DNA of 64,000 bases from Deltaproteobacteria bacterium (GTDB taxonomy: Bacteria; Desulfobacterota_D; UBA1144; Nemesobacterales; UBA2774): positions 124,001 to 188,000 of the forward strand of contig JAVKFU010000017.1 of assembly GCA_040223695.1 (NCBI GenBank), written 5' to 3'. Positions 1 through 64,000 of this stretch are shown piece after piece. Made by a program: the position numbers and the translations under genes. Under the pieces are notes generated by a model. It ran no database searches and was not told the origin of the DNA. It saw only the letters and a list, made by a program, of their open reading frames with translations. The number at the start of each line of letters is the position of its first letter. The first letter of the stretch is position 1.

Positions 1-156
1 TCAATTCTTGAAATATTTGAATGGATTGACCGTAGCGAAAGCACAGTTATTTATCCGCTTAATACGCGCATCCAGCCAGTAATGATTATGTACTTGACCC
101 CGTATTTGTTCTATCCTTACACGCAGAGCCGAATAAAGAGGTATTGGATTCGATGA
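1..156 (+). CDS. C-terminal end of an unknown protein (partial)
   Basis: This frame is open from the first base of the window to a TGA at 154-156 and gives 51 residues of a protein that begins outside the window. The segment is rich in Ile, Tyr and Pro and has no motif I recognise. Support for real coding is indirect: its TGA overlaps the ATG of the next gene in an ATGA arrangement, typical of translationally coupled genes. Function unknown. Confidence 0.45.
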   Translation, partial: SILEIFEWIDRSESTVIYPLNTRIQPVMIMYLTPYLFYPYTQSRIKRYWIR

Positions 157-584
157 AAGCGCTTAGAATGATGGATGCCATAAAAAGACTTGTAAGTCTG
201 GCAGATAAAGAAGCCTACTACCGCAGAAACGATCTTCAGATGAGATTCGCCTCCGAGGATTCTGTCTATGTTATAGGAACTAGGGAAGACGGGGCGGTTT
301 ATCTCTCGGTTTATTTCGGCTTTGAAATGGATTTTAAATTCTATTTTGAAAAAGACGGCACGCTCCTCACGGAGGAAGGCAGCACGCCGAATCTGCTTGA
401 GTACTCGGGACTGGAGCAGGTGCTCAATCTCATCAACAATGCCGGGGATGCGCTTCTGGCGTTCGGAATGGAGGCGATAGAATCGGGCGATTACGAGTTC
501 AACACAATGGAACAGGTAAGAGAAGAATTCGACAAAATACAGAGGGGGGACAGGAAAAAAAATGAAGATCCGGAAACACATTGA
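153..584 (+). CDS. Hypothetical protein, 143 aa
   Basis: Soluble, acidic protein without signal peptide or membrane segment. The ATG at 153 is preferred over an in-frame TTG at 144 because the AGAGG at 137-141 lies a reasonable distance upstream of it (it almost touches the TTG) and because the ATG overlaps the stop of the preceding frame (ATGA). The N-terminal part looks helical, the middle (Tyr/Phe-rich, about residues 40-75) beta-rich, and the C-terminal third helical and charged, ending in a basic-acidic tail. No family recognised. It is probably co-transcribed with the gene that enters the window at base 1. An open frame on the opposite strand over the same bases is a shadow. Confidence 0.7.
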   Translation: MKALRMMDAIKRLVSLADKEAYYRRNDLQMRFASEDSVYVIGTREDGAVYLSVYFGFEMDFKFYFEKDGTLLTEEGSTPNLLEYSGLEQVLNLINNAGDALLAFGMEAIESGDYEFNTMEQVREEFDKIQRGDRKKNEDPETH

Positions 585-735
585 CAGTGGAGAAGAGATA
601 GTACCGCTCTCAGCCGGCGGCTCCTAGAAATCAGGTTGGCGCTATTCATATTTACGAATTAAAAAAATTCTTTCATCCCGACCGATAAATCGGTTAATAT
701 TTCAGAGTACTCAAAATATAAGGAGGGCAATGAAA

Positions 736-1377
736 ATGAGCAAATACAATATAAGAACGTTTCTTTTTTCAGTTTTTTTGGTGACTTTTTGTCTGGGGAT
801 TACAGCCGTGAACGTGATCGCGCAAGACGAAACAGAACAGCCCGAAGCGGAAGCAATGGACAAAATGCATCAAGAGATGATGGCGAAGTGGAAGGAGTAC
901 GCCACTCCTGGAGAGAATCACAAAGCACTCGATCCAATGGCAGGCGAGTGGGAATATACGGCGAAATGGTGGAACACCCCCGATTCCGAGCCCGAGGTGT
1001 CAAACGGGACAAGCGAAGCAAAATGGATCATGGGTGATAGGTACCTTAAACAAAAGGTAGAAGGCACTTCAATGGGTCAGGAGTTCAAGGGTATGGGATT
1101 ACTAGGATATGACAACGCCTCTAAAGAATACGAAAGCGTATGGATTGATAATATGGGGACCGGAATAATGACTGGTTCAGGCACCTACGATCCTGCCGCC
1201 AGGACATTTGAATACAAGGGAACCTACTCCTGTCCTATGGAAGACGGCAAAGATAAATCATACCGCTCCGTGACGAAAATCATGAGCGATGATAAATACA
1301 CCTTTGAAATGTATATGCCGGGCCCCGAAGGTGAAGAATACCGCGCTCTTGAAATCGTATATACCAGAAAGAAATAA
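736..1377 (+). CDS. DUF1579 family exported protein
   Basis: The protein of about 213 residues begins with a clear signal peptide (basic start, hydrophobic core near residues 8-27, AQ-type cleavage region). The mature part carries the pattern of DUF1579 proteins: a GEW motif (G-E-W-E-Y), a later G-x-Y/G-Y-D strand region and a repeated beta-strand layout, consistent with a lipocalin-like barrel of unknown ligand. Two ATGs compete. The one at 730 is only 2 bases from the AGGAGGG at 721-727, while 736 has normal spacing, so 736 is used. The gene stands alone, convergent with the following minus-strand gene. The family is known mostly from sequence, so no activity is claimed. Confidence 0.8.
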   Translation: MSKYNIRTFLFSVFLVTFCLGITAVNVIAQDETEQPEAEAMDKMHQEMMAKWKEYATPGENHKALDPMAGEWEYTAKWWNTPDSEPEVSNGTSEAKWIMGDRYLKQKVEGTSMGQEFKGMGLLGYDNASKEYESVWIDNMGTGIMTGSGTYDPAARTFEYKGTYSCPMEDGKDKSYRSVTKIMSDDKYTFEMYMPGPEGEEYRALEIVYTRKK

Positions 1378-1392
1378 ATAGAATATCGCAAG

Positions 1393-2268
1393 CTAAGGCT
1401 TTTTCTGGTACTTATTCCATAAGAAGGGGGCAACAAGCTGGTTGAGGAACGCCCTCGGCATATATTCCTTTATACCTATCGTGCCCACATGGCGGTCCCT
1501 GGGATAGTAATACGTACCGAAAAGCATATCGAAAATCATCAGGTTCTCGCCATAGTTATTATTTCCCTCTTCTATTTTTCTCGAGTGATGCCACCTGTGG
1601 AGATTAGGCGTGTTGAATACGTAGTTTAAAAGTCCTCCGTGCAGGTGCACGTTGCAATGGGTGAGTAAACCTATAAAAGCGGTTATCGAGCTGAAATAAA
1701 TAAAAATATCGCCCGGCACTCCAAGTATAAAAAGAAGCGGTATGCTGAACAGCAAGCTACAGAAGGTGTCAACGAAATGGAACCTTCCCGTATTGAAGAA
1801 CCATAGTTTCTCGACACTGTGGTGAACCGAATGAAAACGCCAGAGGAAATTCCACGTATGAGCCAGACGGTGCGCCCAGTAAAGACCGAATTCACTCACT
1901 ACAAGCGCTATCAGCACCTGGAGTGCGGTGGGAAGACCGGAAGGCCATATGGACTGAGCGGGTTTATCACCCATTGTCTCCATGATACCGCTGATTAACA
2001 GGAGAAACAGGGCAAACTGAATGAGCCCCTTGTTGAGAAGCGTATGAGCCAGGTCCGGGAATTCCTGTCCGTCTGATCTTACCCAGTCGGCCCGGTAGGG
2101 CATAATTCTTTCCAGCAAGAAAAGAGTGCCCGCAAGTCCCAGGTAAGCCGCGTTAAAGTAAAACGTGGGTCTGCCTTTCTCGAGTCCCAGGAATATAATG
2201 TAAACGGGTATTCCCAGAAGCAGGGGCCATAAGGTATAAGCGATCGTCTCCCTGATTGCGCGCGTCAC
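1393..2268 (-). CDS. Sterol desaturase / fatty acid hydroxylase superfamily membrane protein
   Basis: The 291-residue protein has several hydrophobic segments and the histidine boxes of the diiron fatty acid hydroxylase family: H-R-L-A-H at 133-137, H-S-V-H-H at 146-150 and H-R-W-H-H at 224-228, with a further His-rich strand near 208-210. In this family the histidines hold two iron atoms that hydroxylate or desaturate membrane-embedded lipids using O2. The substrate cannot be read from sequence; options include sterol-like lipids, hopanoids, carotenoids and fatty acyl chains. The start is a GTG at 2268 with a weak ribosome site; no better start is visible. It faces the DUF1579 gene tail to tail and is transcribed in the same direction as the thioredoxin-like gene upstream, separated by about 160 bases. 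Confidence 0.88.
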   Translation of the reverse strand: MTRAIRETIAYTLWPLLLGIPVYIIFLGLEKGRPTFYFNAAYLGLAGTLFLLERIMPYRADWVRSDGQEFPDLAHTLLNKGLIQFALFLLLISGIMETMGDKPAQSIWPSGLPTALQVLIALVVSEFGLYWAHRLAHTWNFLWRFHSVHHSVEKLWFFNTGRFHFVDTFCSLLFSIPLLFILGVPGDIFIYFSSITAFIGLLTHCNVHLHGGLLNYVFNTPNLHRWHHSRKIEEGNNNYGENLMIFDMLFGTYYYPRDRHVGTIGIKEYMPRAFLNQLVAPFLWNKYQKKP

Positions 2269-2429
2269 CGGAGTTTAGTCCTCGTTTTCAGAAATTCGTT
2301 TCCCCGCCACCTGAACCCTAATAATAAAGCGACTCTGAACTTATTGGCAAAGATTGTAACAAATAGATCTATTTCATACCACAGATTTTTTAAGAAAATC
2401 TTAAGACCCGACAGTAAAACGAACCTGCG

Positions 2430-2984
2430 CTACTTCCATTTTATATTACAGCCTATACTCGGAATCTGATCCTCTGCCACGGGCTCGCCCTTTAAAATGC
2501 TGTCCAAAGCACTTCTGATGTGCTCACCGGTAACCGGCTTTCCGTTTCCGGGCCTCGAGTCATCCATCTGCCCCCTGTAAACGCAGTTCAAATCCGAGTC
2601 GAATATATAAAAGTCAGGCGTACAGGCGGCGCCGTAAGCTCTGGCAACCTCTTGAGTCTCATCAAAGAGGTATTCAAACGGGTAGCCTAATTTCTCCGCC
2701 ACTTTTTTCATGTTTGCAGGGGAGTCCTCCGGATATTTCTCCACATCGTTGGAGTTAATCGCGATGAAGGAAATCCCCTTTGGAATATAGTCATTTGCGA
2801 GCTCGACCAATCCTTTTTGTACATGCTTTACGTACGGACAGTGATTACATATAAACATTATGACAGTGGCCTCATCGGATTTAAGCTCATCAAGAGAGAG
2901 TTCTTTGTCGCCGACCGGATCCCAAAGCTTGAATCCGGGCGCTTTAGTACCTAAAGGAACCATATTAGATGGGGTAAGTGCCAT
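2430..2984 (-). CDS. Thioredoxin-fold (AhpC/TSA-like) redox protein
   Basis: 184 residues without signal peptide. A C-x-x-C active site (C46-N-H-C49 followed by P-Y-V-K) sits after a hydrophobic strand, and the flanking pattern is that of the peroxiredoxin-like thioredoxin family often annotated as thioredoxin family protein or redoxin. A third motif, A-C-T-P-D-F near residues 118-123, is the cis-proline region. Likely role: thiol-disulfide exchange or peroxide reduction in the cytoplasm. The start ATG has an AGAAG ribosome site. It is monocistronic or a loose pair with the downstream hydroxylase gene. Precise substrate unknown. Confidence 0.88.
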   Translation of the reverse strand: MALTPSNMVPLGTKAPGFKLWDPVGDKELSLDELKSDEATVIMFICNHCPYVKHVQKGLVELANDYIPKGISFIAINSNDVEKYPEDSPANMKKVAEKLGYPFEYLFDETQEVARAYGAACTPDFYIFDSDLNCVYRGQMDDSRPGNGKPVTGEHIRSALDSILKGEPVAEDQIPSIGCNIKWK

Positions 2985-3260
2985 TTATCTTCTTCTTATA
3001 CGCTAATTCTTTTCATCGGTAAAATTTAACTACGAGAGGAGGCCGACGCAAGAGGGCTTGATGCGCCGCGGTCGTATGGGCAATACGGCCCGTCCGCGAA
3101 AAGTTACACCATATACTGAATGAGTGGGACTTTACAAAAAACTAATGACACGAGTCGTCTTTCCCAATACTTTTCTTTTCCTCTCCTGCGCACACGACTC
3201 TCCGGCTATAAACCTTTTTTCAGAATATGAACACTCGCGAAAAAAATTTACAAAAACCTC
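2985..3260. other. Intergenic region between divergent genes
   Basis: No coding frame or RNA gene seen. It should hold the promoter of the thioredoxin-like gene (minus) on its left; the TetR promoter and operator follow directly on its right. Confidence 0.5.
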
Positions 3261-3289
3261 TTGACAGACAAGTCTGTCTATTTTATAAT
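3261..3289 (+). promoter_or_regulatory. Consensus promoter with TetR operator in the spacer
   Basis: TTGACA at 3261-3266 and TATAAT at 3284-3289 are separated by exactly 17 bases, a perfect sigma-70-type promoter. A palindrome ACAGAC-AA-GTCTGT occupies 3264-3277, overlapping the -35 box and filling the spacer. The same half-sites recur at 3897-3910 before the next gene. Predicted transcription start is about 3296, two bases before the ATG at 3298, so the message would be nearly leaderless; no ribosome site is visible. Confidence 0.8.
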
Positions 3290-3297
3290 CTCTAGCC

Positions 3298-3879
3298 ATG
3301 AATAGATTACATGCTAATTCCGCAAGGGAAAGGATAATAAAAACGGCTAACGGTCTTTTTTATAATCAGGGGTATCATCAAACGGGTATTAATCAGATAA
3401 TAAAGGAATCGGGTGTCGCAAAAGCAACTTTTTACAACAATTTCAAGTCGAAGGAAGAATTATGTATCGAATACCTGAGGGAACGCGACCGCACCGATAC
3501 CAACGCCACAAAGGATATGATAAACGGCATAAAAGATCCTTATCAAAAATATATGGCGATTATCAAGGGAATCTTGCAGCACATGAAAGATACTGATTTC
3601 AGGGGGTGCGCATTCGGTAATATAGCGGTTGAAATAACCGACCCCGGCCACCCGATACGAAAGGAAGTAAAACACCATGAGGACAGATTCCGTTCAATTC
3701 TACGAGATGTCATCCAGGACCTGAAAGATTCAAGCCCGAAACATAAACACATTGATGTGGATCAGCTTGTAGACACTTATCACCTTATTGTGGAAGGGGC
3801 TATAGTGGCGAGCAAGAATTATAACGATACATGGCCGATTGAACGCGCAGTAACAGCAGTCGAGAAATTAGTAGAATAA
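3298..3879 (+). CDS. TetR/AcrR family transcriptional repressor
   Basis: 193 residues. Residues 8-55 form a TetR-type DNA-binding domain: A-R-E-R-I-I-K-T-A start, G-Y-H-Q-T-G-I-N turn, then a recognition helix with S-G-V-A-K-A-T-F-Y-N-N-F, followed by the K-S-K-E-E-L pattern. The C-terminal helical part resembles the TetR_C subgroup seen in YcdC/AcrR-like regulators of redox or electrophile stress. The operator lies inside its own promoter, so autorepression is very likely, and the identical operator before the downstream methyltransferase makes that gene the obvious target. Ligand unknown. The start ATG is supported by family length and by the promoter position. Confidence 0.9.
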   Translation: MNRLHANSARERIIKTANGLFYNQGYHQTGINQIIKESGVAKATFYNNFKSKEELCIEYLRERDRTDTNATKDMINGIKDPYQKYMAIIKGILQHMKDTDFRGCAFGNIAVEITDPGHPIRKEVKHHEDRFRSILRDVIQDLKDSSPKHKHIDVDQLVDTYHLIVEGAIVASKNYNDTWPIERAVTAVEKLVE

Positions 3880-3893
3880 TTTTCTGTCGAAAA

Positions 3894-3924
3894 TAGACAG
3901 ACCGGTCTGTGTAAAACTTAAAAT
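3894..3924 (+). promoter_or_regulatory. Second TetR operator and promoter before the methyltransferase
   Basis: The perfect palindrome ACAGAC-CG-GTCTGT at 3897-3910 matches the half-sites of the operator at 3264-3277. It overlaps a weak -35 (TAGACA, 3894-3899), with TAAAAT at 3919-3924 as possible -10 at a long 19-base spacing. The weaker promoter and the better palindrome suggest tight repression of the methyltransferase. Confidence 0.7.
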
Positions 3925-3944
3925 ACTCAAGGAGGTATTTGATT

Positions 3945-5024
3945 ATGTGCAGCAGTTGCAACGTCAATATAAACGAGGTCAGATCGGAGCAGTTTGCCGA
4001 GAAAATGCTGACCATTCTTAATCACGGCGCCCTTAATGTAATGACTTCAATAGGGCATAGAACCGGCCTGTTCGACGTAATGAGCGAGCTTCCGCCTTCG
4101 ACAAGCGAAGAGATCGCGGATAGGGCGGGGCTCGACGAGCGTTATGTCCGGGAATGGCTCGGGGCTATGGCAACAGGAGGCATAGTGGAGTACGATGAGC
4201 AAAACGGTCGATATAGCCTTCCCCCTGAGCATGCCGCATGGCTCACGCGCAGTGCGTCGCCCAACAATATAGCCGTAACGGCGCAGTGGCTTTCGGTACT
4301 GGGCGAAGTCGAAGATAAAATAGTAGAATGCTTCAAAAACGGCGGCGGCGTCCCTTATGAGGCTTACAGCCGTTTTAACGAAGTCATGGCCGAGGAAAGC
4401 CATCAGACCGTAATCACTCCTCTGGTCGATCACCTTCTTCCGCTGGTGCCTGGAATCAAGGAGAAGCTTGAGTCAGGCATCGAAGTACTGGACGTCGGAT
4501 GTGGAAGCGGGTTTGCCCTTGCCGAGATGGCAAAAACCTTTCCAAACAGTAAATTCACAGGCTATGACCTCTTACCCGAGGCTATTGAAAGGGGAAGAGC
4601 TCGGGCAAGAGAATACGGCTTAGCAAATGTCACGCTCGAAGCGAAAGACGTTTCCAAATTGGATGACCTGCAGAAATTCGATTTGATAACGACCTTCGAT
4701 GCCGTTCACGACCAGGCAGACCCGGACCGGGTATTGTCAAATATAAACCGGGCCTTGAAAGACGACGGAGTGTACTTTATGCAGGATATAGCGGGCTCAA
4801 GCCACGTGCATAATAACATGGAACATCCCCTGGCGCCGCTTATATACACTATTTCATGCATGCATTGCATGACGGTCTCGCTCGCGCAGGGCGGAAAAGG
4901 ACTGGGGGCAATGTGGGGAAAGGAGCTGGCCTGCGAAATGTTGAAAGAGGCCGGATTTAATGAAATCGAGGTTAAAGAATTGCCTCATGACCCCATTAAC
5001 TATTACTACATAGTAAAGAAATGA
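3945..5024 (+). CDS. SAM-dependent methyltransferase with N-terminal winged helix (Rv2258c-like)
   Basis: 359 residues. Residues about 20-100 form a winged-helix dimerisation domain (G-L-F-D-V pattern, then R-Y-V-R-E-W-L), as in O-methyltransferase-like proteins of the Rv2258c type. A class I SAM-binding domain follows, with motif I V-L-D-V-G-C-G-S-G at 181-189, an acidic G-Y-D-L at the end of strand 2 and a D-A-V-H-D region near motif IV. The ATG at 3945 is chosen because GGAGGT at 3931-3936 fits it; an in-frame TTG at 3939 is too close. The N-terminus carries M-C-S-S-C, a possible redox or metal pair. The substrate is unknown; control by the neighbouring TetR suggests a role in detoxification or modification of a small hydrophobic compound. 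Confidence 0.85.
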   Translation: MCSSCNVNINEVRSEQFAEKMLTILNHGALNVMTSIGHRTGLFDVMSELPPSTSEEIADRAGLDERYVREWLGAMATGGIVEYDEQNGRYSLPPEHAAWLTRSASPNNIAVTAQWLSVLGEVEDKIVECFKNGGGVPYEAYSRFNEVMAEESHQTVITPLVDHLLPLVPGIKEKLESGIEVLDVGCGSGFALAEMAKTFPNSKFTGYDLLPEAIERGRARAREYGLANVTLEAKDVSKLDDLQKFDLITTFDAVHDQADPDRVLSNINRALKDDGVYFMQDIAGSSHVHNNMEHPLAPLIYTISCMHCMTVSLAQGGKGLGAMWGKELACEMLKEAGFNEIEVKELPHDPINYYYIVKK

Positions 5025-5096
5025 ATAATAAATACAGGAAGGGAGAACCTAATCTCATAGCGAGAGATAATAAGGGTGCGGCTTCTGATGAAGACT

Positions 5097-5363
5097 CTAA
5101 CGTTCCTTGGGACGGGTGTCTTCATCGGGAGCTGTTCTCGTTTGGTAGCCTTCTTCCTCCGGTATCACCTCGTTATCGGTGCTCCCACCCGGGTCATCGG
5201 TTTCGTAGGCTTCGTCCGGACCGTACCAATCCTCATAATCCAGATACTCTTCGGATTGAATCAATACCGCATCGGACGATTTAAGAGATGCCGCATAACC
5301 TGCTTTATAAAAAGAAAAGGACGAGAAAACCAGACACACTGACAGAATACCGTATTTAATCAT
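5097..5363 (-). CDS. Small acidic exported protein, end of pilus operon
   Basis: 88 residues. There is a signal peptide (hydrophobic segment about residues 4-18, A-A cleavage region near 24), then a strongly acidic, Tyr- and Asp-rich mature part with D-Y-E-D and D-D-P-G motifs and a charged tail. A good AGGAGGA ribosome site precedes the ATG. It lies 27 bases downstream of the fimT-like gene on the same strand and so is probably the last gene of the pilV-W-X-Y1 operon. No family recognised. Its acidic repeats could bind calcium, as PilY1 does, but that is only a guess. Confidence 0.65.
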   Translation of the reverse strand: MIKYGILSVCLVFSSFSFYKAGYAASLKSSDAVLIQSEEYLDYEDWYGPDEAYETDDPGGSTDNEVIPEEEGYQTRTAPDEDTRPKER

Positions 5364-5390
5364 TCTTCCTCCTGAGCATTAATTTAATTA

Positions 5391-6074
5391 TTAAGGACCC
5401 GGAGTCGGGGTAACGACCGCGTCGTCCAGTATCGCACTGCACTGGGAGCCGTCCCATCTACCCTCGATAGCCGCTATTCCTCCCGTCGGACTTACCTCTA
5501 ACCGACCGCATTTATCCATTTTGGAACCGGCCACAGGCCGTATGGTTATTATTTCGTCGTTTGCATCAGTCAGAAAATCCCTCCGCATTCCCTTGGGCAC
5601 GAATGTGTAATTAAGAGGGTCGCCCGCCTCCGGAAGATTGGCGGAAGCGACTATTTCGAGGTCGGACTGAAACCTTTTTGTGTGCGTGGACTGAATGCAC
5701 CATATGGTCGATCCCCTGTTGCTGTCTCCCCGTTCCAGAATCAACGTTAATTCTTCGTCTCCGGTCTGATATTCATCATAATTGGCGGGTGAGTTACATA
5801 CAGAGCAATCCGGGTCTGATTCGTTAATATTGGTACAATTGGCGAAAACAACCCTGTACTCCACACCATCCCTGACCGATTTGAGTTTGCCCAGATTAAG
5901 CATGGACGAGATGTTGTTGGTCACTTCGTCAACAGAGCGTCTGAGAGCGAATTTGCCGGAGAAATAAGACGATCCGGCGGCCAGCACAACTACCATAACG
6001 CTTATTACAACCAAAATTTCTATCATGGAAAAACCGCCTTTACTCTGTAAGCTCTTCATCCTCAGGTTCTCCAT
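5391..6074 (-). CDS. FimT/GspH-like minor pilin
   Basis: About 227 residues. Near the N-terminus is a type III prepilin signal: K-G-G cleavage region followed by F-S-M-I-E-I-L, with Glu at position 5 of the mature protein and a hydrophobic helix of about 20 residues. The remainder matches the GspH/FimT layout, with several cysteines (C-N-S region, C-I-Q, two late Cys) able to form disulfides. An upstream in-frame start would add 20 residues, but the ATG at 6074 sits in a TAATG overlap with the pilY1 stop, so the shorter form is used. It acts with the other minor pilins to prime type IV pilus assembly at the inner membrane. Confidence 0.88.
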   Translation of the reverse strand: MENLRMKSLQSKGGFSMIEILVVISVMVVVLAAGSSYFSGKFALRRSVDEVTNNISSMLNLGKLKSVRDGVEYRVVFANCTNINESDPDCSVCNSPANYDEYQTGDEELTLILERGDSNRGSTIWCIQSTHTKRFQSDLEIVASANLPEAGDPLNYTFVPKGMRRDFLTDANDEIITIRPVAGSKMDKCGRLEVSPTGGIAAIEGRWDGSQCSAILDDAVVTPTPGP

Positions 6075-9000
6075 TACAGAATCTCTTCCCAGAATAGTGT
6101 TTGAGTCCTTGTGGGAAGCGGAGGCAGCTCCCATACCAGAAACTGCGAGCCGCCCGCAACAGGGCCTCCGGTAAAGGCAACGGACATCAGCACCGAACCC
6201 CTTGCGCCAAAAGTAAGCTGGGCCGGGGTCGGCATGCCTTCAGCCACAGTCGCGCCGGCTGCCGCGTTTTTCTGGTCGCTCGTACCCTTAAGGATTTCGG
6301 TTTCATTAACACCCGGGATACGTGTCAGCGCTGCCGCGCCTGTAATAAAATCTATGGCGAAAATCCTTCCCAATCCGGTTCCGCCGATGCACGGGTTAGT
6401 CGACCCGAGCTCCGGAGCGAAAGTGGTGAAGATAAGCACCCTGTTAATGACTACCGGAACGCCGAATCCCTTTTCACCCCCCTGGGGGATGGTGAGGTTG
6501 CTCGGGAATATAACCAGAAATTCGCCCTGGTCTGAGGTAAAGTTGTTATCGGCGGATGAAATGAACTGCTCGGTCACTCCCGACTGCGCCTGCAGCTCTA
6601 TGACCTGTCCCGCGGAAATAAGCGTAGTTGCTGTTTTAACCGGCAAGCCGCCTGTCGCGGTCCCGCCGGCCAGGAATGCCGGTATATAGTCGTCTATTAA
6701 GTTATAGAGCTTTCCTGATTTCAATACGTTGCTCGGATCTCTTCTGTCACCTGTAGTAAAGATTACATGCCGCCTCCCCAGATCATCGAGCACAATCGTA
6801 GGGGCAAAATATATGGCTTCAACATCATTTTGCGGCACGGCGGCGGCGCCTCCGGCGTCAAAACATTCCGCATCCGTATTCGCACAAAATGCCACCGACC
6901 CGGTCCAGTCATCGGCTACTATATTCAGACTGCCGCCGGGCCCGCTGTCGGAAATGCTTCCGCTTACCTCAATAGGCATCGAGACATCGAACCTCCACAT
7001 CCTTCCGCAGGTGTCCCCGAAATAGGCAAGGTCCGTATATCCGTCGGAATTTATATCGACCGCTGTTATACGGCTCGGCACATCACACACCATTTCACTG
7101 ACATTAGGAAGAGCCGATGCCCCTGACGGTATCGGTCTGTCCGGATGAAATTTGAATATTTCCTTTCCCGTGCTTATATCTACGACCACGAACGCGTTGC
7201 CGAAGCTCACTCCGTTTGTCGGATCGGTATCGAGCGGGTCCAGTCCTCCTCCTACGAACATCACCCACCTGTCAACCGTTTTTGTGTCAGCCCCGTCGGT
7301 CACTTTAAGTCTTATCCTCCCCATGGAGGGCGTCGACCACGTATTACCGAAATCCCTGTCAAACAAGGCCCACATATGTTTGGGGTACTCAAGAAGATCG
7401 GCACCGTTATTGACATGCTCGTGCAGACTGTCGGATGTCCCGCAATCCTCGCCGCAAGCGGGATTCGTAACATCAAGAGCGATATAAGCCCCCCCTCCGT
7501 TTCTCGAACCTGCGAGCATTACTGTGTGCCACTCCCTGCCGCAAAGGTCTATTTGTCCGTCAGCCGTGTTGACCAAACCCGGACATAACTGCGCGTCCTC
7601 CGGGATACCGTTAGGAAATCCGTCTATGAACACATCCCCGATTACGGGGGAACCGTCCGAAAAAGACCTCTGAGCGAAGTTATCCGTAACAAATGTTTTA
7701 AAGTCCCCGGTCCTGTAATCAGGAGGAGGCGGGGTTCCGAAAACTATTTCGGCAGGGGATTCCGCTTCTATTGAAGGGAGCGCAAGCGAGTCCGGCAGAT
7801 AAGTCGGCATCGCGACTCCGAACAGCTCAAATCCCGTACCCTCGCTAAAAAACGGGAAAATTTCTTCTTTCAGTGTAAACGGATTAATCTTGTCAGCTTG
7901 CTGCACTCCCGCCGCGTTCGGATCCCTGAACTCGCCGGCATGGAAAGCATGGAGAAATCCGTCGTTCGCCCCGACGTACACGACCGCCGATCTGTCCTTA
8001 AAATTGACCGCAAACTGCTGGAAACCCGCGTCGAAGAATAGCGGAGACGGCGAGCCGACAACAACAGGGTTAGAATGGAACACGTCCCCCAGCCTGACTG
8101 AGCACGTGTCCAGACTGCCCAGGTTTGCGTCTCCATTGTCGTCCTCGGGGTCCGGACAATTGTATCCCATCGAAGTAAAAGGGCTCGCTCCGTCCTGCTG
8201 AGAGGGCTGCGAGTCCAGCGACGGCGTGCCCATAGGGTCTCCTACAGTGGGAATCTCGGTATTTCCAACCATAAAATCGATTATTTCGTCCCTGATGCAC
8301 TCCTTCACACAGGTAACGCACGCTGAATCCGTTACTGTGGTGCAATCAACTATTGCCGTGGCTCCTTCACACTGGGTTGTAGGTCCTCCGGGTGGATTAC
8401 AAAACTCGGGAATGGGATCGGTAACGTCGTCGTTACTTATGCCGAACTGTCCTGGATTGAGCGGATTAGCGTCATCATCAAGGGCTACCAGAGGGCCCGT
8501 ATACCTGATCGCGTTGCCCGAAGTATCGAAATCATTCCCGCTAAACGGAGGGTCTTCGACACTGTCCCCGTCTATCAAATCCGGCGCTTTAACGGTAAAA
8601 AGATTACGGGCTGAAGATACTATATCCCTTTCAGCCAGCTCTTTCCCCGCTTCCCAGAAAAATTGCTTGGCATTGTCATTGAGCGTACCGGTGTTACTGA
8701 AAATGGCCAGGCTCTCCACGACAGTCGGGGATGTAAGGTCAGACCCCGGAGGCGGTCTTCGTATTACTTCTTTATTCCCTTCACTTGCGGGCACATCGAC
8801 GAATCCGAAAAGCGCCACCCTTCCCTGCCAAAGCCTGTCCGTTGTTATTGGGGTAAGTATGGAGAGGAATATTCTGTCTCTGAGCGCGACGGCAGTCGAT
8901 GACTGAGGAGCCGTGGGCGACACACCCGAAGTACTGAAGACCTTCACGAAGTTTGTGATATCTGTCAATGCCTGCGTCAGCTCTTCGGCGCTGTTTACAA

Positions 9001-10978
9001 AAAAAGCGAATTTTTGCAGTTTCTTGTCGGTTCCGTTAAAAGGCGTTCCGGTATCAAAAAAGATGTTGTCGAAAATATTCGTTCCCTGAAAAGCGCAAAC
9101 CCCGGACTCACTCCTGTCCGCAGACTTGCAGCCCTGCAGCTGAGCCGCCGAGGGGCTTGTGTCGATACCCTTCGCTTCGGCCAGGTCTATGAAAACATCA
9201 AATGGAGTTCCCTGCGGGAATATCGCCCCGTCATTCATGCTCACAGCACCGATCACATTCTGTCCGTCGGGTCCTACATGCTGTATTATTCCCTGTGTAT
9301 GCGTCCCTCCGGCAAGCGCCATTGCGTTCAGAGTTCTTCTTGCCACCGGGTCCTGAATACCGAGTCCTATTACAAATGTGAGCACTTCCTTCTTAAAAGT
9401 CTGTCCCCTGTTCTGCACGGGGTTTCTCGCATAATAGGTTCTAAGATTGCTTACCGCCTGGATCGAGCTTCTCCTGTTCGCGTTTGTCGTAATACTACCG
9501 GTAGTCTGGCCGCTGCCCGAAGGACCGCTCGGTTGCCCTGCACAGGTATCCTCCCCGTCCGTAAGGATAATCACGAATTCGGGACGGCACTCTATGGACG
9601 GGTCAGACTGGAGCTCTACCCGGAACGCGCCCAGAGTGTCATCATTAATAACATTACCGCCCTGAGTACCGTTTTCGTTGCTGTCGTCTAGCCCAAGCAC
9701 CCACGCGAGCGGAGTCCCGCCTGATCCCTCCTGCCTCCGGAAAAAGCTCCAGACGTTTCTGAGATTTGCTTCGCTCGCTCCCGCGAATCCGCCCTGAGCA
9801 AGTCTGAAAGTACCCTGATTGGTGCAGCCGGCCCAGTTCCCTTCCCCCGAATAGGTCAGCGGCCGCAGCCTGACGCCCAATTCGTCCCCGTCAGCACTAT
9901 TTAATTCATTTACCAGGAAAGTATCGCTAGCCCCGGTAATCGGAAGCTTTCTATTGGAAGCTGGCTGTCCGTCCTGCCTCACAATCTGCCTTACGTTTCT
10001 GAACGGCGTGGTCATGTAGTCCTGGCAGCTTATAGAGCTGCTGGTGCCGTCAAACAGGTTGCCGGTATCATCACACATCAGGCCCGCAAGCGAATCATCC
10101 GCGTCCAGAAAGTCAAAAATAACGCTCAGGAGAGAATCGAGACGGCTTGAGCCGTAAGCGGGCTGACCCCTGCAGTAAGGGGGGTTAGCGGTGCCGCCCG
10201 TGCAATTTGCATTCTTGTTTATATCAATCGCCTGAAGATTGAACATGCAGGTTCTGAAAGTTGAATACTCGCCGGAAAGATCGCAGGCATAATCGTCAAA
10301 GGGGTCTGTGTCATCGTCGGCGGTACATGACGAGGCGGAGCACTCCGTGAGATTCGCCCTCGCGTCCAGAGCCGCCGCCGCCCCTTCGAATTCAAATATT
10401 CCGTCAGGAGCGGTACCGTCATTCACACCGCATATGTCATCCCCGGAGGGCTCATAGAAACCGTCATTGTCCCCGCACCACAGATCCAGAACGTCATCGA
10501 TTTGAGCTTGCGTTAACGCCCCCGAACCGTTGATACAGGTCATAAAATTATCGAATTGCTCTTGGGTGTCGCAGGATCCGAAACCTCCTATGCAGTTCTT
10601 GGCCCCGCATACCGAGACGTTTGCGATATTCTCCGCGCAGTGAGCAGCAACCGCCCTCTCGACAAAGCTTCCGCAGCTACTACCGCAATGAAGCGCCTCA
10701 CATACATCCAGCGTACCGTTATCGTTACTACCGTCCCAGTTACCAAGCTGCGAATTCCCGAAACTTCTTATCATCGATCCCGACAGATCCGTTATGAAGA
10801 GCACGTTCGGCTGTCCGCCCACTATCTGGGAAATTATGACGTTCAGGTCCTCGACCTCATTTTTCTTTATAGGTTCTCCCTTTGCTCCCGTTACAAAGAG
10901 TAAAAGAAGCAAGAGGCAGAATATTTTTATTCTCGGTATTAAAATTTTTGCCTTCAAATTAGTGCTGAAAATAAACAT
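6074..10978 (-). CDS. pilY1: PilY1-type type IV pilus tip protein
   Basis: Very long exported protein, 1634 residues. A signal sequence spans about residues 10-33. A von Willebrand A-like domain starts with the MIDAS motif D-L-S-G-S at 64-68, interrupted by a Cys-rich insert (about residues 90-260) with many C-x(2-5)-C pairs and D/N-rich loops. The C-terminal half is the PilC/PilY1 beta-propeller, including G-A-N-D-G-F-L-H-A-F-H and, near residue 1310, the calcium loop D-I-N-S-D-G-Y-T-D that controls pilus extension and retraction in Pseudomonas PilY1. It is secreted to the pilus tip or outer surface and supports adhesion, surface sensing and twitching. It lies between pilX and the fimT-like gene in one operon, with a TAATG overlap at its end. 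Confidence 0.93.
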   Translation of the reverse strand: MFIFSTNLKAKILIPRIKIFCLLLLLLFVTGAKGEPIKKNEVEDLNVIISQIVGGQPNVLFITDLSGSMIRSFGNSQLGNWDGSNDNGTLDVCEALHCGSSCGSFVERAVAAHCAENIANVSVCGAKNCIGGFGSCDTQEQFDNFMTCINGSGALTQAQIDDVLDLWCGDNDGFYEPSGDDICGVNDGTAPDGIFEFEGAAAALDARANLTECSASSCTADDDTDPFDDYACDLSGEYSTFRTCMFNLQAIDINKNANCTGGTANPPYCRGQPAYGSSRLDSLLSVIFDFLDADDSLAGLMCDDTGNLFDGTSSSISCQDYMTTPFRNVRQIVRQDGQPASNRKLPITGASDTFLVNELNSADGDELGVRLRPLTYSGEGNWAGCTNQGTFRLAQGGFAGASEANLRNVWSFFRRQEGSGGTPLAWVLGLDDSNENGTQGGNVINDDTLGAFRVELQSDPSIECRPEFVIILTDGEDTCAGQPSGPSGSGQTTGSITTNANRRSSIQAVSNLRTYYARNPVQNRGQTFKKEVLTFVIGLGIQDPVARRTLNAMALAGGTHTQGIIQHVGPDGQNVIGAVSMNDGAIFPQGTPFDVFIDLAEAKGIDTSPSAAQLQGCKSADRSESGVCAFQGTNIFDNIFFDTGTPFNGTDKKLQKFAFFVNSAEELTQALTDITNFVKVFSTSGVSPTAPQSSTAVALRDRIFLSILTPITTDRLWQGRVALFGFVDVPASEGNKEVIRRPPPGSDLTSPTVVESLAIFSNTGTLNDNAKQFFWEAGKELAERDIVSSARNLFTVKAPDLIDGDSVEDPPFSGNDFDTSGNAIRYTGPLVALDDDANPLNPGQFGISNDDVTDPIPEFCNPPGGPTTQCEGATAIVDCTTVTDSACVTCVKECIRDEIIDFMVGNTEIPTVGDPMGTPSLDSQPSQQDGASPFTSMGYNCPDPEDDNGDANLGSLDTCSVRLGDVFHSNPVVVGSPSPLFFDAGFQQFAVNFKDRSAVVYVGANDGFLHAFHAGEFRDPNAAGVQQADKINPFTLKEEIFPFFSEGTGFELFGVAMPTYLPDSLALPSIEAESPAEIVFGTPPPPDYRTGDFKTFVTDNFAQRSFSDGSPVIGDVFIDGFPNGIPEDAQLCPGLVNTADGQIDLCGREWHTVMLAGSRNGGGAYIALDVTNPACGEDCGTSDSLHEHVNNGADLLEYPKHMWALFDRDFGNTWSTPSMGRIRLKVTDGADTKTVDRWVMFVGGGLDPLDTDPTNGVSFGNAFVVVDISTGKEIFKFHPDRPIPSGASALPNVSEMVCDVPSRITAVDINSDGYTDLAYFGDTCGRMWRFDVSMPIEVSGSISDSGPGGSLNIVADDWTGSVAFCANTDAECFDAGGAAAVPQNDVEAIYFAPTIVLDDLGRRHVIFTTGDRRDPSNVLKSGKLYNLIDDYIPAFLAGGTATGGLPVKTATTLISAGQVIELQAQSGVTEQFISSADNNFTSDQGEFLVIFPSNLTIPQGGEKGFGVPVVINRVLIFTTFAPELGSTNPCIGGTGLGRIFAIDFITGAAALTRIPGVNETEILKGTSDQKNAAAGATVAEGMPTPAQLTFGARGSVLMSVAFTGGPVAGGSQFLVWELPPLPTRTQTLFWEEIL

Positions 10979-11029
10979 GTTTTTCTAATATCTCCCTCGA
11001 AAACGCTCATGAGCTGCCCGGCAAGGCTA

Positions 11030-11659
11030 TCATTGCGAATACATCTGATTCGCGTTTCCCGGTATAAATGTCTCGAACCCTACCGATATTTCCGTACCGG
11101 TATTTACCTGTAAATTCGTGTCGTCCTTATCTTCGTCCCTGTCATCCTTGCCCGTAACCACGAACGTCACCGGGACAAGCCCCGCGCCGCCCGAGGCGCT
11201 TGTGGACATGCTGGTATTTTTCAGGGGCCTCTGAATCGTCTTGGTTATAGGGGGAATCTCAATCAATTCGCCCGGCCCGTCGGCGCTGTTTATTACACGC
11301 GGGCCCGACCTGCATCTCGCCCCGCTGTCGAGGTCTTCATCTAAAACAAGCAGATCGTTCGCGCCACCCTGGGCAAGGCTCACAGTATCCTTATTCTGGA
11401 GCAGGAAGAAAAGAACCTCTATACCCACTCTCTCAAACCTGTTTCGGCCCTCCTGTATGCACCTCTCGGCCGCCAGAAACGCCTCCTGGCCCCGCTTGAA
11501 ATTAGACATAGCCTTAAAATCGTTATTAGAATTAAATGCGACTGTGGTCGCCAGAACCGACATAACGAGAAGCATTATGAGCGCCAGTATCAATGCAACG
11601 CCGCTCTCGTCAGTGCGAACACCCAGCTTTTTCAAATGCTGTTTTTTCCCGTTTCTCAT
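11030..11659 (-). CDS. pilX: PilX-type minor pilin
   Basis: 209 residues. The N-terminal E-S-G-V-A-L-I-L-A-L-I-M-L-L-V-M-S helix is the PilX N-domain signature, preceded by a short basic leader. A conserved region follows (A-F-L-A-A-E-R-C-I-Q-E-G), typical of PilX just after the transmembrane helix. The C-terminal part is low in recognisable motifs. PilX joins PilV, PilW and FimU/FimT in the priming complex that carries PilY1 to the pilus tip. It sits 51 bases before pilY1 and 28 after pilW. Confidence 0.9.
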   Translation of the reverse strand: MRNGKKQHLKKLGVRTDESGVALILALIMLLVMSVLATTVAFNSNNDFKAMSNFKRGQEAFLAAERCIQEGRNRFERVGIEVLFFLLQNKDTVSLAQGGANDLLVLDEDLDSGARCRSGPRVINSADGPGELIEIPPITKTIQRPLKNTSMSTSASGGAGLVPVTFVVTGKDDRDEDKDDTNLQVNTGTEISVGFETFIPGNANQMYSQ

Positions 11660-11687
11660 TCCCTTATACCCTTTAACAAGCCTTTAT

Positions 11688-12917
11688 TTAACCGAACTCC
11701 TCCCTTGAATGATTCCTCATATACACTGTGGTCGACAAGACCCTGTACGTGTAGCCTTCCTCGGGCTCATTGGTAGTGGACGAAGGCGAAGTAACGGTTC
11801 TCTCCAGTACATCCCCTATAGCGGGTAATGTTTGGACATGTTCCCCGCCTTGAAGCTTTTTCGGCTTCATCTTTGATTTGACAACAAGGTATATCTCTAC
11901 AGATCTTAGGTCCTGCTCACGGCCGTTCAGCGCGGCATTGGAAAAGTCTGGATACATGTTACTTGCAGCTGCGAGCGGCACTCCTACTTTAGTTATTCCA
12001 CCGTCAGGATCTTGAAGATTGAACACCAGTTGAATATCCACTATCCCGGGCGCATTCGGACCTCCGGCAATCGGCTGAGGCTGACCGCCGTTTTGTTCCA
12101 GAAGCAGTTCATCGGTCGCAAGATCAACCCGCAATGTCTTGGCGTCAACTATGGTTATCTCAGAGGTTTGAGAGGCGAATGTCGGGAAAAAGCCGTAACT
12201 CACGCCGTTTACCAACACTCCGTTTACGAAATCGGATATCCCGGCGAAAGAAGAAACCGGGAAGTTGTTCGCTTTTATATCATCGAGCGAATCGATAACC
12301 GCCGATTTCTCGGCTCCCAGTACGCTCGCCTTCAGAATCACTGAGCATTCCGTGCATTTTTCCGGTTCGACATTGCAGTTTATGGTGCTATCAGGGTTGC
12401 AAAGCGCCGTCCTGGACCTTACACCCAGAAAAATATCCACGTCAGCCTGCGTTTCACCTATGAGCACACCTCCCTCGAACCACTGCGGGGGAAGCAGGAG
12501 TTTAAGCGGGCTACTTGTCAGAACCTCGATCACCGCCGGTACAGAGGGTAAGTTCGCCCCGTTTTGCCCGCGAGTTATATCCCATGTATATATGGTTACG
12601 CAGTCAGGAGGGGAATTAACCGAGCCGTCGTTGGCCGTATCGGCAGTGCAGGGGTTATTGCCTTCGCTGCCGCCGTTAAAAAACTGCACCGCAAAGGTTT
12701 TTCCCTGCCTTGAGCCTGCGTTTCTGATTTCGGTCGCGAGAAAATCCAGCGTCGATCTCCCCGTCTGATCCACCTCAACAGCCTCTTTGGTCAGTCCGAA
12801 CTGCCTCTGCTGCTGCTGAAGAGCTATTGTCATTCCCGCGATGATAAACGCCAGAATCGAAACGGCAATCATCAGCTCGATCATCGTAAAACCCTTATTA
12901 TTTTTAATAGTCTCCAT
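11688..12917 (-). CDS. pilW: PilW-type minor pilin
   Basis: 409 residues. A prepilin peptidase site (N-K-G before F-T-M-I-E-L) is followed by a hydrophobic helix and the PilW pattern V-D-Q-T-G-R-S-T-L-D-F-L-A-T-E-I-R-N-A-G. The large C-terminal domain carries cysteines, including a C-T-E-C pair, probably disulfide-bonded in the periplasm. It belongs to the same operon as pilV (21 bases upstream) and pilX. Function by family: minor pilin of the type IV pilus initiation complex. Confidence 0.92.
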   Translation of the reverse strand: METIKNNKGFTMIELMIAVSILAFIIAGMTIALQQQQRQFGLTKEAVEVDQTGRSTLDFLATEIRNAGSRQGKTFAVQFFNGGSEGNNPCTADTANDGSVNSPPDCVTIYTWDITRGQNGANLPSVPAVIEVLTSSPLKLLLPPQWFEGGVLIGETQADVDIFLGVRSRTALCNPDSTINCNVEPEKCTECSVILKASVLGAEKSAVIDSLDDIKANNFPVSSFAGISDFVNGVLVNGVSYGFFPTFASQTSEITIVDAKTLRVDLATDELLLEQNGGQPQPIAGGPNAPGIVDIQLVFNLQDPDGGITKVGVPLAAASNMYPDFSNAALNGREQDLRSVEIYLVVKSKMKPKKLQGGEHVQTLPAIGDVLERTVTSPSSTTNEPEEGYTYRVLSTTVYMRNHSREEFG

Positions 12918-12938
12918 TCTGCCGGCCCGATTTTTAAT

Positions 12939-13667
12939 TTATGGTATATGGGGAACCTTTACAGAAGTCCACCCCGGAATAAACTGGCTCCAGTCCTCTT
13001 GATGAGCGCTGAATACCATATTCTGTGTCGCGAGCGTATCTTTCGTACTCAAACTGTCAAAATTCGTTTCCAGAAACTGGTTTTTTGATTTTACGCCGTA
13101 AGTAACATTGAGAGTTGTTACAGTTGAACTATTGGGATCGTTAATGATTTGAACACACACCTGCTTTACAATAATCAAAGAATCACCCGGAGGATTGTTG
13201 CAGTCCGCTTCATTTGTGCTGAAATCCACATCTTCGGGATCGAAATTGTGAATATTTATTACAGCACATGCCGTCTCAGGATTACTACAGTTCTCCCCAT
13301 CATCCGTGAGATCCGAGGTAACAGCTGTTAACGGGTCGCACGGGCACGCATCGCACAGCCTTGTTGAGCTTCCCGATGTGCAATGCTGCAAATGCGGCTC
13401 CGCTGCACTCCCGGGACTCAATCTCCCGGCCTGTGCCTCTATGAAAGCAATTGAATTAAGCAGATGCGTTCGTTTGAGCTCTTCCATATCACGGTCCGCT
13501 ATGAACTGGATCACGTTAGTAGCGACGGTCCCGGATTCCGCCTGACTCTTCTGTTTCAGAGATAAATACTGCATCTGCGCCATCGCCAGAAACCCGAGCG
13601 CCATGATAGAAAGCGCAATCATTATCTCGGTAAAAGTAAATCCCTTTTGGCTATTTAATATCGACAT
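12939..13667 (-). CDS. pilV: PilV-type minor pilin, first gene of the operon
   Basis: 242 residues. The prepilin signal is Q-K-G followed by F-T-F-T-E-I-M-I-A-L-S, a class III signal with Glu5, then a hydrophobic helix. The C-terminal domain has a cluster of cysteines (H-C-T, C-D-A-C-P-C-D, C-S-N, C-A-V, C-N-N, C-V-Q), richer than in typical PilV and suggesting several disulfides. It opens the pilV-pilW-pilX-pilY1-fimT operon, and a sigma-54-like promoter is centred about 45 bases upstream. Assignment as PilV rather than another minor pilin rests on gene order and the N-terminal pattern. Confidence 0.87.
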   Translation of the reverse strand: MSILNSQKGFTFTEIMIALSIMALGFLAMAQMQYLSLKQKSQAESGTVATNVIQFIADRDMEELKRTHLLNSIAFIEAQAGRLSPGSAAEPHLQHCTSGSSTRLCDACPCDPLTAVTSDLTDDGENCSNPETACAVINIHNFDPEDVDFSTNEADCNNPPGDSLIIVKQVCVQIINDPNSSTVTTLNVTYGVKSKNQFLETNFDSLSTKDTLATQNMVFSAHQEDWSQFIPGWTSVKVPHIP

Positions 13668-13702
13668 ATTATGACCCGAATCGCTTGACGAACAATGATA
13701 TG

Positions 13703-13719
13703 TGCAATAAATATGCCAG
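13703..13719 (-). promoter_or_regulatory. Sigma-54-type promoter of the minor pilin operon
   Basis: Read on the minus strand the site is CTGGCATATTTATTGCA: the -24 TGGCA and -12 TTGCA elements with exactly 10 bases between GG and GC, the diagnostic spacing for RpoN. Predicted start of transcription is about 13692, about 25 bases before the pilV ATG. Pilus genes are classic RpoN targets (PilR/PilS in Pseudomonas and Myxococcus); no activator gene lies in this window. Confidence 0.65.
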
Positions 13720-13900
13720 AGACCACAATTTGCATAAGATGCTGAAATTAAAGAGATAAATTAAGCTGTAGATGGAAGCAAATCAGTATAAATACGCAAA
13801 AATTGCCCTCCATGCGCAAAATTCTGCATATATTGGGGAAATTATCGTATTAGTGAATTGTGGAGATTGAGCAAAGACAGCGGGCATCAAGCGGCAAAAA

Positions 13901-15442
13901 TCACTGACTTCCCTCGTATCGCGGAAACAGACTGCTCCCCTTCTCGACCACCGATCCTGGGGCTGTAATCGCCCAGTCTTTCGCCCTGTCGAGCAGGTTT
14001 GACTCCACGGGGTCCTTAAAACCGAGCCTCCTCCATATCTCGCCCGCCGATTTAGGCATGAAAGGATAAATCAGGAGTGAAATCACACCGATTGCCTGAG
14101 CGACGGTCCACAATACAGAGTTGAGTCTCTCGTCCTCCTTCTCCTTCGCAAGCACCCACGGGGCCTCATCGTCGACATATTTGTTCACGAGGGCAATAAA
14201 GTCCCATATAGAGGTTAGCGCCTTGTGAAAAGCCACGTCACCCATGGCGCTTTCAACATGTTCTACCGCAGATAACGCATTGTCTTTAATAAGTTCATCA
14301 GCGCCGGTCAATTGACCCGGCTCGGGAATTCTGCCCTCCCGGTATCTCCCGATCATGCCCAGGGTTCGGCTCACGAGATTTCCCAGCCCGTTGGCCAGAT
14401 CCCCGTTCACTCTCGAAATAATCGCTCCTTTCGAGAAATCCCCGTCCTGCCCGAACGGTATTTCCCTCAAAAGAAAGTACCTGAACACATCGGCTCCGAA
14501 TTCATCCACAACCTGATAGGGGTCTATGACGTTCCCTACGGATTTTGACATTTTCTCACCTTCCACGGTCCACCAGCCGTGGGCGAAAACAGTCCGCGGC
14601 AGAGGAAGTTTTGCAGACATGAGGAACGCCGGCCAGTAGACCGCGTGAAACCTGAGTATATCCTTTCCCACAAGGTGTAAATCAGCAGGCCAGATGCTGT
14701 TGAATCTCTCCTGATTATCCGGAAAACCGGCCGCGGTCAGATAGTTCGTAAGCGCATCGAACCAGACATAAATGACGTGCTTCGGGTCGCCCGGCACCGG
14801 GATACCCCAGCTGAAAGTCGTGCGGCTGACGCTAAGGTCTTTGAGCCCCCCCTCTACAAAGCGTACGACCTCGTTCATCCTGTAAACGGGCTTAACGAAG
14901 TCGGGAAAGTTTTTATAGTACTCGAGAAGGGGTTCCTGGTATTTTGAAAGTCTGAAAAAATAGCTTTCCTCCTTTACCTTCTCTACAGCGGGGCGCCTGT
15001 CTTCGGGAAGACTCATTATTTCCTCGTACTGCGTTTCCGTAATAAACGCCTCGTTCCTTACATCGTACCATCCTTCATACTCGCTCAGATAAATATCGCC
15101 TGACTCTTCAATCCTCTTAAAAATTTCCACCACGGCTTTTTCATGCCGTTCTTCGGTCGTTCTTATGAAGTCATCGTTTGTAATATTGAGCGCGTCCGAA
15201 AGATCCTCGAACCTCGTAACCACGCGGTCGGCAAGCTCTATCGGCTTCTCTCCCCGCGCCTCCGCGGTCCTCTCTATTTTCTGCCCGTGTTCATCCGTTC
15301 CCGTCAGAAAAAAAACGCGCTCCCCCTTGAGCCTCCTGAACCTGGCTACGGCATCTGCGGCAATTGTGGTGTAGGCGTGGCCTATATGAGGTACGTCGTT
15401 TACATAGTAAATCGGCGTCGTAACATAAAACGATTTCGGCAT
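13901..15442 (-). CDS. metG: Methionyl-tRNA synthetase
   Basis: 513 residues. The class I signature H-I-G-H lies near residue 20 and K-M-S-K-S-V-G-N near residue 300, with the connective domain and the anticodon-binding helical domain in order. The usual zinc-knuckle cysteines in the connective peptide are absent: the segment after Y-E-G-W-Y reads E-A-F-I-T-E-T and contains no Cys pairs, as in the zinc-free MetRS subgroup. There is no C-terminal EMAP/dimerisation domain, so the enzyme is the short monomeric form. The start ATG has a GGAGAT site. It follows holB by about 80 bases in the tmk-holB-metG order. Confidence 0.96.
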   Translation of the reverse strand: MPKSFYVTTPIYYVNDVPHIGHAYTTIAADAVARFRRLKGERVFFLTGTDEHGQKIERTAEARGEKPIELADRVVTRFEDLSDALNITNDDFIRTTEERHEKAVVEIFKRIEESGDIYLSEYEGWYDVRNEAFITETQYEEIMSLPEDRRPAVEKVKEESYFFRLSKYQEPLLEYYKNFPDFVKPVYRMNEVVRFVEGGLKDLSVSRTTFSWGIPVPGDPKHVIYVWFDALTNYLTAAGFPDNQERFNSIWPADLHLVGKDILRFHAVYWPAFLMSAKLPLPRTVFAHGWWTVEGEKMSKSVGNVIDPYQVVDEFGADVFRYFLLREIPFGQDGDFSKGAIISRVNGDLANGLGNLVSRTLGMIGRYREGRIPEPGQLTGADELIKDNALSAVEHVESAMGDVAFHKALTSIWDFIALVNKYVDDEAPWVLAKEKEDERLNSVLWTVAQAIGVISLLIYPFMPKSAGEIWRRLGFKDPVESNLLDRAKDWAITAPGSVVEKGSSLFPRYEGSQ

Positions 15443-15522
15443 TCGATTTTATCTCCGCAATTAAAAGCCCCTGTAAGCCCGATTGCAGCAATTCAGCCTC
15501 CGATTTCAAAACATTATTGAAA

Positions 15523-16530
15523 TCATAACGCACTCGGTGAAAGGGCTAATTTTATGAACAGGTTTTCCAGAGCGAGTTTCAAGTTCGCGTTTGTACGAAA
15601 TATATCATACCAAGTTTTCTCGAGTTGTCTTTGCCTGTCCAATAAATCATCCAGTCTCCATTTCCCCGCCGTCCCGGCGATAATCCCGCTTAAATCCGTA
15701 TTGGTTATCTCGCCGGAGCCGGTTTTCAGTATAACAAGGTCACGGAGCCAGAGGTATATAAACTGAAAGGCCATCTCCAGGCGGCCGGTATCATCGGAGG
15801 AAGCGCCGTCCGACACGGTATCGGTCAGATCCGCTACATCAGAAGCCGAATATTTGTTCAGAGCGCTCAGCCTCACTATCAGTTCTTTTCTCCATTCAAT
15901 TATCTCTTTATCCAGACTGAGCGCCCTCCCCAGGCTTCCGCCCGAGAGCTTCGAGCACAAAAGCGCCTCCTCAGAAGATAGTTCACCCCTCTTTTCGAGC
16001 ACGTCAACTATAAGTTTTTCACCGAGCGGGTTAAACCCGAGGCTTTGACACCTGGACCTTATTGTCGGAAGCAGGGAATTCGGATGCGAGGTGACAAGAA
16101 TGATAACGGATTCGGAAGGAGGTTCTTCGAGTGTTTTCAGAAAAGCGTTCTGCGCGCTGTTGTTCATCCTTTCCGAATCATCGACAATAACTACCTTGAA
16201 CGTGCCCTCAAAAGGCTTAAGAAACAGTTTTTCCTCGACCTCCTCACGGATCTGATCCACCTTTATATTCTTGGCTCCAGCGAACTGCACCGTTATTACG
16301 TCCGGATGGATTCCCTTATTTATCTTGCGGCAGGCGCCGCACTCGCACAACCCGCCCTTTTCCGCTCCGGCTCCGACGCAGTTTAACAGCTTGGCGAATT
16401 CGATTGCCAGAAGCCTTTTACCAACGCCGCCGGGGCCTGAAAATAAATACGCGTGAGAAACTACGCCATCACGAGCTGCGCGGAGCAGTATATTTTTCTG
16501 AAATTCGTGACCAATTATATTTTCAAACAT
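15523..16530 (-). CDS. holB: DNA polymerase III delta-prime subunit
   Basis: About 335 residues. Clamp-loader AAA+ fold: M-F-E-N-I-I-G-H-E start, Walker A G-P-G-G-V-G-K, a zinc module C-x(8)-C-x-C-x-x-C (C-V-G...C-E-C-G-A-C), and an arginine-finger region S-R-C-Q just after T-I-R. This subunit is part of the clamp loader with DnaX and HolA. A longer form from a GTG at 16581, directly after the tmk stop, is possible; the ATG at 16530 is preferred because homologues begin with this F-x-D/N-I-I-G motif. It is cotranscribed with tmk upstream. Confidence 0.9.
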   Translation of the reverse strand: MFENIIGHEFQKNILLRAARDGVVSHAYLFSGPGGVGKRLLAIEFAKLLNCVGAGAEKGGLCECGACRKINKGIHPDVITVQFAGAKNIKVDQIREEVEEKLFLKPFEGTFKVVIVDDSERMNNSAQNAFLKTLEEPPSESVIILVTSHPNSLLPTIRSRCQSLGFNPLGEKLIVDVLEKRGELSSEEALLCSKLSGGSLGRALSLDKEIIEWRKELIVRLSALNKYSASDVADLTDTVSDGASSDDTGRLEMAFQFIYLWLRDLVILKTGSGEITNTDLSGIIAGTAGKWRLDDLLDRQRQLEKTWYDIFRTNANLKLALENLFIKLALSPSAL

Positions 16531-16581
16531 CGACTCGGGTGACCAATGGCCTAAGCCAGATAAATTATGAGAATTATCCAC

Positions 16582-17196
16582 TCAAGATGTCAGCCCTTCA
16601 AGGACCAGTTTTCTAATCTCCTCATGTATTTCCAGAGGGTCCCTTTCGGCGTTTATCTTTTTGATTCTAGCGGGGTCCTTCCGGGCAATCAGCATATATC
16701 CCTGCCTTATCATTTCATGAAACTCAAGCGGCTCCTCGTCCATCTTTGTTATTGCGCCCCTGTCTTTCAGCCTTGACAGACCCTCTCTGACGGGAAGGTT
16801 GAGCAGAAATGTAATATCCGGAGCCGTATCCAGTGCGGACGATTTGGCGGCCTTGCTTACGAACCTCATATCGAGTTTTCTTCCGTACCCCTGATAAACA
16901 ATCGTCGAGTCGTAGAACCTGTCGCAAATCACCACCTCTCCGCTCCTGAGTCTCGGGGCTATAAAATCCTTCACGTGCTGCGCCCTGTCGGCGCAAAAAA
17001 GAAAAAGCTCGGCGAGCGGGTCAAGCTCAAGCTCTCTTTCCTCAAGTATTACAGTTCTGATAAGATTCCCGAGCCGCCCCCAGCCGGGCTCCCGTGTCAG
17101 AGTGGCCTTATAGCCCCTTCCTGAAAGAAACTCTTCAAGCAGTTTTGCCTGGGTGCTTTTTCCGCTGCCTTCTATGCCTTCGAATGTTATGAACAT
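16582..17196 (-). CDS. tmk: Thymidylate kinase
   Basis: 204 residues. P-loop G-I-E-G-S-G-K-S-T at 7-15, then T-R-E-P-G, the D-R-F (C-D-R-F-Y-D-S-T) TMP-binding motif, and a LID region (S-R-L-K-D-R) near residue 145. It phosphorylates dTMP to dTDP for DNA synthesis. The tmk-holB-metG order is widespread in bacteria. Confidence 0.96.
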   Translation of the reverse strand: MFITFEGIEGSGKSTQAKLLEEFLSGRGYKATLTREPGWGRLGNLIRTVILEERELELDPLAELFLFCADRAQHVKDFIAPRLRSGEVVICDRFYDSTIVYQGYGRKLDMRFVSKAAKSSALDTAPDITFLLNLPVREGLSRLKDRGAITKMDEEPLEFHEMIRQGYMLIARKDPARIKKINAERDPLEIHEEIRKLVLEGLTS

Positions 17197-17322
17197 AATT
17201 GGAAATTTCCCCGCGGATTAGAGAATTCAGAATATCATACAACCGGTTTTGGACCGGATGATATGGATATACCGGAGAATCCTACCATAATATCCTCAAT
17301 CGATACAAGATCGGGGCGCGTT

Positions 17323-18045
17323 TCAAGCCCCTGTCGCCTCGTAGAGATTTTTGATTTCGGACTCCGCGAGACTCCTCCACTTCCCTCTGGGCAGGCCTCC
17401 CAGGCTCACGGGCCCTATGGAAATTCTTTTTAACTGTCTTACGGGATTATCGAAGCTGTAAAAAAACCTTTTGACCAGATGGTTTCTGCCTTCATGAAAA
17501 CATATTTCTACAGTCGTAGAATCCTTGCCTCTTTTTATTACTTTAATGGAATCCGGCTTTGCGGGGCCGTCTTCGAGCAGAGCGCCTTTCTTCATCATCT
17601 CAAGCGTACTGTCATCTATAGGTTTTTTCACAATAGCCCTGTAAACCTTTTTGATTTCGTACCTGGGATGAAGAACCCTGTTCGCAAGCTCCCCGTCATT
17701 CGTGAGTATAATCAACCCTTCAACATCGTAATCGAGCCTTCCGACAGGATAGACCCTTTGAGGTATATCTCTTATCAATTCCTCTATCGTCCTTTTCTCG
17801 TCCTGCCCCTCCCCGAGCGCGGTCAGATAGAGCTTGGGTTTATTCAGTATCAAGTACCTCTTAACTTCAGGCTCTATGACGCGCCCCTGAACTTCTATCA
17901 TGTCCCTGTCCGTATCGACGGTCCTGCCGAGCTCAGCCTCTACCCTGCCGTTAATCTTTACATGGCCGCTCTTAATAAGCTCGTCCGCTTTCCTCCTGGA
18001 CGATACACCGCACATGGAAAGATATTTATTTAATCTGAGTATCAA
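17323..18045 (-). CDS. rluB: RluB/RsuA family 23S/16S rRNA pseudouridine synthase
   Basis: 240 residues. An N-terminal S4 RNA-binding domain (R-L-N-K-Y-L-S-M-C-G-V-S-S-R-R-K-A-D) is followed by the RsuA-family catalytic domain with the motif G-R-L-D-Y-D-V-E-G holding the catalytic Asp. The C-terminal G-R-N-H-L-V-K-R motif and the absence of long tails fit the RluB/RluE/RsuA group; RluB is the best guess from the S4 domain and length. The start is TTG at 18045, supported by the family N-terminus. It stands between tmk and a gene for an exported protein. Confidence 0.88.
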   Translation of the reverse strand: MILRLNKYLSMCGVSSRRKADELIKSGHVKINGRVEAELGRTVDTDRDMIEVQGRVIEPEVKRYLILNKPKLYLTALGEGQDEKRTIEELIRDIPQRVYPVGRLDYDVEGLIILTNDGELANRVLHPRYEIKKVYRAIVKKPIDDSTLEMMKKGALLEDGPAKPDSIKVIKRGKDSTTVEICFHEGRNHLVKRFFYSFDNPVRQLKRISIGPVSLGGLPRGKWRSLAESEIKNLYEATGA

Positions 18046-18072
18046 AGTTTCGCGCCCTTCATCCGGGCTTTG

Positions 18073-18459
18073 TTATCTCGCAAAAAGCGCTTCCCTCTTG
18101 GCCCAGTACGTCACATCTTTTCCCCTTATGCGGAATTTTACGAAGCCCGAGCCCTTATCCGTCATAAAGGCCTTTTCGTTTCCCCTGAACTTAACGCAGC
18201 GTTTGCCGTCGGAAAGAAGATGCTCGGCAAGCTCAATCTCGTCTCTATCCGTAAATTCGTAGTATTTCTGAATATCAATTCTGCTGTAGCACGCCGGGTA
18301 ACCAGCCTCGGTAAAGCATTCCCTATGCTGAAAATCACAGGTTGATTTTACTGCGCGGGCGAAATCGATTGGCAGCACCGTCAGAATGAGCAGGACAGCC
18401 ACAGTCAAGAAAGACCCGAACGCTCTCCGGGCAAAATTACCGGTTATATAGATTTTCAT
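18073..18459 (-). CDS. Hypothetical exported protein, 128 aa
   Basis: N-terminal hydrophobic segment at about residues 14-35 preceded by basic residues: a signal peptide or anchor. The mature part has four cysteines (C-D-F, C-F, C-Y, C-V) suitable for two disulfides and is basic toward the end. No known family. It lies 27 bases upstream of rluB on the same strand, so it may share a transcript, but the functional link is not evident. Confidence 0.65.
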   Translation of the reverse strand: MKIYITGNFARRAFGSFLTVAVLLILTVLPIDFARAVKSTCDFQHRECFTEAGYPACYSRIDIQKYYEFTDRDEIELAEHLLSDGKRCVKFRGNEKAFMTDKGSGFVKFRIRGKDVTYWAKREALFAR

Positions 18460-18506
18460 GAAAATTGTTCTCTTAGTCTCATCCTCTTCACGAAGCTCTC
18501 GTGAGG

Positions 18507-19331
18507 TTAATTCATGCCCATATCAATACTTTGCAGAGTATAACCCGCGGGCGGAGCCATATCCGCAGCGTTAATGTTTCCCTTTTTCGAGGATTTAAAA
18601 GTTGATTCGGCCTCTACGCTTCCCCCTTCATACTCTATTGTTTCTATCGGGAAGCCGTTTAACTTCCGCAATTGATCGAAAACGCTTCTCTCAAACTGCA
18701 CCTGTGAGCCGACCATACTTCCGCTTTTTGAGAAGGATTTTGTCATCTGATCCATAAAGTCCGCCATCTGGAGCATAACCGACATCATTTCCTCACCGCC
18801 CTCTATACCGTTCCAGTTAGCCACACAGTGCTCTCTTATTTTCTCATCCCCTTTATATACATCGTATTTAACGCATGAAATACCGTTTACCTTACCCGAC
18901 CCCGTTTTCTTAAGTACGGGCTCCACGTAATTCTGCCCTGCCATGCCCGGCATTTTCCTCTTCATCATTTCCTTTATTTGCTCCCTCTGCTCAGGCGGCA
19001 TATCCTTCATGGCCGCCTCCATCTGACTCATTGCCTCATTCATTTTTTGCGCAAGGGTATCCATCATCGCCTCGTCCATAATCATATATGTCTTATCTTC
19101 ATGGTTTATTATCATTATTTCTTTCTTATCCCCTATGAATATCATCGACCCTTCGAGCTTCTCACGGTTTTCATAGAAATCCATCCTCAGACTGTTATCC
19201 TTGACCTTGCCCTTAATCCGATCGAGCGATTCCGGGTTTATCTCTTTCTGCTCCAATTCAAAAAGCACGTCCGCATAGGAATTCAGAGTGATAAAGATTG
19301 TGACCAGTACTGACGCCAATATTTTCAACAT
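18507..19331 (-). CDS. DUF4412-like exported protein
   Basis: About 274 residues. The ATG at 19331 is chosen because GGAGGA lies 8 bases upstream and the following residues are a clean signal peptide; the frame continues upstream but without support. The mature region has the look of DUF4412 proteins: antiparallel strands around F-I-G-D-K-K-E and M-I-I-N-H-E-D-K-T-Y, a Met-rich helix-forming middle (M-x-x-M repeats about residues 85-130), and G-I-S-C-V-K-Y-D-V-Y-K-G near residue 170. The fold may be LolA/LppX-like, which would suggest binding of a lipid or other hydrophobic ligand in the periplasm, but this is inferred. It is divergent from nuoA. Confidence 0.75.
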   Translation of the reverse strand: MLKILASVLVTIFITLNSYADVLFELEQKEINPESLDRIKGKVKDNSLRMDFYENREKLEGSMIFIGDKKEIMIINHEDKTYMIMDEAMMDTLAQKMNEAMSQMEAAMKDMPPEQREQIKEMMKRKMPGMAGQNYVEPVLKKTGSGKVNGISCVKYDVYKGDEKIREHCVANWNGIEGGEEMMSVMLQMADFMDQMTKSFSKSGSMVGSQVQFERSVFDQLRKLNGFPIETIEYEGGSVEAESTFKSSKKGNINAADMAPPAGYTLQSIDMGMN

Positions 19332-19432
19332 CGCTGTCCTCCATTTTTTTGACACTAATTTTAACATATTAAGCGCCTTATTCACCCAAAAATCAACCCG
19401 AAATAATTCAGCCCCGGACACACCCCGGATTC

Positions 19433-19463
19433 TTGACAATTCCCCCATTACACTTAACCTAAT
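19433..19463 (+). promoter_or_regulatory. Possible promoter of nuoABCD
   Basis: TTGACA at 19433-19438 is a consensus -35. The -10 is weak: TAACCT at 19455-19460 (spacing 16) or CCTAAT at 19458-19463. Either would put the RNA start within a few bases of the nuoA GTG. Confidence 0.35.
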
Positions 19464-19466
19464 GCT

Positions 19467-19823
19467 GTGATTAATCAGTACATTCCCATACTTATAATAT
19501 TCATACTCGCTATCGGTCTTGCGGCAGCTATGCTGGGGCTTTCCTCCGTTCTGGGACCGAGACGGGATTCAAGGAGGAAGCTTGCTCCGTACGAGTCCGG
19601 GATACCGCCTACAGGGGATACAAGAGGCAAATTTTCCATTAAATATTACCTCATCGGCGCATTATTCATACTGTTTGATGTTGAGGCGGTATTTCTCTTC
19701 GCATGGGCTGTGGTATTCAAGGAACTCGGGCTTCTGGCATTTATTGAAATAATGGTGTTTTTTGTAGTTATAATAGGCGGTTACTTTTATATAGTTAAAA
19801 AGGGAGCTCTTGAATGGGAGTAA
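19467..19823 (+). CDS. nuoA: NADH-quinone oxidoreductase subunit A
   Basis: 118 residues with three membrane helices and the NuoA signature: Y-E-S-G-I-P-P-T-G after helix 1 and [11 protein letters not shown] in helix 2. It forms part of the complex I membrane arm near the quinone site. The start is a GTG at 19467, matching the usual NuoA N-terminus; no clear ribosome site. It overlaps nuoB by 10 bases. Confidence 0.95.
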
Positions 19824-20299
19824 ATTCGACACCGCTTCTGGGCGGCGACGGTTTTATAACGACTACTATCGAGTCTTTCGCAAACTGGGGGAGAAAGAAC
19901 AGCCTCTGGCCGATGCCGTTCGGCACCGCGTGCTGCGCCATTGAAATGATGGGCGTGTTCGCTTCCAGGTTCGATCTGTCGAGGTTCGGCGCCGAGGTCG
20001 CGAGATTCTCGCCGAGGCAGGCCGACCTCATGATCGTATCCGGAACAATCACCTACAAAATGGCTTCCGTGTGCAGGAGAATATACGACCAGATGCCGGA
20101 GCCCAAGTGGGTAATAGCTATGGGCTCGTGCACCTGCGGCGGAGGGCCCTTCGACAGCTATGCAGTAGTACAGGGGATCGACGAGTTTTTGCCCGTAGAT
20201 GTATATGTGGGCGGCTGTCCCCCCAGACCCGAAGCCGTCATCGACGCTGTGATGAAAATACAGAAGAAGATCGAGTTGCAAGGGGCCCCTGTTGTATGA
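19814..20299 (+). CDS. nuoB: NADH-quinone oxidoreductase subunit B
   Basis: 161 residues. The ligands of the N2 [4Fe-4S] cluster are present: tandem Cys C40-C41 (in T-A-C-C-A-I-E), C106 (M-G-S-C) and C135 (G-G-C-P-P-R-P-E). N2 passes electrons to quinone. There is an additional Cys at 108. The ATG lies within the end of nuoA, and the gene ends in an ATGA overlap with nuoC. Confidence 0.96.
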
Positions 20300-20817
20300 G
20301 TTTTGATCTTTCCTCACTTACGGATTCCCTAAATACCGAATTTCCCGGCGCAGTGAAGACCATAATCGAATACAGAGGGGAAACAACTCTCGTTGTATTA
20401 AAGGAGAAAGTATCAGAGATATGCCGCAGCCTTAAAGACGATTTCGGCTTTACTTTTCTCGCCGATCTTACCGCCGTCGACTACCTTGAGGTTAAGACAC
20501 CCCGCTACGAAGTCGTATACCACGTGCACAGATTCGGCCCGGAATTTGACGAAAATATAAGGATCAGGTTAAAAGCCGAGGTCGAGGGAAAAGAACCCAC
20601 AATTGATTCTGTAACCCCTGTATGGAGCGGAGCGGACTGGCTTGAGAGGGAGGTGTACGATATGTTCGGTATAGAGTTCACCGGGCACCCCGATCTGAGA
20701 AGAATACTCATGCCGGATGACTACGAGCCCTTTCCGCTCAGAAAGGACTTTGACGTCAGGAACCGCGAGGCCTCAAAAAGATCATTCGAGAAAGAGCTCG
20801 AGAGGGGGACGGAATAA
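20296..20817 (+). CDS. nuoC: NADH-quinone oxidoreductase subunit C
   Basis: 173 residues from the ATG in the ATGA junction with nuoB. The 30-kDa subunit motif is present: [12 protein letters not shown][13 protein letters not shown], followed by P-F-P-L-R-K-D-F. It belongs to the peripheral arm connecting the NuoB and NuoD subunits. It is a separate gene here, not fused to nuoD. Confidence 0.96.
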
Positions 20818-22046
20818 TGGAACGAGTCGAGTTCATAAGCGAAGAATCGGTGCTGGATACGGAGACCGGCGCCCGAACCGAAACAATGATGCTCAACATG
20901 GGCCCGCAGCACCCGGCGACTCACGGAGTGCTTCGCGTGGTACTGCATCTCGACGGAGAAGTCGTCGTAAAGGCAATTCCCCATATCGGCTACCTTCACC
21001 GCGGAATAGAAAAATTATGCGAGCACATAACATATCAGATGTGCCTCCCTTACACCGACCGCATGGATTATCTGGCCTCGATTTGCAACAACATAGGCTT
21101 TATACTGAGCGTCGAAAAGCTTCTGGGAATAGAGGACGAGATTCCCGAAAGGGCGAAGACAGCCGAAGTAATACTATTCGAGTTAGGGCGCATTGAATCA
21201 CATCTCGTCGGCATAGGCACGAACGCGCTCGACCTGGGCGCGATGAGTGCGTTCCTCTACTGCTTTAAAGAAAGGGAGAGGATATACGACATCCTGGAGA
21301 CAGTATGCGGCGCGAGGCTCACAACCTCCTACCCGAGGGTCGGGGGGCTGCCGCTCGACCTCCCGGATGATTTTGAGGAGAAGGTCAGAAATTTTCTCAG
21401 GATTTTCCCCAAGACCCTGACGGAAGTGGACAAGCTCCTCACGAGAAACCGCATCTGGATCGAGAGAACAAAAGGAATAGCGTTCATAAGCGCCGAGGAC
21501 GCGATAGATCTCGGACTCACCGGTCCCGCGCTCAGGGGGAGCGGAGTTCCTTACGATGTCAGAAAAGCTATGCCTTATCTCGGTTATGAAAATTACGACT
21601 TCGAGGTCCCGGTCGCAACGGACGGAGACGCCTATTCCCGGTTTCTATGCAGACTCGAAGAGATGAATCAGAGCCTCAAAATTATAGAGCAGGCTCTGGA
21701 CAACCTGCCTGACGGCCCTTATGCCGCGGACCTTCCTGATGTGGTACTGCCAAAGAAGGAGCTTACCTATACGAAAATGGAGTCTCTTATCAGACACTTC
21801 GTACTTGTTTACGAAGGGTTCAAGCCGCCTGCCGGCGAAGTACAGCACGCTGTTGAAAACCCGAAGGGCGAACTCTCCTACTATCTTGTAAGCGACGGCT
21901 CCGGAAAACCTTACAGAATGAGGGTGAGGGGACCGTCATTCGTCAATATGCAGGCCCTTCCTCAAATGGTCAAAGGCAGCCTCGTGGCGGATGTTATAGC
22001 CGCTATCGGCAGCCTTGATATTGTTCTCGGCGAAATAGACAGATAA
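20817..22046 (+). CDS. nuoD: NADH-quinone oxidoreductase subunit D
   Basis: 409 residues. The 49-kDa subunit signature G-P-Q-H-P-A-T-H-G is near residue 30, with I-G-Y-L-H-R-G-I-E-K and the late R-G-P-S-F-x-N and G-S-L-D-I-V-L-G-E-I-D-R end. NuoD lines the quinone pocket with NuoB. The start overlaps the nuoC stop (TAATG). No nuoE, F, G or H follows: the next gene is on the opposite strand, so this is a four-gene block. A short GC hairpin at 22059-22073 lies just after the stop but lacks a T tract. Confidence 0.96.
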   Translation: MERVEFISEESVLDTETGARTETMMLNMGPQHPATHGVLRVVLHLDGEVVVKAIPHIGYLHRGIEKLCEHITYQMCLPYTDRMDYLASICNNIGFILSVEKLLGIEDEIPERAKTAEVILFELGRIESHLVGIGTNALDLGAMSAFLYCFKERERIYDILETVCGARLTTSYPRVGGLPLDLPDDFEEKVRNFLRIFPKTLTEVDKLLTRNRIWIERTKGIAFISAEDAIDLGLTGPALRGSGVPYDVRKAMPYLGYENYDFEVPVATDGDAYSRFLCRLEEMNQSLKIIEQALDNLPDGPYAADLPDVVLPKKELTYTKMESLIRHFVLVYEGFKPPAGEVQHAVENPKGELSYYLVSDGSGKPYRMRVRGPSFVNMQALPQMVKGSLVADVIAAIGSLDIVLGEIDR

Positions 22047-22169
22047 TCCGAAATAGCATCCGGCGACGCCGGACCCGATAAAACCCGTCGTAAAAGGAAC
22101 AAGAGCAACCCTCTTCATATCTCCAACCAGATGCAGAATTATATGATCTGACCGGCCACGGGCAGGATT

Positions 22170-22505
22170 TTAAAGCGACGACCAGCATTTAGTGGCCAGC
22201 GGGTTATAGTCGCCGTTATGAATGTGGACGCAAAGGCTCTGGCCAAGCTCGGTTTGCGCGAGCAGTATAACTTTATCGGCTACGGCTTCGGCGTTTTCCT
22301 TGCTCACGCCGTCAGCGTACACCCAGAAGTCAACAGGTGACTGCCAGGAGGCCTGTATCACGTTCGGAAGGGATTTGACGGACTCCGTGAAGTTCCGCTG
22401 GACCTGAGAAGCACTGAACCCGCTGTCCTGAGCCGGGCTCGAATGAATAAACGCCGTAAGAATCAATGATAAAATTAATCCTGTAGTAAGTAGCGATTTA
22501 TTCAT
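22170..22505 (-). CDS. Hypothetical exported protein, 111 aa
   Basis: Signal peptide at residues 1-25 with A-Q-D cleavage region. The mature part of about 86 residues has two Cys (C-V-H-I-H-N-G, and C-W-S-S at the C-terminus) and a central W-V-Y-A-D-G-V region. No family recognised. It lies 25 bases downstream of lolA on the same strand and is probably in the ftsK-lolA transcript. It ends facing nuoD. Confidence 0.65.
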   Translation of the reverse strand: MNKSLLTTGLILSLILTAFIHSSPAQDSGFSASQVQRNFTESVKSLPNVIQASWQSPVDFWVYADGVSKENAEAVADKVILLAQTELGQSLCVHIHNGDYNPLATKCWSSL

Positions 22506-22530
22506 AGAAGCCTCCTCTCGCAGGTTAATC

Positions 22531-23208
22531 TCACTCTGTCAGGGCGGATGTCGGGGGTTTTATAACCTCAACGCCCTCGGGCGCCTTAAAACTAAATAAA
22601 GAATCCGACACCCCCCCGTCTAATTCAATATCTTCAAGAATGACTTTTGTCAAATTACCGAAGGGATCGTATAGATAGATGATGTTCACGATCATGCTGT
22701 TTTTATCTACAGAGACCGTAACTTTATTGTAATCCTCCTCACCCTCTTTAGGCCAAAGATCGATGAGGTAGTTACCGTTCGTCTCAAATTCCCTCGATTC
22801 CGAAAAACTCGCCTTGAAAAGCTCCTTTATCTTACCGAGTCCGGAAAGCAGAGTCGTCGTAGTCCCGGTTTCGGATACCTGATTGAGAGGAGACTGCACC
22901 ACCTGTTTTTCTTCCTCATTGTAGTACCATAGGGTCTTTCCGTCCGATACTATTTCGTCTTTCGCCGGTTGGTAGTAATTCCATCTCATCATCCCGGGCT
23001 TTTTGAACCAGACCTCACCCTCCGCCTTCTGAACCTTGTTTAACGCCTTTACATTCGCTTCCTGCGTAAAATCCGCATGGAAGTCCTTTATCTTTTCATA
23101 TTTATTCTGAATCTTATCGAGAACCGCGTCCAGGTCATCATTTTGCTGTGAAAATGCCGCGGTCGTGAACAAAAACATCCCGAGAACTGCGATAATTACT
23201 TTTTTCAA
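22531..23208 (-). CDS. lolA: Outer-membrane lipoprotein carrier LolA
   Basis: 225 residues with a signal peptide (cleavage after T-A-A-F-S). The LolA pattern is clear: F-H-A-D-F-T-Q-E, then G-E-V-W-F-K-K-P-G-M-M-R-W-N-Y and W-Y-Y-N-E-E-E-K-Q-V. It carries lipoproteins from LolCDE through the periplasm to the outer membrane, so the cell is diderm. The start is TTG at 23208, overlapping the ftsK TGA (TTGA), with GAGAGG upstream. The ftsK-lolA order is common in proteobacteria. Confidence 0.92.
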   Translation of the reverse strand: MKKVIIAVLGMFLFTTAAFSQQNDDLDAVLDKIQNKYEKIKDFHADFTQEANVKALNKVQKAEGEVWFKKPGMMRWNYYQPAKDEIVSDGKTLWYYNEEEKQVVQSPLNQVSETGTTTTLLSGLGKIKELFKASFSESREFETNGNYLIDLWPKEGEEDYNKVTVSVDKNSMIVNIIYLYDPFGNLTKVILEDIELDGGVSDSLFSFKAPEGVEVIKPPTSALTE

Positions 23209-25505
23209 TTTGTTTGCCTCTCGCTAATTTGGTTTAAATCTATAAACACTTCTCTGGGCTTACCCGCAACTTCCTGCGGCCCTACAACGCCTTCTTTCTC
23301 CATAATCTCCACAATGCGGGCCGCCCTGTTATAACCTATTTTCAGTTTCCTCTGCAGCATCGAAATAGACGCCTGCCCCGTTTCCGCTATAGTCCTCAAA
23401 GCTTCCTGATATAGCTCGTCCTTTTCATCGTCAAGCTCTGCCGACCCCTCTTTTTCGTCGATGAATGTAATCTCTTCATTGTATACGGGCTGTCCCTGAG
23501 ATTTTACGTACTCGGTTATGCCTTCCCTTTCCTCATCCGAAATCAGAGCGCCCTGCACTCTCAGAAGCTTGGATGTGCCCGGCTCCAAAAACAGCATATC
23601 CCCTTTGCCGAGCAGTCTTTCAGCTCCTCCCGTGTCCAGGATAATACGCGAGTCGATTTTAGAGGACACGAGGAATGAAATTCTAGCCGGGAAGTTGGCC
23701 TTTATCAGCCCGGCTACAATGTCTGCCGAAGGACGCTGCGTTGCCACTATCAGATGTATTCCCGCGGCGCGCGCTTTCTGGGAAAGCCTGGTTATCGACT
23801 CCTTTATTTCGCTCGGCGCAATCATCATCAAGTCGGCAAGCTCATCCAGCACAATAACGATGTAGGGCAGGAGCTTGTCCCACTTGTCCTCGGTCTGTAG
23901 CCGCTCGACGTGTTTGTTGTGAGTCTCAATGTCCCTCACTCCCTCTTCGGAGAGTATCCTGTATCTCTTGTCCATCTCCTCTACAGCCCATCTAAGCGCG
24001 GCCGCTGCTTTCTTCGGTTCCGTTACTACGGGGTGAAGTAAATGAGGTATGTCCTCATATACAGACAGCTCCAGCATCTTGGGGTCTATCATTATGAATT
24101 TCAGCTCGTAGGGACTCGCCTTATAGAGCATGCTTGTAATTACCGCGTTTAATAGCACGCTCTTACCCGAGCCCGTCGTCCCCGCAATCATAAGGTGAGG
24201 CGCCTTTCTCAGGTCCATATAAAAAGGAAGGCCCGAAATGTCCTTGCCGAGCGCCAGTGTAAGCATGGATTTCCTTTTTGAGAACTCCGGATCCTCAAGG
24301 AGCTCCCTCAGAACTACAATCTCTCTCTTAGGGTTCGGAACCTCGATACCGATTACGTCCTTCCCCGGTATCGGGGCAATGATCCTGATGCTGAGCGCGC
24401 TCAGGCCCATAGCGAGATCGTTCTCGAGAGAAGCTATTTTGTTAATCTTGATACCGGGCGCAGGCTTATACTCGAACATAGTGATTACTGGACCCGGCCT
24501 TATCTCGGTAACCTTGCCGGATACTCCAAAATCCCTCAGCTTCTCTTCAATCAGTCTCGCTTTTTCATAGACCGCTTCCCTGTCTATCTCTATATTTGTC
24601 TCCACCTTGGGATCGAGCAGATCGCACGGAGGGATATTATAATCCTTGTGAGACACTTCCAGTTTGGGGGAGAAGTCTTCGAGCCCCTCGAGTTTGGGCT
24701 GCTCCAGCACTATTGCCGGCATTTGTTCTTCCAAAGATTCCCCGGAATCAAAGTCTTCCGCCTGAAAATCGTCTGCGGAAATAATAAATTCGTCATCCCG
24801 TTCCGGCTTACCGTAAAAGGATATGGAGCCGTTGCCCGAACTGTGTGTGGATCCTGAAACGATGCGTTCTTTCGGTTTAAACAGGGATTCTTTCAGTAAC
24901 ATTAATGATTCACCAATTTTCAAGACTGTATACTTTGACCCGTTATATATATTTTCGGCAGTGAATACCGTGACCCTTCCGAGCGCTCCCAGTAAATCGG
25001 AAATTGTGACACTCGATATAATTATTAAACTCACCAGCAGCAATATTGTTACAATCAAATATGAACCGATGTTCCCCGCGACGCTGTCTCTCATCACGGA
25101 GGCGAGCGAGTTCCCCACCAGTCCCCCGGCGGGGCTAAATCCGAGCAGTTCCCTGTTTGTGTAGAGAAGTCCCAGAAATACCATCCCGGACACGAAAAAT
25201 AGAAAAGCCGACGCGGTCTTCCTGTAGAGATTCCCACCCGCTTTATTAAGGAAAACTACGACGGATGTGTAAAACATAACTATCGGCACAACAAAAGCGA
25301 ATACCCCGAATGTCTTCCCCAGGATTCCTGATACATAGACGCCTATAGCTCCCATGGCCCCTTTAACGTCCGGGCCTGATTCGGAGCTGTAAAAAATGAG
25401 GCTAAGGGCCGAAAAAAGCCCCACCGTGAATAAAAATGCGGCTATTATCTCCCTTACAATAGAGTCGGATGGTTCCTGTCTGGTAGCGTTTTTTCTTCTG
25501 GCCAT
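23205..25505 (-). CDS. ftsK: DNA translocase FtsK/SpoIIIE
   Basis: 766 residues. Four or five membrane helices lie in the first 170 residues, followed by an acidic linker shorter than in E. coli. The alpha-beta motor has Walker A G-T-T-G-S-G-K-S and Walker B I-V-I-V-L-D-E-L-A-D-L-M, with the F-K-F-I-M-I-D-P region and R-L-S-Q-K-A-R-A-A-G-I-H. The C-terminal gamma winged helix (Y-N-R-A-A-R-I-V-E-x-M-E) reads KOPS sequences. Role: chromosome dimer resolution and septal DNA pumping. It leads the ftsK-lolA unit. Confidence 0.95.
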   Translation of the reverse strand: MARRKNATRQEPSDSIVREIIAAFLFTVGLFSALSLIFYSSESGPDVKGAMGAIGVYVSGILGKTFGVFAFVVPIVMFYTSVVVFLNKAGGNLYRKTASAFLFFVSGMVFLGLLYTNRELLGFSPAGGLVGNSLASVMRDSVAGNIGSYLIVTILLLVSLIIISSVTISDLLGALGRVTVFTAENIYNGSKYTVLKIGESLMLLKESLFKPKERIVSGSTHSSGNGSISFYGKPERDDEFIISADDFQAEDFDSGESLEEQMPAIVLEQPKLEGLEDFSPKLEVSHKDYNIPPCDLLDPKVETNIEIDREAVYEKARLIEEKLRDFGVSGKVTEIRPGPVITMFEYKPAPGIKINKIASLENDLAMGLSALSIRIIAPIPGKDVIGIEVPNPKREIVVLRELLEDPEFSKRKSMLTLALGKDISGLPFYMDLRKAPHLMIAGTTGSGKSVLLNAVITSMLYKASPYELKFIMIDPKMLELSVYEDIPHLLHPVVTEPKKAAAALRWAVEEMDKRYRILSEEGVRDIETHNKHVERLQTEDKWDKLLPYIVIVLDELADLMMIAPSEIKESITRLSQKARAAGIHLIVATQRPSADIVAGLIKANFPARISFLVSSKIDSRIILDTGGAERLLGKGDMLFLEPGTSKLLRVQGALISDEEREGITEYVKSQGQPVYNEEITFIDEKEGSAELDDEKDELYQEALRTIAETGQASISMLQRKLKIGYNRAARIVEIMEKEGVVGPQEVAGKPREVFIDLNQISERQTN

Positions 25506-25774
25506 AGATTGTTAAAGCTAATTATACAATACACAGGATAACTATTCAAAATTGTTGAGTTTCAAACGCGGCCTACCGATCAATGGCGAAATATCATTAT
25601 GGTGTTTAATCGGATACCCGCTGGCGCGTGATAAAAGAAAGCTGCGTTATAAAACTGAAATTATTACATGGTCGTCCATTTCGGACTCATCTTTGCCAGA
25701 CTTCGGCTCATAAAAGGAGTCCGCATCAGAATTGGACCTTTCGCGATACGACTTAAAACTAAATATGAAGACTT

Positions 25775-26500
25775 TTAGTTGCCGAACGCCTCTTTGAGCA
25801 CCGGGTCCAGCCCATGTAGCAAACGTTCACAATTGCCATTAAAGCTGGACCCATGCATAATTGCAAGCGTTTTGGGTTTAAGACCGGCAAGCTCGTGCAA
25901 TAGTCGTTTTGTGTTTGCAGTGTAAGGCAGATAGTCCATCAGCGGTCCCGTCTGATAGTCAGTTATAGCCTTCCGCGTCCGCTCAAGGATTTCATCGGAC
26001 TCCGTGACAGGCTCCACTTTGCCAGTTTGATGAAAAAGGTCGGAGCAGAACAAAGTGGCGTTTGTTTCTTCAAACAGCGATCCTGCGTCCCACCCATGTG
26101 GCAAGTGAGGGGTTGAAATAAATCGGAAGCGATATTTCCCGGTGGTGAGCACATCTTCTTTCTGGAGGCCCCGCGGCGGCCGATTTGCAAAATCGCTAAT
26201 GTTGACAAGAGCCCCAACCACACTGCAGACCGGTTCTGCCAAAGGTGCTGCCTCCAGCCATTCATTAAGGGCGCCGCACTCGTCAACCTCAAAATGACTC
26301 CAGCTTATATAGCGTATAGTTTTTGGATCAAGCAGTTTCGATACAGCCTCGTACAGTTCGGGGAACATCTTTCGCATACCGGTGTGATAAATCAGCGGTT
26401 CCTCATCTCTGACAACAAAATGGTTAAATTGCAAGTCAAAGTCCCTAACATATATGGATATGCGATACACATCCGGGGCAATTTCGGTCACTGTAGCCAT
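25775..26500 (-). CDS. Flavodiiron-like metallo-beta-lactamase protein (ODP type)
   Basis: 241 residues, MBL fold. The metal motif reads S-H-F-E-V-D-E-C-G (H69, E71, D73), with further ligands H132 or H135 (P-H-L-P-H-G-W-D), D154 (C-S-D-L-F) and H216 (I-M-H-G-S-S). The H-x-E-x-D pattern, with Glu in place of the second His of hydrolases, is that of flavodiiron proteins and of the oxygen-binding diiron protein ODP. There is no flavodoxin domain, so the protein is the stand-alone diiron module. Likely roles are O2 or NO binding, sensing or reduction. GGAGG precedes the ATG. It is monocistronic. Confidence 0.83.
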   Translation of the reverse strand: MATVTEIAPDVYRISIYVRDFDLQFNHFVVRDEEPLIYHTGMRKMFPELYEAVSKLLDPKTIRYISWSHFEVDECGALNEWLEAAPLAEPVCSVVGALVNISDFANRPPRGLQKEDVLTTGKYRFRFISTPHLPHGWDAGSLFEETNATLFCSDLFHQTGKVEPVTESDEILERTRKAITDYQTGPLMDYLPYTANTKRLLHELAGLKPKTLAIMHGSSFNGNCERLLHGLDPVLKEAFGN

Positions 26501-26665
26501 ATTTAACCTCCTGAATTTTTCTAATCAATTTGTTGAAAAGTATTTAAGGATGGTAACATTCCAATTCACCCTCGTCCAATCATTCACAAACACAGTCATT
26601 GCTTTCGAAATTATACATTTCGTGGATAAAAATATAGTTCACTATTAGTAAAGGCTTGTGAGAAA

Positions 26666-28129
26666 TCACCCGCCGTGGAAGGCGAGAAGCACGGAGCTTG
26701 CCGCCTCTATTGCCAGGTCCCAGGAGTCGAAGGGAAATACTCCCAGCACCAGCGTTCCAACAGATAAAACGATTAACGCAAATGAGGACGCTATCTTGAA
26801 AGAAGGGAACGTCCTTGTCTCCTCCTTCATGTAGGCGTAGACGAGAACCCTGAGATAGTAATATGCGGAGATAACGCTGCTCAGTATACCGATTACGGCG
26901 AGCCAGTAAAAACCGGCATGCACAGCGGAAAGAAAGACCCTGTACTTGGCGAAAAACCCTATAGTCGGAGGAATGCCGGCAAGGGAGAACATAAATATTC
27001 CAAGAGCCAGGGCGACATACGGCCTTCTTCCCCAGAGACCGGCTATATCCTCGAAAGTCTCGCATTCCCTGCCTTCCCTCGAAAGATAGGCCAGCACCCC
27101 GAAAGCCCCGAGGTTCATAAACGTATAGGCGAAAAGGTAGTAAATCACGCTTCCTGCGCCGAGCTCCTCTCCGCCGTATGCGGCCACCACGCCTACGAGT
27201 GCGTATCCGGCGTGAGCTATGCTCGAGTACGCGAGCATACGCTTGATGCTTTTTTGCGCTATGGCGGCTACGTTTCCGATAATCATTGTAAAAACAGCCA
27301 CGACCCAGAGAACTGGCATTATGCTTGCCTGCATCTGATAAAACCCCTCGAAAATCACCCTCAGAAGTATTGCGAACGCCGCCGCCTTGACCCCCACCGA
27401 CATAAAGGCCGTCGCCGTCATCGGCGCTCCTTCATATACGTCAGGCACCCATTGATGAAGGGGAAACGCCCCTATTTTGAAAATAAACCCTACGAGCACA
27501 AGCGCGCCCCCGGCAATGAAAAGGGGGCTCGACGGATCGAAGCTTTTTAAGATCTGAGTGAGGTATACAGAGCCCGAAGCCCCGTAAAGAAGCGCAATAC
27601 CGTAAAGCAATATGGCGGATGAAAATCCTCCCAGAATAAGATATTTGATTCCCGCCTCGGTCGAGCGCGCCGATCTCCGGTTGAAGGCCGAGAGTACATA
27701 AACCGATATGGACATGATTTCAAAACCGAGGAAAAGGGACATGAATTCCTGAGCGGAAGCGAGGATCATCATCCCTGAAGTGGAAAACAGTATAAGCGCG
27801 TAAAACTCGTTTGAATAATGTATAAATCCCGAAAGGTAGTCTTTCGACAGCAATACAGCGAGGAATGCGCCCAGGAGAAAGATAACGTTGAAGTAGGCGG
27901 CGAACTGATCGAGCGCCAGAGCGCCCATAAACGCGGATTCGTCCGCTCCGAACCTCTTCAGGTTAAGTACGAATGCGACCCCGAGCCCGGCGAGCGCAAT
28001 CAAGAAGAGGTTTCTTTTTGGAGATCCCTTTGTAACGGGGTCGAGAACGATTAATATTAATCCCGCTATAACGAGTGAAATTTCCGGTCCTATCAGAAGA
28101 GTGCTCTTAAAAACCTCGCTTAAATCCAT
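26666..28129 (-). CDS. nuoN: NADH-quinone oxidoreductase subunit N
   Basis: 487 residues, about 14 membrane helices. The antiporter-like proton channel motifs are present: Glu in the fifth helix (L-G-F-E-I-M-S-I), Lys in the seventh and eighth helices (F-K-I-G-A-F-P-L-H-Q-W-V-P-D), and M-L-A-Y-S-S-I-A-H-A-G. This is one of the three proton-pumping subunits of complex I. It stands alone: nuoABCD are about 4.6 kb away on the other strand, and nuoL and nuoM are not in the window. Confidence 0.93.
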   Translation of the reverse strand: MDLSEVFKSTLLIGPEISLVIAGLILIVLDPVTKGSPKRNLFLIALAGLGVAFVLNLKRFGADESAFMGALALDQFAAYFNVIFLLGAFLAVLLSKDYLSGFIHYSNEFYALILFSTSGMMILASAQEFMSLFLGFEIMSISVYVLSAFNRRSARSTEAGIKYLILGGFSSAILLYGIALLYGASGSVYLTQILKSFDPSSPLFIAGGALVLVGFIFKIGAFPLHQWVPDVYEGAPMTATAFMSVGVKAAAFAILLRVIFEGFYQMQASIMPVLWVVAVFTMIIGNVAAIAQKSIKRMLAYSSIAHAGYALVGVVAAYGGEELGAGSVIYYLFAYTFMNLGAFGVLAYLSREGRECETFEDIAGLWGRRPYVALALGIFMFSLAGIPPTIGFFAKYRVFLSAVHAGFYWLAVIGILSSVISAYYYLRVLVYAYMKEETRTFPSFKIASSFALIVLSVGTLVLGVFPFDSWDLAIEAASSVLLAFHGG

Positions 28130-28249
28130 TAAGGGATTCTCCGAAATTTAGTGTGTATAAAAATTACCAGACGGCGACTTTGACGAGTTAGTATGAGTGT
28201 GCTCAAGGGGGTTGTCAAGTTTAAAAGCGGTTAAGAATGGAGGAGGTTT

Positions 28250-29053
28250 TCACAATTCACAGTCGTACTGTGTGTATTCCTCTACTTCATTAATTGAGGG
28301 GTTCTCACCGCATAGACGGCACCCGGGGTCCCTCTTTACATTTACCGTGTTAAAGGACATATCAAGAGCATTGAATATGAGCAGGCGGTCAACGAGCGGC
28401 TCTCCAATCCTGAGTATCTGTTTTAAGGCTTCCACTGCCTGAAGCGTCCCTATAGTCCCCGCGACCGCGCCGAGAATGCCCGCTTCCTGACAGCTCGGCA
28501 TCATTCCCTCGGGCGGTATCTCCGGATAAAGGCACCTGTAACACGCTCCCCCGGCATAGGGCTTGAAAACTGACACCTGCCCCTCGAACTGAAAAATAGC
28601 GCCTGAAACAAGTGTCTTTCTCTCGAAGTAACATACATCGTTTAAGAGATAGCGCGTCGGGAAATTATCCGATCCGTCTATGATAATATCATAGTCCCTG
28701 ATTATGTTCCTGATGTTGTTCTTTGAAATCGGGTCGTTGTAAACAACGATGTCAACGTCCGGGTTTAATTTTTCGAGTTTTTCCCTTGCCGAATCCGTCT
28801 TGGGCTTGCCTATATCCTCCGTATAATGGAGAACCTGCCTGTGGAGGTTTGAAATATCGACTCTGTCGGAGTCGGCTATTCCGATTTTACCGACACCGGC
28901 AGCTGCCAGATACAGGGCTATAGGAGAACCCAGACCGCCCACCCCCAGACAGAAAACCCTCGCTCTCAGAAGACGCGCCTGCCCCTCGCCTCCGATCTCA
29001 GGGAGAAGAATATGCCTGCTGTATCTGTATATCTGATCTTCTTTTAATTCCAC
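28250..29053 (-). CDS. moeB: MoeB/ThiF-type adenylyltransferase (E1-like)
   Basis: 267 residues. Nucleotide loop G-V-G-G-L-G-S at 37-43, D-x-D-x-V-x-x-S-N-L-x-R-Q at 61-73, zinc tetrad C171-x2-C174 and C245-x2-C248, and C188 in the crossover loop. The enzyme adenylates the C-terminal glycine of a ubiquitin-like sulfur carrier (MoaD, ThiS or CysO type). It has no rhodanese domain, so sulfur must come from elsewhere. The start is GTG at 29053. It is the last gene of the tusA-like/cysM/JAMM/moeB cluster, which suggests a cysteine-linked role rather than molybdopterin synthesis. Confidence 0.88.
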   Translation of the reverse strand: MELKEDQIYRYSRHILLPEIGGEGQARLLRARVFCLGVGGLGSPIALYLAAAGVGKIGIADSDRVDISNLHRQVLHYTEDIGKPKTDSAREKLEKLNPDVDIVVYNDPISKNNIRNIIRDYDIIIDGSDNFPTRYLLNDVCYFERKTLVSGAIFQFEGQVSVFKPYAGGACYRCLYPEIPPEGMMPSCQEAGILGAVAGTIGTLQAVEALKQILRIGEPLVDRLLIFNALDMSFNTVNVKRDPGCRLCGENPSINEVEEYTQYDCEL

Positions 29054-29064
29054 TTCTGTTGTTT

Positions 29065-29481
29065 TTAATCCTCTATTAATTCTACCGCCGCTTCGTTAAA
29101 ATGCGAATCGAAATCCTCGAGCACCCAGGCCCTCGCGTCGTTATACTTTCCGCCGTTTATCGAAAAAATCATATACACCCACTCGGGCCATGCCCTTTGA
29201 CGGTCCGTTTCAGAGGGCAGCGAAGGGTGATCCGGGTGAGAATGGTATATCCCCAGAATTTCCATACCGTTGGCTCTGGCCCACTCGTCCGCTTCCTTGA
29301 AAGATTCGGGGTCAAGGTCATATCTATCGTGCGCCCTTTGGGTATTCAGATTTTTGCACTCCCTATAGTCGGTAATTTTCCCGTCGGCGCCGATAAGAAC
29401 CCCGCAAACCTCGTGAGGGAACCCCGATTCGGCGTGTTTAATTATTCCGCTGTGCGCTGACCGGGCCATTTTTACCACCAT
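29065..29481 (-). CDS. JAMM/Mov34 (M67) metallopeptidase, Mec+-like
   Basis: 138 residues. A complete JAMM zinc site is visible: E24 in P-H-E-V-C-G-V, then H80-S-H82-P...S90-x-x-D93. In mycobacteria the homologous Mec+ peptidase releases cysteine from the sulfur carrier CysO. The start at 29481 overlaps the end of cysM by 10 bases and fits the usual distance to the I-x-x-H-A motif; a second ATG at 29469 is possible. Its neighbours (cysM upstream, moeB downstream) match the CysO-CysM-Mec+ pathway, but no carrier with a Gly-Gly end is encoded here. Confidence 0.88.
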   Translation of the reverse strand: MVVKMARSAHSGIIKHAESGFPHEVCGVLIGADGKITDYRECKNLNTQRAHDRYDLDPESFKEADEWARANGMEILGIYHSHPDHPSLPSETDRQRAWPEWVYMIFSINGGKYNDARAWVLEDFDSHFNEAAVELIED

Positions 29482-30419
29482 ATGCCCCCGCTTAAGTACC
29501 TGTAACCGCCGTCGGGGAAAACGGTTACAAGTACCCCTTCCTTGAGCTTTTTCGCATATTCCAGAGTCGCATAGGCTACCGCCCCCCCCGAGTGCCCTAT
29601 GAAAATCCCTTCCTTCTTGAGAAGTCCCTTCATCATATGATAGGCATCTTCCGTTGTAACCCTGACCAATTCATCGGGATATCCCGAATCGTAAATTCCC
29701 GGCACGATCGAGGTCGGCATATGTTTCATCCCCTCAAGCCCGTGAAGCGCCTCAGCAGGCTCGACAGCTATGGCCCTTACATCGGGGTTAAGCTCTTTAA
29801 GCCTTCTCGAAGTCCCCATGAATGTTCCGCTTGTTCCGAGCCCCGCAATGAAATGCGTCACCCGGCCCTGCGTCTGCTCCCAGATTTCCACGGCGGTCGT
29901 TTCATAGTGAGCTCTAGGGTTCTCAGGATTGTTATACTGATCCGGCATAAAGTATTTTTCGGGATTTTCCTTCTTAAGCTTTCTGGCGAGGCGAATAGCG
30001 CCGTCCGAGCCCTCCAGAGGGTCTGAATAAATTATTTTCGCCCCGAATGCCTGAAGAGTCTTTTTTCTTTCGATGTTGATATTAAGCGGCGTAACGAGCT
30101 CGACCTCGTAACCGAGAGCGGCTCCTATCATTGCGTAGGCAATCGCTGTGTTTCCGGAGGAAGAATCCATCAGTATTTTATCGCGGGTAAGCTCCCCCGA
30201 GCGAATGCCGTCCATTATCATCCACAGAGCAGGCCTGTCCTTGACCGACCCCCCAGGATTAAACCACTCGGCTTTGGCGTAAACCCCGACATCAGGACTC
30301 AGGCCTTCGGTGATATGGGCTAATTTGATGAGCGGAGTACCACCGACGAGCTCGGTTACCGAGCCCGCCGTTTTTAGCCTGCTATCCAGGGTATTTTTTC
30401 TTGCCAGGGATAAATTCAT
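29472..30419 (-). CDS. cysM: Cysteine synthase, CysM type (PLP-dependent)
   Basis: 315 residues. The PLP lysine is K60 in N-P-G-G-S-V-K-D-R, the substrate loop is S-S-S-G-N-T at 86-91, and the phosphate loop is G-L-G-T-S-G-T. The C-terminal G-G-Y-R-Y-L-S region resembles mycobacterial CysM, which uses O-phosphoserine and a thiocarboxylated carrier, but the mobile tail is shorter and ends in I-W-W. The start ATG overlaps the stop of the tusA-like gene (TGATG). The operon context with a JAMM peptidase and MoeB argues for carrier-based rather than free-sulfide cysteine synthesis. Confidence 0.88.
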   Translation of the reverse strand: MNLSLARKNTLDSRLKTAGSVTELVGGTPLIKLAHITEGLSPDVGVYAKAEWFNPGGSVKDRPALWMIMDGIRSGELTRDKILMDSSSGNTAIAYAMIGAALGYEVELVTPLNINIERKKTLQAFGAKIIYSDPLEGSDGAIRLARKLKKENPEKYFMPDQYNNPENPRAHYETTAVEIWEQTQGRVTHFIAGLGTSGTFMGTSRRLKELNPDVRAIAVEPAEALHGLEGMKHMPTSIVPGIYDSGYPDELVRVTTEDAYHMMKGLLKKEGIFIGHSGGAVAYATLEYAKKLKEGVLVTVFPDGGYRYLSGGIWW

Positions 30420-30655
30420 CAGCGGCGCTCAATAAAAAGTTTGTAAAAGTCCCCTTCCTGGCGGATATCGAGTATCTTATGCCCCTCGGCAATTACGCTC
30501 TTGGGGACATTCGTAAGAGGCTCTCCTTCTCTCAGAGTCACTTCAAGTACCTGACCCGAAGACATGGTTTCAAGCTTGAGCTTGGTTTTTACGAACGTCA
30601 TGGGACAAATCTCTTGAGTGATGTCTATCTGATTATCGATTTTCTGTGTTTCCAT
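30419..30655 (-). CDS. TusA/SirA-family sulfurtransferase-like protein
   Basis: 78 residues. The TusA fold pattern is clear: D-I-T-Q-E-I-C17-P-M-T, then helix V-K-T-K-L-K-L-E, and the strand pattern G-Q-V-L-E-V-x-L. The canonical C-P-x-P motif is changed to C-P-M-T, but the sulfur-carrying Cys is kept. TusA proteins relay persulfide sulfur between enzymes. It is the first gene of the cluster, ahead of cysM with a TGATG overlap. It does not end in Gly-Gly, so it cannot itself be a substrate for MoeB adenylation or ordinary JAMM cleavage. Confidence 0.82.
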   Translation of the reverse strand: METQKIDNQIDITQEICPMTFVKTKLKLETMSSGQVLEVTLREGEPLTNVPKSVIAEGHKILDIRQEGDFYKLFIERR

Positions 30656-30817
30656 ATATGTTTTACCCCCTACTATCTCCCCTCAATATTGAAAATTTTT
30701 CGATTTTAAGAGTACCATACGGGTGAAATATCCACAACCACGCGGGGTGCGTAATGAGGATGGAAAATGCCGGTATTGCGTGCCGGTGAGCGAATTTTTA
30801 TTATCAGGAAGAAGAGA

Positions 30818-30964
30818 TCATTTATCCTCCGGCTTAATATCAATTACGGAATTATCGCGCTCTAAATTCCTCTTCCGGATTTGCTTATTTTTTCCACCCG
30901 CCGACATTTTACAGAGCCAGAAGGCTATGATGATTATCAACATAAGTAACAATAACTTTGTCAT
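30818..30964 (-). CDS. 48-residue single-span membrane protein
   Basis: The ATG at 30964 is followed by 48 codons and a TGA at 30820-30818. Residues 2-18 are a Leu/Ile-rich helix (T-K-L-L-L-L-M-L-I-I-I-I-A-F-W-L), followed by a basic then mixed-charge cytoplasmic tail. An AGGA lies upstream at a normal distance. It sits between purQ (31 bases upstream) and the tusA-like gene on the same strand, filling a gap that otherwise looks empty. No family recognised. A longer open frame on the plus strand over the same bases is a shadow. Confidence 0.6.
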   Translation of the reverse strand: MTKLLLLMLIIIIAFWLCKMSAGGKNKQIRKRNLERDNSVIDIKPEDK

Positions 30965-30994
30965 TACTGTTTTCCTATTCCAACTCCTTACTAC

Positions 30995-31708
30995 CTATGC
31001 CTGGCTCTGTGCTTTCTCGTTTTGCGCGAGCCAGGATATAACGGATTCGAATATCAGTCTTCCGTCCGTACCCGAAAGCAGCTCTTCAGCGCACCTCTCG
31101 GGATGAGGCATCATACCCAGCACATTGCCCGCTTTGTTGCAGATTCCCGCAATATTTTGGACGGAACCGTTAGGATTGGACTCAGGTGTCGTTCCGCCTT
31201 CTGCGTCGCAGTATTTGAACACGATTTGCGTATTTTCCGTAAGCAGGTCGTCCTCAGTGCAGAAGTAATTTCCTTCCCCGTGAGCGACCGGAACTCTGAG
31301 AACGTCTCCAATCTTCAGATTACCCGTAAACACAGTGTCATTATTCTCGACTCTGATATTAACCCATCTGCATACGAACTTGAGCGAAGAGTTTCTCATA
31401 AAAGCCCCCGGGAGAAGACCCGCTTCAACAAGGACCTGGAAACCGTTACATATACCTATCACGGGACCTCCGCGTGAAGCGTAATTTTTAACGGATTCCA
31501 TAATCGGGGACAGGCTTGCTATCGAGCCCGTCCTCAGATAATCGCCGTAGGAAAAACCGCCCGGCAGCACGATGCAGTCGAACCTGCCAAGATCGATATT
31601 CTCGTGCCAGACGAATTCACAGCCCTGGCGTAGAACATGCTTCAAAACATGATAGCAGTCGTGATCACAGTTGGACCCGGGGAATACCACGACTCCGAAG
31701 TTAAACAT
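30995..31708 (-). CDS. purQ: Phosphoribosylformylglycinamidine synthase subunit PurQ
   Basis: 237 residues. Class I glutamine amidotransferase: nucleophile Cys87 in G-I-C-N-G-F-Q, His and Glu in M-M-P-H-P-E-R near the end, and V-F-P-G-S-N-C-D at the start. It supplies ammonia to PurL in purine synthesis. The ATG at 31708 has GAGGAG at the right distance and lies just after the purS stop. The order is purS-purQ; purL is not adjacent. Confidence 0.95.
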
Positions 31709-31709
31709 T

Positions 31710-31961
31710 TTACTCCTCAACCTCTATGTCAAATTCCTCGATCACAGGATTTGAAAGGAGCTTCACGCACATATCGTTGACCCGCTCTCTTGCGCCCTCG
31801 GCGCTTGTGTCTTTTACTCTTAGCTCAATGAGCTTTCCTATCCTCGCGTCCTCGACTTCGCCGTAACCGAGATTGTTTAAAGCCATAAGTACGGATTTTC
31901 CCTGCGGATCAAGTACGACAGGTTTTAATTTTACTTCCACTTTTACTTTGTATTCTTTCAT
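31710..31961 (-). CDS. purS: Phosphoribosylformylglycinamidine synthase subunit PurS
   Basis: 83 residues from the ATG at 31961. PurS signature: V-K-V[11 protein letters not shown] near the start, A-L-x-x-L-G-Y, and a final [11 protein letters not shown]. It is a small structural bridge in the PurLQS complex. It follows parB by 22 bases, so cell-division and purine genes share a transcript here. Confidence 0.93.
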
Positions 31962-31983
31962 AGATTTTTTCAATTCTGCGCTA

Positions 31984-32823
31984 TTATTTATTTCCGAGCA
32001 AATACCCCGCGATTCTCTCAAGCTCATCCTCAGAGTAATACTCTATTTCAATCTTCCCCTTGCCGTTTTTATATATAATTCGGACCTGAGTGCTGAGGGC
32101 CTTTTTTATATCATCGCTTAATTGCTTTACGTAAGGGTTTTCTATCCCGGATACGGCTTCCGCCGTTTTCTTTCCGGACATTTTCTGAATCAGGCTTTCA
32201 GTGTTTCTTACAGAAAGCTGCCGCTCTCGTATTGCGGCAAGCACGAAGCTCGCGTCGGAAGATGATTCCACACTCAGTATGGCGCGCGCGTGTCCGGCGG
32301 TAATCTCTCCGTTTATAAGAGCGCTCTTCGCGTCCTCCGGAAGTTTTAAAAGCCTGAGTTGATTTGTAATAGTCGACCTGTCTTTTCCGATCTGTGAGGA
32401 GACCTCTTCGTGAGTCAATCCAAACTCCTCTATAAGATGTTGATAAGCATTGGCTTCTTCTATAGGATTCAAATCTTCACGCTGCAGGTTCTCTATCAGG
32501 GCAAGCTCGAGCGCCTCCCTGTCGGATACATCTTTAATAATGACAGGCACTCTTGCCATACCCGCCCTCTGTGCGGCTCTCCACCTCCTCTCTCCCGCTA
32601 TAATCTCATAGCCGTTGACAGTCTGTCTCACAACGAGAGGCTGAAGAATCCCCTTTTCCTTTATAGAAGCCGATAACTCGGCGATAGATTCATCGTCGAA
32701 TTCTTTTCTGGGCTGGAGAAAGTTAGGTTTGATTTCGTTTATGCCGACAAGGGTCAAGCCCTGCTGCTTGTTCTCTTTCGGTATCAGAGCGTCCAGCCCT
32801 CTACCCAAAGTAGCTTTTTTCAA
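31984..32823 (-). CDS. parB: Chromosome partitioning protein ParB
   Basis: 279 residues. The N-terminal L-G-R-G-L-D-A-L-I-P box that stimulates ParA is followed by the CTPase/nuclease-like domain with G-E-R-R-W-R-A-A-Q-R-A-G, the HTH (L-T-H-E-E-V-S-S-Q-I-G-K-D-R-S-T-I-T-N) and a C-terminal dimer domain. The start is TTG at 32823 with a strong GGAGGGGAG; it overlaps the end of parA by 23 bases. No parS site (GTTTCACGTGAAAC type) was found in the window. Confidence 0.94.
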   Translation of the reverse strand: MKKATLGRGLDALIPKENKQQGLTLVGINEIKPNFLQPRKEFDDESIAELSASIKEKGILQPLVVRQTVNGYEIIAGERRWRAAQRAGMARVPVIIKDVSDREALELALIENLQREDLNPIEEANAYQHLIEEFGLTHEEVSSQIGKDRSTITNQLRLLKLPEDAKSALINGEITAGHARAILSVESSSDASFVLAAIRERQLSVRNTESLIQKMSGKKTAEAVSGIENPYVKQLSDDIKKALSTQVRIIYKNGKGKIEIEYYSEDELERIAGYLLGNK

Positions 32824-33607
32824 TTCTCTCCCCTCCGTTTTTCACAACTAACTCATGCGCGAGTGAAATATAGCCTTCCGCCCCGGTAGATTTTATATCG
32901 TAAAGCAATATCGGTTTCCCGAAGCTCGGTGATTCGGCAAGTTTTACATTTCTGAAGATTACCGTCTCAAACACTTCCTCGTTAAAGTAGGTCCTTAACT
33001 CATTAGCTACCATATGGCAGATTTTGTTTCTTGAATCGAACATGGTCAGCAAATAACCCTCAACACCGAGCTCGGGATTTAACCTTTGCCTGATCAGAGA
33101 GATCGTTCTTTTCAGCTGGCCCAGACCTTCAAGGGCAAAATACTCGCACTGGACCGGAATCAGAACCGAATCGGCGGCAGTGAGCGCATTCACGGTCAAC
33201 AGGCTCAGCGAAGGAGGGCAATCTATAAATATATAATCATATTCATGTACCACGTTATTGATCGCCTGCTTGAGTCTCCATTCTCTGTTCTCAAGATGTA
33301 TCAGCTCGACCTCGGCCCCGGTCAGGTCCGGATTAGCGGGTACAACCGTAAGATAACCTTTCAAGGATTCGGGTTCTACCTCAAGCGCTATATCCTTTAT
33401 ATTCGTATCCCCGATAATCGCATCGTAAATACTTTGCCCGACTTCCTCTTTATCAATGCCCACCCCGCTTGTTGCGTTAGCCTGGGGGTCGAAGTCAATG
33501 AACATTGTTCGTTTTTGCGCTGCTGCAAGAGAAGCGGCAAGATTTATAACCGTTGTTGTTTTTCCCACCCCGCCCTTTTGATTTGCGACACAGATTACCT
33601 TTCCCAT
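32801..33607 (-). CDS. parA: Chromosome partitioning ATPase ParA/Soj
   Basis: 268 residues. Deviant Walker A K-G-G-V-G-K-T-T at 11-18 with the signature Lys, Walker A-prime D-F-D-P-Q-A-N-A-T, and D-C-P-P-S-L near residue 130. It works with ParB in origin segregation. It is divergent from an M23 peptidase/bactofilin pair; in Myxococcus and others bactofilins help place ParAB, so the proximity may matter. Confidence 0.95.
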   Translation of the reverse strand: MGKVICVANQKGGVGKTTTVINLAASLAAAQKRTMFIDFDPQANATSGVGIDKEEVGQSIYDAIIGDTNIKDIALEVEPESLKGYLTVVPANPDLTGAEVELIHLENREWRLKQAINNVVHEYDYIFIDCPPSLSLLTVNALTAADSVLIPVQCEYFALEGLGQLKRTISLIRQRLNPELGVEGYLLTMFDSRNKICHMVANELRTYFNEEVFETVIFRNVKLAESPSFGKPILLYDIKSTGAEGYISLAHELVVKNGGERIEKSYFG

Positions 33608-34002
33608 TTCCCACTGCTCGAACTATATCGAGATACAATCCTCAATTAAATTCATTTTAATGTTGTATAAATTAAACGCTCATATTAAGCCGGCCATTTC
33701 TAAATTAATACCCCTCGCAACAAGATAAATACTACCATATTATCCATTATAATCTTTCACCGCAAGACTCCGACGACAATTCGGGATTTAAGCGATAAAG
33801 GAGTTACAGCTCAATTACATGTTCATATTTGCCGGGTAAAAATAGGGAATTTTAGAAGTTTGCCGGGGACTTCAATTATGGGGTTGAATTTAACTCAGAA
33901 TAAATGTATGATTGCACTTCTGTATCAATGAGATGACTTAGAAATCTCAGTGTCTGGTTGCCCGATAGAGTCTGGTCGCCCTAATATTTCAAGGAGAGGA
34001 AT
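33608..34002. other. Intergenic region between parA and the M23 gene
   Basis: AT-rich, no credible coding frame. It should hold divergent promoters. A 12-base direct repeat with one mismatch (GTCTGGTTGCCC at 33952-33963 and GTCTGGTCGCCC at 33970-33981, an 18-base period) precedes the AAGGAGAGG ribosome site of the M23 gene. Confidence 0.5.
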
Positions 34003-34833
34003 ATGGATAAGCATAACCTTACTGTAATGTTGATTACCCCCGGTAGTAAAGGTCCCAAAGCACTTCACTTTAAAAAATCCCATTTGAAAATAGCCCTTTT
34101 TACAATAACGATTTTAACAATAGCTTCCTTATCTTCTTTCATCGCCACCTATACGTTCTACAAGGATTCCGAATCCAAGACTCAATCTGTAAAAAAACTT
34201 GCGAAAACCATTAACTCGCTGAGTCATAACCTGAGTGAAAACAAGCAAACCGAAGCCAGTCTCAGGGTTAGATTGAAGGATATTGAAACGAAGTTGCTCG
34301 AAATGCAGGAAATGCTGGACAAAAAAGGCATTAAGAAAAAATTGGCTGTGGGAGGGGAATTTATCCCCGTGGATAGATTGAGCGTCTCCTATGTAGATTA
34401 CATGAAAAAGGATATAGACGAATTATTTAACACCATGAAAACCCTCCCTGTGGGCTCCCCGCTACAGGGGAAAATAAACTCCGGCTTCGGGTACAGAAAG
34501 GACCCTTTTAAATCACGGGTAGGTTTTCATTCAGGAATTGATATAGACGCGAACCTTGGCGACCCGATTGTAGCTACGGCGGACGGCACGGTAAAAAAGG
34601 CCGGCTGGCAGAGTAGTTACGGAAAAACAATAGTAATAAGACATAAAGACGGTTTCGAAACCATATACGCACATTTATCCAAAATCACCGTGGAGGAAGG
34701 ACAACAAATAAAAGTCGGAGAGGTAATCGGGAAAGCAGGCTCAACAGGGCGCTCAAGCGGCACACATTTGCACTATGAGGTGATCAGAGACGGGAAGAAA
34801 GTAAACCCGACCAACTTTCTATCGCTAAAATAA
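34003..34833 (+). CDS. M23 (LytM) peptidoglycan endopeptidase, membrane-anchored
   Basis: 276 residues. One membrane span at about 29-50 leaves the rest in the periplasm. A coiled-coil stretch (about 58-108) is followed by a LytM domain with the zinc motifs H-S-G-I-D-I-D and H-L-H-Y-E-V. All catalytic His and Asp are present, so an active cross-link hydrolase is expected. AAGGAGAGG precedes the ATG. Only two bases separate it from the bactofilin gene. M23-bactofilin pairs shape cells in Helicobacter (Csd1/CcmA), Caulobacter and others by placing wall hydrolysis at a scaffold. Confidence 0.92.
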   Translation: MDKHNLTVMLITPGSKGPKALHFKKSHLKIALFTITILTIASLSSFIATYTFYKDSESKTQSVKKLAKTINSLSHNLSENKQTEASLRVRLKDIETKLLEMQEMLDKKGIKKKLAVGGEFIPVDRLSVSYVDYMKKDIDELFNTMKTLPVGSPLQGKINSGFGYRKDPFKSRVGFHSGIDIDANLGDPIVATADGTVKKAGWQSSYGKTIVIRHKDGFETIYAHLSKITVEEGQQIKVGEVIGKAGSTGRSSGTHLHYEVIRDGKKVNPTNFLSLK

Positions 34834-34835
34834 TC

Positions 34836-35288
34836 ATGAGTATGTTCGGAAGGCAAAAGGGCGGAAAGCCCTCAAAATCCGACGTCAAACCCATCACGAC
34901 GTCTATCGGTGAGGAGTGTATATTCGAAGGCAACATCTTAACCACATCACCAACCAGAATAGACGGGACCTTAAAAGGTAAAATATCAGGAGATAACAGC
35001 ATTATCGTGGGAGAGCGCGGCAATGTTCTCGGCGAAATTAAAGCGCTTGCAACTATAGTGTTCGGAAAGGTAGAGGGTATAATAGAATCCGAAAAACTCG
35101 AGATAAAAAGTACGGGCACAGTTACGGGAGACATATTCATAAACACGTTGATAGTTGAGGACGGAGGGACTTATAACGGAAGGTGCGCCATGGAAGCGAG
35201 CATTGATAATCTCATGGCAAAATCTAATGTAAATAGCTCAAAAGAATTTCCCGCCGGTACGATAAACCTGGAAGTAAAACAAAAATAA
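34836..35288 (+). CDS. Bactofilin (polymer-forming cytoskeletal protein)
   Basis: 150 residues. A central bactofilin beta-helix (about 28-125) shows the repeating G-x-I-x-G pattern: F-E-G-N-I, I-D-G-T-L-K-G-K-I-S-G, V-L-G-E-I, I-I-E-S-E, V-T-G-D-I. The N-terminal tail is short and basic, with a possible membrane-binding M-S-M-F-G-R; the C-terminal tail is disordered. It assembles into filaments without nucleotide. It is translationally coupled to the M23 peptidase upstream. Confidence 0.93.
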   Translation: MSMFGRQKGGKPSKSDVKPITTSIGEECIFEGNILTTSPTRIDGTLKGKISGDNSIIVGERGNVLGEIKALATIVFGKVEGIIESEKLEIKSTGTVTGDIFINTLIVEDGGTYNGRCAMEASIDNLMAKSNVNSSKEFPAGTINLEVKQK

Positions 35289-35308
35289 ATCAGCTTGTAT
35301 CCTTCGAA

Positions 35309-35767
35309 TTAGTGATGATTGTGTTTTCCGTGATCGTCATCAATTCCCAGAACCACCGCCTTAATCTCAACATCACCCGCTTTCGCAAAAGTTAAATCAA
35401 GATCAATTTCATTTTTATCCGTTAAAGGCTCTTTGAGATCAATCAACATAATATGAGCGCCCCCGGGTTTTAACTCTATGGTCTCACCTTTGGGGATATC
35501 GATTTCCTTCTTCATCTCCATTTTTGCTACGCTTTTATCGTCAACCGTTGTAACATGAATTTCAGCACTCCCCGATATTTCAGAAGACACGTCGACGAGC
35601 TTATCATCCTCATTCCCCTGATTTTCGATAGTAAAATATACGGCTGTAATGCTTGACGCGGGGGGAACTTCCCTCACCCACGCATCCTTAATGGCTATCC
35701 TGTTTTCTGCATGAGAAAAACCCGCGGTCAAGAATACTAACATCATCGATATAAGAACTTTTTCCAT
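35309..35767 (-). CDS. Periplasmic copper chaperone PCu(A)C
   Basis: 152 residues with signal peptide (A-E-N cleavage). The copper motif of the PCu(A)C family is present in slightly altered form: H-V (normally H-M), a later M, and H-I-M near residue 110. The C-terminal tail D-D-D-H-G-K-H-N-H-H is an additional metal-binding stretch. It delivers Cu(I) to the CuA centre of cytochrome oxidase together with SCO1, whose gene lies 42 bases upstream. AAGGAGAC precedes the ATG. Confidence 0.9.
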   Translation of the reverse strand: MEKVLISMMLVFLTAGFSHAENRIAIKDAWVREVPPASSITAVYFTIENQGNEDDKLVDVSSEISGSAEIHVTTVDDKSVAKMEMKKEIDIPKGETIELKPGGAHIMLIDLKEPLTDKNEIDLDLTFAKAGDVEIKAVVLGIDDDHGKHNHH

Positions 35768-35809
35768 AAATGTCTCCTTGAGTAATCTTTCTGCAAATCT
35801 ATATCGACT

Positions 35810-36418
35810 TTACAGAATCCTTTTTACATCCTTCGCTATCTCCTCAGGGTCCATCTTGGCCTGAGGGTATCTCAATATTATCATTCCGTTAGGGTCAATC
35901 AGATAAATCGATGATGTATGTCCCATGAGGTACCCCGAAGTCGAATCACTTTCCTCTTTCATATAAAATGCGCCGAAGGACTTAGCGACTAGCTCAATTT
36001 CCTCGGGTGTGCCCGTAAGCCCGATGAAGCTTTCGTTGAAATAGGGAACATAATTCCTGAGCGCCTCCTGATCATCCCTTTCCGGGTCTATGGTGATAAA
36101 AAGAACCTGCACCTCGTCCTTATCCTCACCCAACTGATCCACCATGCTGTTTAAAGTGGACATGGTGACCGGACAGATATCCGGGCAGTGGGTATATCCG
36201 AAGAACAGTAAAACAAGCTTCCCTTTGAAATCACTGAGGCTTACTTTCGAGCCGTTCTGATCGGTAAGCGTGAATTCAGGCGCTTCCCGTTCAAAAGAAT
36301 GGCCGTAGAAATCCGATTTACCCTTTATATCATATATCTTGTAGAGTATGACTCCCCAGCCTATCAATATTAGCAGCAGCACCGTGAGCGAAATTATGAG
36401 TATTTTATTTCTTTTCAT
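35810..36418 (-). CDS. SCO1/SenC family copper metallochaperone
   Basis: 202 residues. One N-terminal membrane anchor (about 6-27) is followed by a thioredoxin fold with the copper ligands C78-P-D-I-C82 in Y-T-H-C-P-D-I-C-P and the distal His in L-M-G-H-T-S. It loads or reduces CuA of haem-copper oxidases. It is paired with PCu(A)C in an operon, although oxidase genes are not in this window; they must be encoded elsewhere. Confidence 0.93.
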   Translation of the reverse strand: MKRNKILIISLTVLLLILIGWGVILYKIYDIKGKSDFYGHSFEREAPEFTLTDQNGSKVSLSDFKGKLVLLFFGYTHCPDICPVTMSTLNSMVDQLGEDKDEVQVLFITIDPERDDQEALRNYVPYFNESFIGLTGTPEEIELVAKSFGAFYMKEESDSTSGYLMGHTSSIYLIDPNGMIILRYPQAKMDPEEIAKDVKRIL

Positions 36419-36581
36419 CTTTCCTTGAGTGAAACGTCAACCCGTCTTTTCAGGATGCCCGTTATAATATACCCGCAAAAACGGCACCCATATCAAGAAA
36501 ATCCCGCATATTTTATAACGAGATACAACTAAGTCCATTTAATATAGAGACGCACCCAAACTCACGTGCCTTAAAAACAAC

Positions 36582-36621
36582 AAAAGGGAATGCCCGGAGC
36601 GTGTCGCGAGCATTCCCTTTT
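36582..36621. terminator. Strong inverted repeat in an otherwise gene-free 0.6-kb gap
   Basis: A perfect 12-base stem (AAAAGGGAATGC at 36582-36593 with GCATTCCCTTTT at 36610-36621) has a 16-base loop that can itself pair GCG with CGC. Both sides end in T runs, so it could terminate transcription in either direction, best on the minus strand. No gene clearly ends here. The gap 36419-37004 holds nothing else recognisable. Confidence 0.5.
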
Positions 36622-37004
36622 AAAGGAGGATGGAGGATGAATTGTTAAGTTTTGCGTTTAAGATTAGTAATAAAAATAAAGTATTTTACTTAAGATGTCA
36701 AGCGGGAATTTGCAATATTTTTTAAATTGTCATAACTCACTTTTATTATTGCAATAATTTCACCTCCGAGCAGCAATTAAATATCATACCCTCGCGTTTA
36801 AAACGGTGTTTCTTAACTATTCTGCACTTATTACAGGATGCTATAATTAACGGACGACCTCGCAGGCTTGCAACTTGAAAGTCCCGTGATATATTTTCAG
36901 GCTTGAATTTTAGCGGAGTGGTGGTTTCTTATTTTTAAAAGTTACAGGGCGTTAGAGGATTAATACTCGAAGAATCTGAGGCACCTCTCTTTATCCAAAA
37001 ATCC

Positions 37005-37076
37005 GGCGGCGTAGCTCAGAGGTAGAGCAGGGCTCTCATAAGGCCTGTGTCGGTGGTTCGATTCCACCCGTCGCCA
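37005..37076 (+). tRNA. tRNA-Met (CAT anticodon)
   Basis: The full cloverleaf can be drawn: acceptor GGCGGCG/CGTCGCC with a G-T pair, D arm GCTC...GAGC, anticodon stem GGGCT/GGCCT with loop CTCATAA, CAT at 37037-37039, and T arm GGTGG-TTCGATT-CCACC. G1-C72 pairing rules out an initiator; the loop fits elongator Met rather than lysidine-modified tRNA-Ile. CCA is not encoded. Confidence 0.95.
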
Positions 37077-37126
37077 CAATAATTACAATAATTTAAAGCA
37101 TTGCCCCCCGGTTTTATCATTTCATG

Positions 37127-39406
37127 TTAGGGGGTTTTCCTCAATAACTTTTTTATAAGCCGGGAATCGGTGCTTGAAGCGATAAAATACATAATTCCTC
37201 TGACCCTTATGTAACTCCAATACATGTAATTCAAAAAAGTAATAATCGCTCCCTCGTAAGGTAAATATCGTTCTATCACATGATACGTCTTTTCTCTTAA
37301 TCGTATTCGTCTCTCCGTTCGTTTTATATTTTTAATCCCGCTGTCGAAATCTTTATCTACCTTACACCGGCCAATATCATCGGCTCTTTTAAGGTTCATG
37401 AGCCATTCCCAATAAAAGGCGCTTCTCTCATCCCAGGGTTTGGGATTGAAAATATGAAGTACGTATGCATTTAAATTTTCCGCAAGACCCCATCTCGTAT
37501 GTGGAGGTACATCATAGGAATCACGATTTACCTGAGCGACAAGGACATTAAAAGTATGATTCAGCTTTCTCCACCTATGGTAAAAGCAAAGATTGAATGA
37601 TAATTGATCGCCGTGTTTGCTTATCATTTGGTATTTATCCATCGTCTTTTTGAGTTCCATGAACAAGTCATCGGTAATGATATCCGTAGAAAATGCAAAG
37701 AATCCTGCACCAAAAGGCTGCGTTGATAAGTCATAGCGAATATTCAAGCCTTTAATTGAATCCATACATTCCTTCCTGTCCAGGTGCCTCTCTTCAATAT
37801 CCTTGTCATTGACGATCTGATCGAGAAGTGTCGGGCTCCAGTCTTCAACGGCCCAAAAACCTTTTACTTCCTTCAATTCGTGCAGTGTTTCTTTTACGAT
37901 CACGTCAAGATCGGAATAAACAACAGTCCTCCACTTCTTGAAATAGGGGGTAAACATATGAAACTTATCGGCGAGACAGGCGTGCATGCCCCCCGGCTCT
38001 TCTTCATAGAGAGGCGCGGTATGTTTGATGATAATGCCCCTCTCCCTGAACCACGACAGATCCTCTTCCGGAATATCGTGAGCTAGCAGAAGATAATCCC
38101 CGTCCCAGCCTCCGTTGAAGTACGCGCTTGAAAACAATTGTTTCGCCATGTCGATGTAGTTTCTGGTAGCCAGTGTTACAAGAACATGTTTTTTTTGTCG
38201 GCCTTTTTTTACACTTACATCTTTAACGGGCTCGACCCATTCAAGCCTCTTTACCATGTCTTTTCCGTATTCCTTTTCCAGATCCCTAGTAAATTTTTCG
38301 TATATCTCCTCTGTAAACTCATCCGACTGTTTTTCCGTATCCGGTGTAAAATCCGCATGAGCGTGGCTCTCAGACAAATAATTAAGAACTCTATTCACCG
38401 CTTCTTCAGGGGTCTTTATCATATCCTCATAAATGATTTCTATGGGCTGGATTTTCTTTTTCTTAAAGAAGCTCCTCCAGTCTTCATCATTTTTAACGAA
38501 ATTAATCAGATGTCGTTTAAGCCTGGAGTAATCATAGTGTAATTTTTTATTGTGCTGTTTTTTTACGCTGTTTTTGATGTTTCTTCGAATGTGAAAAATC
38601 CCGGTGTTTATAGCTCTCCAGTCTGAAATGGCCTGTCTTAACTTGTTTCTTCGAGATAAAAAAACATAGGCGGAATTGTCCAGGAGATCTTTGAACAGCT
38701 GTTGCTGGTTTTCGTCAAGCTCTGGATATGTTTTCTGATTGAATTTTTGAAGTGACGACCAGTGCACCTTTATCCCGAAAACACCATTCGGGGTTTGATT
38801 AATTTTTAGTACTCCTTCCAGCACATAACCGGGATTAATCATACCTTGTTCCGTCAAAACGCTTAGTCTCTCCGAGATATACTCATCCGGATATCCCAAT
38901 ACTCCCGTCTTCTTAAGAAGCTCGCAAAGCATTGTGCTTCCGGTTCGTCTTGACGACGCAACTATGTAAGTTTTTTCGGGTAGTTTTTTTTCCTTATCAG
39001 TTTTTTTTAATTGCTCAAACCTTCCATATGTAATGAGATAACTCTCAAGCAACAAACATAAGGGGATATACTGACTAAGATTTCTTCTGACCCTCATAGA
39101 AATTTCATCCTTCTGATGGTGTTCAGCTATAAAGATTAGATCAATTCCTTGCTTGCTTCCGCTCTGCTTAGTCCGAAGCCCCGGCACAAGCTTTTCTATT
39201 TGATTCGGAGTTATAACAGTGCTTATTCTTCTTCGCTGTTCGGGGTCGGCAAATTTGACTATGTTTCTTGCCGCTTTTTGGTTCCCTATAACCACTATAT
39301 CATAGTGTCTATTGTCTATGACGCGCCAAAATTCATTTGAAATTCTTCCAATTACCCTTTCACGTTGAGCACGTTTTCTTACCAATTGTATTAAACCTTC
39401 AATCAT
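37127..39406 (-). CDS. Fusion: N-terminal unknown domain, Stf0-like sulfotransferase, GT-A glycosyltransferase
   Basis: 759 residues. Residues 1-140 form a Rossmann-like domain of unknown role (D-I-V-V-I-G-N). Residues about 145-395 match the Stf0 type sulfotransferase: PAPS loop S-S-R-R-T-G-S-T at 151-158, G-Y-P-D-E-Y-I, and the 3'-phosphate region F-L-S-R-R-N-K-L-R-Q-A-I-S at 249-261. Residues about 405-680 look like a GT-A glycosyltransferase with S-D-L-D-V at 498-502 as the DxD metal site, plus a late C-terminal hydrophobic helix. A single protein that glycosylates and sulfates one acceptor is plausible. It is AT-richer than its neighbours and adjacent to a tRNA gene, which hints at acquisition by transfer. 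Confidence 0.75.
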   Translation of the reverse strand: MIEGLIQLVRKRAQRERVIGRISNEFWRVIDNRHYDIVVIGNQKAARNIVKFADPEQRRRISTVITPNQIEKLVPGLRTKQSGSKQGIDLIFIAEHHQKDEISMRVRRNLSQYIPLCLLLESYLITYGRFEQLKKTDKEKKLPEKTYIVASSRRTGSTMLCELLKKTGVLGYPDEYISERLSVLTEQGMINPGYVLEGVLKINQTPNGVFGIKVHWSSLQKFNQKTYPELDENQQQLFKDLLDNSAYVFLSRRNKLRQAISDWRAINTGIFHIRRNIKNSVKKQHNKKLHYDYSRLKRHLINFVKNDEDWRSFFKKKKIQPIEIIYEDMIKTPEEAVNRVLNYLSESHAHADFTPDTEKQSDEFTEEIYEKFTRDLEKEYGKDMVKRLEWVEPVKDVSVKKGRQKKHVLVTLATRNYIDMAKQLFSSAYFNGGWDGDYLLLAHDIPEEDLSWFRERGIIIKHTAPLYEEEPGGMHACLADKFHMFTPYFKKWRTVVYSDLDVIVKETLHELKEVKGFWAVEDWSPTLLDQIVNDKDIEERHLDRKECMDSIKGLNIRYDLSTQPFGAGFFAFSTDIITDDLFMELKKTMDKYQMISKHGDQLSFNLCFYHRWRKLNHTFNVLVAQVNRDSYDVPPHTRWGLAENLNAYVLHIFNPKPWDERSAFYWEWLMNLKRADDIGRCKVDKDFDSGIKNIKRTERRIRLREKTYHVIERYLPYEGAIITFLNYMYWSYIRVRGIMYFIASSTDSRLIKKLLRKTP

Positions 39407-39769
39407 TTTCTACTCTGAATTTATGTTGCTTTTAATCAAATGCCCGAAATCAACTGAGTGGCCACGAAAATCTTATTTTATTATAAATAAAATAAGTATA
39501 TATTCCTAAGTTTTAAAAGTAACAATCCGCAGATTCTTACAATTTAACGTGCTCCGTAAAAGTAAACCTGGATATAAGCCGAGGAAAGAACTTAAAAAAG
39601 TTATATGATATAGAGCCTACTCAAAAACTGTGAATTAATAGCAATTAAACAAAACCTGCTCCTGAAAATGGTGGAAAATTTATTGGAGTCCGTATAAAGC
39701 GCTACGAGAAGCTAATTAATTTAACCCTTTAGCAACTTTTAAGGTTATAAAATTTACACCTTGTGATAA
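39407..39769. other. Gene-free AT-rich interval
   Basis: I see no coding frame, RNA gene or clear hairpin between the fusion gene and msrB. It probably holds the promoter of the fusion gene near its left end. Confidence 0.5.
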
Positions 39770-40171
39770 CTATTCTTCCTCCTTTTCAAAATCCAGCGCG
39801 CAGGAATTTATGCAGTAACGAAGCCCGGTAGGTCTCGGCCCGTCAGGGAATACATGGCCCAGATGAGCCCCGCAGTTACTGCATACGACTTCGGTCCTCG
39901 TCATTCCGTAACTGTTATCGGCTTCCTCGGCTATCTTTCCATCCGCGGCAGGCTGCCAGAAGCTCGGCCATCCCGTGCCTGACTCAAATTTAGTATCGGA
40001 GCTGAAAATCTCCTCACCACAGCCCACGCATTTGTACATACCCTTATCTTTGTGATCATGGTACTTCCCAGTAAAGGGTCTTTCCGTGCCCTTTTGCCTG
40101 GTCACATAGTACTGTTCTTCAGTTAGCTGATCCTTCCACTCCGCATCTGTCTTTTTAACCTTTTCAGACAT
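39770..40171 (-). CDS. msrB: Peptide-methionine (R)-S-oxide reductase
   Basis: 133 residues. MsrB hallmarks: two zinc C-x-x-C pairs (C-V-G-C and C-S-N-C), G-T-G-W-P-S-F, H-L-G-H-V-F-x-D-G-P and the catalytic R-Y-C-I-N-S. It repairs oxidised methionine. The start ATG at 40171 is preferred to 40177 because AGGAG abuts the latter. Cytoplasmic, monocistronic. Confidence 0.96.
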
Positions 40172-40389
40172 TGTCATCTCCTTTTAATGTCAAAAAAATA
40201 TATACAATTAATCCCTTTTTAATAATACAATACGACCTATTCTATTCAAACCGAGTCAGCGGCCAAAAATTATTACTCAGCCACGAGCTATAAGTTATCA
40301 TACTGTCAAATATAATACGTAATTCATAACAAACCGGATTCAGTCAGAGGGAAGGAATAATTGCTATTCTATCATTTTATTAGTCTTTT

Positions 40390-41967
40390 CTAACCGGGTT
40401 TCATTCTTTCAATCGTGAAAAGCGATACCAGGGCGCCTATAAATACGAGCGCGGCCGAAATCTTCATCATCAGTCTGAAGCTTCCGAGAAATGATAATGA
40501 AATAGCGCCTCGCACCTCCCGCTTCGTCGTCTTATCAAGATCAGTCGGCACATCTATCGCCGCGAGCTTGATGCGCTGTGAGTCGATAATCTCGACTGTT
40601 TCCTCCGTTAAATCCAGAGACGCGAGTTCCAGGTCCAGATTCTTATTAAAAGTCGACAGAGCAAACACACCTAATATGGCTATTGAAAGCAGACCCGCTA
40701 CACGGCCGACAGAATTATTAATACCGGACGCCACGCCCGAATTTTCCAGATCGATAGAGGTCATGATCGCCATTGTGAGCGGGGATATGGTTATAGCCAT
40801 TCCCATGCCAAGTACGGCAATTGCCGGGAAGAATGTTGTCCAGTAACTGCCACCGATACCCGGAAGCGTGAACAGGTAGAACCCCACCGTGGCTAAAAGC
40901 ATTCCAACTATGATCGGAAGTTTCGCCCCGTAATTAACAACCAATCCTCCCGCCCACCTGGAAAACAGAAAGAGAGCAAGCACAAGGGGGAAAAAAGCGA
41001 CTCCGACTCCGGCGGCTGAATATCCCTGCAGCTGTATGAGGTTAAACGGAATGAAAAATATCGCTCCGCTCCATGCGGCCCAGAATAAAGCGGAAATAAA
41101 ATTCGCTCCGCTGAATGTTCTCGATTTAAAAAGGCTGAGCGGCATCATCGGAGAAGGCGCGTAGCCCTCGTATACGATGAATGCGACCAGAGAAATTCCT
41201 CCGGCTACAAAAGGAACTATCACCTTCGGGTGACCGAATCCCGAGTTTCCTGACTCGATCAAGGCATATACTATACAGCCCAGACTGATAGTTGCGAAAA
41301 ACGATCCGAGCAAGTCCAGCTTTCCCTCACCGTTGTCCTTCCTGCTTTCGGAGATCTTCCAGTAAAGGACGCTCAACACGCCAAGCCCTATGGGAACGTT
41401 TATAAAAAAGACCAGTCGCCAGGAAATATTTTCGGCGAGCCACCCACCCAGGATAGGTCCTAAAGCAGTGGTAATTGCGGTAAATGCCGACCATGTACCG
41501 ATTGCTCTTCCACGGTCCTCTTCTCTAAAGGAAATATTTATGATTGCGAGACTCCCGGGAACGAGCAGGGCTCCTCCCACCCCCTGAAATGCTCTTGCCA
41601 CGATCAACTGACTGGTGTTAGGGGAAAGGCCGCACCAAACCGAAGCCCCTGTGAACAAAATTATTCCTATTGCGAATATGCGCTTCCTGCCGAACTTGTC
41701 ACCGAGCGCTCCCCCAAGCAACATAAGAGAGGAAAGAAATAAGGCGTACGCCTCGACAATCCATTGGACCTGAGGTATCGTCGCGTTGAGTTCAAGCTGC
41801 AGCACCGGCAAGACTACATTCATCGCCGTACTGTCGATGAATGCCATACTCGACCCCAGTATGGTGACTATTAATACCCACTTTCCCGCGCTTTTACTGA
41901 GGAAGGTAACATTGGATACAGTATCGATTACGGATTTTTCAGGCGCTTCTTTGATAATCTCGCTCAT
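40390..41967 (-). CDS. MFS multidrug exporter, DHA2 (EmrB/QacA) family
   Basis: 525 residues, 14 predicted membrane helices. Motif A-like G-D-K-F-G-R-K-R follows helix 2, the proline-rich motif C G-P-I-L-G-G-W is in helix 5, and D-S-T-A-M-N-V-V-L-P-V in helix 1 is typical of DHA2. It exports drugs or toxic organics with proton antiport. There is no adaptor (EmrA) or regulator directly beside it. The start ATG overlaps no other gene. Confidence 0.9.
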   Translation of the reverse strand: MSEIIKEAPEKSVIDTVSNVTFLSKSAGKWVLIVTILGSSMAFIDSTAMNVVLPVLQLELNATIPQVQWIVEAYALFLSSLMLLGGALGDKFGRKRIFAIGIILFTGASVWCGLSPNTSQLIVARAFQGVGGALLVPGSLAIINISFREEDRGRAIGTWSAFTAITTALGPILGGWLAENISWRLVFFINVPIGLGVLSVLYWKISESRKDNGEGKLDLLGSFFATISLGCIVYALIESGNSGFGHPKVIVPFVAGGISLVAFIVYEGYAPSPMMPLSLFKSRTFSGANFISALFWAAWSGAIFFIPFNLIQLQGYSAAGVGVAFFPLVLALFLFSRWAGGLVVNYGAKLPIIVGMLLATVGFYLFTLPGIGGSYWTTFFPAIAVLGMGMAITISPLTMAIMTSIDLENSGVASGINNSVGRVAGLLSIAILGVFALSTFNKNLDLELASLDLTEETVEIIDSQRIKLAAIDVPTDLDKTTKREVRGAISLSFLGSFRLMMKISAALVFIGALVSLFTIERMKPG

Positions 41968-42301
41968 TTAGAAGATAACAAGGTTTATTAATCACTTTTC
42001 TAATGTCAACAGGAATGGTCTTTTGGGATTAGGCAAAGGACAATCCTTTATTTAATCAAACATACATTATCATTAAATCCTGTAAACACCAGGTCCCGAT
42101 ATAAAGTTAAGCACATTGGCCGAAATATCACTCTTATATTACCCGCTTGAGCAGAATTTACTGTTTGTGCCCGGCGGGTCGGTAATATACTAGCTAATCG
42201 GAGGAATGTTTTAGATACTCGGCAATCTAAGTCCGGTTGCCGGAACCGGGGATAAAGTTATCAACCCGGGTCGTCTTTTTTTTTGATTTACGGCCAGGGT
42301 G
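41968..42301. other. Gene-free interval upstream of the MFS gene
   Basis: No gene recognised. Short open frames here lack ribosome sites. It should hold the MFS promoter. Confidence 0.45.
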
Positions 42302-42451
42302 TCATCGAACACTTCCCATCCACTGCCAAGGGCTGAGTGGGGTGGACGAGTGTTCCTCCTCGTGCGCCTCTTTGTTACAGCCCGGAAGGAATAAAAATAA
42401 CGAGCAAAAAATAATCAGCATAAAATGTATGAACGTATTTTTACCGACCAT
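42302..42451 (-). CDS. Possible small lipoprotein
   Basis: 49 residues from an ATG at 42451 (the frame also runs upstream to 42523). A hydrophobic segment ends in L-F-L-P-G-C, a good lipobox, followed by a short acidic and His-containing mature part. No ribosome site is obvious, so this is tentative. If real it would be an outer-membrane-type lipoprotein of entericidin or peptide size. Confidence 0.35.
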   Translation of the reverse strand: MVGKNTFIHFMLIIFCSLFLFLPGCNKEAHEEEHSSTPLSPWQWMGSVR

Positions 42452-42600
42452 ATTAATTTTTATAATAGGAAACATTGTCCGATCCCGGTAGAAGACTCCA
42501 ATACTTCCGTAAACGTCATTCATTCTCTGCGTTAAATTGCTAAGGCTAATAAAGACCCACTATCTGTCAAAGCACATAATTCAGAAACTCCGTGCTGTGG

Positions 42601-43452
42601 TTATAAGTTATGCTCATAGACATTACCCCTGTATGTGCCGATCAGAGTGGCAAAGATCCTGTTTTCCAAAAGCCTTACAACGAGGTCTCCCAGCCTTGGG
42701 GACAATGCGTCCGCGAGAAGAAGCATGTTAGGCTGAAACGGGACTACTATCCTTTGTTGGTTACTATGAATTCCGTCCAATACGGCTTTTGCCACTCGCT
42801 CCGGTGTTATAGGCGTCAACCTTCTGAACGGAGGCGGCATATCCTCCTGACTGACCTCACCGAGAAGCGGAGTCTGCGTTAGCGCGGGATGGATTGTGGA
42901 GACATGAATTCCGCTTCCGCGCAGTTCCTGCCTCAAAGAATCGCTGAACGCCGTGATAGCATGCATAGCGGAGGAGTACCCCCCGAAGCGGGGAAACGCC
43001 TTTTTTCCCACAACCGACGACATATTCATAATATGCCCCGACTGCTGCCGCCTCATTACCGGCAGCACTTCTTTTGTTACATAAACCGTGCCGAAATAAT
43101 CGACATCGATCATTCGTTTCGTTTTCTCGATATAGTCATCAGCCTCGACCGCACCAACGGACGAGCTACCCGCGTTATTAAAGAGAACGTCTATCCGCCC
43201 GAATGTGGAAAGAACCTTTTTGATCGCCCCTTTAACCTCTTCCGGGACTGAGACATCAGCAGGCACGACAAGTACATCGGAATTTATAGACCTTATCTCA
43301 TCCGCAACTTCTTCAAGCTTATCTCCTGAGCGTGAAACGAGAACCGTTTTCGCCCCTTCGCGGGCAAACTCAAGAGCGGTGGCTCTTCCTATTCCGCTTG
43401 AAGCCCCCGTTACTACGACCACCTTATCTTTAAATCTTTCTTTACGACTCAT
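42601..43452 (-). CDS. Short-chain dehydrogenase/reductase
   Basis: 283 residues. Rossmann loop T-G-A-S-S-G-I-G, N-N-A-G, catalytic Ser in the S-S-V-V strand and Y-x-x-x-M/A with the pattern G-G-Y-S-S-A-M-H-A (the usual catalytic Lys of Y-x-x-x-K is replaced here by His). The ATG at 43452 has GGGAGG. It lies 51 bases after the marR gene on the same strand, with a palindrome between them, so MarR probably controls it. Substrate unknown. If the Y-S-S-A-M-H alignment is right, loss of Lys could make it non-canonical. Confidence 0.82.
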   Translation of the reverse strand: MSRKERFKDKVVVVTGASSGIGRATALEFAREGAKTVLVSRSGDKLEEVADEIRSINSDVLVVPADVSVPEEVKGAIKKVLSTFGRIDVLFNNAGSSSVGAVEADDYIEKTKRMIDVDYFGTVYVTKEVLPVMRRQQSGHIMNMSSVVGKKAFPRFGGYSSAMHAITAFSDSLRQELRGSGIHVSTIHPALTQTPLLGEVSQEDMPPPFRRLTPITPERVAKAVLDGIHSNQQRIVVPFQPNMLLLADALSPRLGDLVVRLLENRIFATLIGTYRGNVYEHNL

Positions 43453-43472
43453 AATTAAACCTCCCATTTTAT

Positions 43473-43484
43473 GTGTAAATACAC
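43473..43484. promoter_or_regulatory. Palindrome between marR and SDR genes
   Basis: GTGTA-AA-TACAC, perfect half-sites, 20 bases upstream of the SDR ATG. The marR promoter contains a related sequence (TATACAC at 44038-44044). It may be a MarR operator. Confidence 0.45.
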
Positions 43485-43503
43485 TTAATATTTTAAAAAA
43501 ACT

Positions 43504-43989
43504 CTATTGCGTTTCTTGTAATTGCTCAACCAATCCGGATACATCGGACATCATGGATTTCCAGTTTTCAATTCCTATCATTTCTTTTATTTCATCCTGA
43601 GTTTTTTTCCACAACGGAAAGGCCTCCGCAACTTTGTTTCGGCCCTCATCTGTGATGCTCAGCATACGCGTCCTCCGGTCCTCTCCCTGCTGTACCTCTA
43701 TAAACCCGTTTTTCTCCAACGGCTCCAGATTTCGGGCCAATGTGGTACGGTCCGTGACCAGGATGTCCGCGAGCTTCGATACCGTAATGGGACCGTGAGC
43801 TAAAGTGTGGGCGAGCAAGGTGAACTGTGTGCCCCTCAAACCGATTGACCTCATCGATTCATCGAACAACTGTGTTACCACTCTGGCGGCTTTACGTAAA
43901 TTAAAGCACGTACACTCCGCGCACTCGGCTAAGCTCTTTAAATCAATCGAGCGTTTCTCCTGTTTTAGATGTCGCTGCTTGTTTGTCAT
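43504..43989 (-). CDS. MarR family transcriptional regulator
   Basis: 161 residues. Winged helix with I-T-V-S-K-L-A-D-I-L recognition region and the wing E-D-R-R-T-R-M-L, the MarR signature D-R-R. A Cys cluster C-A-E-C-T-C near the N-terminus precedes F-N-L-R-K-A-A-R, as in a MarR subgroup and potentially redox-active. The ATG at 43989 is chosen over 44022 because only it has a ribosome site (AAGGAA). It is the likely regulator of itself and the SDR gene downstream. Confidence 0.88.
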   Translation of the reverse strand: MTNKQRHLKQEKRSIDLKSLAECAECTCFNLRKAARVVTQLFDESMRSIGLRGTQFTLLAHTLAHGPITVSKLADILVTDRTTLARNLEPLEKNGFIEVQQGEDRRTRMLSITDEGRNKVAEAFPLWKKTQDEIKEMIGIENWKSMMSDVSGLVEQLQETQ

Positions 43990-44034
43990 AGTTTGTATAT
44001 TCCTTTTTGTGTATTGTTGCATTTTCTAAATAGG

Positions 44035-44063
44035 AGTATATACACGTATTATTATTTTGTCAA
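44035..44063 (-). promoter_or_regulatory. Promoter of marR
   Basis: On the minus strand, TTGACA (44063-44058) and TATACT (44040-44035) are 17 bases apart, near consensus. The palindrome GTATATAC covers the -10 box, an obvious repressor-binding position. Confidence 0.7.
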
Positions 44064-44172
44064 GCTCTTTTAAAAAATTTTTACATGAATCTACTGGCGC
44101 ATATATTTACAGAAGGTTTGCTATCACAGTGCCAGAACATATAATATTGCATAGAGAGGATTTAATAGATTA

Positions 44173-45375
44173 ATGTCCGTAATCAAGGGAAAGAATATAA
44201 TAATCGGGGTCACAGGCGGAATAGCAGCCTATAAATCCTGCGAGCTTGTAAGGGCTCTCGTAAGGGAAGGGGCGGCCGTGCGGGTGATACTTACTCAGAA
44301 TGCGATGGAGTTCGTAACCCCGCTTACGCTTCAAACGCTATCGGGAAACAGGGTGGCCACGAAAACCTTCGACCTCGCGTGGGAATCGGAGATCGGTCAT
44401 ATAAGCCTGGCTGACAGCGCCGAGCTTATTGTCGTCGCACCCGCCACGGCCAGCTTCATAGGTAAACTGTCCTCGGGTATAGCCGATTCACTTCTATCGA
44501 CAGTCATCCTCGCCACGCTATCACCCGTGATCGTGTGCCCGGCAATGAATGTAAATATGTATAAGAACCCTGCGGTTCAGGAAAATCTAACCAGGCTCGG
44601 AAACCGTGGATACACAATAGTCGAGCCCGCCGAAGGAGACCTCGCGTGCGGCTGGGAGGGGAAGGGAAGGCTTCCCGAAATAAAGGATATAATGGAGGAA
44701 ATAGAAAGAACCTTCACCACCAAGGACCTGAGCAACGAAAGGGTGCTGGTGACAGGGGGAGCGACAAGAGAGTATATAGACTCCGTAAGGTACATCTCAA
44801 ACCCGTCAAGCGGCAAAATGGGTTATGCTCTCGCCAGAGAGGCCCGTATGCGGGGAGCCGACGTAGTTCTTATTTCTGGAAAGACCTCTCTGATCCCGCC
44901 GCCGGGTGTAAGGTTCATAGAAGCGGTAACGTCCGGTGATATGTATGAATCGGTAATGAAATTTCTGGACTGGTCAACAATAGTAATAAAGGCCGCGGCC
45001 GTGGGCGACTATACTCCCTCCCGGAAAGTTAACGGAAAAATCAAAAAGGACGACGGAGAAAGAGTGCTGAAACTTAAACGCACGGAGGACATTCTCAAAA
45101 AGGTCGGAGAAAACAAAAACGGAAGATTTATAGTCGGATTTGCAGCGGAAACGGATAATCTGATAGCAAACGCCAGGGATAAATTAATCAAGAAAAATGT
45201 GGATTTTATAGTAGCCAACGATGTATCAAAGGAAGGGTCCGGTTTTGAATCGGATACCAATCAGGTGCATTTCGTTTACGGCAAAGGCGATACCGAAGAA
45301 CTGCCGTCAATGCCAAAGTCGGACACTGCCCGCAGGATTTTCGACAAAATTTTAGAGTTAAAGAATCTTAATTAA
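44173..45375 (+). CDS. coaBC: Bifunctional CoaBC (phosphopantothenoylcysteine decarboxylase/synthetase)
   Basis: 400 residues. The N-terminal CoaC flavoprotein domain has G-V-T-G-G-I-A-A-Y-K at the start and P-A-M-N-V-N-M-Y; the C-terminal CoaB domain has G-A-T-R-E-Y-I-D-S-V-R-Y-I-S-N-P-S-S-G-K-M-G and K-K-x-D-F-I-V-A-N-D. It carries out two steps of coenzyme A synthesis. It is preceded by GAGAGGA. The end overlaps by 8 bases with the convergent response regulator. Confidence 0.95.
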   Translation: MSVIKGKNIIIGVTGGIAAYKSCELVRALVREGAAVRVILTQNAMEFVTPLTLQTLSGNRVATKTFDLAWESEIGHISLADSAELIVVAPATASFIGKLSSGIADSLLSTVILATLSPVIVCPAMNVNMYKNPAVQENLTRLGNRGYTIVEPAEGDLACGWEGKGRLPEIKDIMEEIERTFTTKDLSNERVLVTGGATREYIDSVRYISNPSSGKMGYALAREARMRGADVVLISGKTSLIPPPGVRFIEAVTSGDMYESVMKFLDWSTIVIKAAAVGDYTPSRKVNGKIKKDDGERVLKLKRTEDILKKVGENKNGRFIVGFAAETDNLIANARDKLIKKNVDFIVANDVSKEGSGFESDTNQVHFVYGKGDTEELPSMPKSDTARRIFDKILELKNLN

Positions 45376-45745
45376 AACGAAAAGAGTCAAGCACCAGATT
45401 TAATTTCTGAACTATCTCATCAACGGCACTTTCTTTGGTAATATAACCAACAGCACCCATATCGAGGCATTCTCTTATCTTTGTAATTTCACTAACAGCC
45501 GAAAGCATAAGCACGGGAACTACCTTCAGCTCCTCATTATTTTTCAGAATCTTGAGAAACTCCATTCCGTTATAGCCGGGCATCACTATATCGAGAACTA
45601 TAAGGTCGGGCCTAAATTCATTCAGCTTCATCAACGCTTCCTGTCCGTTCTCAGCGGTTTCGACAATGTAATTTCTGGATGCGAGAATTCGCGAATAGAG
45701 TGTTCTCAAAGATTCTTCATCTTCGATTAACAGTATTTTTGCCAT
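45368..45745 (-). CDS. Receiver-only response regulator
   Basis: 125 residues, a single CheY-like domain: acidic pocket E-D-E at 8-10, phosphorylated D52 in V-L-D-I-V-M-P-G, Ser/Thr switch in L-S-A-V-S, and Lys in Y-I-T-K-E-S. There is no output domain. It may act by binding a partner or in a phosphorelay; no kinase is nearby. The ATG at 45745 has AAGGAGCC. It is convergent with coaBC. Confidence 0.92.
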   Translation of the reverse strand: MAKILLIEDEESLRTLYSRILASRNYIVETAENGQEALMKLNEFRPDLIVLDIVMPGYNGMEFLKILKNNEELKVVPVLMLSAVSEITKIRECLDMGAVGYITKESAVDEIVQKLNLVLDSFRFN

Positions 45746-46041
45746 TGCCAGGCTCCTTTGATACACAAATTGCTCAATATCAATTTGTATTTTATAAAAT
45801 TACATGCCATTAAGCAGTTCCGTATTTTTCAATAATTTAGCGCTAACTACTCTCTACCTGACAATTATACAGCTCAAAAAAACAATTTGTGATTTCTTTA
45901 AACCTCGAATTGAAAAACGTAAAAAATCTGCGTCAACAGATAAAAGCATCCACTGACATCATTACCCGCATTAGACAATGCAAGTTAGGGACGACTATAT
46001 TGTAAACACAAATAAATCTTTAAGTTGAGGGAATACTAAGA

Positions 46042-46335
46042 TTATCCCAAAACGGCGTCTTTACACGCTTTGGCAACCCTGAACTTGACGACTTTTTTGG
46101 CCGGTATTTTAATTTCAGCTCCGGTAGCAGGGTTTCTTCCCATCCTGGCTTTACGTCTGTCCAGCACCAGCTTGCCAATGCCCGGAATCGTGAACTGTTT
46201 GTTTTTTTTGGCTTCCTTGTAGGCAACCGCGGCTATCTCATCCAGTATTTCGGTGGCGGTTTTTTTTGTAATTCCGGCCGCCTCAGCAATGTGGGTCGAC
46301 AATTGAGATTTTGTCATAGGTTTTTTATCTGCCAT
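46042..46335 (-). CDS. HU/IHF-family DNA-binding protein
   Basis: 97 residues. HU fold: M-T-K-S-Q-L start, A-T-E-I-L-D-E helix, F-T-I-P-G-I-G-K-L-V turn, then the DNA-inserting arm R-R-K-A-R-M-G-R-N-P-A-T-G. The prolines at the arm tip are kept. It is a nucleoid-associated protein; assignment to HU versus IHF is uncertain. The start at 46335 is selected because AAGGAGAGG precedes it. Confidence 0.93.
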   Translation of the reverse strand: MADKKPMTKSQLSTHIAEAAGITKKTATEILDEIAAVAYKEAKKNKQFTIPGIGKLVLDRRKARMGRNPATGAEIKIPAKKVVKFRVAKACKDAVLG

Positions 46336-46545
46336 CTTCCTCTCCTTCTTAACGAGTTTTTTGTCAATACTACTGAAAAGTTCTATAAAAATCAATATGT
46401 TCGGAGAAAAAAATAAAATTTACTTTAAAACAGCGATTCAACCTGCCGTGCGCATTAAATTGTTTCGCTTACGAGAGAGGCATCTGTATAATTAATACGA
46501 AATAATGTGTTAAAATTATAGACCAACTCAAAACGGAAATAACAA

Positions 46546-47679
46546 ATGTCATTTGAACGGCGATCTTCCAGAAATAAAAAACAGTGGCTGTGGTTCTTCG
46601 GATTTTTAGCAGCTTTTCTGATTCTCCTCATCGGCCTATACATACGGATGATTTCGGTCCGCTCGTCCGCTTTCGAAGCCGAGAATTCAAAGAAATTATC
46701 ACCGGTTCGTGTGCAGGAGCCCAGCTCCACGGAGGTATGGCGCACTACAAGCTTTCTGGCCCGGATTGAAGGCGGACAGTCAATCGACGTAATGGCCAAT
46801 ACGGGCGGATGGGTTCAGGAGCGTGAAGCGGTTATAGGGGAGTCGGTTGAAAAAGACCAGCCCCTTTTGATATTGCGTGATGAGAGAAAAGTATTAAAAC
46901 TCAAAGAAGCCGACGCCAGATTAAAATCAGCGCGCGCTAATCTAAACGAGCTGAAACGAAAATACGATCAAACCCTCACCCTGGTTGAAAAGGGAATAGT
47001 GGCGCGGGACACGCTTCAATCGCTTTCAAACCAGGTGTCTTCCGAGGCTTCGAATGTTGATGCGCTTGAAGCGGCGTATAACCTGATGGAGTGGGACGTG
47101 GATCATCTTGTAATACGCGCCCCGATCTCAGGCAAAGTCGTGGACACCGTCCCCGATGTCGGGCAGGAGGTAAAAGCAGGCGAGCTGGTAGCTAAAATGG
47201 TAAGCACATCAAATGAGCGTGTAGTAGCGGGGTTGGAGCCCCGTTGGGCACGCGTCATTAAGCCGGGGATGACCGTTAACTTCAGCACAACATTAAACGG
47301 CAGACTGGAAAAAACCGAAGGGGAAATAATAGGGGTAAGTCCCGACATGGATTCCGCTTCCGGGACTTACAAAGTTGAAGCACGGCTGATAAAAAACGAG
47401 TACAACTGGTGGCCGGGGGAAATCGTAAATATGGAAGTACCGGTTGAATTGCTTACCGATGTAATTTTAGTCCCCAGAACAGCGGTGCTTTCGGATAACA
47501 GGGAATTCTTTATCTTCGTTTACAAGCAAGGCAAGGCGCTTAAGGTTCCCGTATCTGTTACATGGGTAAATGAAAACGAGGGCAGCATCCCTTCAGATAT
47601 GATTCCGGAAGGCAGTAAAATAATCGTCGAAGGTCATGTCGGTTTAGCCGGCGGTCAGCTTGTTCGCTTAATGCAGTAA
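46546..47679 (+). CDS. RND efflux periplasmic adaptor (MFP/HlyD family)
   Basis: 377 residues. One N-terminal membrane span (about 15-36, without a lipobox) is followed by the split lipoyl (barrel-sandwich) domain, a coiled-coil hairpin (about 120-180), a beta-barrel and a membrane-proximal domain. It couples the RND pump encoded 16 bases downstream to an outer-membrane channel. No TolC homologue is beside it, so a shared TolC must be encoded elsewhere. Confidence 0.92.
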   Translation: MSFERRSSRNKKQWLWFFGFLAAFLILLIGLYIRMISVRSSAFEAENSKKLSPVRVQEPSSTEVWRTTSFLARIEGGQSIDVMANTGGWVQEREAVIGESVEKDQPLLILRDERKVLKLKEADARLKSARANLNELKRKYDQTLTLVEKGIVARDTLQSLSNQVSSEASNVDALEAAYNLMEWDVDHLVIRAPISGKVVDTVPDVGQEVKAGELVAKMVSTSNERVVAGLEPRWARVIKPGMTVNFSTTLNGRLEKTEGEIIGVSPDMDSASGTYKVEARLIKNEYNWWPGEIVNMEVPVELLTDVILVPRTAVLSDNREFFIFVYKQGKALKVPVSVTWVNENEGSIPSDMIPEGSKIIVEGHVGLAGGQLVRLMQ

Positions 47680-47695
47680 CCACGGCGCTCTTCAC

Positions 47696-50600
47696 ATGCA
47701 CATAGCTGAATTTTCCGTAAAAAATCCCGTACTGGTCAATCTTCTCATGGTGGCAATCCTGGTCATAGGGATTCTGTCCGCTTTGACTCTGCCGCTCGAG
47801 TTATTCCCTTCAATAAAGCTGGAAATGGTCACAGTGACCACTGTTTTCCCGGGAGCCTCCGCGGAAGATGTGGAAAAGCTCGTCAGCATACCTATCGAGG
47901 ACGAGATCAGCGATATTGGCGGCATAAAGGTCGTACGCTCGACGTCATCCGAGGGAAGGTCCTTCGTGGTGGCCGAGATAGAAACGGGAGAAGACAGCAA
48001 CAAACTGGTGCAGGACATAAGATCGGAGATCGCCAGGATCGAAGACAAGCTTCCCGAGGACGCAGAAGATCCTGTTATTGAAGAGTTCAACGCCAGTTTC
48101 CCGCTCATAAGCGTAGCCATAGCGGGAGACGTCCCGAGGGAGACTCTCAGAAGCTACGGACTTCTTCTCGAAGACGAGCTGAAGCTCGTAAGGGGTGTTG
48201 ACAGCATTGTCACATCGGGACTCGGGGACCCGGTATTCTGGATATATATAGACCCCGACAAGCTCAGGCAGTACGGTCTCTCCCTGGAACAAATCGAGTC
48301 CGTCATCAATCAAAAAAACCTGGATCTTCCGGGCGGGGCTGTGGAGCAGGGTGACGCCGAATATCTGGTAAGGGTCACAGGGCGCGTGCAGCAGGTGGAT
48401 GACCTGCTGAATCTCCCTGTGCGGAGAAGCGCCGAGGGAAGGCACGTACTCTTAAAAGATATCGGCCGCGCTGAAAAGGGCGAGCAAAAAAGAACGACCA
48501 CCGCGCGTTTGAACGGCCTCCCTGCTATCAATTTCTGGATTAATAAACAGAAGAACGTCGATTCGATTACAACCGTCGAAGAAGTGGAAAAGACGGTCGA
48601 GGGATTCAGAAAGCGTGTACCCGAAGATATCAAGATTTTCATAACGAACGATTCATCATACTGGGTACAACAGAGATTCGAGACAATGGTATCGAGCGGG
48701 CTTATAGGACTCGTCGTGGTGCTTGTCATACTAGCGCTCTTTCTTGACCTGAGAGCCGCGTTTATGGCGGCAATCGGACTGCCGGTAGCCTTTTTCGGGG
48801 CATTTATCCTCATGCAGTTCTCAGGAGTCACACTGAACATCCTGTCGATGTTCGGCTTGATTTTAGTGCTGGGAATAATAGTAGACGACGCAATCATTGT
48901 GGCCGAGAACATACAGCGTTATCTTCAGACGGGATATAGCCCGCGTGAGGCCGCGATAAGAGGAACCAAGGAAGTAGCCCTCCCGGTAATAGCCACAATT
49001 TTGACCAATATAGCCTCTTTTATTCCCCTTCTTATAGCGACCGGCCTCATAGGCAAATTTATGTCCATCATACCCAAAGTAGCCATATATGCACTGCTCG
49101 TATCTCTTATCGAAGCCCTTGTCATTCTCCCGTCGCACTGCGCCGATTTCCTGAAGCCCCACCCCCCCAAAAAACCCGTCAGAAAATGGGTCTCTAAAAT
49201 ACGTTACAGATATCTCCTGGCCCTGGTCTTTCTGATACGCAAGCGGTACATCACAGTCGCCACATTCGTCATCATACTGGTTCTAACCCTTTTTATATTC
49301 GCAAATGTCCCTCAGGTCCTCTTCTACACCAGGGACATCGCCCAATTCAATATCAGGGTTGAAAATCCTACCTGGTCAAATATCAAGTCCACCGAAGAAT
49401 CCGTCGCGAAAATCGAAAACATGATAAATACGGTCGCGCCCGATCATGTTCTCAAGGACACGGTCTCGATGATCGGCATTGATCTGTCCAAGCAGGAGCC
49501 CGAGTTCGGTGATCACCTGGCAACTATAATAGTGGAATACGAAGACTTCGAAAAACGCAAGGAAAACGGTAAAGAGATTTTAAGGGATATAAGGAAAAAG
49601 GTCGAAAGCGAGATTGTCGGACCGGTCAGGGTGGATTTTGTCGAAACCGGGGGGCCGCCTACGGGAAAACCGGTCGACCTGCGTATTCAGGGCAAAAACT
49701 TCGAAACCCTGAAAGAGATTGCCCGTGAAACTGAAAAGAAGCTGGAAACGATACCGGGGGTATTCGGGGTCAGCGATGATCTGATATGGGGAAAACCTGA
49801 AATAAGGATAATCGTCGATGAACAAAGGGCCGCAATATACGGCCTCGACACCAGAACGGTCGCGAAGGCCATACGCGCAGCGGCGGATGGACTCACGGTA
49901 TCGCAGACGCGTCTTGGAACCGAGGAAGCGGACATAATAATCAAATACGAGCTGCCGTCAGGAAACCTTTTATCGCTGCTGGAATCCTATCAGATTCCGA
50001 CACCACAAGGAGGGTGGGTGCCGCTTAACAGCGTCGTTACGATGACGACCGAGCCCAGTATGCTGAATATCTCAAGATACGATATGGAGAGGTCCGTAAG
50101 GGTGACCGCGGAGATAGACGAGCAAGGAACGACAGCTCGGGAAGTAAACGCAGGGATATCGGATTTCTTGGACGGAATGCTAAGGGATTATCCGGGCTAC
50201 ACGTTTGTGTTCGGAGGCGAGGAAGAACAGACGAGAGAATCCTTGGACAGTATTTTCAGAGCTGCCATCATAGCCATTCTGCTGATCTACCTTATACTGG
50301 CCAGCATGCTGAAATCATACACACAGCCGTTCATCATAATGGTAATACTGCCCTTCGGGCTAATCGGCGTTATGGTCGGAGTGCTGCTAAGAGGCGAGCC
50401 TTTGACGCTTCCGGCGCTGATCGGAACCGTAGCGCTCCTGGGAATAGTCATAAATGACAGTCTCGTGCTCATGACCTTTATCAACAAAAGATTCAAAAAG
50501 ATGAACAGGATATTTGCGGTGGTATTCTCCGCCAAACACAGATTCAGACCTATAATCCTGACGACAGTTACCACCTTCGGGGGTCTTGCGTCATTGATGA

Positions 50601-50821
50601 TCAAATTCAGAGGCGAAGCGGCGTTTTTGGCTCCGATGGCAATAGCGCTCGGATTCGGCCTCCTTTTCGCTACATTCATAACATTGATACTCATTCCGTG
50701 TCTGTTTCTGATCCTGGACGACGCAGGCATACATATCAGAAAAAAGTGGGCCCTGTGGCGGGGGAAAAGTGGCGCGGCCTCCGACTTGCCCGAAGCCTCC
50801 CATCCCGCTAACCCCGGCTGA
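47696..50821 (+). CDS. RND family multidrug efflux transporter (AcrB/MdtB-like)
   Basis: 1041 residues, 12 membrane helices in two halves. Helix 4 has the proton-relay pair D-D in G-I-I-V-D-D-A-I-I-V-A-E-N. Porter-domain strands and the typical F-P-G-A-S-A-E-D-V-E motif near residue 50 are present. It likely pumps drugs, bile-acid-like or lipid molecules; the subgroup is AcrB/AcrD/AcrF-related of unclear substrate. It forms an operon with the adaptor. Confidence 0.94.
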   Translation: MHIAEFSVKNPVLVNLLMVAILVIGILSALTLPLELFPSIKLEMVTVTTVFPGASAEDVEKLVSIPIEDEISDIGGIKVVRSTSSEGRSFVVAEIETGEDSNKLVQDIRSEIARIEDKLPEDAEDPVIEEFNASFPLISVAIAGDVPRETLRSYGLLLEDELKLVRGVDSIVTSGLGDPVFWIYIDPDKLRQYGLSLEQIESVINQKNLDLPGGAVEQGDAEYLVRVTGRVQQVDDLLNLPVRRSAEGRHVLLKDIGRAEKGEQKRTTTARLNGLPAINFWINKQKNVDSITTVEEVEKTVEGFRKRVPEDIKIFITNDSSYWVQQRFETMVSSGLIGLVVVLVILALFLDLRAAFMAAIGLPVAFFGAFILMQFSGVTLNILSMFGLILVLGIIVDDAIIVAENIQRYLQTGYSPREAAIRGTKEVALPVIATILTNIASFIPLLIATGLIGKFMSIIPKVAIYALLVSLIEALVILPSHCADFLKPHPPKKPVRKWVSKIRYRYLLALVFLIRKRYITVATFVIILVLTLFIFANVPQVLFYTRDIAQFNIRVENPTWSNIKSTEESVAKIENMINTVAPDHVLKDTVSMIGIDLSKQEPEFGDHLATIIVEYEDFEKRKENGKEILRDIRKKVESEIVGPVRVDFVETGGPPTGKPVDLRIQGKNFETLKEIARETEKKLETIPGVFGVSDDLIWGKPEIRIIVDEQRAAIYGLDTRTVAKAIRAAADGLTVSQTRLGTEEADIIIKYELPSGNLLSLLESYQIPTPQGGWVPLNSVVTMTTEPSMLNISRYDMERSVRVTAEIDEQGTTAREVNAGISDFLDGMLRDYPGYTFVFGGEEEQTRESLDSIFRAAIIAILLIYLILASMLKSYTQPFIIMVILPFGLIGVMVGVLLRGEPLTLPALIGTVALLGIVINDSLVLMTFINKRFKKMNRIFAVVFSAKHRFRPIILTTVTTFGGLASLMIKFRGEAAFLAPMAIALGFGLLFATFITLILIPCLFLILDDAGIHIRKKWALWRGKSGAASDLPEASHPANPG

Positions 50822-50881
50822 ACCCGGCGTTCAGGCTCGCTTACGAGCCGTAGAAAACTCGGCAGGATAGGGCGAGCTTTG

Positions 50882-51442
50882 TTATATTGCGCGCTTCCAC
50901 CAGAAGATTATCAGCCCGACCGCTACCAGAATAGGAATCGCTATCATCCACAAAAATTCCTCAACGAACGCCGCCCCGGCAACCGCGATACCGAGCACTA
51001 TACCTACAAGCATGAAACGCCAGTCGAAATGAACGCCCGCAAGGAAAGTAGTGAGCGCCAGTGCAATAAGAGAGATAAGGGCGAGCTGATTGTTATTGAT
51101 ACGGCCCGCGGGATCAAACAATAGATAAATCAGGACAATGGCGGCAAAAAGACCCAGCCAATGAAGAAGCTGCACACTTATTATCCTCGAGAAACCCTCC
51201 CCCCTCTGCCGCGCCTTCGACCAGCCCAAATATATGCTGACCGCCCCGAATACGGGGGCCATAGCAACCCAGAACCAGAAACTCCTGACCGGCATAAAAT
51301 TTGTAACCCCTATACCTATCGCGGACAATGCCATAAGGGTTATCAGTATTGCTTCGGCAACTCCCATCTTTTTTGCAAAGCTTTTATCGGAGGAGGGAGC
51401 CTCCGTACTCGAACCAGCTTGAAAAGGGTTTTGTTCACTCAT
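50882..51442 (-). CDS. Hypothetical multi-span membrane protein
   Basis: 186 residues. The N-terminal 25 residues are polar and Ser-rich; five or six membrane helices follow (starting near residue 27), the last ending in W-W-K-R-A-I. No motif recognised. It faces the RND gene tail to tail and is transcribed in the same direction as the small gene at 51657. Confidence 0.7.
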   Translation of the reverse strand: MSEQNPFQAGSSTEAPSSDKSFAKKMGVAEAILITLMALSAIGIGVTNFMPVRSFWFWVAMAPVFGAVSIYLGWSKARQRGEGFSRIISVQLLHWLGLFAAIVLIYLLFDPAGRINNNQLALISLIALALTTFLAGVHFDWRFMLVGIVLGIAVAGAAFVEEFLWMIAIPILVAVGLIIFWWKRAI

Positions 51443-51656
51443 TTAGATTCCTCCCCTACCCATTATATCACTTGAAACGTTCCCGAACAAAAGAGCACAA
51501 GTTATATCAGGGACCGAAGTCCCTCTAATAGGAGGACTTTTACGGTTTATGCCTAATTACCGCTGAACGGATCAGAAATCTTCTGGAATCTGACTTTAAT
51601 GGCGAGTTACACAAGCTCCTTCAGCTTCGAGGAAGCAGCCGAATATCCGGGAGCAA

Positions 51657-51803
51657 TTAAAATGCCGGATTAATGAAGTTATAGTAAACACCGCCTATTG
51701 CAACCAGTACGGTCGCGGCGAGAATAAGGAATGCAAGAACCGCGAATATTCCTTCATAAGAATTCGGGCTCCCGTTATTTTCAGGATTGGTATTTTCAGC
51801 CAT
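51657..51803 (-). CDS. 48-residue tail-anchored-type membrane protein
   Basis: ATG at 51803 preceded by GAGGAAAC, 48 codons, TAA at 51659-51657. Residues 1-18 are polar (Asn/Pro/Glu-rich), residues 19-41 are a hydrophobic helix (I-F-A-V-L-A-F-L-I-L...), and only about seven residues follow. Topology is thus that of a tail-anchored protein. It is divergent from and 126 bases away from a Get3/ArsA-family ATPase gene. No family recognised; it could be a small subunit of a respiratory enzyme. Confidence 0.65.
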   Translation of the reverse strand: MAENTNPENNGSPNSYEGIFAVLAFLILAATVLVAIGGVYYNFINPAF

Positions 51804-51929
51804 GACAGTTTCCTCGCTCAAATAGTTTGGGATAATTATCTTAAGCAGAGAGCGAATTATGTCAATAGGGAGAGTTGGGTAATATTATAAATCGTAAGAA
51901 AATATCCTGTTGCGTAGAGAGATGAACAC

Positions 51930-53126
51930 ATGACCAGAATCATTCTGTATACAGGCAAGGGCGGCGTAGGAAAAACAACCACGGCTGCGGCTACGGCGCT
52001 CGAAGCAGCTAAACGGGGACACAGGGCGCTTGTCGTTTCCACTGACCCCGCCCACAGCCTGCGCGACGCGTTTGACCAGGAAATAGGGCCCGAGCCCAGG
52101 GAAATCATGAAAAATCTCGACGCCCAGGAAATAGACGTTTTTTATTCAGTCGATAAATACTGGGGCAAGCTCACGGGCTATATTCAGTCCCTTTTCAACT
52201 GGATGAACGTGGATGAGATTCTGGCCGAAGAATTCAGCATATTTCCGGGCATGGAAGAGGTGTCATGCTTTCTCTGGGTCTACAGCCATTATCAGGAAAA
52301 AAAATATGACGTGATTATTGTTGACAGCGCGCCGACCGGTGAGACGCTCAGGCTTCTTTCCCTGCCCGATGTTGCCAGGTGGTGGATTGTCAAGGTATTC
52401 CCGATAGAGAGAAAGGTCTTAAAAGTAGTAAGACCGGCCGTAAAAGTGGTATCCGACATGCCTCTGCCCGAAGAGGATACATACGTCGCCATAGAGGACC
52501 TGTTCGACAAGCTGAATTCAATCCACAAAATATTCTCGAATCCCGAAATCACATCCATCAGACTTGTGCTCAATCTCGAAAAAATGGTGATAAAGGAGAC
52601 ACAGCGGGCTTATACCTACCTTAATCTCTACGGATACAACGTAGATTCCGCCATAGTAAACAGAACTATGCCCGAGAAACTGGATCATCCTTATTTCAAG
52701 GAGTGGAAGAAATTCCAGGAAATATACAGAAAAGAGGTAACGGAATTATTCAGCCCTATCCCCCTGTATGAGGCGCCTCTGTTTTCCAAGGAAATACTGG
52801 GAATGGAGGCTCTTTCGGAATTCGGGAGCACGCTCTTTTCCGAAAGAGATCCGGTCGATATTCTCTATAAGGGAAAGCCGTACGAGATAGTGAAAGAAAG
52901 GGGTGTCTACAGTATTGTGATGCAACTTCCCTTTGTAAGCAAGGAAGAAGTCAAGCTCCATCAGTTTGGGGAAGAACTCATGATCCAGATCGAGAACCAG
53001 AGACGAAACATATTCCTGCCCAACTTTCTGGCCAAACTTAACGTTGATAAGGCAAACCTCGAAAACGGCCTGCTGAAAGTAAGTTTTGAGAAGGGCGGCG
53101 CGGACCGGGCAGGCAAAAAGCGATAA
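51930..53126 (+). CDS. Get3/ArsA-family ATPase with C-terminal alpha-crystallin-like domain
   Basis: 398 residues. P-loop T-G-K-G-G-V-G-K-T-T at 8-17, switch I S-T-D-P-A-H-S, and the D-S-A-P-T-G-E-T-L-R switch II of the ArsA/Get3 family. Residues about 305-385 read as a small heat-shock (alpha-crystallin) beta sandwich (V-Y-S-I-V-M-Q-L-P-F, then L-M-I-Q-I). This domain layout matches bacterial Get3d-type proteins, not arsenite pumps: there is no second ATPase half and no ArsB nearby. It likely binds hydrophobic peptides or membrane proteins. Confidence 0.85.
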   Translation: MTRIILYTGKGGVGKTTTAAATALEAAKRGHRALVVSTDPAHSLRDAFDQEIGPEPREIMKNLDAQEIDVFYSVDKYWGKLTGYIQSLFNWMNVDEILAEEFSIFPGMEEVSCFLWVYSHYQEKKYDVIIVDSAPTGETLRLLSLPDVARWWIVKVFPIERKVLKVVRPAVKVVSDMPLPEEDTYVAIEDLFDKLNSIHKIFSNPEITSIRLVLNLEKMVIKETQRAYTYLNLYGYNVDSAIVNRTMPEKLDHPYFKEWKKFQEIYRKEVTELFSPIPLYEAPLFSKEILGMEALSEFGSTLFSERDPVDILYKGKPYEIVKERGVYSIVMQLPFVSKEEVKLHQFGEELMIQIENQRRNIFLPNFLAKLNVDKANLENGLLKVSFEKGGADRAGKKR

Positions 53127-53212
53127 TTGAACCGGCTGCTCCAGAAACGCGGTGAGTCGCGCTGTGATTAGGATACAAATCTTATGACCTGACTCGAAGC
53201 TTATATTTTTGA

Positions 53213-53266
53213 TTAACGGTAAGTTAACAGAAAATTCAACACCCCTTAACAATGAGAAACTAGAAT
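53213..53266 (+). promoter_or_regulatory. Pho-box-like promoter A
   Basis: TTAAC at 53213, 53224 and 53246, with a degenerate TTCAA at 53235, so four units at an exact 11-base period. The last unit ends at 53250; a 10-base gap leads to TAGAAT at 53261-53266 (-10). No -35 is needed if an activator replaces it. Predicted start is about 53273, four bases before the ATG of the GT2 remnant. Confidence 0.6.
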
Positions 53267-53276
53267 TACCATCGTA

Positions 53277-53718
53277 ATGGCGATAGGACTTGATGATATA
53301 ACGGTAATTCTTCCTGCAAGGAATCAATCGCGTAAAACCACACGGTTTCTTAAATCCCCGCCCGAGAATATAGAACTCATATTGATAGAGGCGAGCGAGG
53401 ATTCAACCCACGATATTGTTAAATCAACCGGACCGCATTATACTACCGTTATACGACGCAGGGGGGCGGTTACGGAAGCCCGGAGCCTTGGAGTTGAAAC
53501 GGCTACGACACCTTGGCCTCTCTTTACTGATGTGGGTGTTGAGTTTTCGGAAGGATATTTCAAAAAGCTTGCAGATCGAAAACCGCGACCTGACTCACGG
53601 ACCGAAGCTCTCGCTCGATCACTTTACGACCTGTTACAAAGGGTTTGCGTACGGTAAATATCTGATTCAATTGCTTGGAGTTCCCGCGGGAGCGCATAAT
53701 CAGCCGAAAGGCTTATGA
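53277..53718 (+). pseudogene. Degraded family-2 glycosyltransferase
   Basis: The first frame (53277 to about 53580) gives the GT2 start: D-D-I-T-V-I-L-P-A-R-N, then A-R-S-L-G-V-E-T-A-T and an L-F-T-D-V-G nucleotide-binding remnant. The matching continuation (Y-K-G-F-A-Y-G-K-Y-L-I-Q-L-L-G-V-P-A-G) lies in another frame and ends at a TGA at 53716-53718. At least one frameshift is visible, and the total length is well below that of an intact GT2, so an internal deletion is likely. It still stands first behind promoter A. Confidence 0.65.
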
Positions 53719-53769
53719 GAAAGCGTGAGGGTATCGAGCCTAATTAGGAGAAGAACCGGAACTTGAAAA

Positions 53770-54408
53770 ATGCAAACTGATAAAAATTTATATCAACATA
53801 CGGCAGAAACTGTTTTAATACCTCTTGACAGGCGGGACAAATCGGCAAGAATAATCTCACACCTGCTAAGCCCGCCTCTTATAGCACTGGCCAGCATAAT
53901 AATAACCGCTCAGGTGACTGAAAATAACTCGGCGCTTTTATGGATATTTATCTTTATCGGGCTGCTTGTACTTCCTCCGACGCTATACGTTCTTTGGCTC
54001 GTTCACAGAGGCATAGTCAGTGATTTCCACCTGAATAACAGGGAGGAGCGGGCTTTCCCTTTACTGGTCATCCTTGCCAATACGGCTCTTGTGTCTCTTG
54101 CTATGTACGTATCGGGCGCTCCCAGGCTGATGCTGATTGCTACAGCAGCGGCTCTTATACAATTGATTTTCGTCCTTATTATTACCCTTCGATGGAAAAT
54201 CAGCGGACACTGCACAGCCGCGGCAAGTCTTTCTGTTCTGGCGGTAGCACTTTACGGCGAAAGTCTTATACCACTGACTTTAATAATACCGCTCACAGCA
54301 TGGTCAAGAATCAGGCTCGGCAGGCACACCTTCACACAGACAGTGGCAGGCGGTTTTCTGGGAGCGGTTACAGTAGTTGTAATTCTTTACACAACCAGTG
54401 CTATTTGA
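53770..54408 (+). CDS. PAP2-family membrane phosphatase
   Basis: 212 residues with six membrane helices. PAP2 motif 2 is S-G-H-C-T (residues about 143-147) and motif 3 is S-R-I-R-L-G-R-H-T-F-T-Q (about 184-195), keeping the catalytic His and Arg; motif 1 is poorly preserved. The family dephosphorylates lipid phosphates such as phosphatidate or undecaprenyl pyrophosphate. Position between the GT2 remnant and a GT4 gene suggests release of diacylglycerol for glycolipid synthesis. The upstream stop (TGA at 53764) fixes the ATG. Confidence 0.83.
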   Translation: MQTDKNLYQHTAETVLIPLDRRDKSARIISHLLSPPLIALASIIITAQVTENNSALLWIFIFIGLLVLPPTLYVLWLVHRGIVSDFHLNNREERAFPLLVILANTALVSLAMYVSGAPRLMLIATAAALIQLIFVLIITLRWKISGHCTAAASLSVLAVALYGESLIPLTLIIPLTAWSRIRLGRHTFTQTVAGGFLGAVTVVVILYTTSAI

Positions 54409-54450
54409 CCAACTTAATCAATCTAAATATGTTCCGGGTAAAGCATAGAG

Positions 54451-55437
54451 ATGAAAATAATGCTCGTAACCGACGCATGGCATCCTCAGGTCAACGGTGT
54501 CACCTACACCTGGAGCTATATCACAAATTTAATCAGAAAAGAGCACGATGTATTCATTCTGAATCCGTATGTCGAGGGCGCCGAGCATTTACCCCTAAAG
54601 CTGCAGGGGAATATCCCGATATTAAAAAATGCTTCGTATATAGTTGAAAAGTATTTCAACAAGCTTAAGCCTGACCGAGTCCATATAGCCACCGAGGGAA
54701 GTCTTGGCCTTGCCATGAGACAGTACTGTAGAAAAAACAAAATGAATTATAACACCTCTTATCACACGAGGCTTGCGGACTACGGATGGATACTTTACGG
54801 CGTGCCCGCGTTTCTCACCTGGCTGTATGTGAGATGGTTTCACAAATGCAGCGGAAAGGTTCTGGTAACGACAAAAAGCATAGCGAAACAAGTGGGTCTC
54901 AATAACTGCATTGTATGGGGCCGGGGTGTGGATACCGATCTATTCAGTCCGGACGGAAAACAAAAAAAACCGGAAGAGAAAACAATAATTACGGTAGGGA
55001 GAGTAAGCAAAGATAAAAATTTGGATGACTTCTGCAAAATTCCCGGCTATAGAAAAATACTGGCGGGTGACGGACCTTATCTGAGCACACTTGAATTGAA
55101 ATATCCCGACGTCCAATTTACGGGATACATACCCCATAATGAACTTAAAAACATTTATAACAGGGCCCATGTATTCGTCTTTCCGAGTAAGTTCGACACG
55201 TTCGGACTCGTTATCCTGGAGGCCATGGCATGCGGCCTGCCCGTTGTGGCTTATGACGTGCCGAGTCCGAGCGATATAGTAGAGGACGGCGTTACCGGAT
55301 ATCTCGGTGAGAGTCTAGAGGAAAACTTAGAAAAAGCCTTTCGTAATCTGGATGCCTTATCCGGAAATGCTCTCCAATATGCGGAGTCTAAAAGCTGGAA
55401 CTCAATCGCCGACCAATTCATAAGCCATCTGGCCTGA
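54451..55437 (+). CDS. GT4-family glycosyltransferase
   Basis: 328 residues, GT-B fold. The N-terminus V-T-D-A-W-H-P-Q-V-N-G-V is characteristic of GT4 enzymes like SqdX, MgtA and Agt, which add sugars to diacylglycerol or glycolipids. The C-terminal nucleotide domain has F-P-S-K-F-D-T-F-G-L-V-I-L-E-A-M-A-C-G-L-P-V-V, holding the E-x7-E type motif. Likely a membrane-associated glycolipid synthase, given the PAP2 neighbour and promoter A. Product (gluco-, galacto- or sulfoquinovosyl) cannot be read. Confidence 0.88.
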   Translation: MKIMLVTDAWHPQVNGVTYTWSYITNLIRKEHDVFILNPYVEGAEHLPLKLQGNIPILKNASYIVEKYFNKLKPDRVHIATEGSLGLAMRQYCRKNKMNYNTSYHTRLADYGWILYGVPAFLTWLYVRWFHKCSGKVLVTTKSIAKQVGLNNCIVWGRGVDTDLFSPDGKQKKPEEKTIITVGRVSKDKNLDDFCKIPGYRKILAGDGPYLSTLELKYPDVQFTGYIPHNELKNIYNRAHVFVFPSKFDTFGLVILEAMACGLPVVAYDVPSPSDIVEDGVTGYLGESLEENLEKAFRNLDALSGNALQYAESKSWNSIADQFISHLA

Positions 55438-55648
55438 GTACCGAAAATAATTCAACATGAATTTTCATCTACGACTCACTGACGCAAAAGTTAAAGCGGA
55501 ACTCCGACTCTTGTGGTGAAAAACCTCCAATATATTATTGAACAAACGAAATTAATAGTTTGTAAGTATTGCGATAACCCTTCTTTAACATTGAGGATAT
55601 CTGCCATTTGATTGCCCGCCCCATCCCCGGGCGCCTGCGAAAACCCGG

Positions 55649-55675
55649 TAAGAGTCCGACCCCCCAGGACTCTTA
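55649..55675 (+). terminator. Hairpin downstream of the GT4 gene
   Basis: A perfect 9-base stem TAAGAGTCC/GGACTCTTA with a 9-base C-rich loop, followed by CACTTTTCTTC. It could be a terminator for the PAP2-GT4 unit, although it is about 210 bases after the GT4 stop. The rest of 55438-55777 shows nothing coding; a 65-codon minus frame there is not convincing. Confidence 0.5.
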
Positions 55676-55777
55676 CACTTTTCTTCAAGATACGTTAATC
55701 AACTGACTGATGAGCCGTGTTATTGAAAGAAAAAAGCATCAGCTGTAATAATTGAAATGATTTACGATTTGAAAATC

Positions 55778-55820
55778 TTAACGCTATCTTAACACTATCT
55801 TAACAAAACCCATATACAAT
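55778..55820 (+). promoter_or_regulatory. Pho-box-like promoter B
   Basis: TTAAC at 55778, 55789 and 55800, an exact 11-base period with TAT spacers (CTTAACGC, CTTAACAC, CTTAACAA), then a 10-base gap and TACAAT at 55815-55820. The cleanest of the three copies. It lies 40 bases before the ATG at 55861. Confidence 0.72.
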
Positions 55821-55860
55821 TACCTCCGGAATTCAGAATCCATAACATACGAGGTGACCA

Positions 55861-56433
55861 ATGAGTACGGAACCACTTGATAGAAATTCAATAGAGAGCG
55901 AACTCGAGACGCTCGTATCAAAATCCAAGGACTATATGAACACCAGAAACGAGGGTGAGCTGGTTTCACTTAGAAATGACATGATACACCTCAAGCTAAA
56001 GCTCGAAAGCGCAATGGAAAATAAAAATAATCATAATGCAAATTACATCACGGCACTCAAGCTGATGCTCTCGATTATCCATAAATTTACCTATTCGGTC
56101 AGCTTGATGGACAAACTTAAATCAAAAAAACCGATGTGTATGGAATTTGATACCCACCAGATGCTGGACACACTACTCCCTCACATCAAAACGCTCGCAG
56201 AATACGATAACTGGATAGATAAACTCGATACGAAAAAGCTTGAGGAAGACTATCTGTTTATAGAATCTCTCGAAGACCAGCACAAGAGAGTGCTGCTTAC
56301 CTATCTCATCCAGGATTGGCGCAATATTGACGAAGTTTACACATTATTGAAAATCGGGGAAACGTATAAGAATATATCCGAAAAACTGGTCAGCCTTTCA
56401 CTCGTATCAAGTTATATGAAAAATGGTCAATGA
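55861..56433 (+). CDS. Unknown helical protein behind Pho-like promoter B
   Basis: 190 residues, soluble, almost entirely helical with heptad-like Leu/Ile spacing. It starts E-P-L-D-R-N-S-I-E-S-E-L-E, and contains H-K-F-T-Y-S-V and a charged W-R-N-I-D-E-V-Y-T region. It has a GAGGTG ribosome site. There is no signal peptide or known domain; the helix-bundle look is vaguely PhoU-like, but the PhoU metal motifs are not seen. Placement directly after the Pho-type promoter makes it a phosphate-response candidate. Confidence 0.7.
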   Translation: MSTEPLDRNSIESELETLVSKSKDYMNTRNEGELVSLRNDMIHLKLKLESAMENKNNHNANYITALKLMLSIIHKFTYSVSLMDKLKSKKPMCMEFDTHQMLDTLLPHIKTLAEYDNWIDKLDTKKLEEDYLFIESLEDQHKRVLLTYLIQDWRNIDEVYTLLKIGETYKNISEKLVSLSLVSSYMKNGQ

Positions 56434-56543
56434 TCGGATGGATGGAGAGTGATGTAGTCAAGCTTCATTCATAATCCCCGAACCTGTCGGCCGAGCTTGC
56501 CCGGTTCTCTTTAGTCACATTCCACTTCAACCACATCCGCCCT

Positions 56544-57572
56544 TCAAGAAATTTCTCCCTCAAGAAATTCATTAACATGGTCTGCGCTTTCCATACTGTC
56601 AAGAATCCTGCTCACTATCGCGGGAAGATTGTTTTTATAATTCGCATCGTAGTAAAAAGACGAATCTATCCACTCGGACAGTATGCGCTCGGATTCTATT
56701 CTCAAATCTCTCACGACCGGTATTCCCAGTCTTTCGAGAGCCTCCGCATTACACTGCTGTTCGTACTGTCTCTTCATCGGGATAACCATGAGCTTTTTAC
56801 CTAAAAATAACGCTTCCGCCGGGGTTTCGAATCCGGCATTGCACAAAATGCCCTCGCAGCTCGAGAGACTCCTGACAAATTCTTCATTATTAACGGGGAA
56901 AACCGTTATATTTTTCTCGCGGAAAGGCTCTCCCTTGTGATGTTTTGAAAAAACTTCCCAGCTTACATCTACATTCCTTAGTATCCCGGATAAAAACCTG
57001 CCGTCGTAGGAAGGCAAGTACGCTGTATAGTGCCCGTTGTTCGCCGGTTCGGAATTCCTGATCTCCTCCCTTATTATGGGGGTAAAAATGAAATCGTCAT
57101 ACTCCTTAAAATGCAATCCTATGAGGGAAGATGAAGGCGCGTACCATTTGAGAATGAGCTCGGCGAAAAGATTCTTGCCCGGCGGCCTGGGAATCTTGGG
57201 TGAAAGAAATGAGGCCTGGTGCGAAATAGATATGCACGGCACCCTCCTGAACCTGGCAGCCCAGGCTGTTACAGGCTCAAAGTCGCTTAAAACCAGATCG
57301 TATTTCTCTACAGGAATTTTGTAAATGTCCGACAGCAATTTACGGGGGCTGAAATTCTTCAGTGAATTCCAGTAATCTATGCCCCCGCGTTTACCGAAGG
57401 TAAAACCCAGCCCGGGTAGTCTGTATTTTGTATCAAATCCTATATCTATCTCATGATGGTAGCCGCTCAACAGCACGTCAACATCGACGTGTCTTAAAAG
57501 ATACTTCAAGATCTCCCTTGAACGGGAGATATGCCCGTTTCCGGTACCCTGAATCCCGAATAAAACTTTCAT
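56544..57572 (-). CDS. GT-B glycosyltransferase, GT28/MurG-like
   Basis: 342 residues. The glycine-rich start G-I-Q-G-T-G-N-G-H-I-S-R-S is the N-terminal motif of the MurG/MGDG-synthase-like GT-B group; the C-terminal C-N-A-G-F-E-T-P-A-E-A motif binds the sugar nucleotide. It is not MurG itself (position and remainder differ) and resembles stand-alone archaeal/bacterial GT28-like proteins of unknown acceptor. It is transcribed opposite to its neighbours and ends facing the unknown helical gene. A lipid acceptor is inferred from location. Confidence 0.8.
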   Translation of the reverse strand: MKVLFGIQGTGNGHISRSREILKYLLRHVDVDVLLSGYHHEIDIGFDTKYRLPGLGFTFGKRGGIDYWNSLKNFSPRKLLSDIYKIPVEKYDLVLSDFEPVTAWAARFRRVPCISISHQASFLSPKIPRPPGKNLFAELILKWYAPSSSLIGLHFKEYDDFIFTPIIREEIRNSEPANNGHYTAYLPSYDGRFLSGILRNVDVSWEVFSKHHKGEPFREKNITVFPVNNEEFVRSLSSCEGILCNAGFETPAEALFLGKKLMVIPMKRQYEQQCNAEALERLGIPVVRDLRIESERILSEWIDSSFYYDANYKNNLPAIVSRILDSMESADHVNEFLEGEIS

Positions 57573-58065
57573 TTTGTATTCTTTAGATATTTCCCTTTAT
57601 ATCATATATAGTATGGAAAGATCTATCTGTCCAGCAAACAAAATAACCGCCCCTTTCCGCTTAACAATCAAAACAGCTCCCCGGCGGGGCAGCAAACAAT
57701 GCGCCTGACAACCTTGGCTTAATCATAAACCAAAGCGTCTCCGCAAACCAGTAATTCAAAATCCATAAGCCAAAAAACTCTCTTGAGGGAGACGGTCAAA
57801 TATAATTTCTGCAAAGACTATCCGCCATAATATTTTCAAAAATTTGACCATATCTTCTGTGTTGTCCTGATTACTGAGGAGAAATGGCTCATGGAAAATT
57901 ATGCTAAATAGATTAAAGTTCGAATATTATTACATAGACCCATATTCCAAAAAAAGAGAGCCGGGCAGTTTAAAGACAAGCGCCGCAGTTTCGTTTTAAC
58001 TCTAATCTATTTTGTTTTGATAGCGTATTAACCGTGAATAGAATACATATATAACTATTTAAGTT
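57573..58065. other. Gene-free interval
   Basis: AT-rich. I see no gene. It must contain the promoter of the GT28-like gene near its left end; single TTAA motifs occur, but no 11-base repeat series. Confidence 0.5.
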
Positions 58066-58282
58066 TCATTCCGCATCCGATTCGGCCAGCTCGCAGGGAA
58101 CCGGCAAACGACTGTGTTTGCAACCGCAAACCCGGGGCAGCCGTGTCCCCTCCGTCGTGAAATCAAAATCGCGCTCGCCATAGGACGTAAAGCCTTTCGG
58201 TTCCAGGCCGCTACGGCCCGTGCCGTTTCTCAACGAAGTTGTCTCTCCACAGAGCTTTAATTTTCGCGCATCGAAATACATT
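58066..58282 (-). ncRNA. Candidate Pho-controlled small RNA (or leaderless 71-codon gene)
   Basis: Transcribed from promoter C, start about 58282. The segment is much GC-richer than its AT-rich surroundings and folds into serial hairpins (minus-strand RNA): 58254-58243 (CTCT/AGAG), 58241-58231 (CAAC/GTTG), 58226-58213 (ACGGC/GCCGT) and 58131-58116 (GTTTGC-GGTT-GCAAAC, six perfect pairs). An ATG at 58281 opens 71 codons with no ribosome site; the peptide has four Cys and no recognisable family. RNA is favoured, but a leaderless small protein cannot be excluded. No T-tailed terminator is visible. Confidence 0.42.
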
Positions 58283-58288
58283 ATGACT

Positions 58289-58331
58289 ATTGTATTTCTT
58301 CAGTATTAAGGGAATATTAAGGAAGAATTAA
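58289..58331 (-). promoter_or_regulatory. Pho-box-like promoter C (minus strand)
   Basis: On the minus strand TTAAT occurs at 58331, 58320 and 58309, exact 11-base period, followed by 10 bases and TACAAT (58294-58289). The orientation points left, into 58282-58066, not toward olsB. Confidence 0.62.
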
Positions 58332-58440
58332 CAGAAGCAGAAAAGCAGGATATTCCCGGATTGTCCGTTACACCTGGACTTCACGCTCATTTCTTTGATA
58401 TAATGGAGACATTTTATAAACATAAAATTCATATTCGCTT

Positions 58441-58475
58441 AATACGTATTAAACACTCAAGAGGTATTAAACACT
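58441..58475 (+). repeat. Palindrome and direct repeat upstream of olsB
   Basis: AATACGTATT (58441-58450) is a perfect palindrome, and GTATTAAACACT occurs twice (58446-58457 and 58464-58475), 18 bases apart. The region lies about 25-55 bases before the olsB ATG and may bind a regulator. The spacing is not the 11-base Pho-type period. Confidence 0.5.
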
Positions 58476-58497
58476 TAGCCCTAAATCGGAGAGAAGC

Positions 58498-59358
58498 ATG
58501 ATAACAAAGAAAGTAATGTCAATTAAAGATACGGTTTCCACTTCAAATATGCTGAGAAAGGCTTTCCGTTGGAAGCTAAGACAGTTTCGACCAAAAATTC
58601 CCATTTTAATCGAAAGCAGCAGGTTCCTTATCAAGACCGTCGAAAACGCATTTGAACTGGATAAGGCGTTAAACCTCAGATACGAAGTATTTTATAAAGA
58701 AACCCTTAACAAGGATAATTTCACAAGGACCGACTTGGATAAATTCGACCTGCTCTGCGACCACTTGCTAATTCTGGATAAAAAACAGAACTGTGTAGTA
58801 GGCACGTATAGATTAATCTCGTCCACCTTTTCGGATAAATTCTATTCTGAAACCGAATTTTCCATGGATCAGATCAAGGAGGCGAAGGGAATAAAACTCG
58901 AGCTCGGAAGGGCATGCGTCCACAGAAATTACAGGAACGGCACGGGGATTGCGCTTCTGTGGAAGGGATTGTCGGAGTATTACAGGAAAATCGGAGCGAA
59001 ATACCTGTTCGGATGCTCGAGTATCGGTACTACCAATATCATCGAAATAAGTCTTATTTATAAATACATAAAAGAGTTATATTTGTCTCCCGAGAACTTC
59101 AGGGTGTTTCCCAACGAGAAGCATAAAATCAAAGAGCTCGAAACCTATATGCCCGCGTTCGACAAATTCGATATCAAGACCGAGTCTATAGAGAATTTCA
59201 TACCTCCGCTGCTAAAGAGCTACCTGAAAGCGGGATCGGTCATTTGCGGGGAGCCGGCGCTCGACAAAAAATTTAAATGCGCGGACTTCTTCACCGTCCT
59301 CGATCTTGAGCTTCTTTCCAAATCATTCGAAAAAAGATACAAGGTCGCAAATGGTTAG
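58498..59358 (+). CDS. olsB: Ornithine-lipid N-acyltransferase OlsB (GNAT)
   Basis: 286 residues. The OlsB pattern is present: F-E-L-D-K-A-L-N-L-R-Y-E-V-F-Y-K-E near residue 50-65, D-H-L-L-I-L-D near 98, L-G-R-A-C-V-H-R-N-Y-R-N-G-T-G acyl-CoA/ACP-binding loop near 140-155, then W-K-G-L-S-E-Y. It would attach a 3-hydroxyacyl chain to the alpha-amino group of ornithine, the first step to phosphorus-free ornithine lipid. A good GGAGA precedes the ATG. olsA follows with an overlap at the stop. Confidence 0.85.
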   Translation: MITKKVMSIKDTVSTSNMLRKAFRWKLRQFRPKIPILIESSRFLIKTVENAFELDKALNLRYEVFYKETLNKDNFTRTDLDKFDLLCDHLLILDKKQNCVVGTYRLISSTFSDKFYSETEFSMDQIKEAKGIKLELGRACVHRNYRNGTGIALLWKGLSEYYRKIGAKYLFGCSSIGTTNIIEISLIYKYIKELYLSPENFRVFPNEKHKIKELETYMPAFDKFDIKTESIENFIPPLLKSYLKAGSVICGEPALDKKFKCADFFTVLDLELLSKSFEKRYKVANG

Positions 59359-60123
59359 GAAATTCTGGAAACTAATCTTTTTTTTTGCATTGTAGTTTCT
59401 TTTATAGCGGTAACGACGATCCTTAACGCACTTACAAGAGACCGGAAGGAGAGGCTTCACAGATCCACGAAAATCACCTCTTTTTTCAACGGGGTTCTGA
59501 TCAAATCATTGGGCATTAACGTGCGGCTCACAAACCGCGGGAGCGCGCCCAACGAGAAGAAAAACTACCTTATCCTCTGTAACCACCTTTCCTACCTCGA
59601 CATATTCATAATCTCCTCCTTTTTCCCCGCTTCTTTTATAGCCAGCGTCGATGAGGTAAGGAATACTTTCCTGCTGGGAAAAGTCACAGAGCTGAGCGGC
59701 GGATTCTTCGTCGAAAGGAGAAAGCGGTCGGGCCTTCGAGCCGAAATCGAATCCATATCCGAGTTGTTAAAGATGGGTATTAATGTGGCACTGTTCCCCG
59801 AGGGTACGACCTCCAACGGGGAGCGGGTTCTCCCCTTCAAAACGCCGCTCATAAGCATCGCTCAAAAAGCGGGAACGGACATTCTACCCCTCTGTATAAA
59901 GTACCGGAGAATAAACGGAGAGGAGATTAACGCCCGCAATAGAGACCTCGTTTACTACTACGGGGATATGAAGTTCTTTGACCATTTCTTCGACTTTCTA
60001 TCTGTAGGCTCGGTGGATGTCGAACTCACGATGCTCGAAAGCATCGACCCCCTGTCAGGCGCTTCCAGAAAGGAGCTTGCGGCATCTGCATTTAACTCTA
60101 TAAACTCAGCGTACATGAAATAA
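59351..60123 (+). CDS. olsA: Lyso-ornithine lipid O-acyltransferase OlsA, interrupted by a T9 run
   Basis: PlsC-type acyltransferase with N-H-L-S-Y-L-D (the H-x4-D motif) and F-P-E-G-T-T-S-N-G. The natural ATG at 59351 overlaps the olsB stop and reads M-V-R-K-F-W-K-L-I-F-F-F, then hits a stop just after nine T residues (59378-59386). The rest of the membrane helix (C-I-V-V-S-F-I-A-V-T-T) and the whole enzyme continue in another frame to 60123; reading through needs one extra T (or loss of two). A shorter product could begin at TTG 59509 but would lack the helix. It completes ornithine lipid by O-acylation at the membrane. Confidence 0.75.
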
Positions 60124-60318
60124 ATGCGCGCATTCAATCCACGAAAAACCCATGAGTGACGTAATTGCTTTTCGTCCACAATTAACCATTACGCATAAGA
60201 GGAAATAATTAACGGATCAACGGGTCTTAAAGAGACAGGGCAGGTTTACTATGACGGCGTACCATGACTCGAGCGGGAGAACTATTCAGCGCGCCAACTG
60301 CTTGTACTCGGCACGTTA

Positions 60319-61581
60319 CTATCTTCTTACCTTTGTCAGAAGCGAAACGGATTCAATATGATATGTCTGGGGGAACATATCGAAGGGCTTTACACTTATA
60401 GGCTCAAAGCCCGATTCCCCAAACTTCTTTAAATCACGGGCCAGAGTCGAAGGGTCGCAGGATACATATATGATTTTTTCTGGTGACAGGTCGGCTATGG
60501 CGCTTATTATTTTCTTTGCGCCCTCCCTGGGAGGGTCCAGTACCACCAGTTGAAAATTCCCCCCTTCCGAATCAAGCCCGCGTAAAAACTCCTCGCATGA
60601 GGCGTTTTCGAAAACTATATTGCTGATACCGTTAACCGTCGCATTCTTTTTCGCGAAAGCGACGGCTTTTTTGTTTACCTCGACTGAAACCACCTTTTCC
60701 GCAAGCCGTGCGAGTGGGATGGAGAAATTACCTGTGCCTGAATATAGATCGAGAACAGCCTCCTCCCCTGATAGCTCCGCCCGCTTTAGAACGGTCTCTA
60801 TCATCGCTTCGTTCACCGAAGGGTTGGACTGTGCAAAAACCGACGGGGCAGTAAAAAGACTGAAACCGGAAACACCGGCTTCAAAGCCGGCTTCGTCCTT
60901 ACCCGTAACGGAAACATTTTCCGTCTCCGGGAATCTCTTAAGGTGTTTGACCAGTGCTCCGAGGGAGCCCGGCTTTCTCGCGTAACGGGGCACGAGGCTT
61001 ATATAAGCGCTCGAGCCGTTTGAGGAAATATGCACTTTATCCAGAGGGTAATTGGGATCGCCCACCGAGGAGAGAACCTGAGAAAGACGAGCTATCGCTT
61101 CATTAATGATTTCGTCTGATACCGGGCAGGATTCGATTTTGACCTTCCGGCTGCTTCTCTCCTGACTATATCCGATATGCCACTGCCCGGCATAAAACCA
61201 GGCGGACAAGAGAACCCTCGTTCTGTATCCGTATTCTTTTGAGGAGGAGAATATCTCCTCGACTTCAGCGTTTTGAATTCCGCCAATTCTTTGTATCGTC
61301 TCCCTGAGTATGTCCCGCTTCTCCCTGAGCTGGGCGGGGTATGATAAATTCTGAAGCTGGCAGCCTCCGCATATGCCGAATACAGGGCAAGGGGGCTCCA
61401 CCCTGTCCGGGGAAGGTGTAATTATTTGATGGATCACCGCCTCACCGTAGCTCCCCTTATCTTTAATGATTTTCACATCCAGGATGTCACGGGGGAGTCC
61501 GCCCTCAACGAAAAGCACCTTCCCGTCCTCTCTGGCTATTCCCTTCCCGCCGAATGCTAGCCTCTCTATCTCTACCCGCAA
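60319..61581 (-). CDS. rlmD: 23S rRNA (uracil-C5)-methyltransferase RlmD/RumA family
   Basis: 420 residues. TRAM-like start, iron-sulfur cysteines C65, C71, C74 (C-x5-C-x2-C) plus a later C-P, SAM motif V-L-D-L-Y-S-G-T-G-N-F, D-P-P-R-E-G and the nucleophile in V-S-C-D-P-S-T-L-A-R-D. The start is TTG at 61581 with AAGGAG. Which uracil is modified (1939 or another) is not certain. It lies 14 bases after queA, the last gene of the argG-queA-rlmD operon. Confidence 0.92.
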   Translation of the reverse strand: MRVEIERLAFGGKGIAREDGKVLFVEGGLPRDILDVKIIKDKGSYGEAVIHQIITPSPDRVEPPCPVFGICGGCQLQNLSYPAQLREKRDILRETIQRIGGIQNAEVEEIFSSSKEYGYRTRVLLSAWFYAGQWHIGYSQERSSRKVKIESCPVSDEIINEAIARLSQVLSSVGDPNYPLDKVHISSNGSSAYISLVPRYARKPGSLGALVKHLKRFPETENVSVTGKDEAGFEAGVSGFSLFTAPSVFAQSNPSVNEAMIETVLKRAELSGEEAVLDLYSGTGNFSIPLARLAEKVVSVEVNKKAVAFAKKNATVNGISNIVFENASCEEFLRGLDSEGGNFQLVVLDPPREGAKKIISAIADLSPEKIIYVSCDPSTLARDLKKFGESGFEPISVKPFDMFPQTYHIESVSLLTKVRR

Positions 61582-61595
61582 TATTTTTCTCCTTG

Positions 61596-62603
61596 CTATA
61601 TTATGAACATGGCGTCCCCGTAGCTGAGGAACCTGTACCCCGAGCTCATGGCTGAATCGTATGCTTTAAATATAAATTCGCGGCCCGCGAACGCTGAAAC
61701 TAGCATCAGGAGTGTAGAGCGGGGAAGGTGAAAATTGGTAATCAATCCGTTGACCGCTTTAAACTTGAAACCGGGACGGATATAGAGGTCTGTCCGGCCC
61801 TTAAGCGGCTCGACCGACCCCTCTTCGTCGACTGATGACTCGAGTGTCCTTACGACCGTAGTACCCACGGCGATCACCCTTCTTCCATCGGCTCTGGCAC
61901 GATTTACAGCCGCGGCCGTTTCAATCGGGATTTCCCTCTGTTCCGCGTGCATTTCATGCTCTTCGATGTTCTCGGCCTGTACGGGTTTGAAGGTTCCGAT
62001 ACCCACATGGAGAGTTACATATCTAATCTCCACCCCTTTTCTCTTCAGCCGCCCGAGGAGTTCAGGCGTAAAATGAAGACCCGCCGTGGGAGCCGCAATA
62101 GCTCCCTCCTTTTCGGCAAAGACGGTTTGATAGGAACTTCTGTCGCTTTCATCAGGCGCGCGCTTTATATAGGGAGGGAGAGGCATTTTGCCTATTCTAT
62201 CGAGAAAGAGAGGGGATTTTTCGTTAAATTCTATTATCCATTCGCTCCTGCCGTTTCTGTGAAGCGTGGCATTTACATCGCTTCCGAACTTAATTTCGAG
62301 GTTCTCTTTCGGATTTCTGACAAGACATGTCCATCTCCGCCCGTCCTGCTTCTCTAGGAGAAGAACTTCGATCTCTCTACCGGATTTCCTGTTTCCGAAA
62401 AGCCTCGCAGGAAGAACCCGTGTATTATTCAGCACCAGCAGATCGCCTGCGTTCAATAAATCGGGAAGCTCAAAGAACCTTTTGTGATTTATCCCCCCAT
62501 GCTCTCTGTCGAGCACCATAAGCCTGGAGTTATGCCTTTCCGCGACCGGACGGTACGCGATCATCTCCTCGGGCAGACGGTAATCGAAATCGGAAGTTTT
62601 CAT
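61596..62603 (-). CDS. queA: S-adenosylmethionine:tRNA ribosyltransferase-isomerase
   Basis: 335 residues. QueA signature: D-F-D-Y-R-L-P-E-E-M-I-A start, G-D-L-L-V-L-N-N-T-R-V-L-P-A-R-L, and A-A-P-T-A-G-L-H-F-T. It performs the ribosyl transfer in queuosine synthesis. The ATG at 62603 is preferred; an in-frame TTG at 62633 lies inside the end of argG. Tightly packed in the operon. Confidence 0.94.
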   Translation of the reverse strand: MKTSDFDYRLPEEMIAYRPVAERHNSRLMVLDREHGGINHKRFFELPDLLNAGDLLVLNNTRVLPARLFGNRKSGREIEVLLLEKQDGRRWTCLVRNPKENLEIKFGSDVNATLHRNGRSEWIIEFNEKSPLFLDRIGKMPLPPYIKRAPDESDRSSYQTVFAEKEGAIAAPTAGLHFTPELLGRLKRKGVEIRYVTLHVGIGTFKPVQAENIEEHEMHAEQREIPIETAAAVNRARADGRRVIAVGTTVVRTLESSVDEEGSVEPLKGRTDLYIRPGFKFKAVNGLITNFHLPRSTLLMLVSAFAGREFIFKAYDSAMSSGYRFLSYGDAMFII

Positions 62604-62613
62604 TATGAGAAGT

Positions 62614-63822
62614 TTACTTTCCTTTCTTTTCAAGGAGCTTTCCGACAGAAAGCCTGAGAGCGTTTAGTTTTATAAACCCCGTCGCGTCAGACTGGTCATA
62701 GATGCTGTCTTCTTCGAAAGTCGCAAGATCCTCCTGATATAACGAATATGGCGACTTTCTTCCGGCCAGTATTACGTTGCCCTTGTATATCTTCAAACGC
62801 ACAGTCCCGGTTACATTTTTCTGAGATTCCTCCACGGCCGCCCTGAGCATCTCCATCTCCGGGGAATACCAGAATCCGTAGTAAATGAGCTCCGAAATTT
62901 TAGGAATGAAAGAATCCCTCAGGTGCATCACCTCCCTGTCCATGGTTATGGACTCGAGCGCCCTGTGAGCCGCGTGGAGTATCGTGCCACCCGGGGTCTC
63001 GTACACCCCCCTCGATTTCATGCCCACAAACCTGTTCTCCACCAGATCGACCCTGCCCACCCCGTTCGCCCCGCCTGTCTTATTGAGCGTGTCAAGCAGC
63101 TCCGCCGGTTGGAGCCCCTTTCCATCCACCCGCACGGGAACGCCTTTCTCAAAATCTATATCCAGGTATTGAGGTTCGTCCGGTGCTCTCTCCGGTGATA
63201 CGGTCATCTCAAACATATCCTCAGGGGGCTCTGACCAGGGGTCCTCCAGCATTCCTCCCTCATAACTGATATGGAGAAGATTCCTGTCGCAGCTGTAGGG
63301 CTTCTCTGAAGTAACAGGAACGGGTATGCCGTTTTTCCTGGCATATTCTATCAGGGAGCTTCTGGAATTCAGATCCCACTCCCTCCAGGGCGCGATAACC
63401 CTGATTTCAGGATCGAGCGCGTAATATGTAAGCTCGAAGCGTACCTGGTCGTTGCCCTTCCCGGTCGATCCGTGTGATACGGCAAAGGCGTTTTCCTTCT
63501 CCGCGATCTCGATCTGCCTTTTCGCGATGAGCGGACGGGCGAGCGAGGTCCCGAGTAAATATGTTCCTTCATACACCGCGCTTGCCTTTATAGCCGTAAA
63601 AACGAAATCATTTACGAACTCTTCCTTCAGGTCCTCTATATATACCTTGCTTGCCCCTGTTTTTATCGCTTTTTCCCTGACTTCCTCCAGATCCTCCCCC
63701 TGTCCGACGTCGGCGACATACGCTATTATCTCAGCCTCATATTTCTCGGCGAGCCACTTGAGAATCACCGAAGTATCAAGCCCGCCTGAGTAAGCCAGAA
63801 CGATCTTATTTGTTTTACTCAT
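62614..63822 (-). CDS. argG: Argininosuccinate synthase
   Basis: 402 residues. ATP pyrophosphatase loop A-Y-S-G-G-L-D-T-S at 9-17, [14 protein letters not shown] and S-R-G-V-Y-E-T-P-G. It joins citrulline and aspartate in arginine synthesis. It leads the argG-queA-rlmD operon. Arginine supply also feeds ornithine-related metabolism, but no link to olsBA is visible. Confidence 0.96.
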
Positions 63823-63902
63823 TATCGTTTACCCCTCAAAATCCCGATTGCAGGATACAGTAATATTATATTTCGCTTGGAATTTAATTTACTTGGGAAT
63901 AT

Positions 63903-64000
63903 ATGATAGTTAAAGACTCGGGAATCCGGAACGCGAATATAACGTGTGTTTACGGCTGCCCCTGTTGTCCCGGCTGCTCGCTCGGCGGCCTTAAGTCATG
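63903..64000 (+). CDS. Start of an unknown Cys-rich protein (partial)
   Basis: ATG at 63903 opens a frame to the window end. Residues 15-25 read C-V-Y-G-C-P-C-C-P-G-C, five cysteines, followed by S-L-G-G-L. Metal binding is possible. No clear ribosome site (weak TTGGGAA). It could be a chance frame; the window ends too soon to judge. Confidence 0.35.
   Translation, partial: MIVKDSGIRNANITCVYGCPCCPGCSLGGLKS

Follow-up and report, generated by a model that had tools for sequence, protein, structure and literature searches.

Three promoters lying close together and sharing one arrangement of tandem repeats raise the question of which regulator reads them and what the genes behind them have in common. 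They lie in the window analysed here, by which we mean the whole 64-kb stretch C17:124001-188000 from the assembly of an uncultured member of Candidatus Dadabacteria (3.03 Mb, 23 contigs), and an earlier note on this DNA had proposed that they define a local PhoB/SphR-like regulon. The same PhoB-type pattern also precedes phosphate-uptake genes in this genome and its relatives, which makes the stretch very probably an ordinary, previously uncharted phosphate-starvation gene cluster, concerned mostly with phosphorus-free membrane lipids. With high confidence we posit that A, B and C all belong to a Pho regulon as PhoB-dependent promoters of the class-II type, and that the cluster probably serves to make phosphorus-free lipids and a PhoU-like protein.

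Promoter architecture and genome-wide occurrence

Promoter A (53213-53266, plus strand) consists of four units in 11-bp steps, TTAAC at 53213, 53224 and 53246 with TTCAA at 53235, followed by 10 bases and the -10 hexamer TAGAAT (53261-53266). Promoter B (55778-55820, plus strand) has three TTAAC units at the same period (55778, 55789 and 55800), 10 bases and TACAAT (55815-55820). Promoter C (58289-58331) lies on the minus strand and reads toward 57572, with TTAAT at 58331-58327, 58320-58316 and 58309-58305 and, after 10 bases, TACAAT at 58294-58289. All three thus contain at least two direct-repeat units with an 11-bp period ending approximately 10 bp before the -10 element, as a pho box should, and the positions, units, period, gap and hexamers given in the earlier note are correct to the base. 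The -10 hexamers are weak at several sites, and the start sites are predicted. The unit of A that had been called degenerate is indeed present as TTCAA, but TTCA[AC] recurs at the matching position in the A, B and porin sites of relatives and is therefore best regarded as an accepted variant of the middle unit. An extra fourth unit upstream is common at the A, pst and porin promoters of relatives.

A search for three TTAAY units at an 11-bp period followed by 10 bases and TANAAT, allowing up to three mismatches, returned four matches in the window against 0.04 expected and at most one match in any of 100 dinucleotide-preserving shuffles, bearing out the earlier claim that the shared geometry is very unlikely to arise by chance. 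These four were B and C (both exact), A (two mismatches) and a site at 26610 (three mismatches). Across the whole genome, a looser pattern with no more than one mismatch recovered B and C and only two further places, one of which matches in two registers: C14:10608, immediately 5' of pstS in the operon pstS-pstC-pstA-pstB-LMW phosphatase-phoU, and C19:144002, immediately 5' of a Porin_O_P (phosphate-selective porin) gene divergent from phoB-phoR.

The same promoters were ranked highest by a sequence-only model of 71 columns, trained on 36 sites of relatives and none from this genome. Its top five hits in 3.03 Mb were B (E 1.2e-7), pstS (2.5e-7), A (1.0e-5), porin/phoB (2.5e-5) and C (6.7e-5), the ranks of A, B and C partly reflecting conservation because the training sites include their orthologues; the sixth-best hit followed at E 8.5e-4. 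The training-free pattern agrees with the model for B, C, pstS and porin, with A at two mismatches. A genome-wide scan, as the earlier note had suggested, therefore finds the best sites at A, B and C and at the pstS and porin/phoB promoters of the same genome rather than at random positions. This supports the Pho-box reading, while the description of the regulon as local proved too narrow, since it extends genome-wide.

The PhoB regulator and conservation of the box

The genome encodes a phoB-phoR pair (C19:144129-146595). The best NCBIfam hit of PhoB is TIGR02154 (PhoB) at 241 bits, under the equivalog cut-off of 296 bits, a score attained in none of the 41 genomes, and its DNA-binding domain, which is one of only two of the OmpR type in the genome and the one beside the box, aligns with that of E. 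coli PhoB. All six members of the order that were compared, other families included, have the same recognition helix, DRTIDVHIKNLREKLG, which differs from DRTVDVHIRRLRKALE of E. coli in having K-N where E. coli has R-R. This is consistent with the differing unit sequence, to which we infer a causal link. Compared with E. coli PhoB, that of this lineage (L025:7130-7819 and relatives) also contains a two-residue insert immediately ahead of the WG motif (LLKKKRLWGDD); the region before this motif is near the sigma-contacting part of E. coli PhoB.

The layout corresponds to that of PhoB promoters elsewhere, in which 10 bp separate the last repeat from the -10 element (PMC1906773) and the repeat unit is 11 nucleotides (PMC4415409). 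E. coli pho boxes share the 11-bp direct repeats ending 10 bp before the -10 element and a regulon including pstSCAB-phoU and phoBR (PMC1906773, PMC4415409), but their units are of the CTGTCAT type, whereas those described here are TTAAC/TTAAT and usually number three or four. The SphR box of cyanobacteria, CTTAACCT in at least three tandem copies, has the TTAAC core, the 8+3 = 11-bp period and three or more repeats in common with the present sites (PMC1906773); here, however, the host belongs to the Dadabacteria, the regulator is encoded beside a phosphate-selective porin and several target genes differ. The PhoB box of D. vulgaris, (c/t)GT(n)AC with a 6-bp repeat and a 4-bp spacer (PMC3333781), shares tandem direct repeats before pst genes with the Dadabacteria box but differs in unit sequence and period. 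In Pseudomonas aeruginosa, Pho boxes control glycolipid genes (PlcP-Agt) and ornithine lipid is made at low phosphate (PMC8528852). This lipid precedent, combined with the 10-bp placement, the 11-nt repeat and the SphR-like core, indicates a kind of regulon that is already known; what is new to us is the lineage, together with the set of genes and the PhoU-like protein. Among the top-ranked papers of the open-access literature, which was partially covered, none described a Pho regulon in Dadabacteria.

The named relatives of the gene behind B are mostly Candidatus Dadabacteria MAGs, some being filed as Deltaproteobacteria or Thermodesulfobacteriota. A cyanobacterial origin, suggested by the SphR-like core, was ruled out on the basis of these relatives. 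Members of genus g3 keep the order ArsA - GT2 - PAP2 - GT4 - orphan - glycosyltransferase (minus) - olsB - olsA with boxes A, B and C at matching places, and the arrangement is partly kept in g4 and g2. Box A is kept in place in five relatives of the family (L080, L081, L082, L083 and L088) and in G034 of another family, in which boxes precede both the orphan gene and the GT2-PAP2-GT4 operon. Box B is likewise kept in place in relatives, and C in L080-L083 and partly in L088, C being the most strongly conserved site, in which even the spacer ATTCCC separating the last two units is kept. Throughout the phylum, phoB and pstS have boxes beside them. The distant, class-level family f8, whose genomes measure ~1 Mb, has four exact boxes, each lying between phoB and the gene that takes the porin's place; this gene is a recognisable porin homologue in three of four cases, the contig of the fourth ending early.

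The units are short and AT-rich and weaker matches are scattered over the genome, as might be expected if the sites were AT-rich repeats fitting a promoter pattern by chance. Against this, the pattern occurs 146 times at no more than one mismatch in the 41 genomes (75 forward, 71 reverse) compared with 10 times for a reversed-pattern control, a count that includes orthologous sites and not independent events only, the control being equally affected by relatedness. Over 58 genomes of the phylum there are 34 exact matches versus 1 for the control. In alignments of the relatives' intergenic DNA the units and the -10 element stand out, kept in place, against diverged surroundings. Together with the shuffles, the 0.04 matches expected in the window and the top-five ranking beside pst and phoB, these contrasts rule out chance repeats, an explanation to which we give practically no credence. 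It is also very improbable that the boxes are read by the second OmpR-family regulator of the genome (C15:613052), their adjacency to phoB being coincidental. Direct repeats of about this period are common targets of OmpR-family regulators and this one has its own kinase, but no ranked box lies near it, whereas phoB and pstS have theirs throughout the phylum.

We thus hypothesise that PhoB is the regulator. At low phosphate PhoR would phosphorylate PhoB, dimers of which would bind the 11-bp TTAAC units head to tail, take the place of the -35 element and keep RNA polymerase at the -10 element sited 10 bases downstream, so that the promoters would be induced. Promoter A would then drive the GT2-PAP2-GT4 operon (effectively PAP2-GT4 here), B the PhoU-like orphan and C the MJ1255-family glycosyltransferase. 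With the adjacent olsBA, the cluster would probably swap phospholipids for glycolipids and ornithine lipids; the PhoU-like protein may have a part in adjusting phosphate signalling or metabolism. The box provides a working model for a phylum without characterised regulation, whose genomes come from soil, sediment and ocean; with it, sequence alone suffices to list phosphate-starvation genes, and a testable role can be assigned to orphans located behind a box. Phosphate control of phosphorus-free lipid synthesis is also suggested for yet another deep bacterial lineage.

Genes behind promoters A, B and C

The first gene behind A encodes a GT2 glycosyltransferase (53277-53657, plus strand; Pfam PF00535), the ATG of which lies 10 bases past the -10 hexamer, so that the predicted transcript would be nearly leaderless. 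Intact in relatives at 244 aa, this gene is a frameshifted and shortened remnant here: tblastn with the G002 protein aligned residues 1-99 in one frame and ~107-140 in another, with the rest missing, amounting to a loss of ~100 C-terminal residues, while PAP2 and GT4 remain. The PAP2-superfamily phosphatase (53770-54408, plus strand; 212 aa) was assigned from synteny and PF01569 (E 2.3e-5, just under the curated cut-off). The GT4 glycosyltransferase (54451-55437, plus strand; 328 aa; PF00534, E 4e-28) weakly resembles glycolipid synthases (IagA/BgsA, monoglucosyldiacylglycerol synthase), its NCBIfam matches falling under the cut-offs. GT2 has decayed (window 53277-53700) yet box A is retained, presumably for PAP2-GT4.

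Promoter B precedes an orphan gene (55861-56433, plus strand) encoding a protein of 190 aa for which no Pfam or NCBIfam family was found. Its AlphaFold model is all-helical (mean pLDDT 82), and nine of the ten best-scored Foldseek hits in the PDB are entries named PhoU or PhoU-like; the best structure match has E 3.4e-4, and the predicted model reaches a TM-score of 0.69 to A. aeolicus PhoU (1t72). Comparison with PDB sequences gave a weak hit to PhoU (E 0.026), as did profile comparison with the genome's own PhoU (hhalign probability 35), and none of 12 orthologues of the orphan matched the Pfam PhoU profile at E up to 1. The orphan is accordingly predicted to be PhoU-like in fold and not a member of the PhoU family. 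It resembles PhoU proteins in this predicted fold and in the position of its gene behind a Pho box, but it lacks a Pfam PhoU match, and its gene stands apart from pst in a genome that also has a canonical phoU. According to a 2026 paper, bacteria possess PhoU-like accessory regulators of several distinct families (PMC13170248).

In five relatives the interval between GT4 and B holds one more box, B', with its -10 element, and then a conserved element of ~85 nt. In this genome B' is a remnant (55552-55589, plus strand), recognised by alignment with L080-L084, with units in the 11-bp register at 55552 and 55585, degenerate middle units and a deletion of ~13 bases including the -10 element. The ~85-nt element (55598-55684, plus strand) starts with CATCTGCTATTTGATTG, contains invariant ATCTG and ATTTGATTG segments and a small hairpin, and ends in an intrinsic-terminator hairpin in which four of ten pairs are changed on both sides between this genome and G005, all pairs being kept. 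It is confined to g1, g3 and G005, a model of the element finding no convincing copy outside genera g1 and g3 and one g2 genome; neither a known RNA family in 53000-58600 nor an Rfam match to the element was found. In the relatives it is a candidate PhoB-controlled small RNA; an equally good reading is that it forms, together with a conserved leader, the region where the GT4 operon terminates. We suggest only tentatively, and with more doubt than belief, that Dadabacteria PhoB controls this short terminator-ended RNA and a second, divergent PhoU-like protein with its own Pho box outside the pst operon, as a dedicated layer coupling phosphate starvation to membrane lipid replacement.

The first gene downstream of C encodes an MJ1255/VC2487-family glycosyltransferase (56544-57572, minus strand; 342 aa; PF13528, E 6.8e-37; TIGR00661, E 8.6e-48, under cut-off). 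On the other side of C, an OlsB-like ornithine N-acyltransferase (58498-59358, plus strand; 286 aa; NF052554, E 7e-40) and an OlsA-like lyso-ornithine-lipid O-acyltransferase (59509-60123, plus strand; 204 aa; NF052553, E 7e-36) are encoded together, these best NCBIfam hits both being under the equivalog cut-offs. The locus resembles lipid renovation in Pseudomonas aeruginosa in having a glycosyltransferase gene behind a Pho box and ornithine-lipid genes in the same genome; in place of PlcP-Agt there are GT4, GT2 and MJ1255-family enzymes with a PAP2 phosphatase, clustered with olsBA.

By its orientation, site C faces the glycosyltransferase gene that begins at 57572, not olsB. We consider it rather unlikely that C, as a genuine PhoB box, serves olsBA, whether alone or along with the minus-strand glycosyltransferase. 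It does lie between divergent genes, 167 bases upstream of olsB, and ornithine lipids are phosphate-regulated elsewhere (PMC8528852), but in every relative that has the complete site its -10 element and conserved register are directed to the minus strand, and olsB carries a conserved sigma-70-like element of its own. No box is oriented toward olsB. The g2 genomes without olsBA beside the glycosyltransferase have no C box either, which fits either reading. The glycosyltransferase gene may itself have two promoters, given a conserved sigma-70-like element (TTGGAA-17-TATAAT) between C and this gene in relatives. The distance from C to the gene is 716 bases here and ~280 in G002; ~400 extra bases in this interval (window 57640-58070) are absent from relatives, and a mobile repeat was ruled out as their origin, the 431-base stretch being single-copy in the genome.

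Further boxes in the genome and its relatives

Weaker model hits at C17:118268 (a VOC protein), C15:280575 and C18:520918 show no evident connection with phosphate and are not assigned to the regulon. A weak box (E 0.35) stands before a polyphosphate kinase 2 (PPK2) gene at C7:66878 (L153), and a box at C7:101654 (L149) precedes the gene for an exported protein of ~234 aa and unknown function, with exact boxes at the orthologous place in three relatives (L173, L174 and L175); this gene is likely a further member of the regulon. In relatives, an exact box precedes a gene for a ~233-aa protein (L106:4576-5277, L107:5358-6059 and L110:4342-5040), the two copies scanned (L106 and L107) having no Pfam match. 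A calcineurin-like phosphoesterase gene (G000:C19:141860-142339; L025:4861-5340) also lies behind a Pho box in relatives; in this genome it has decayed, its middle part being gone, and its box is down to two mismatches.
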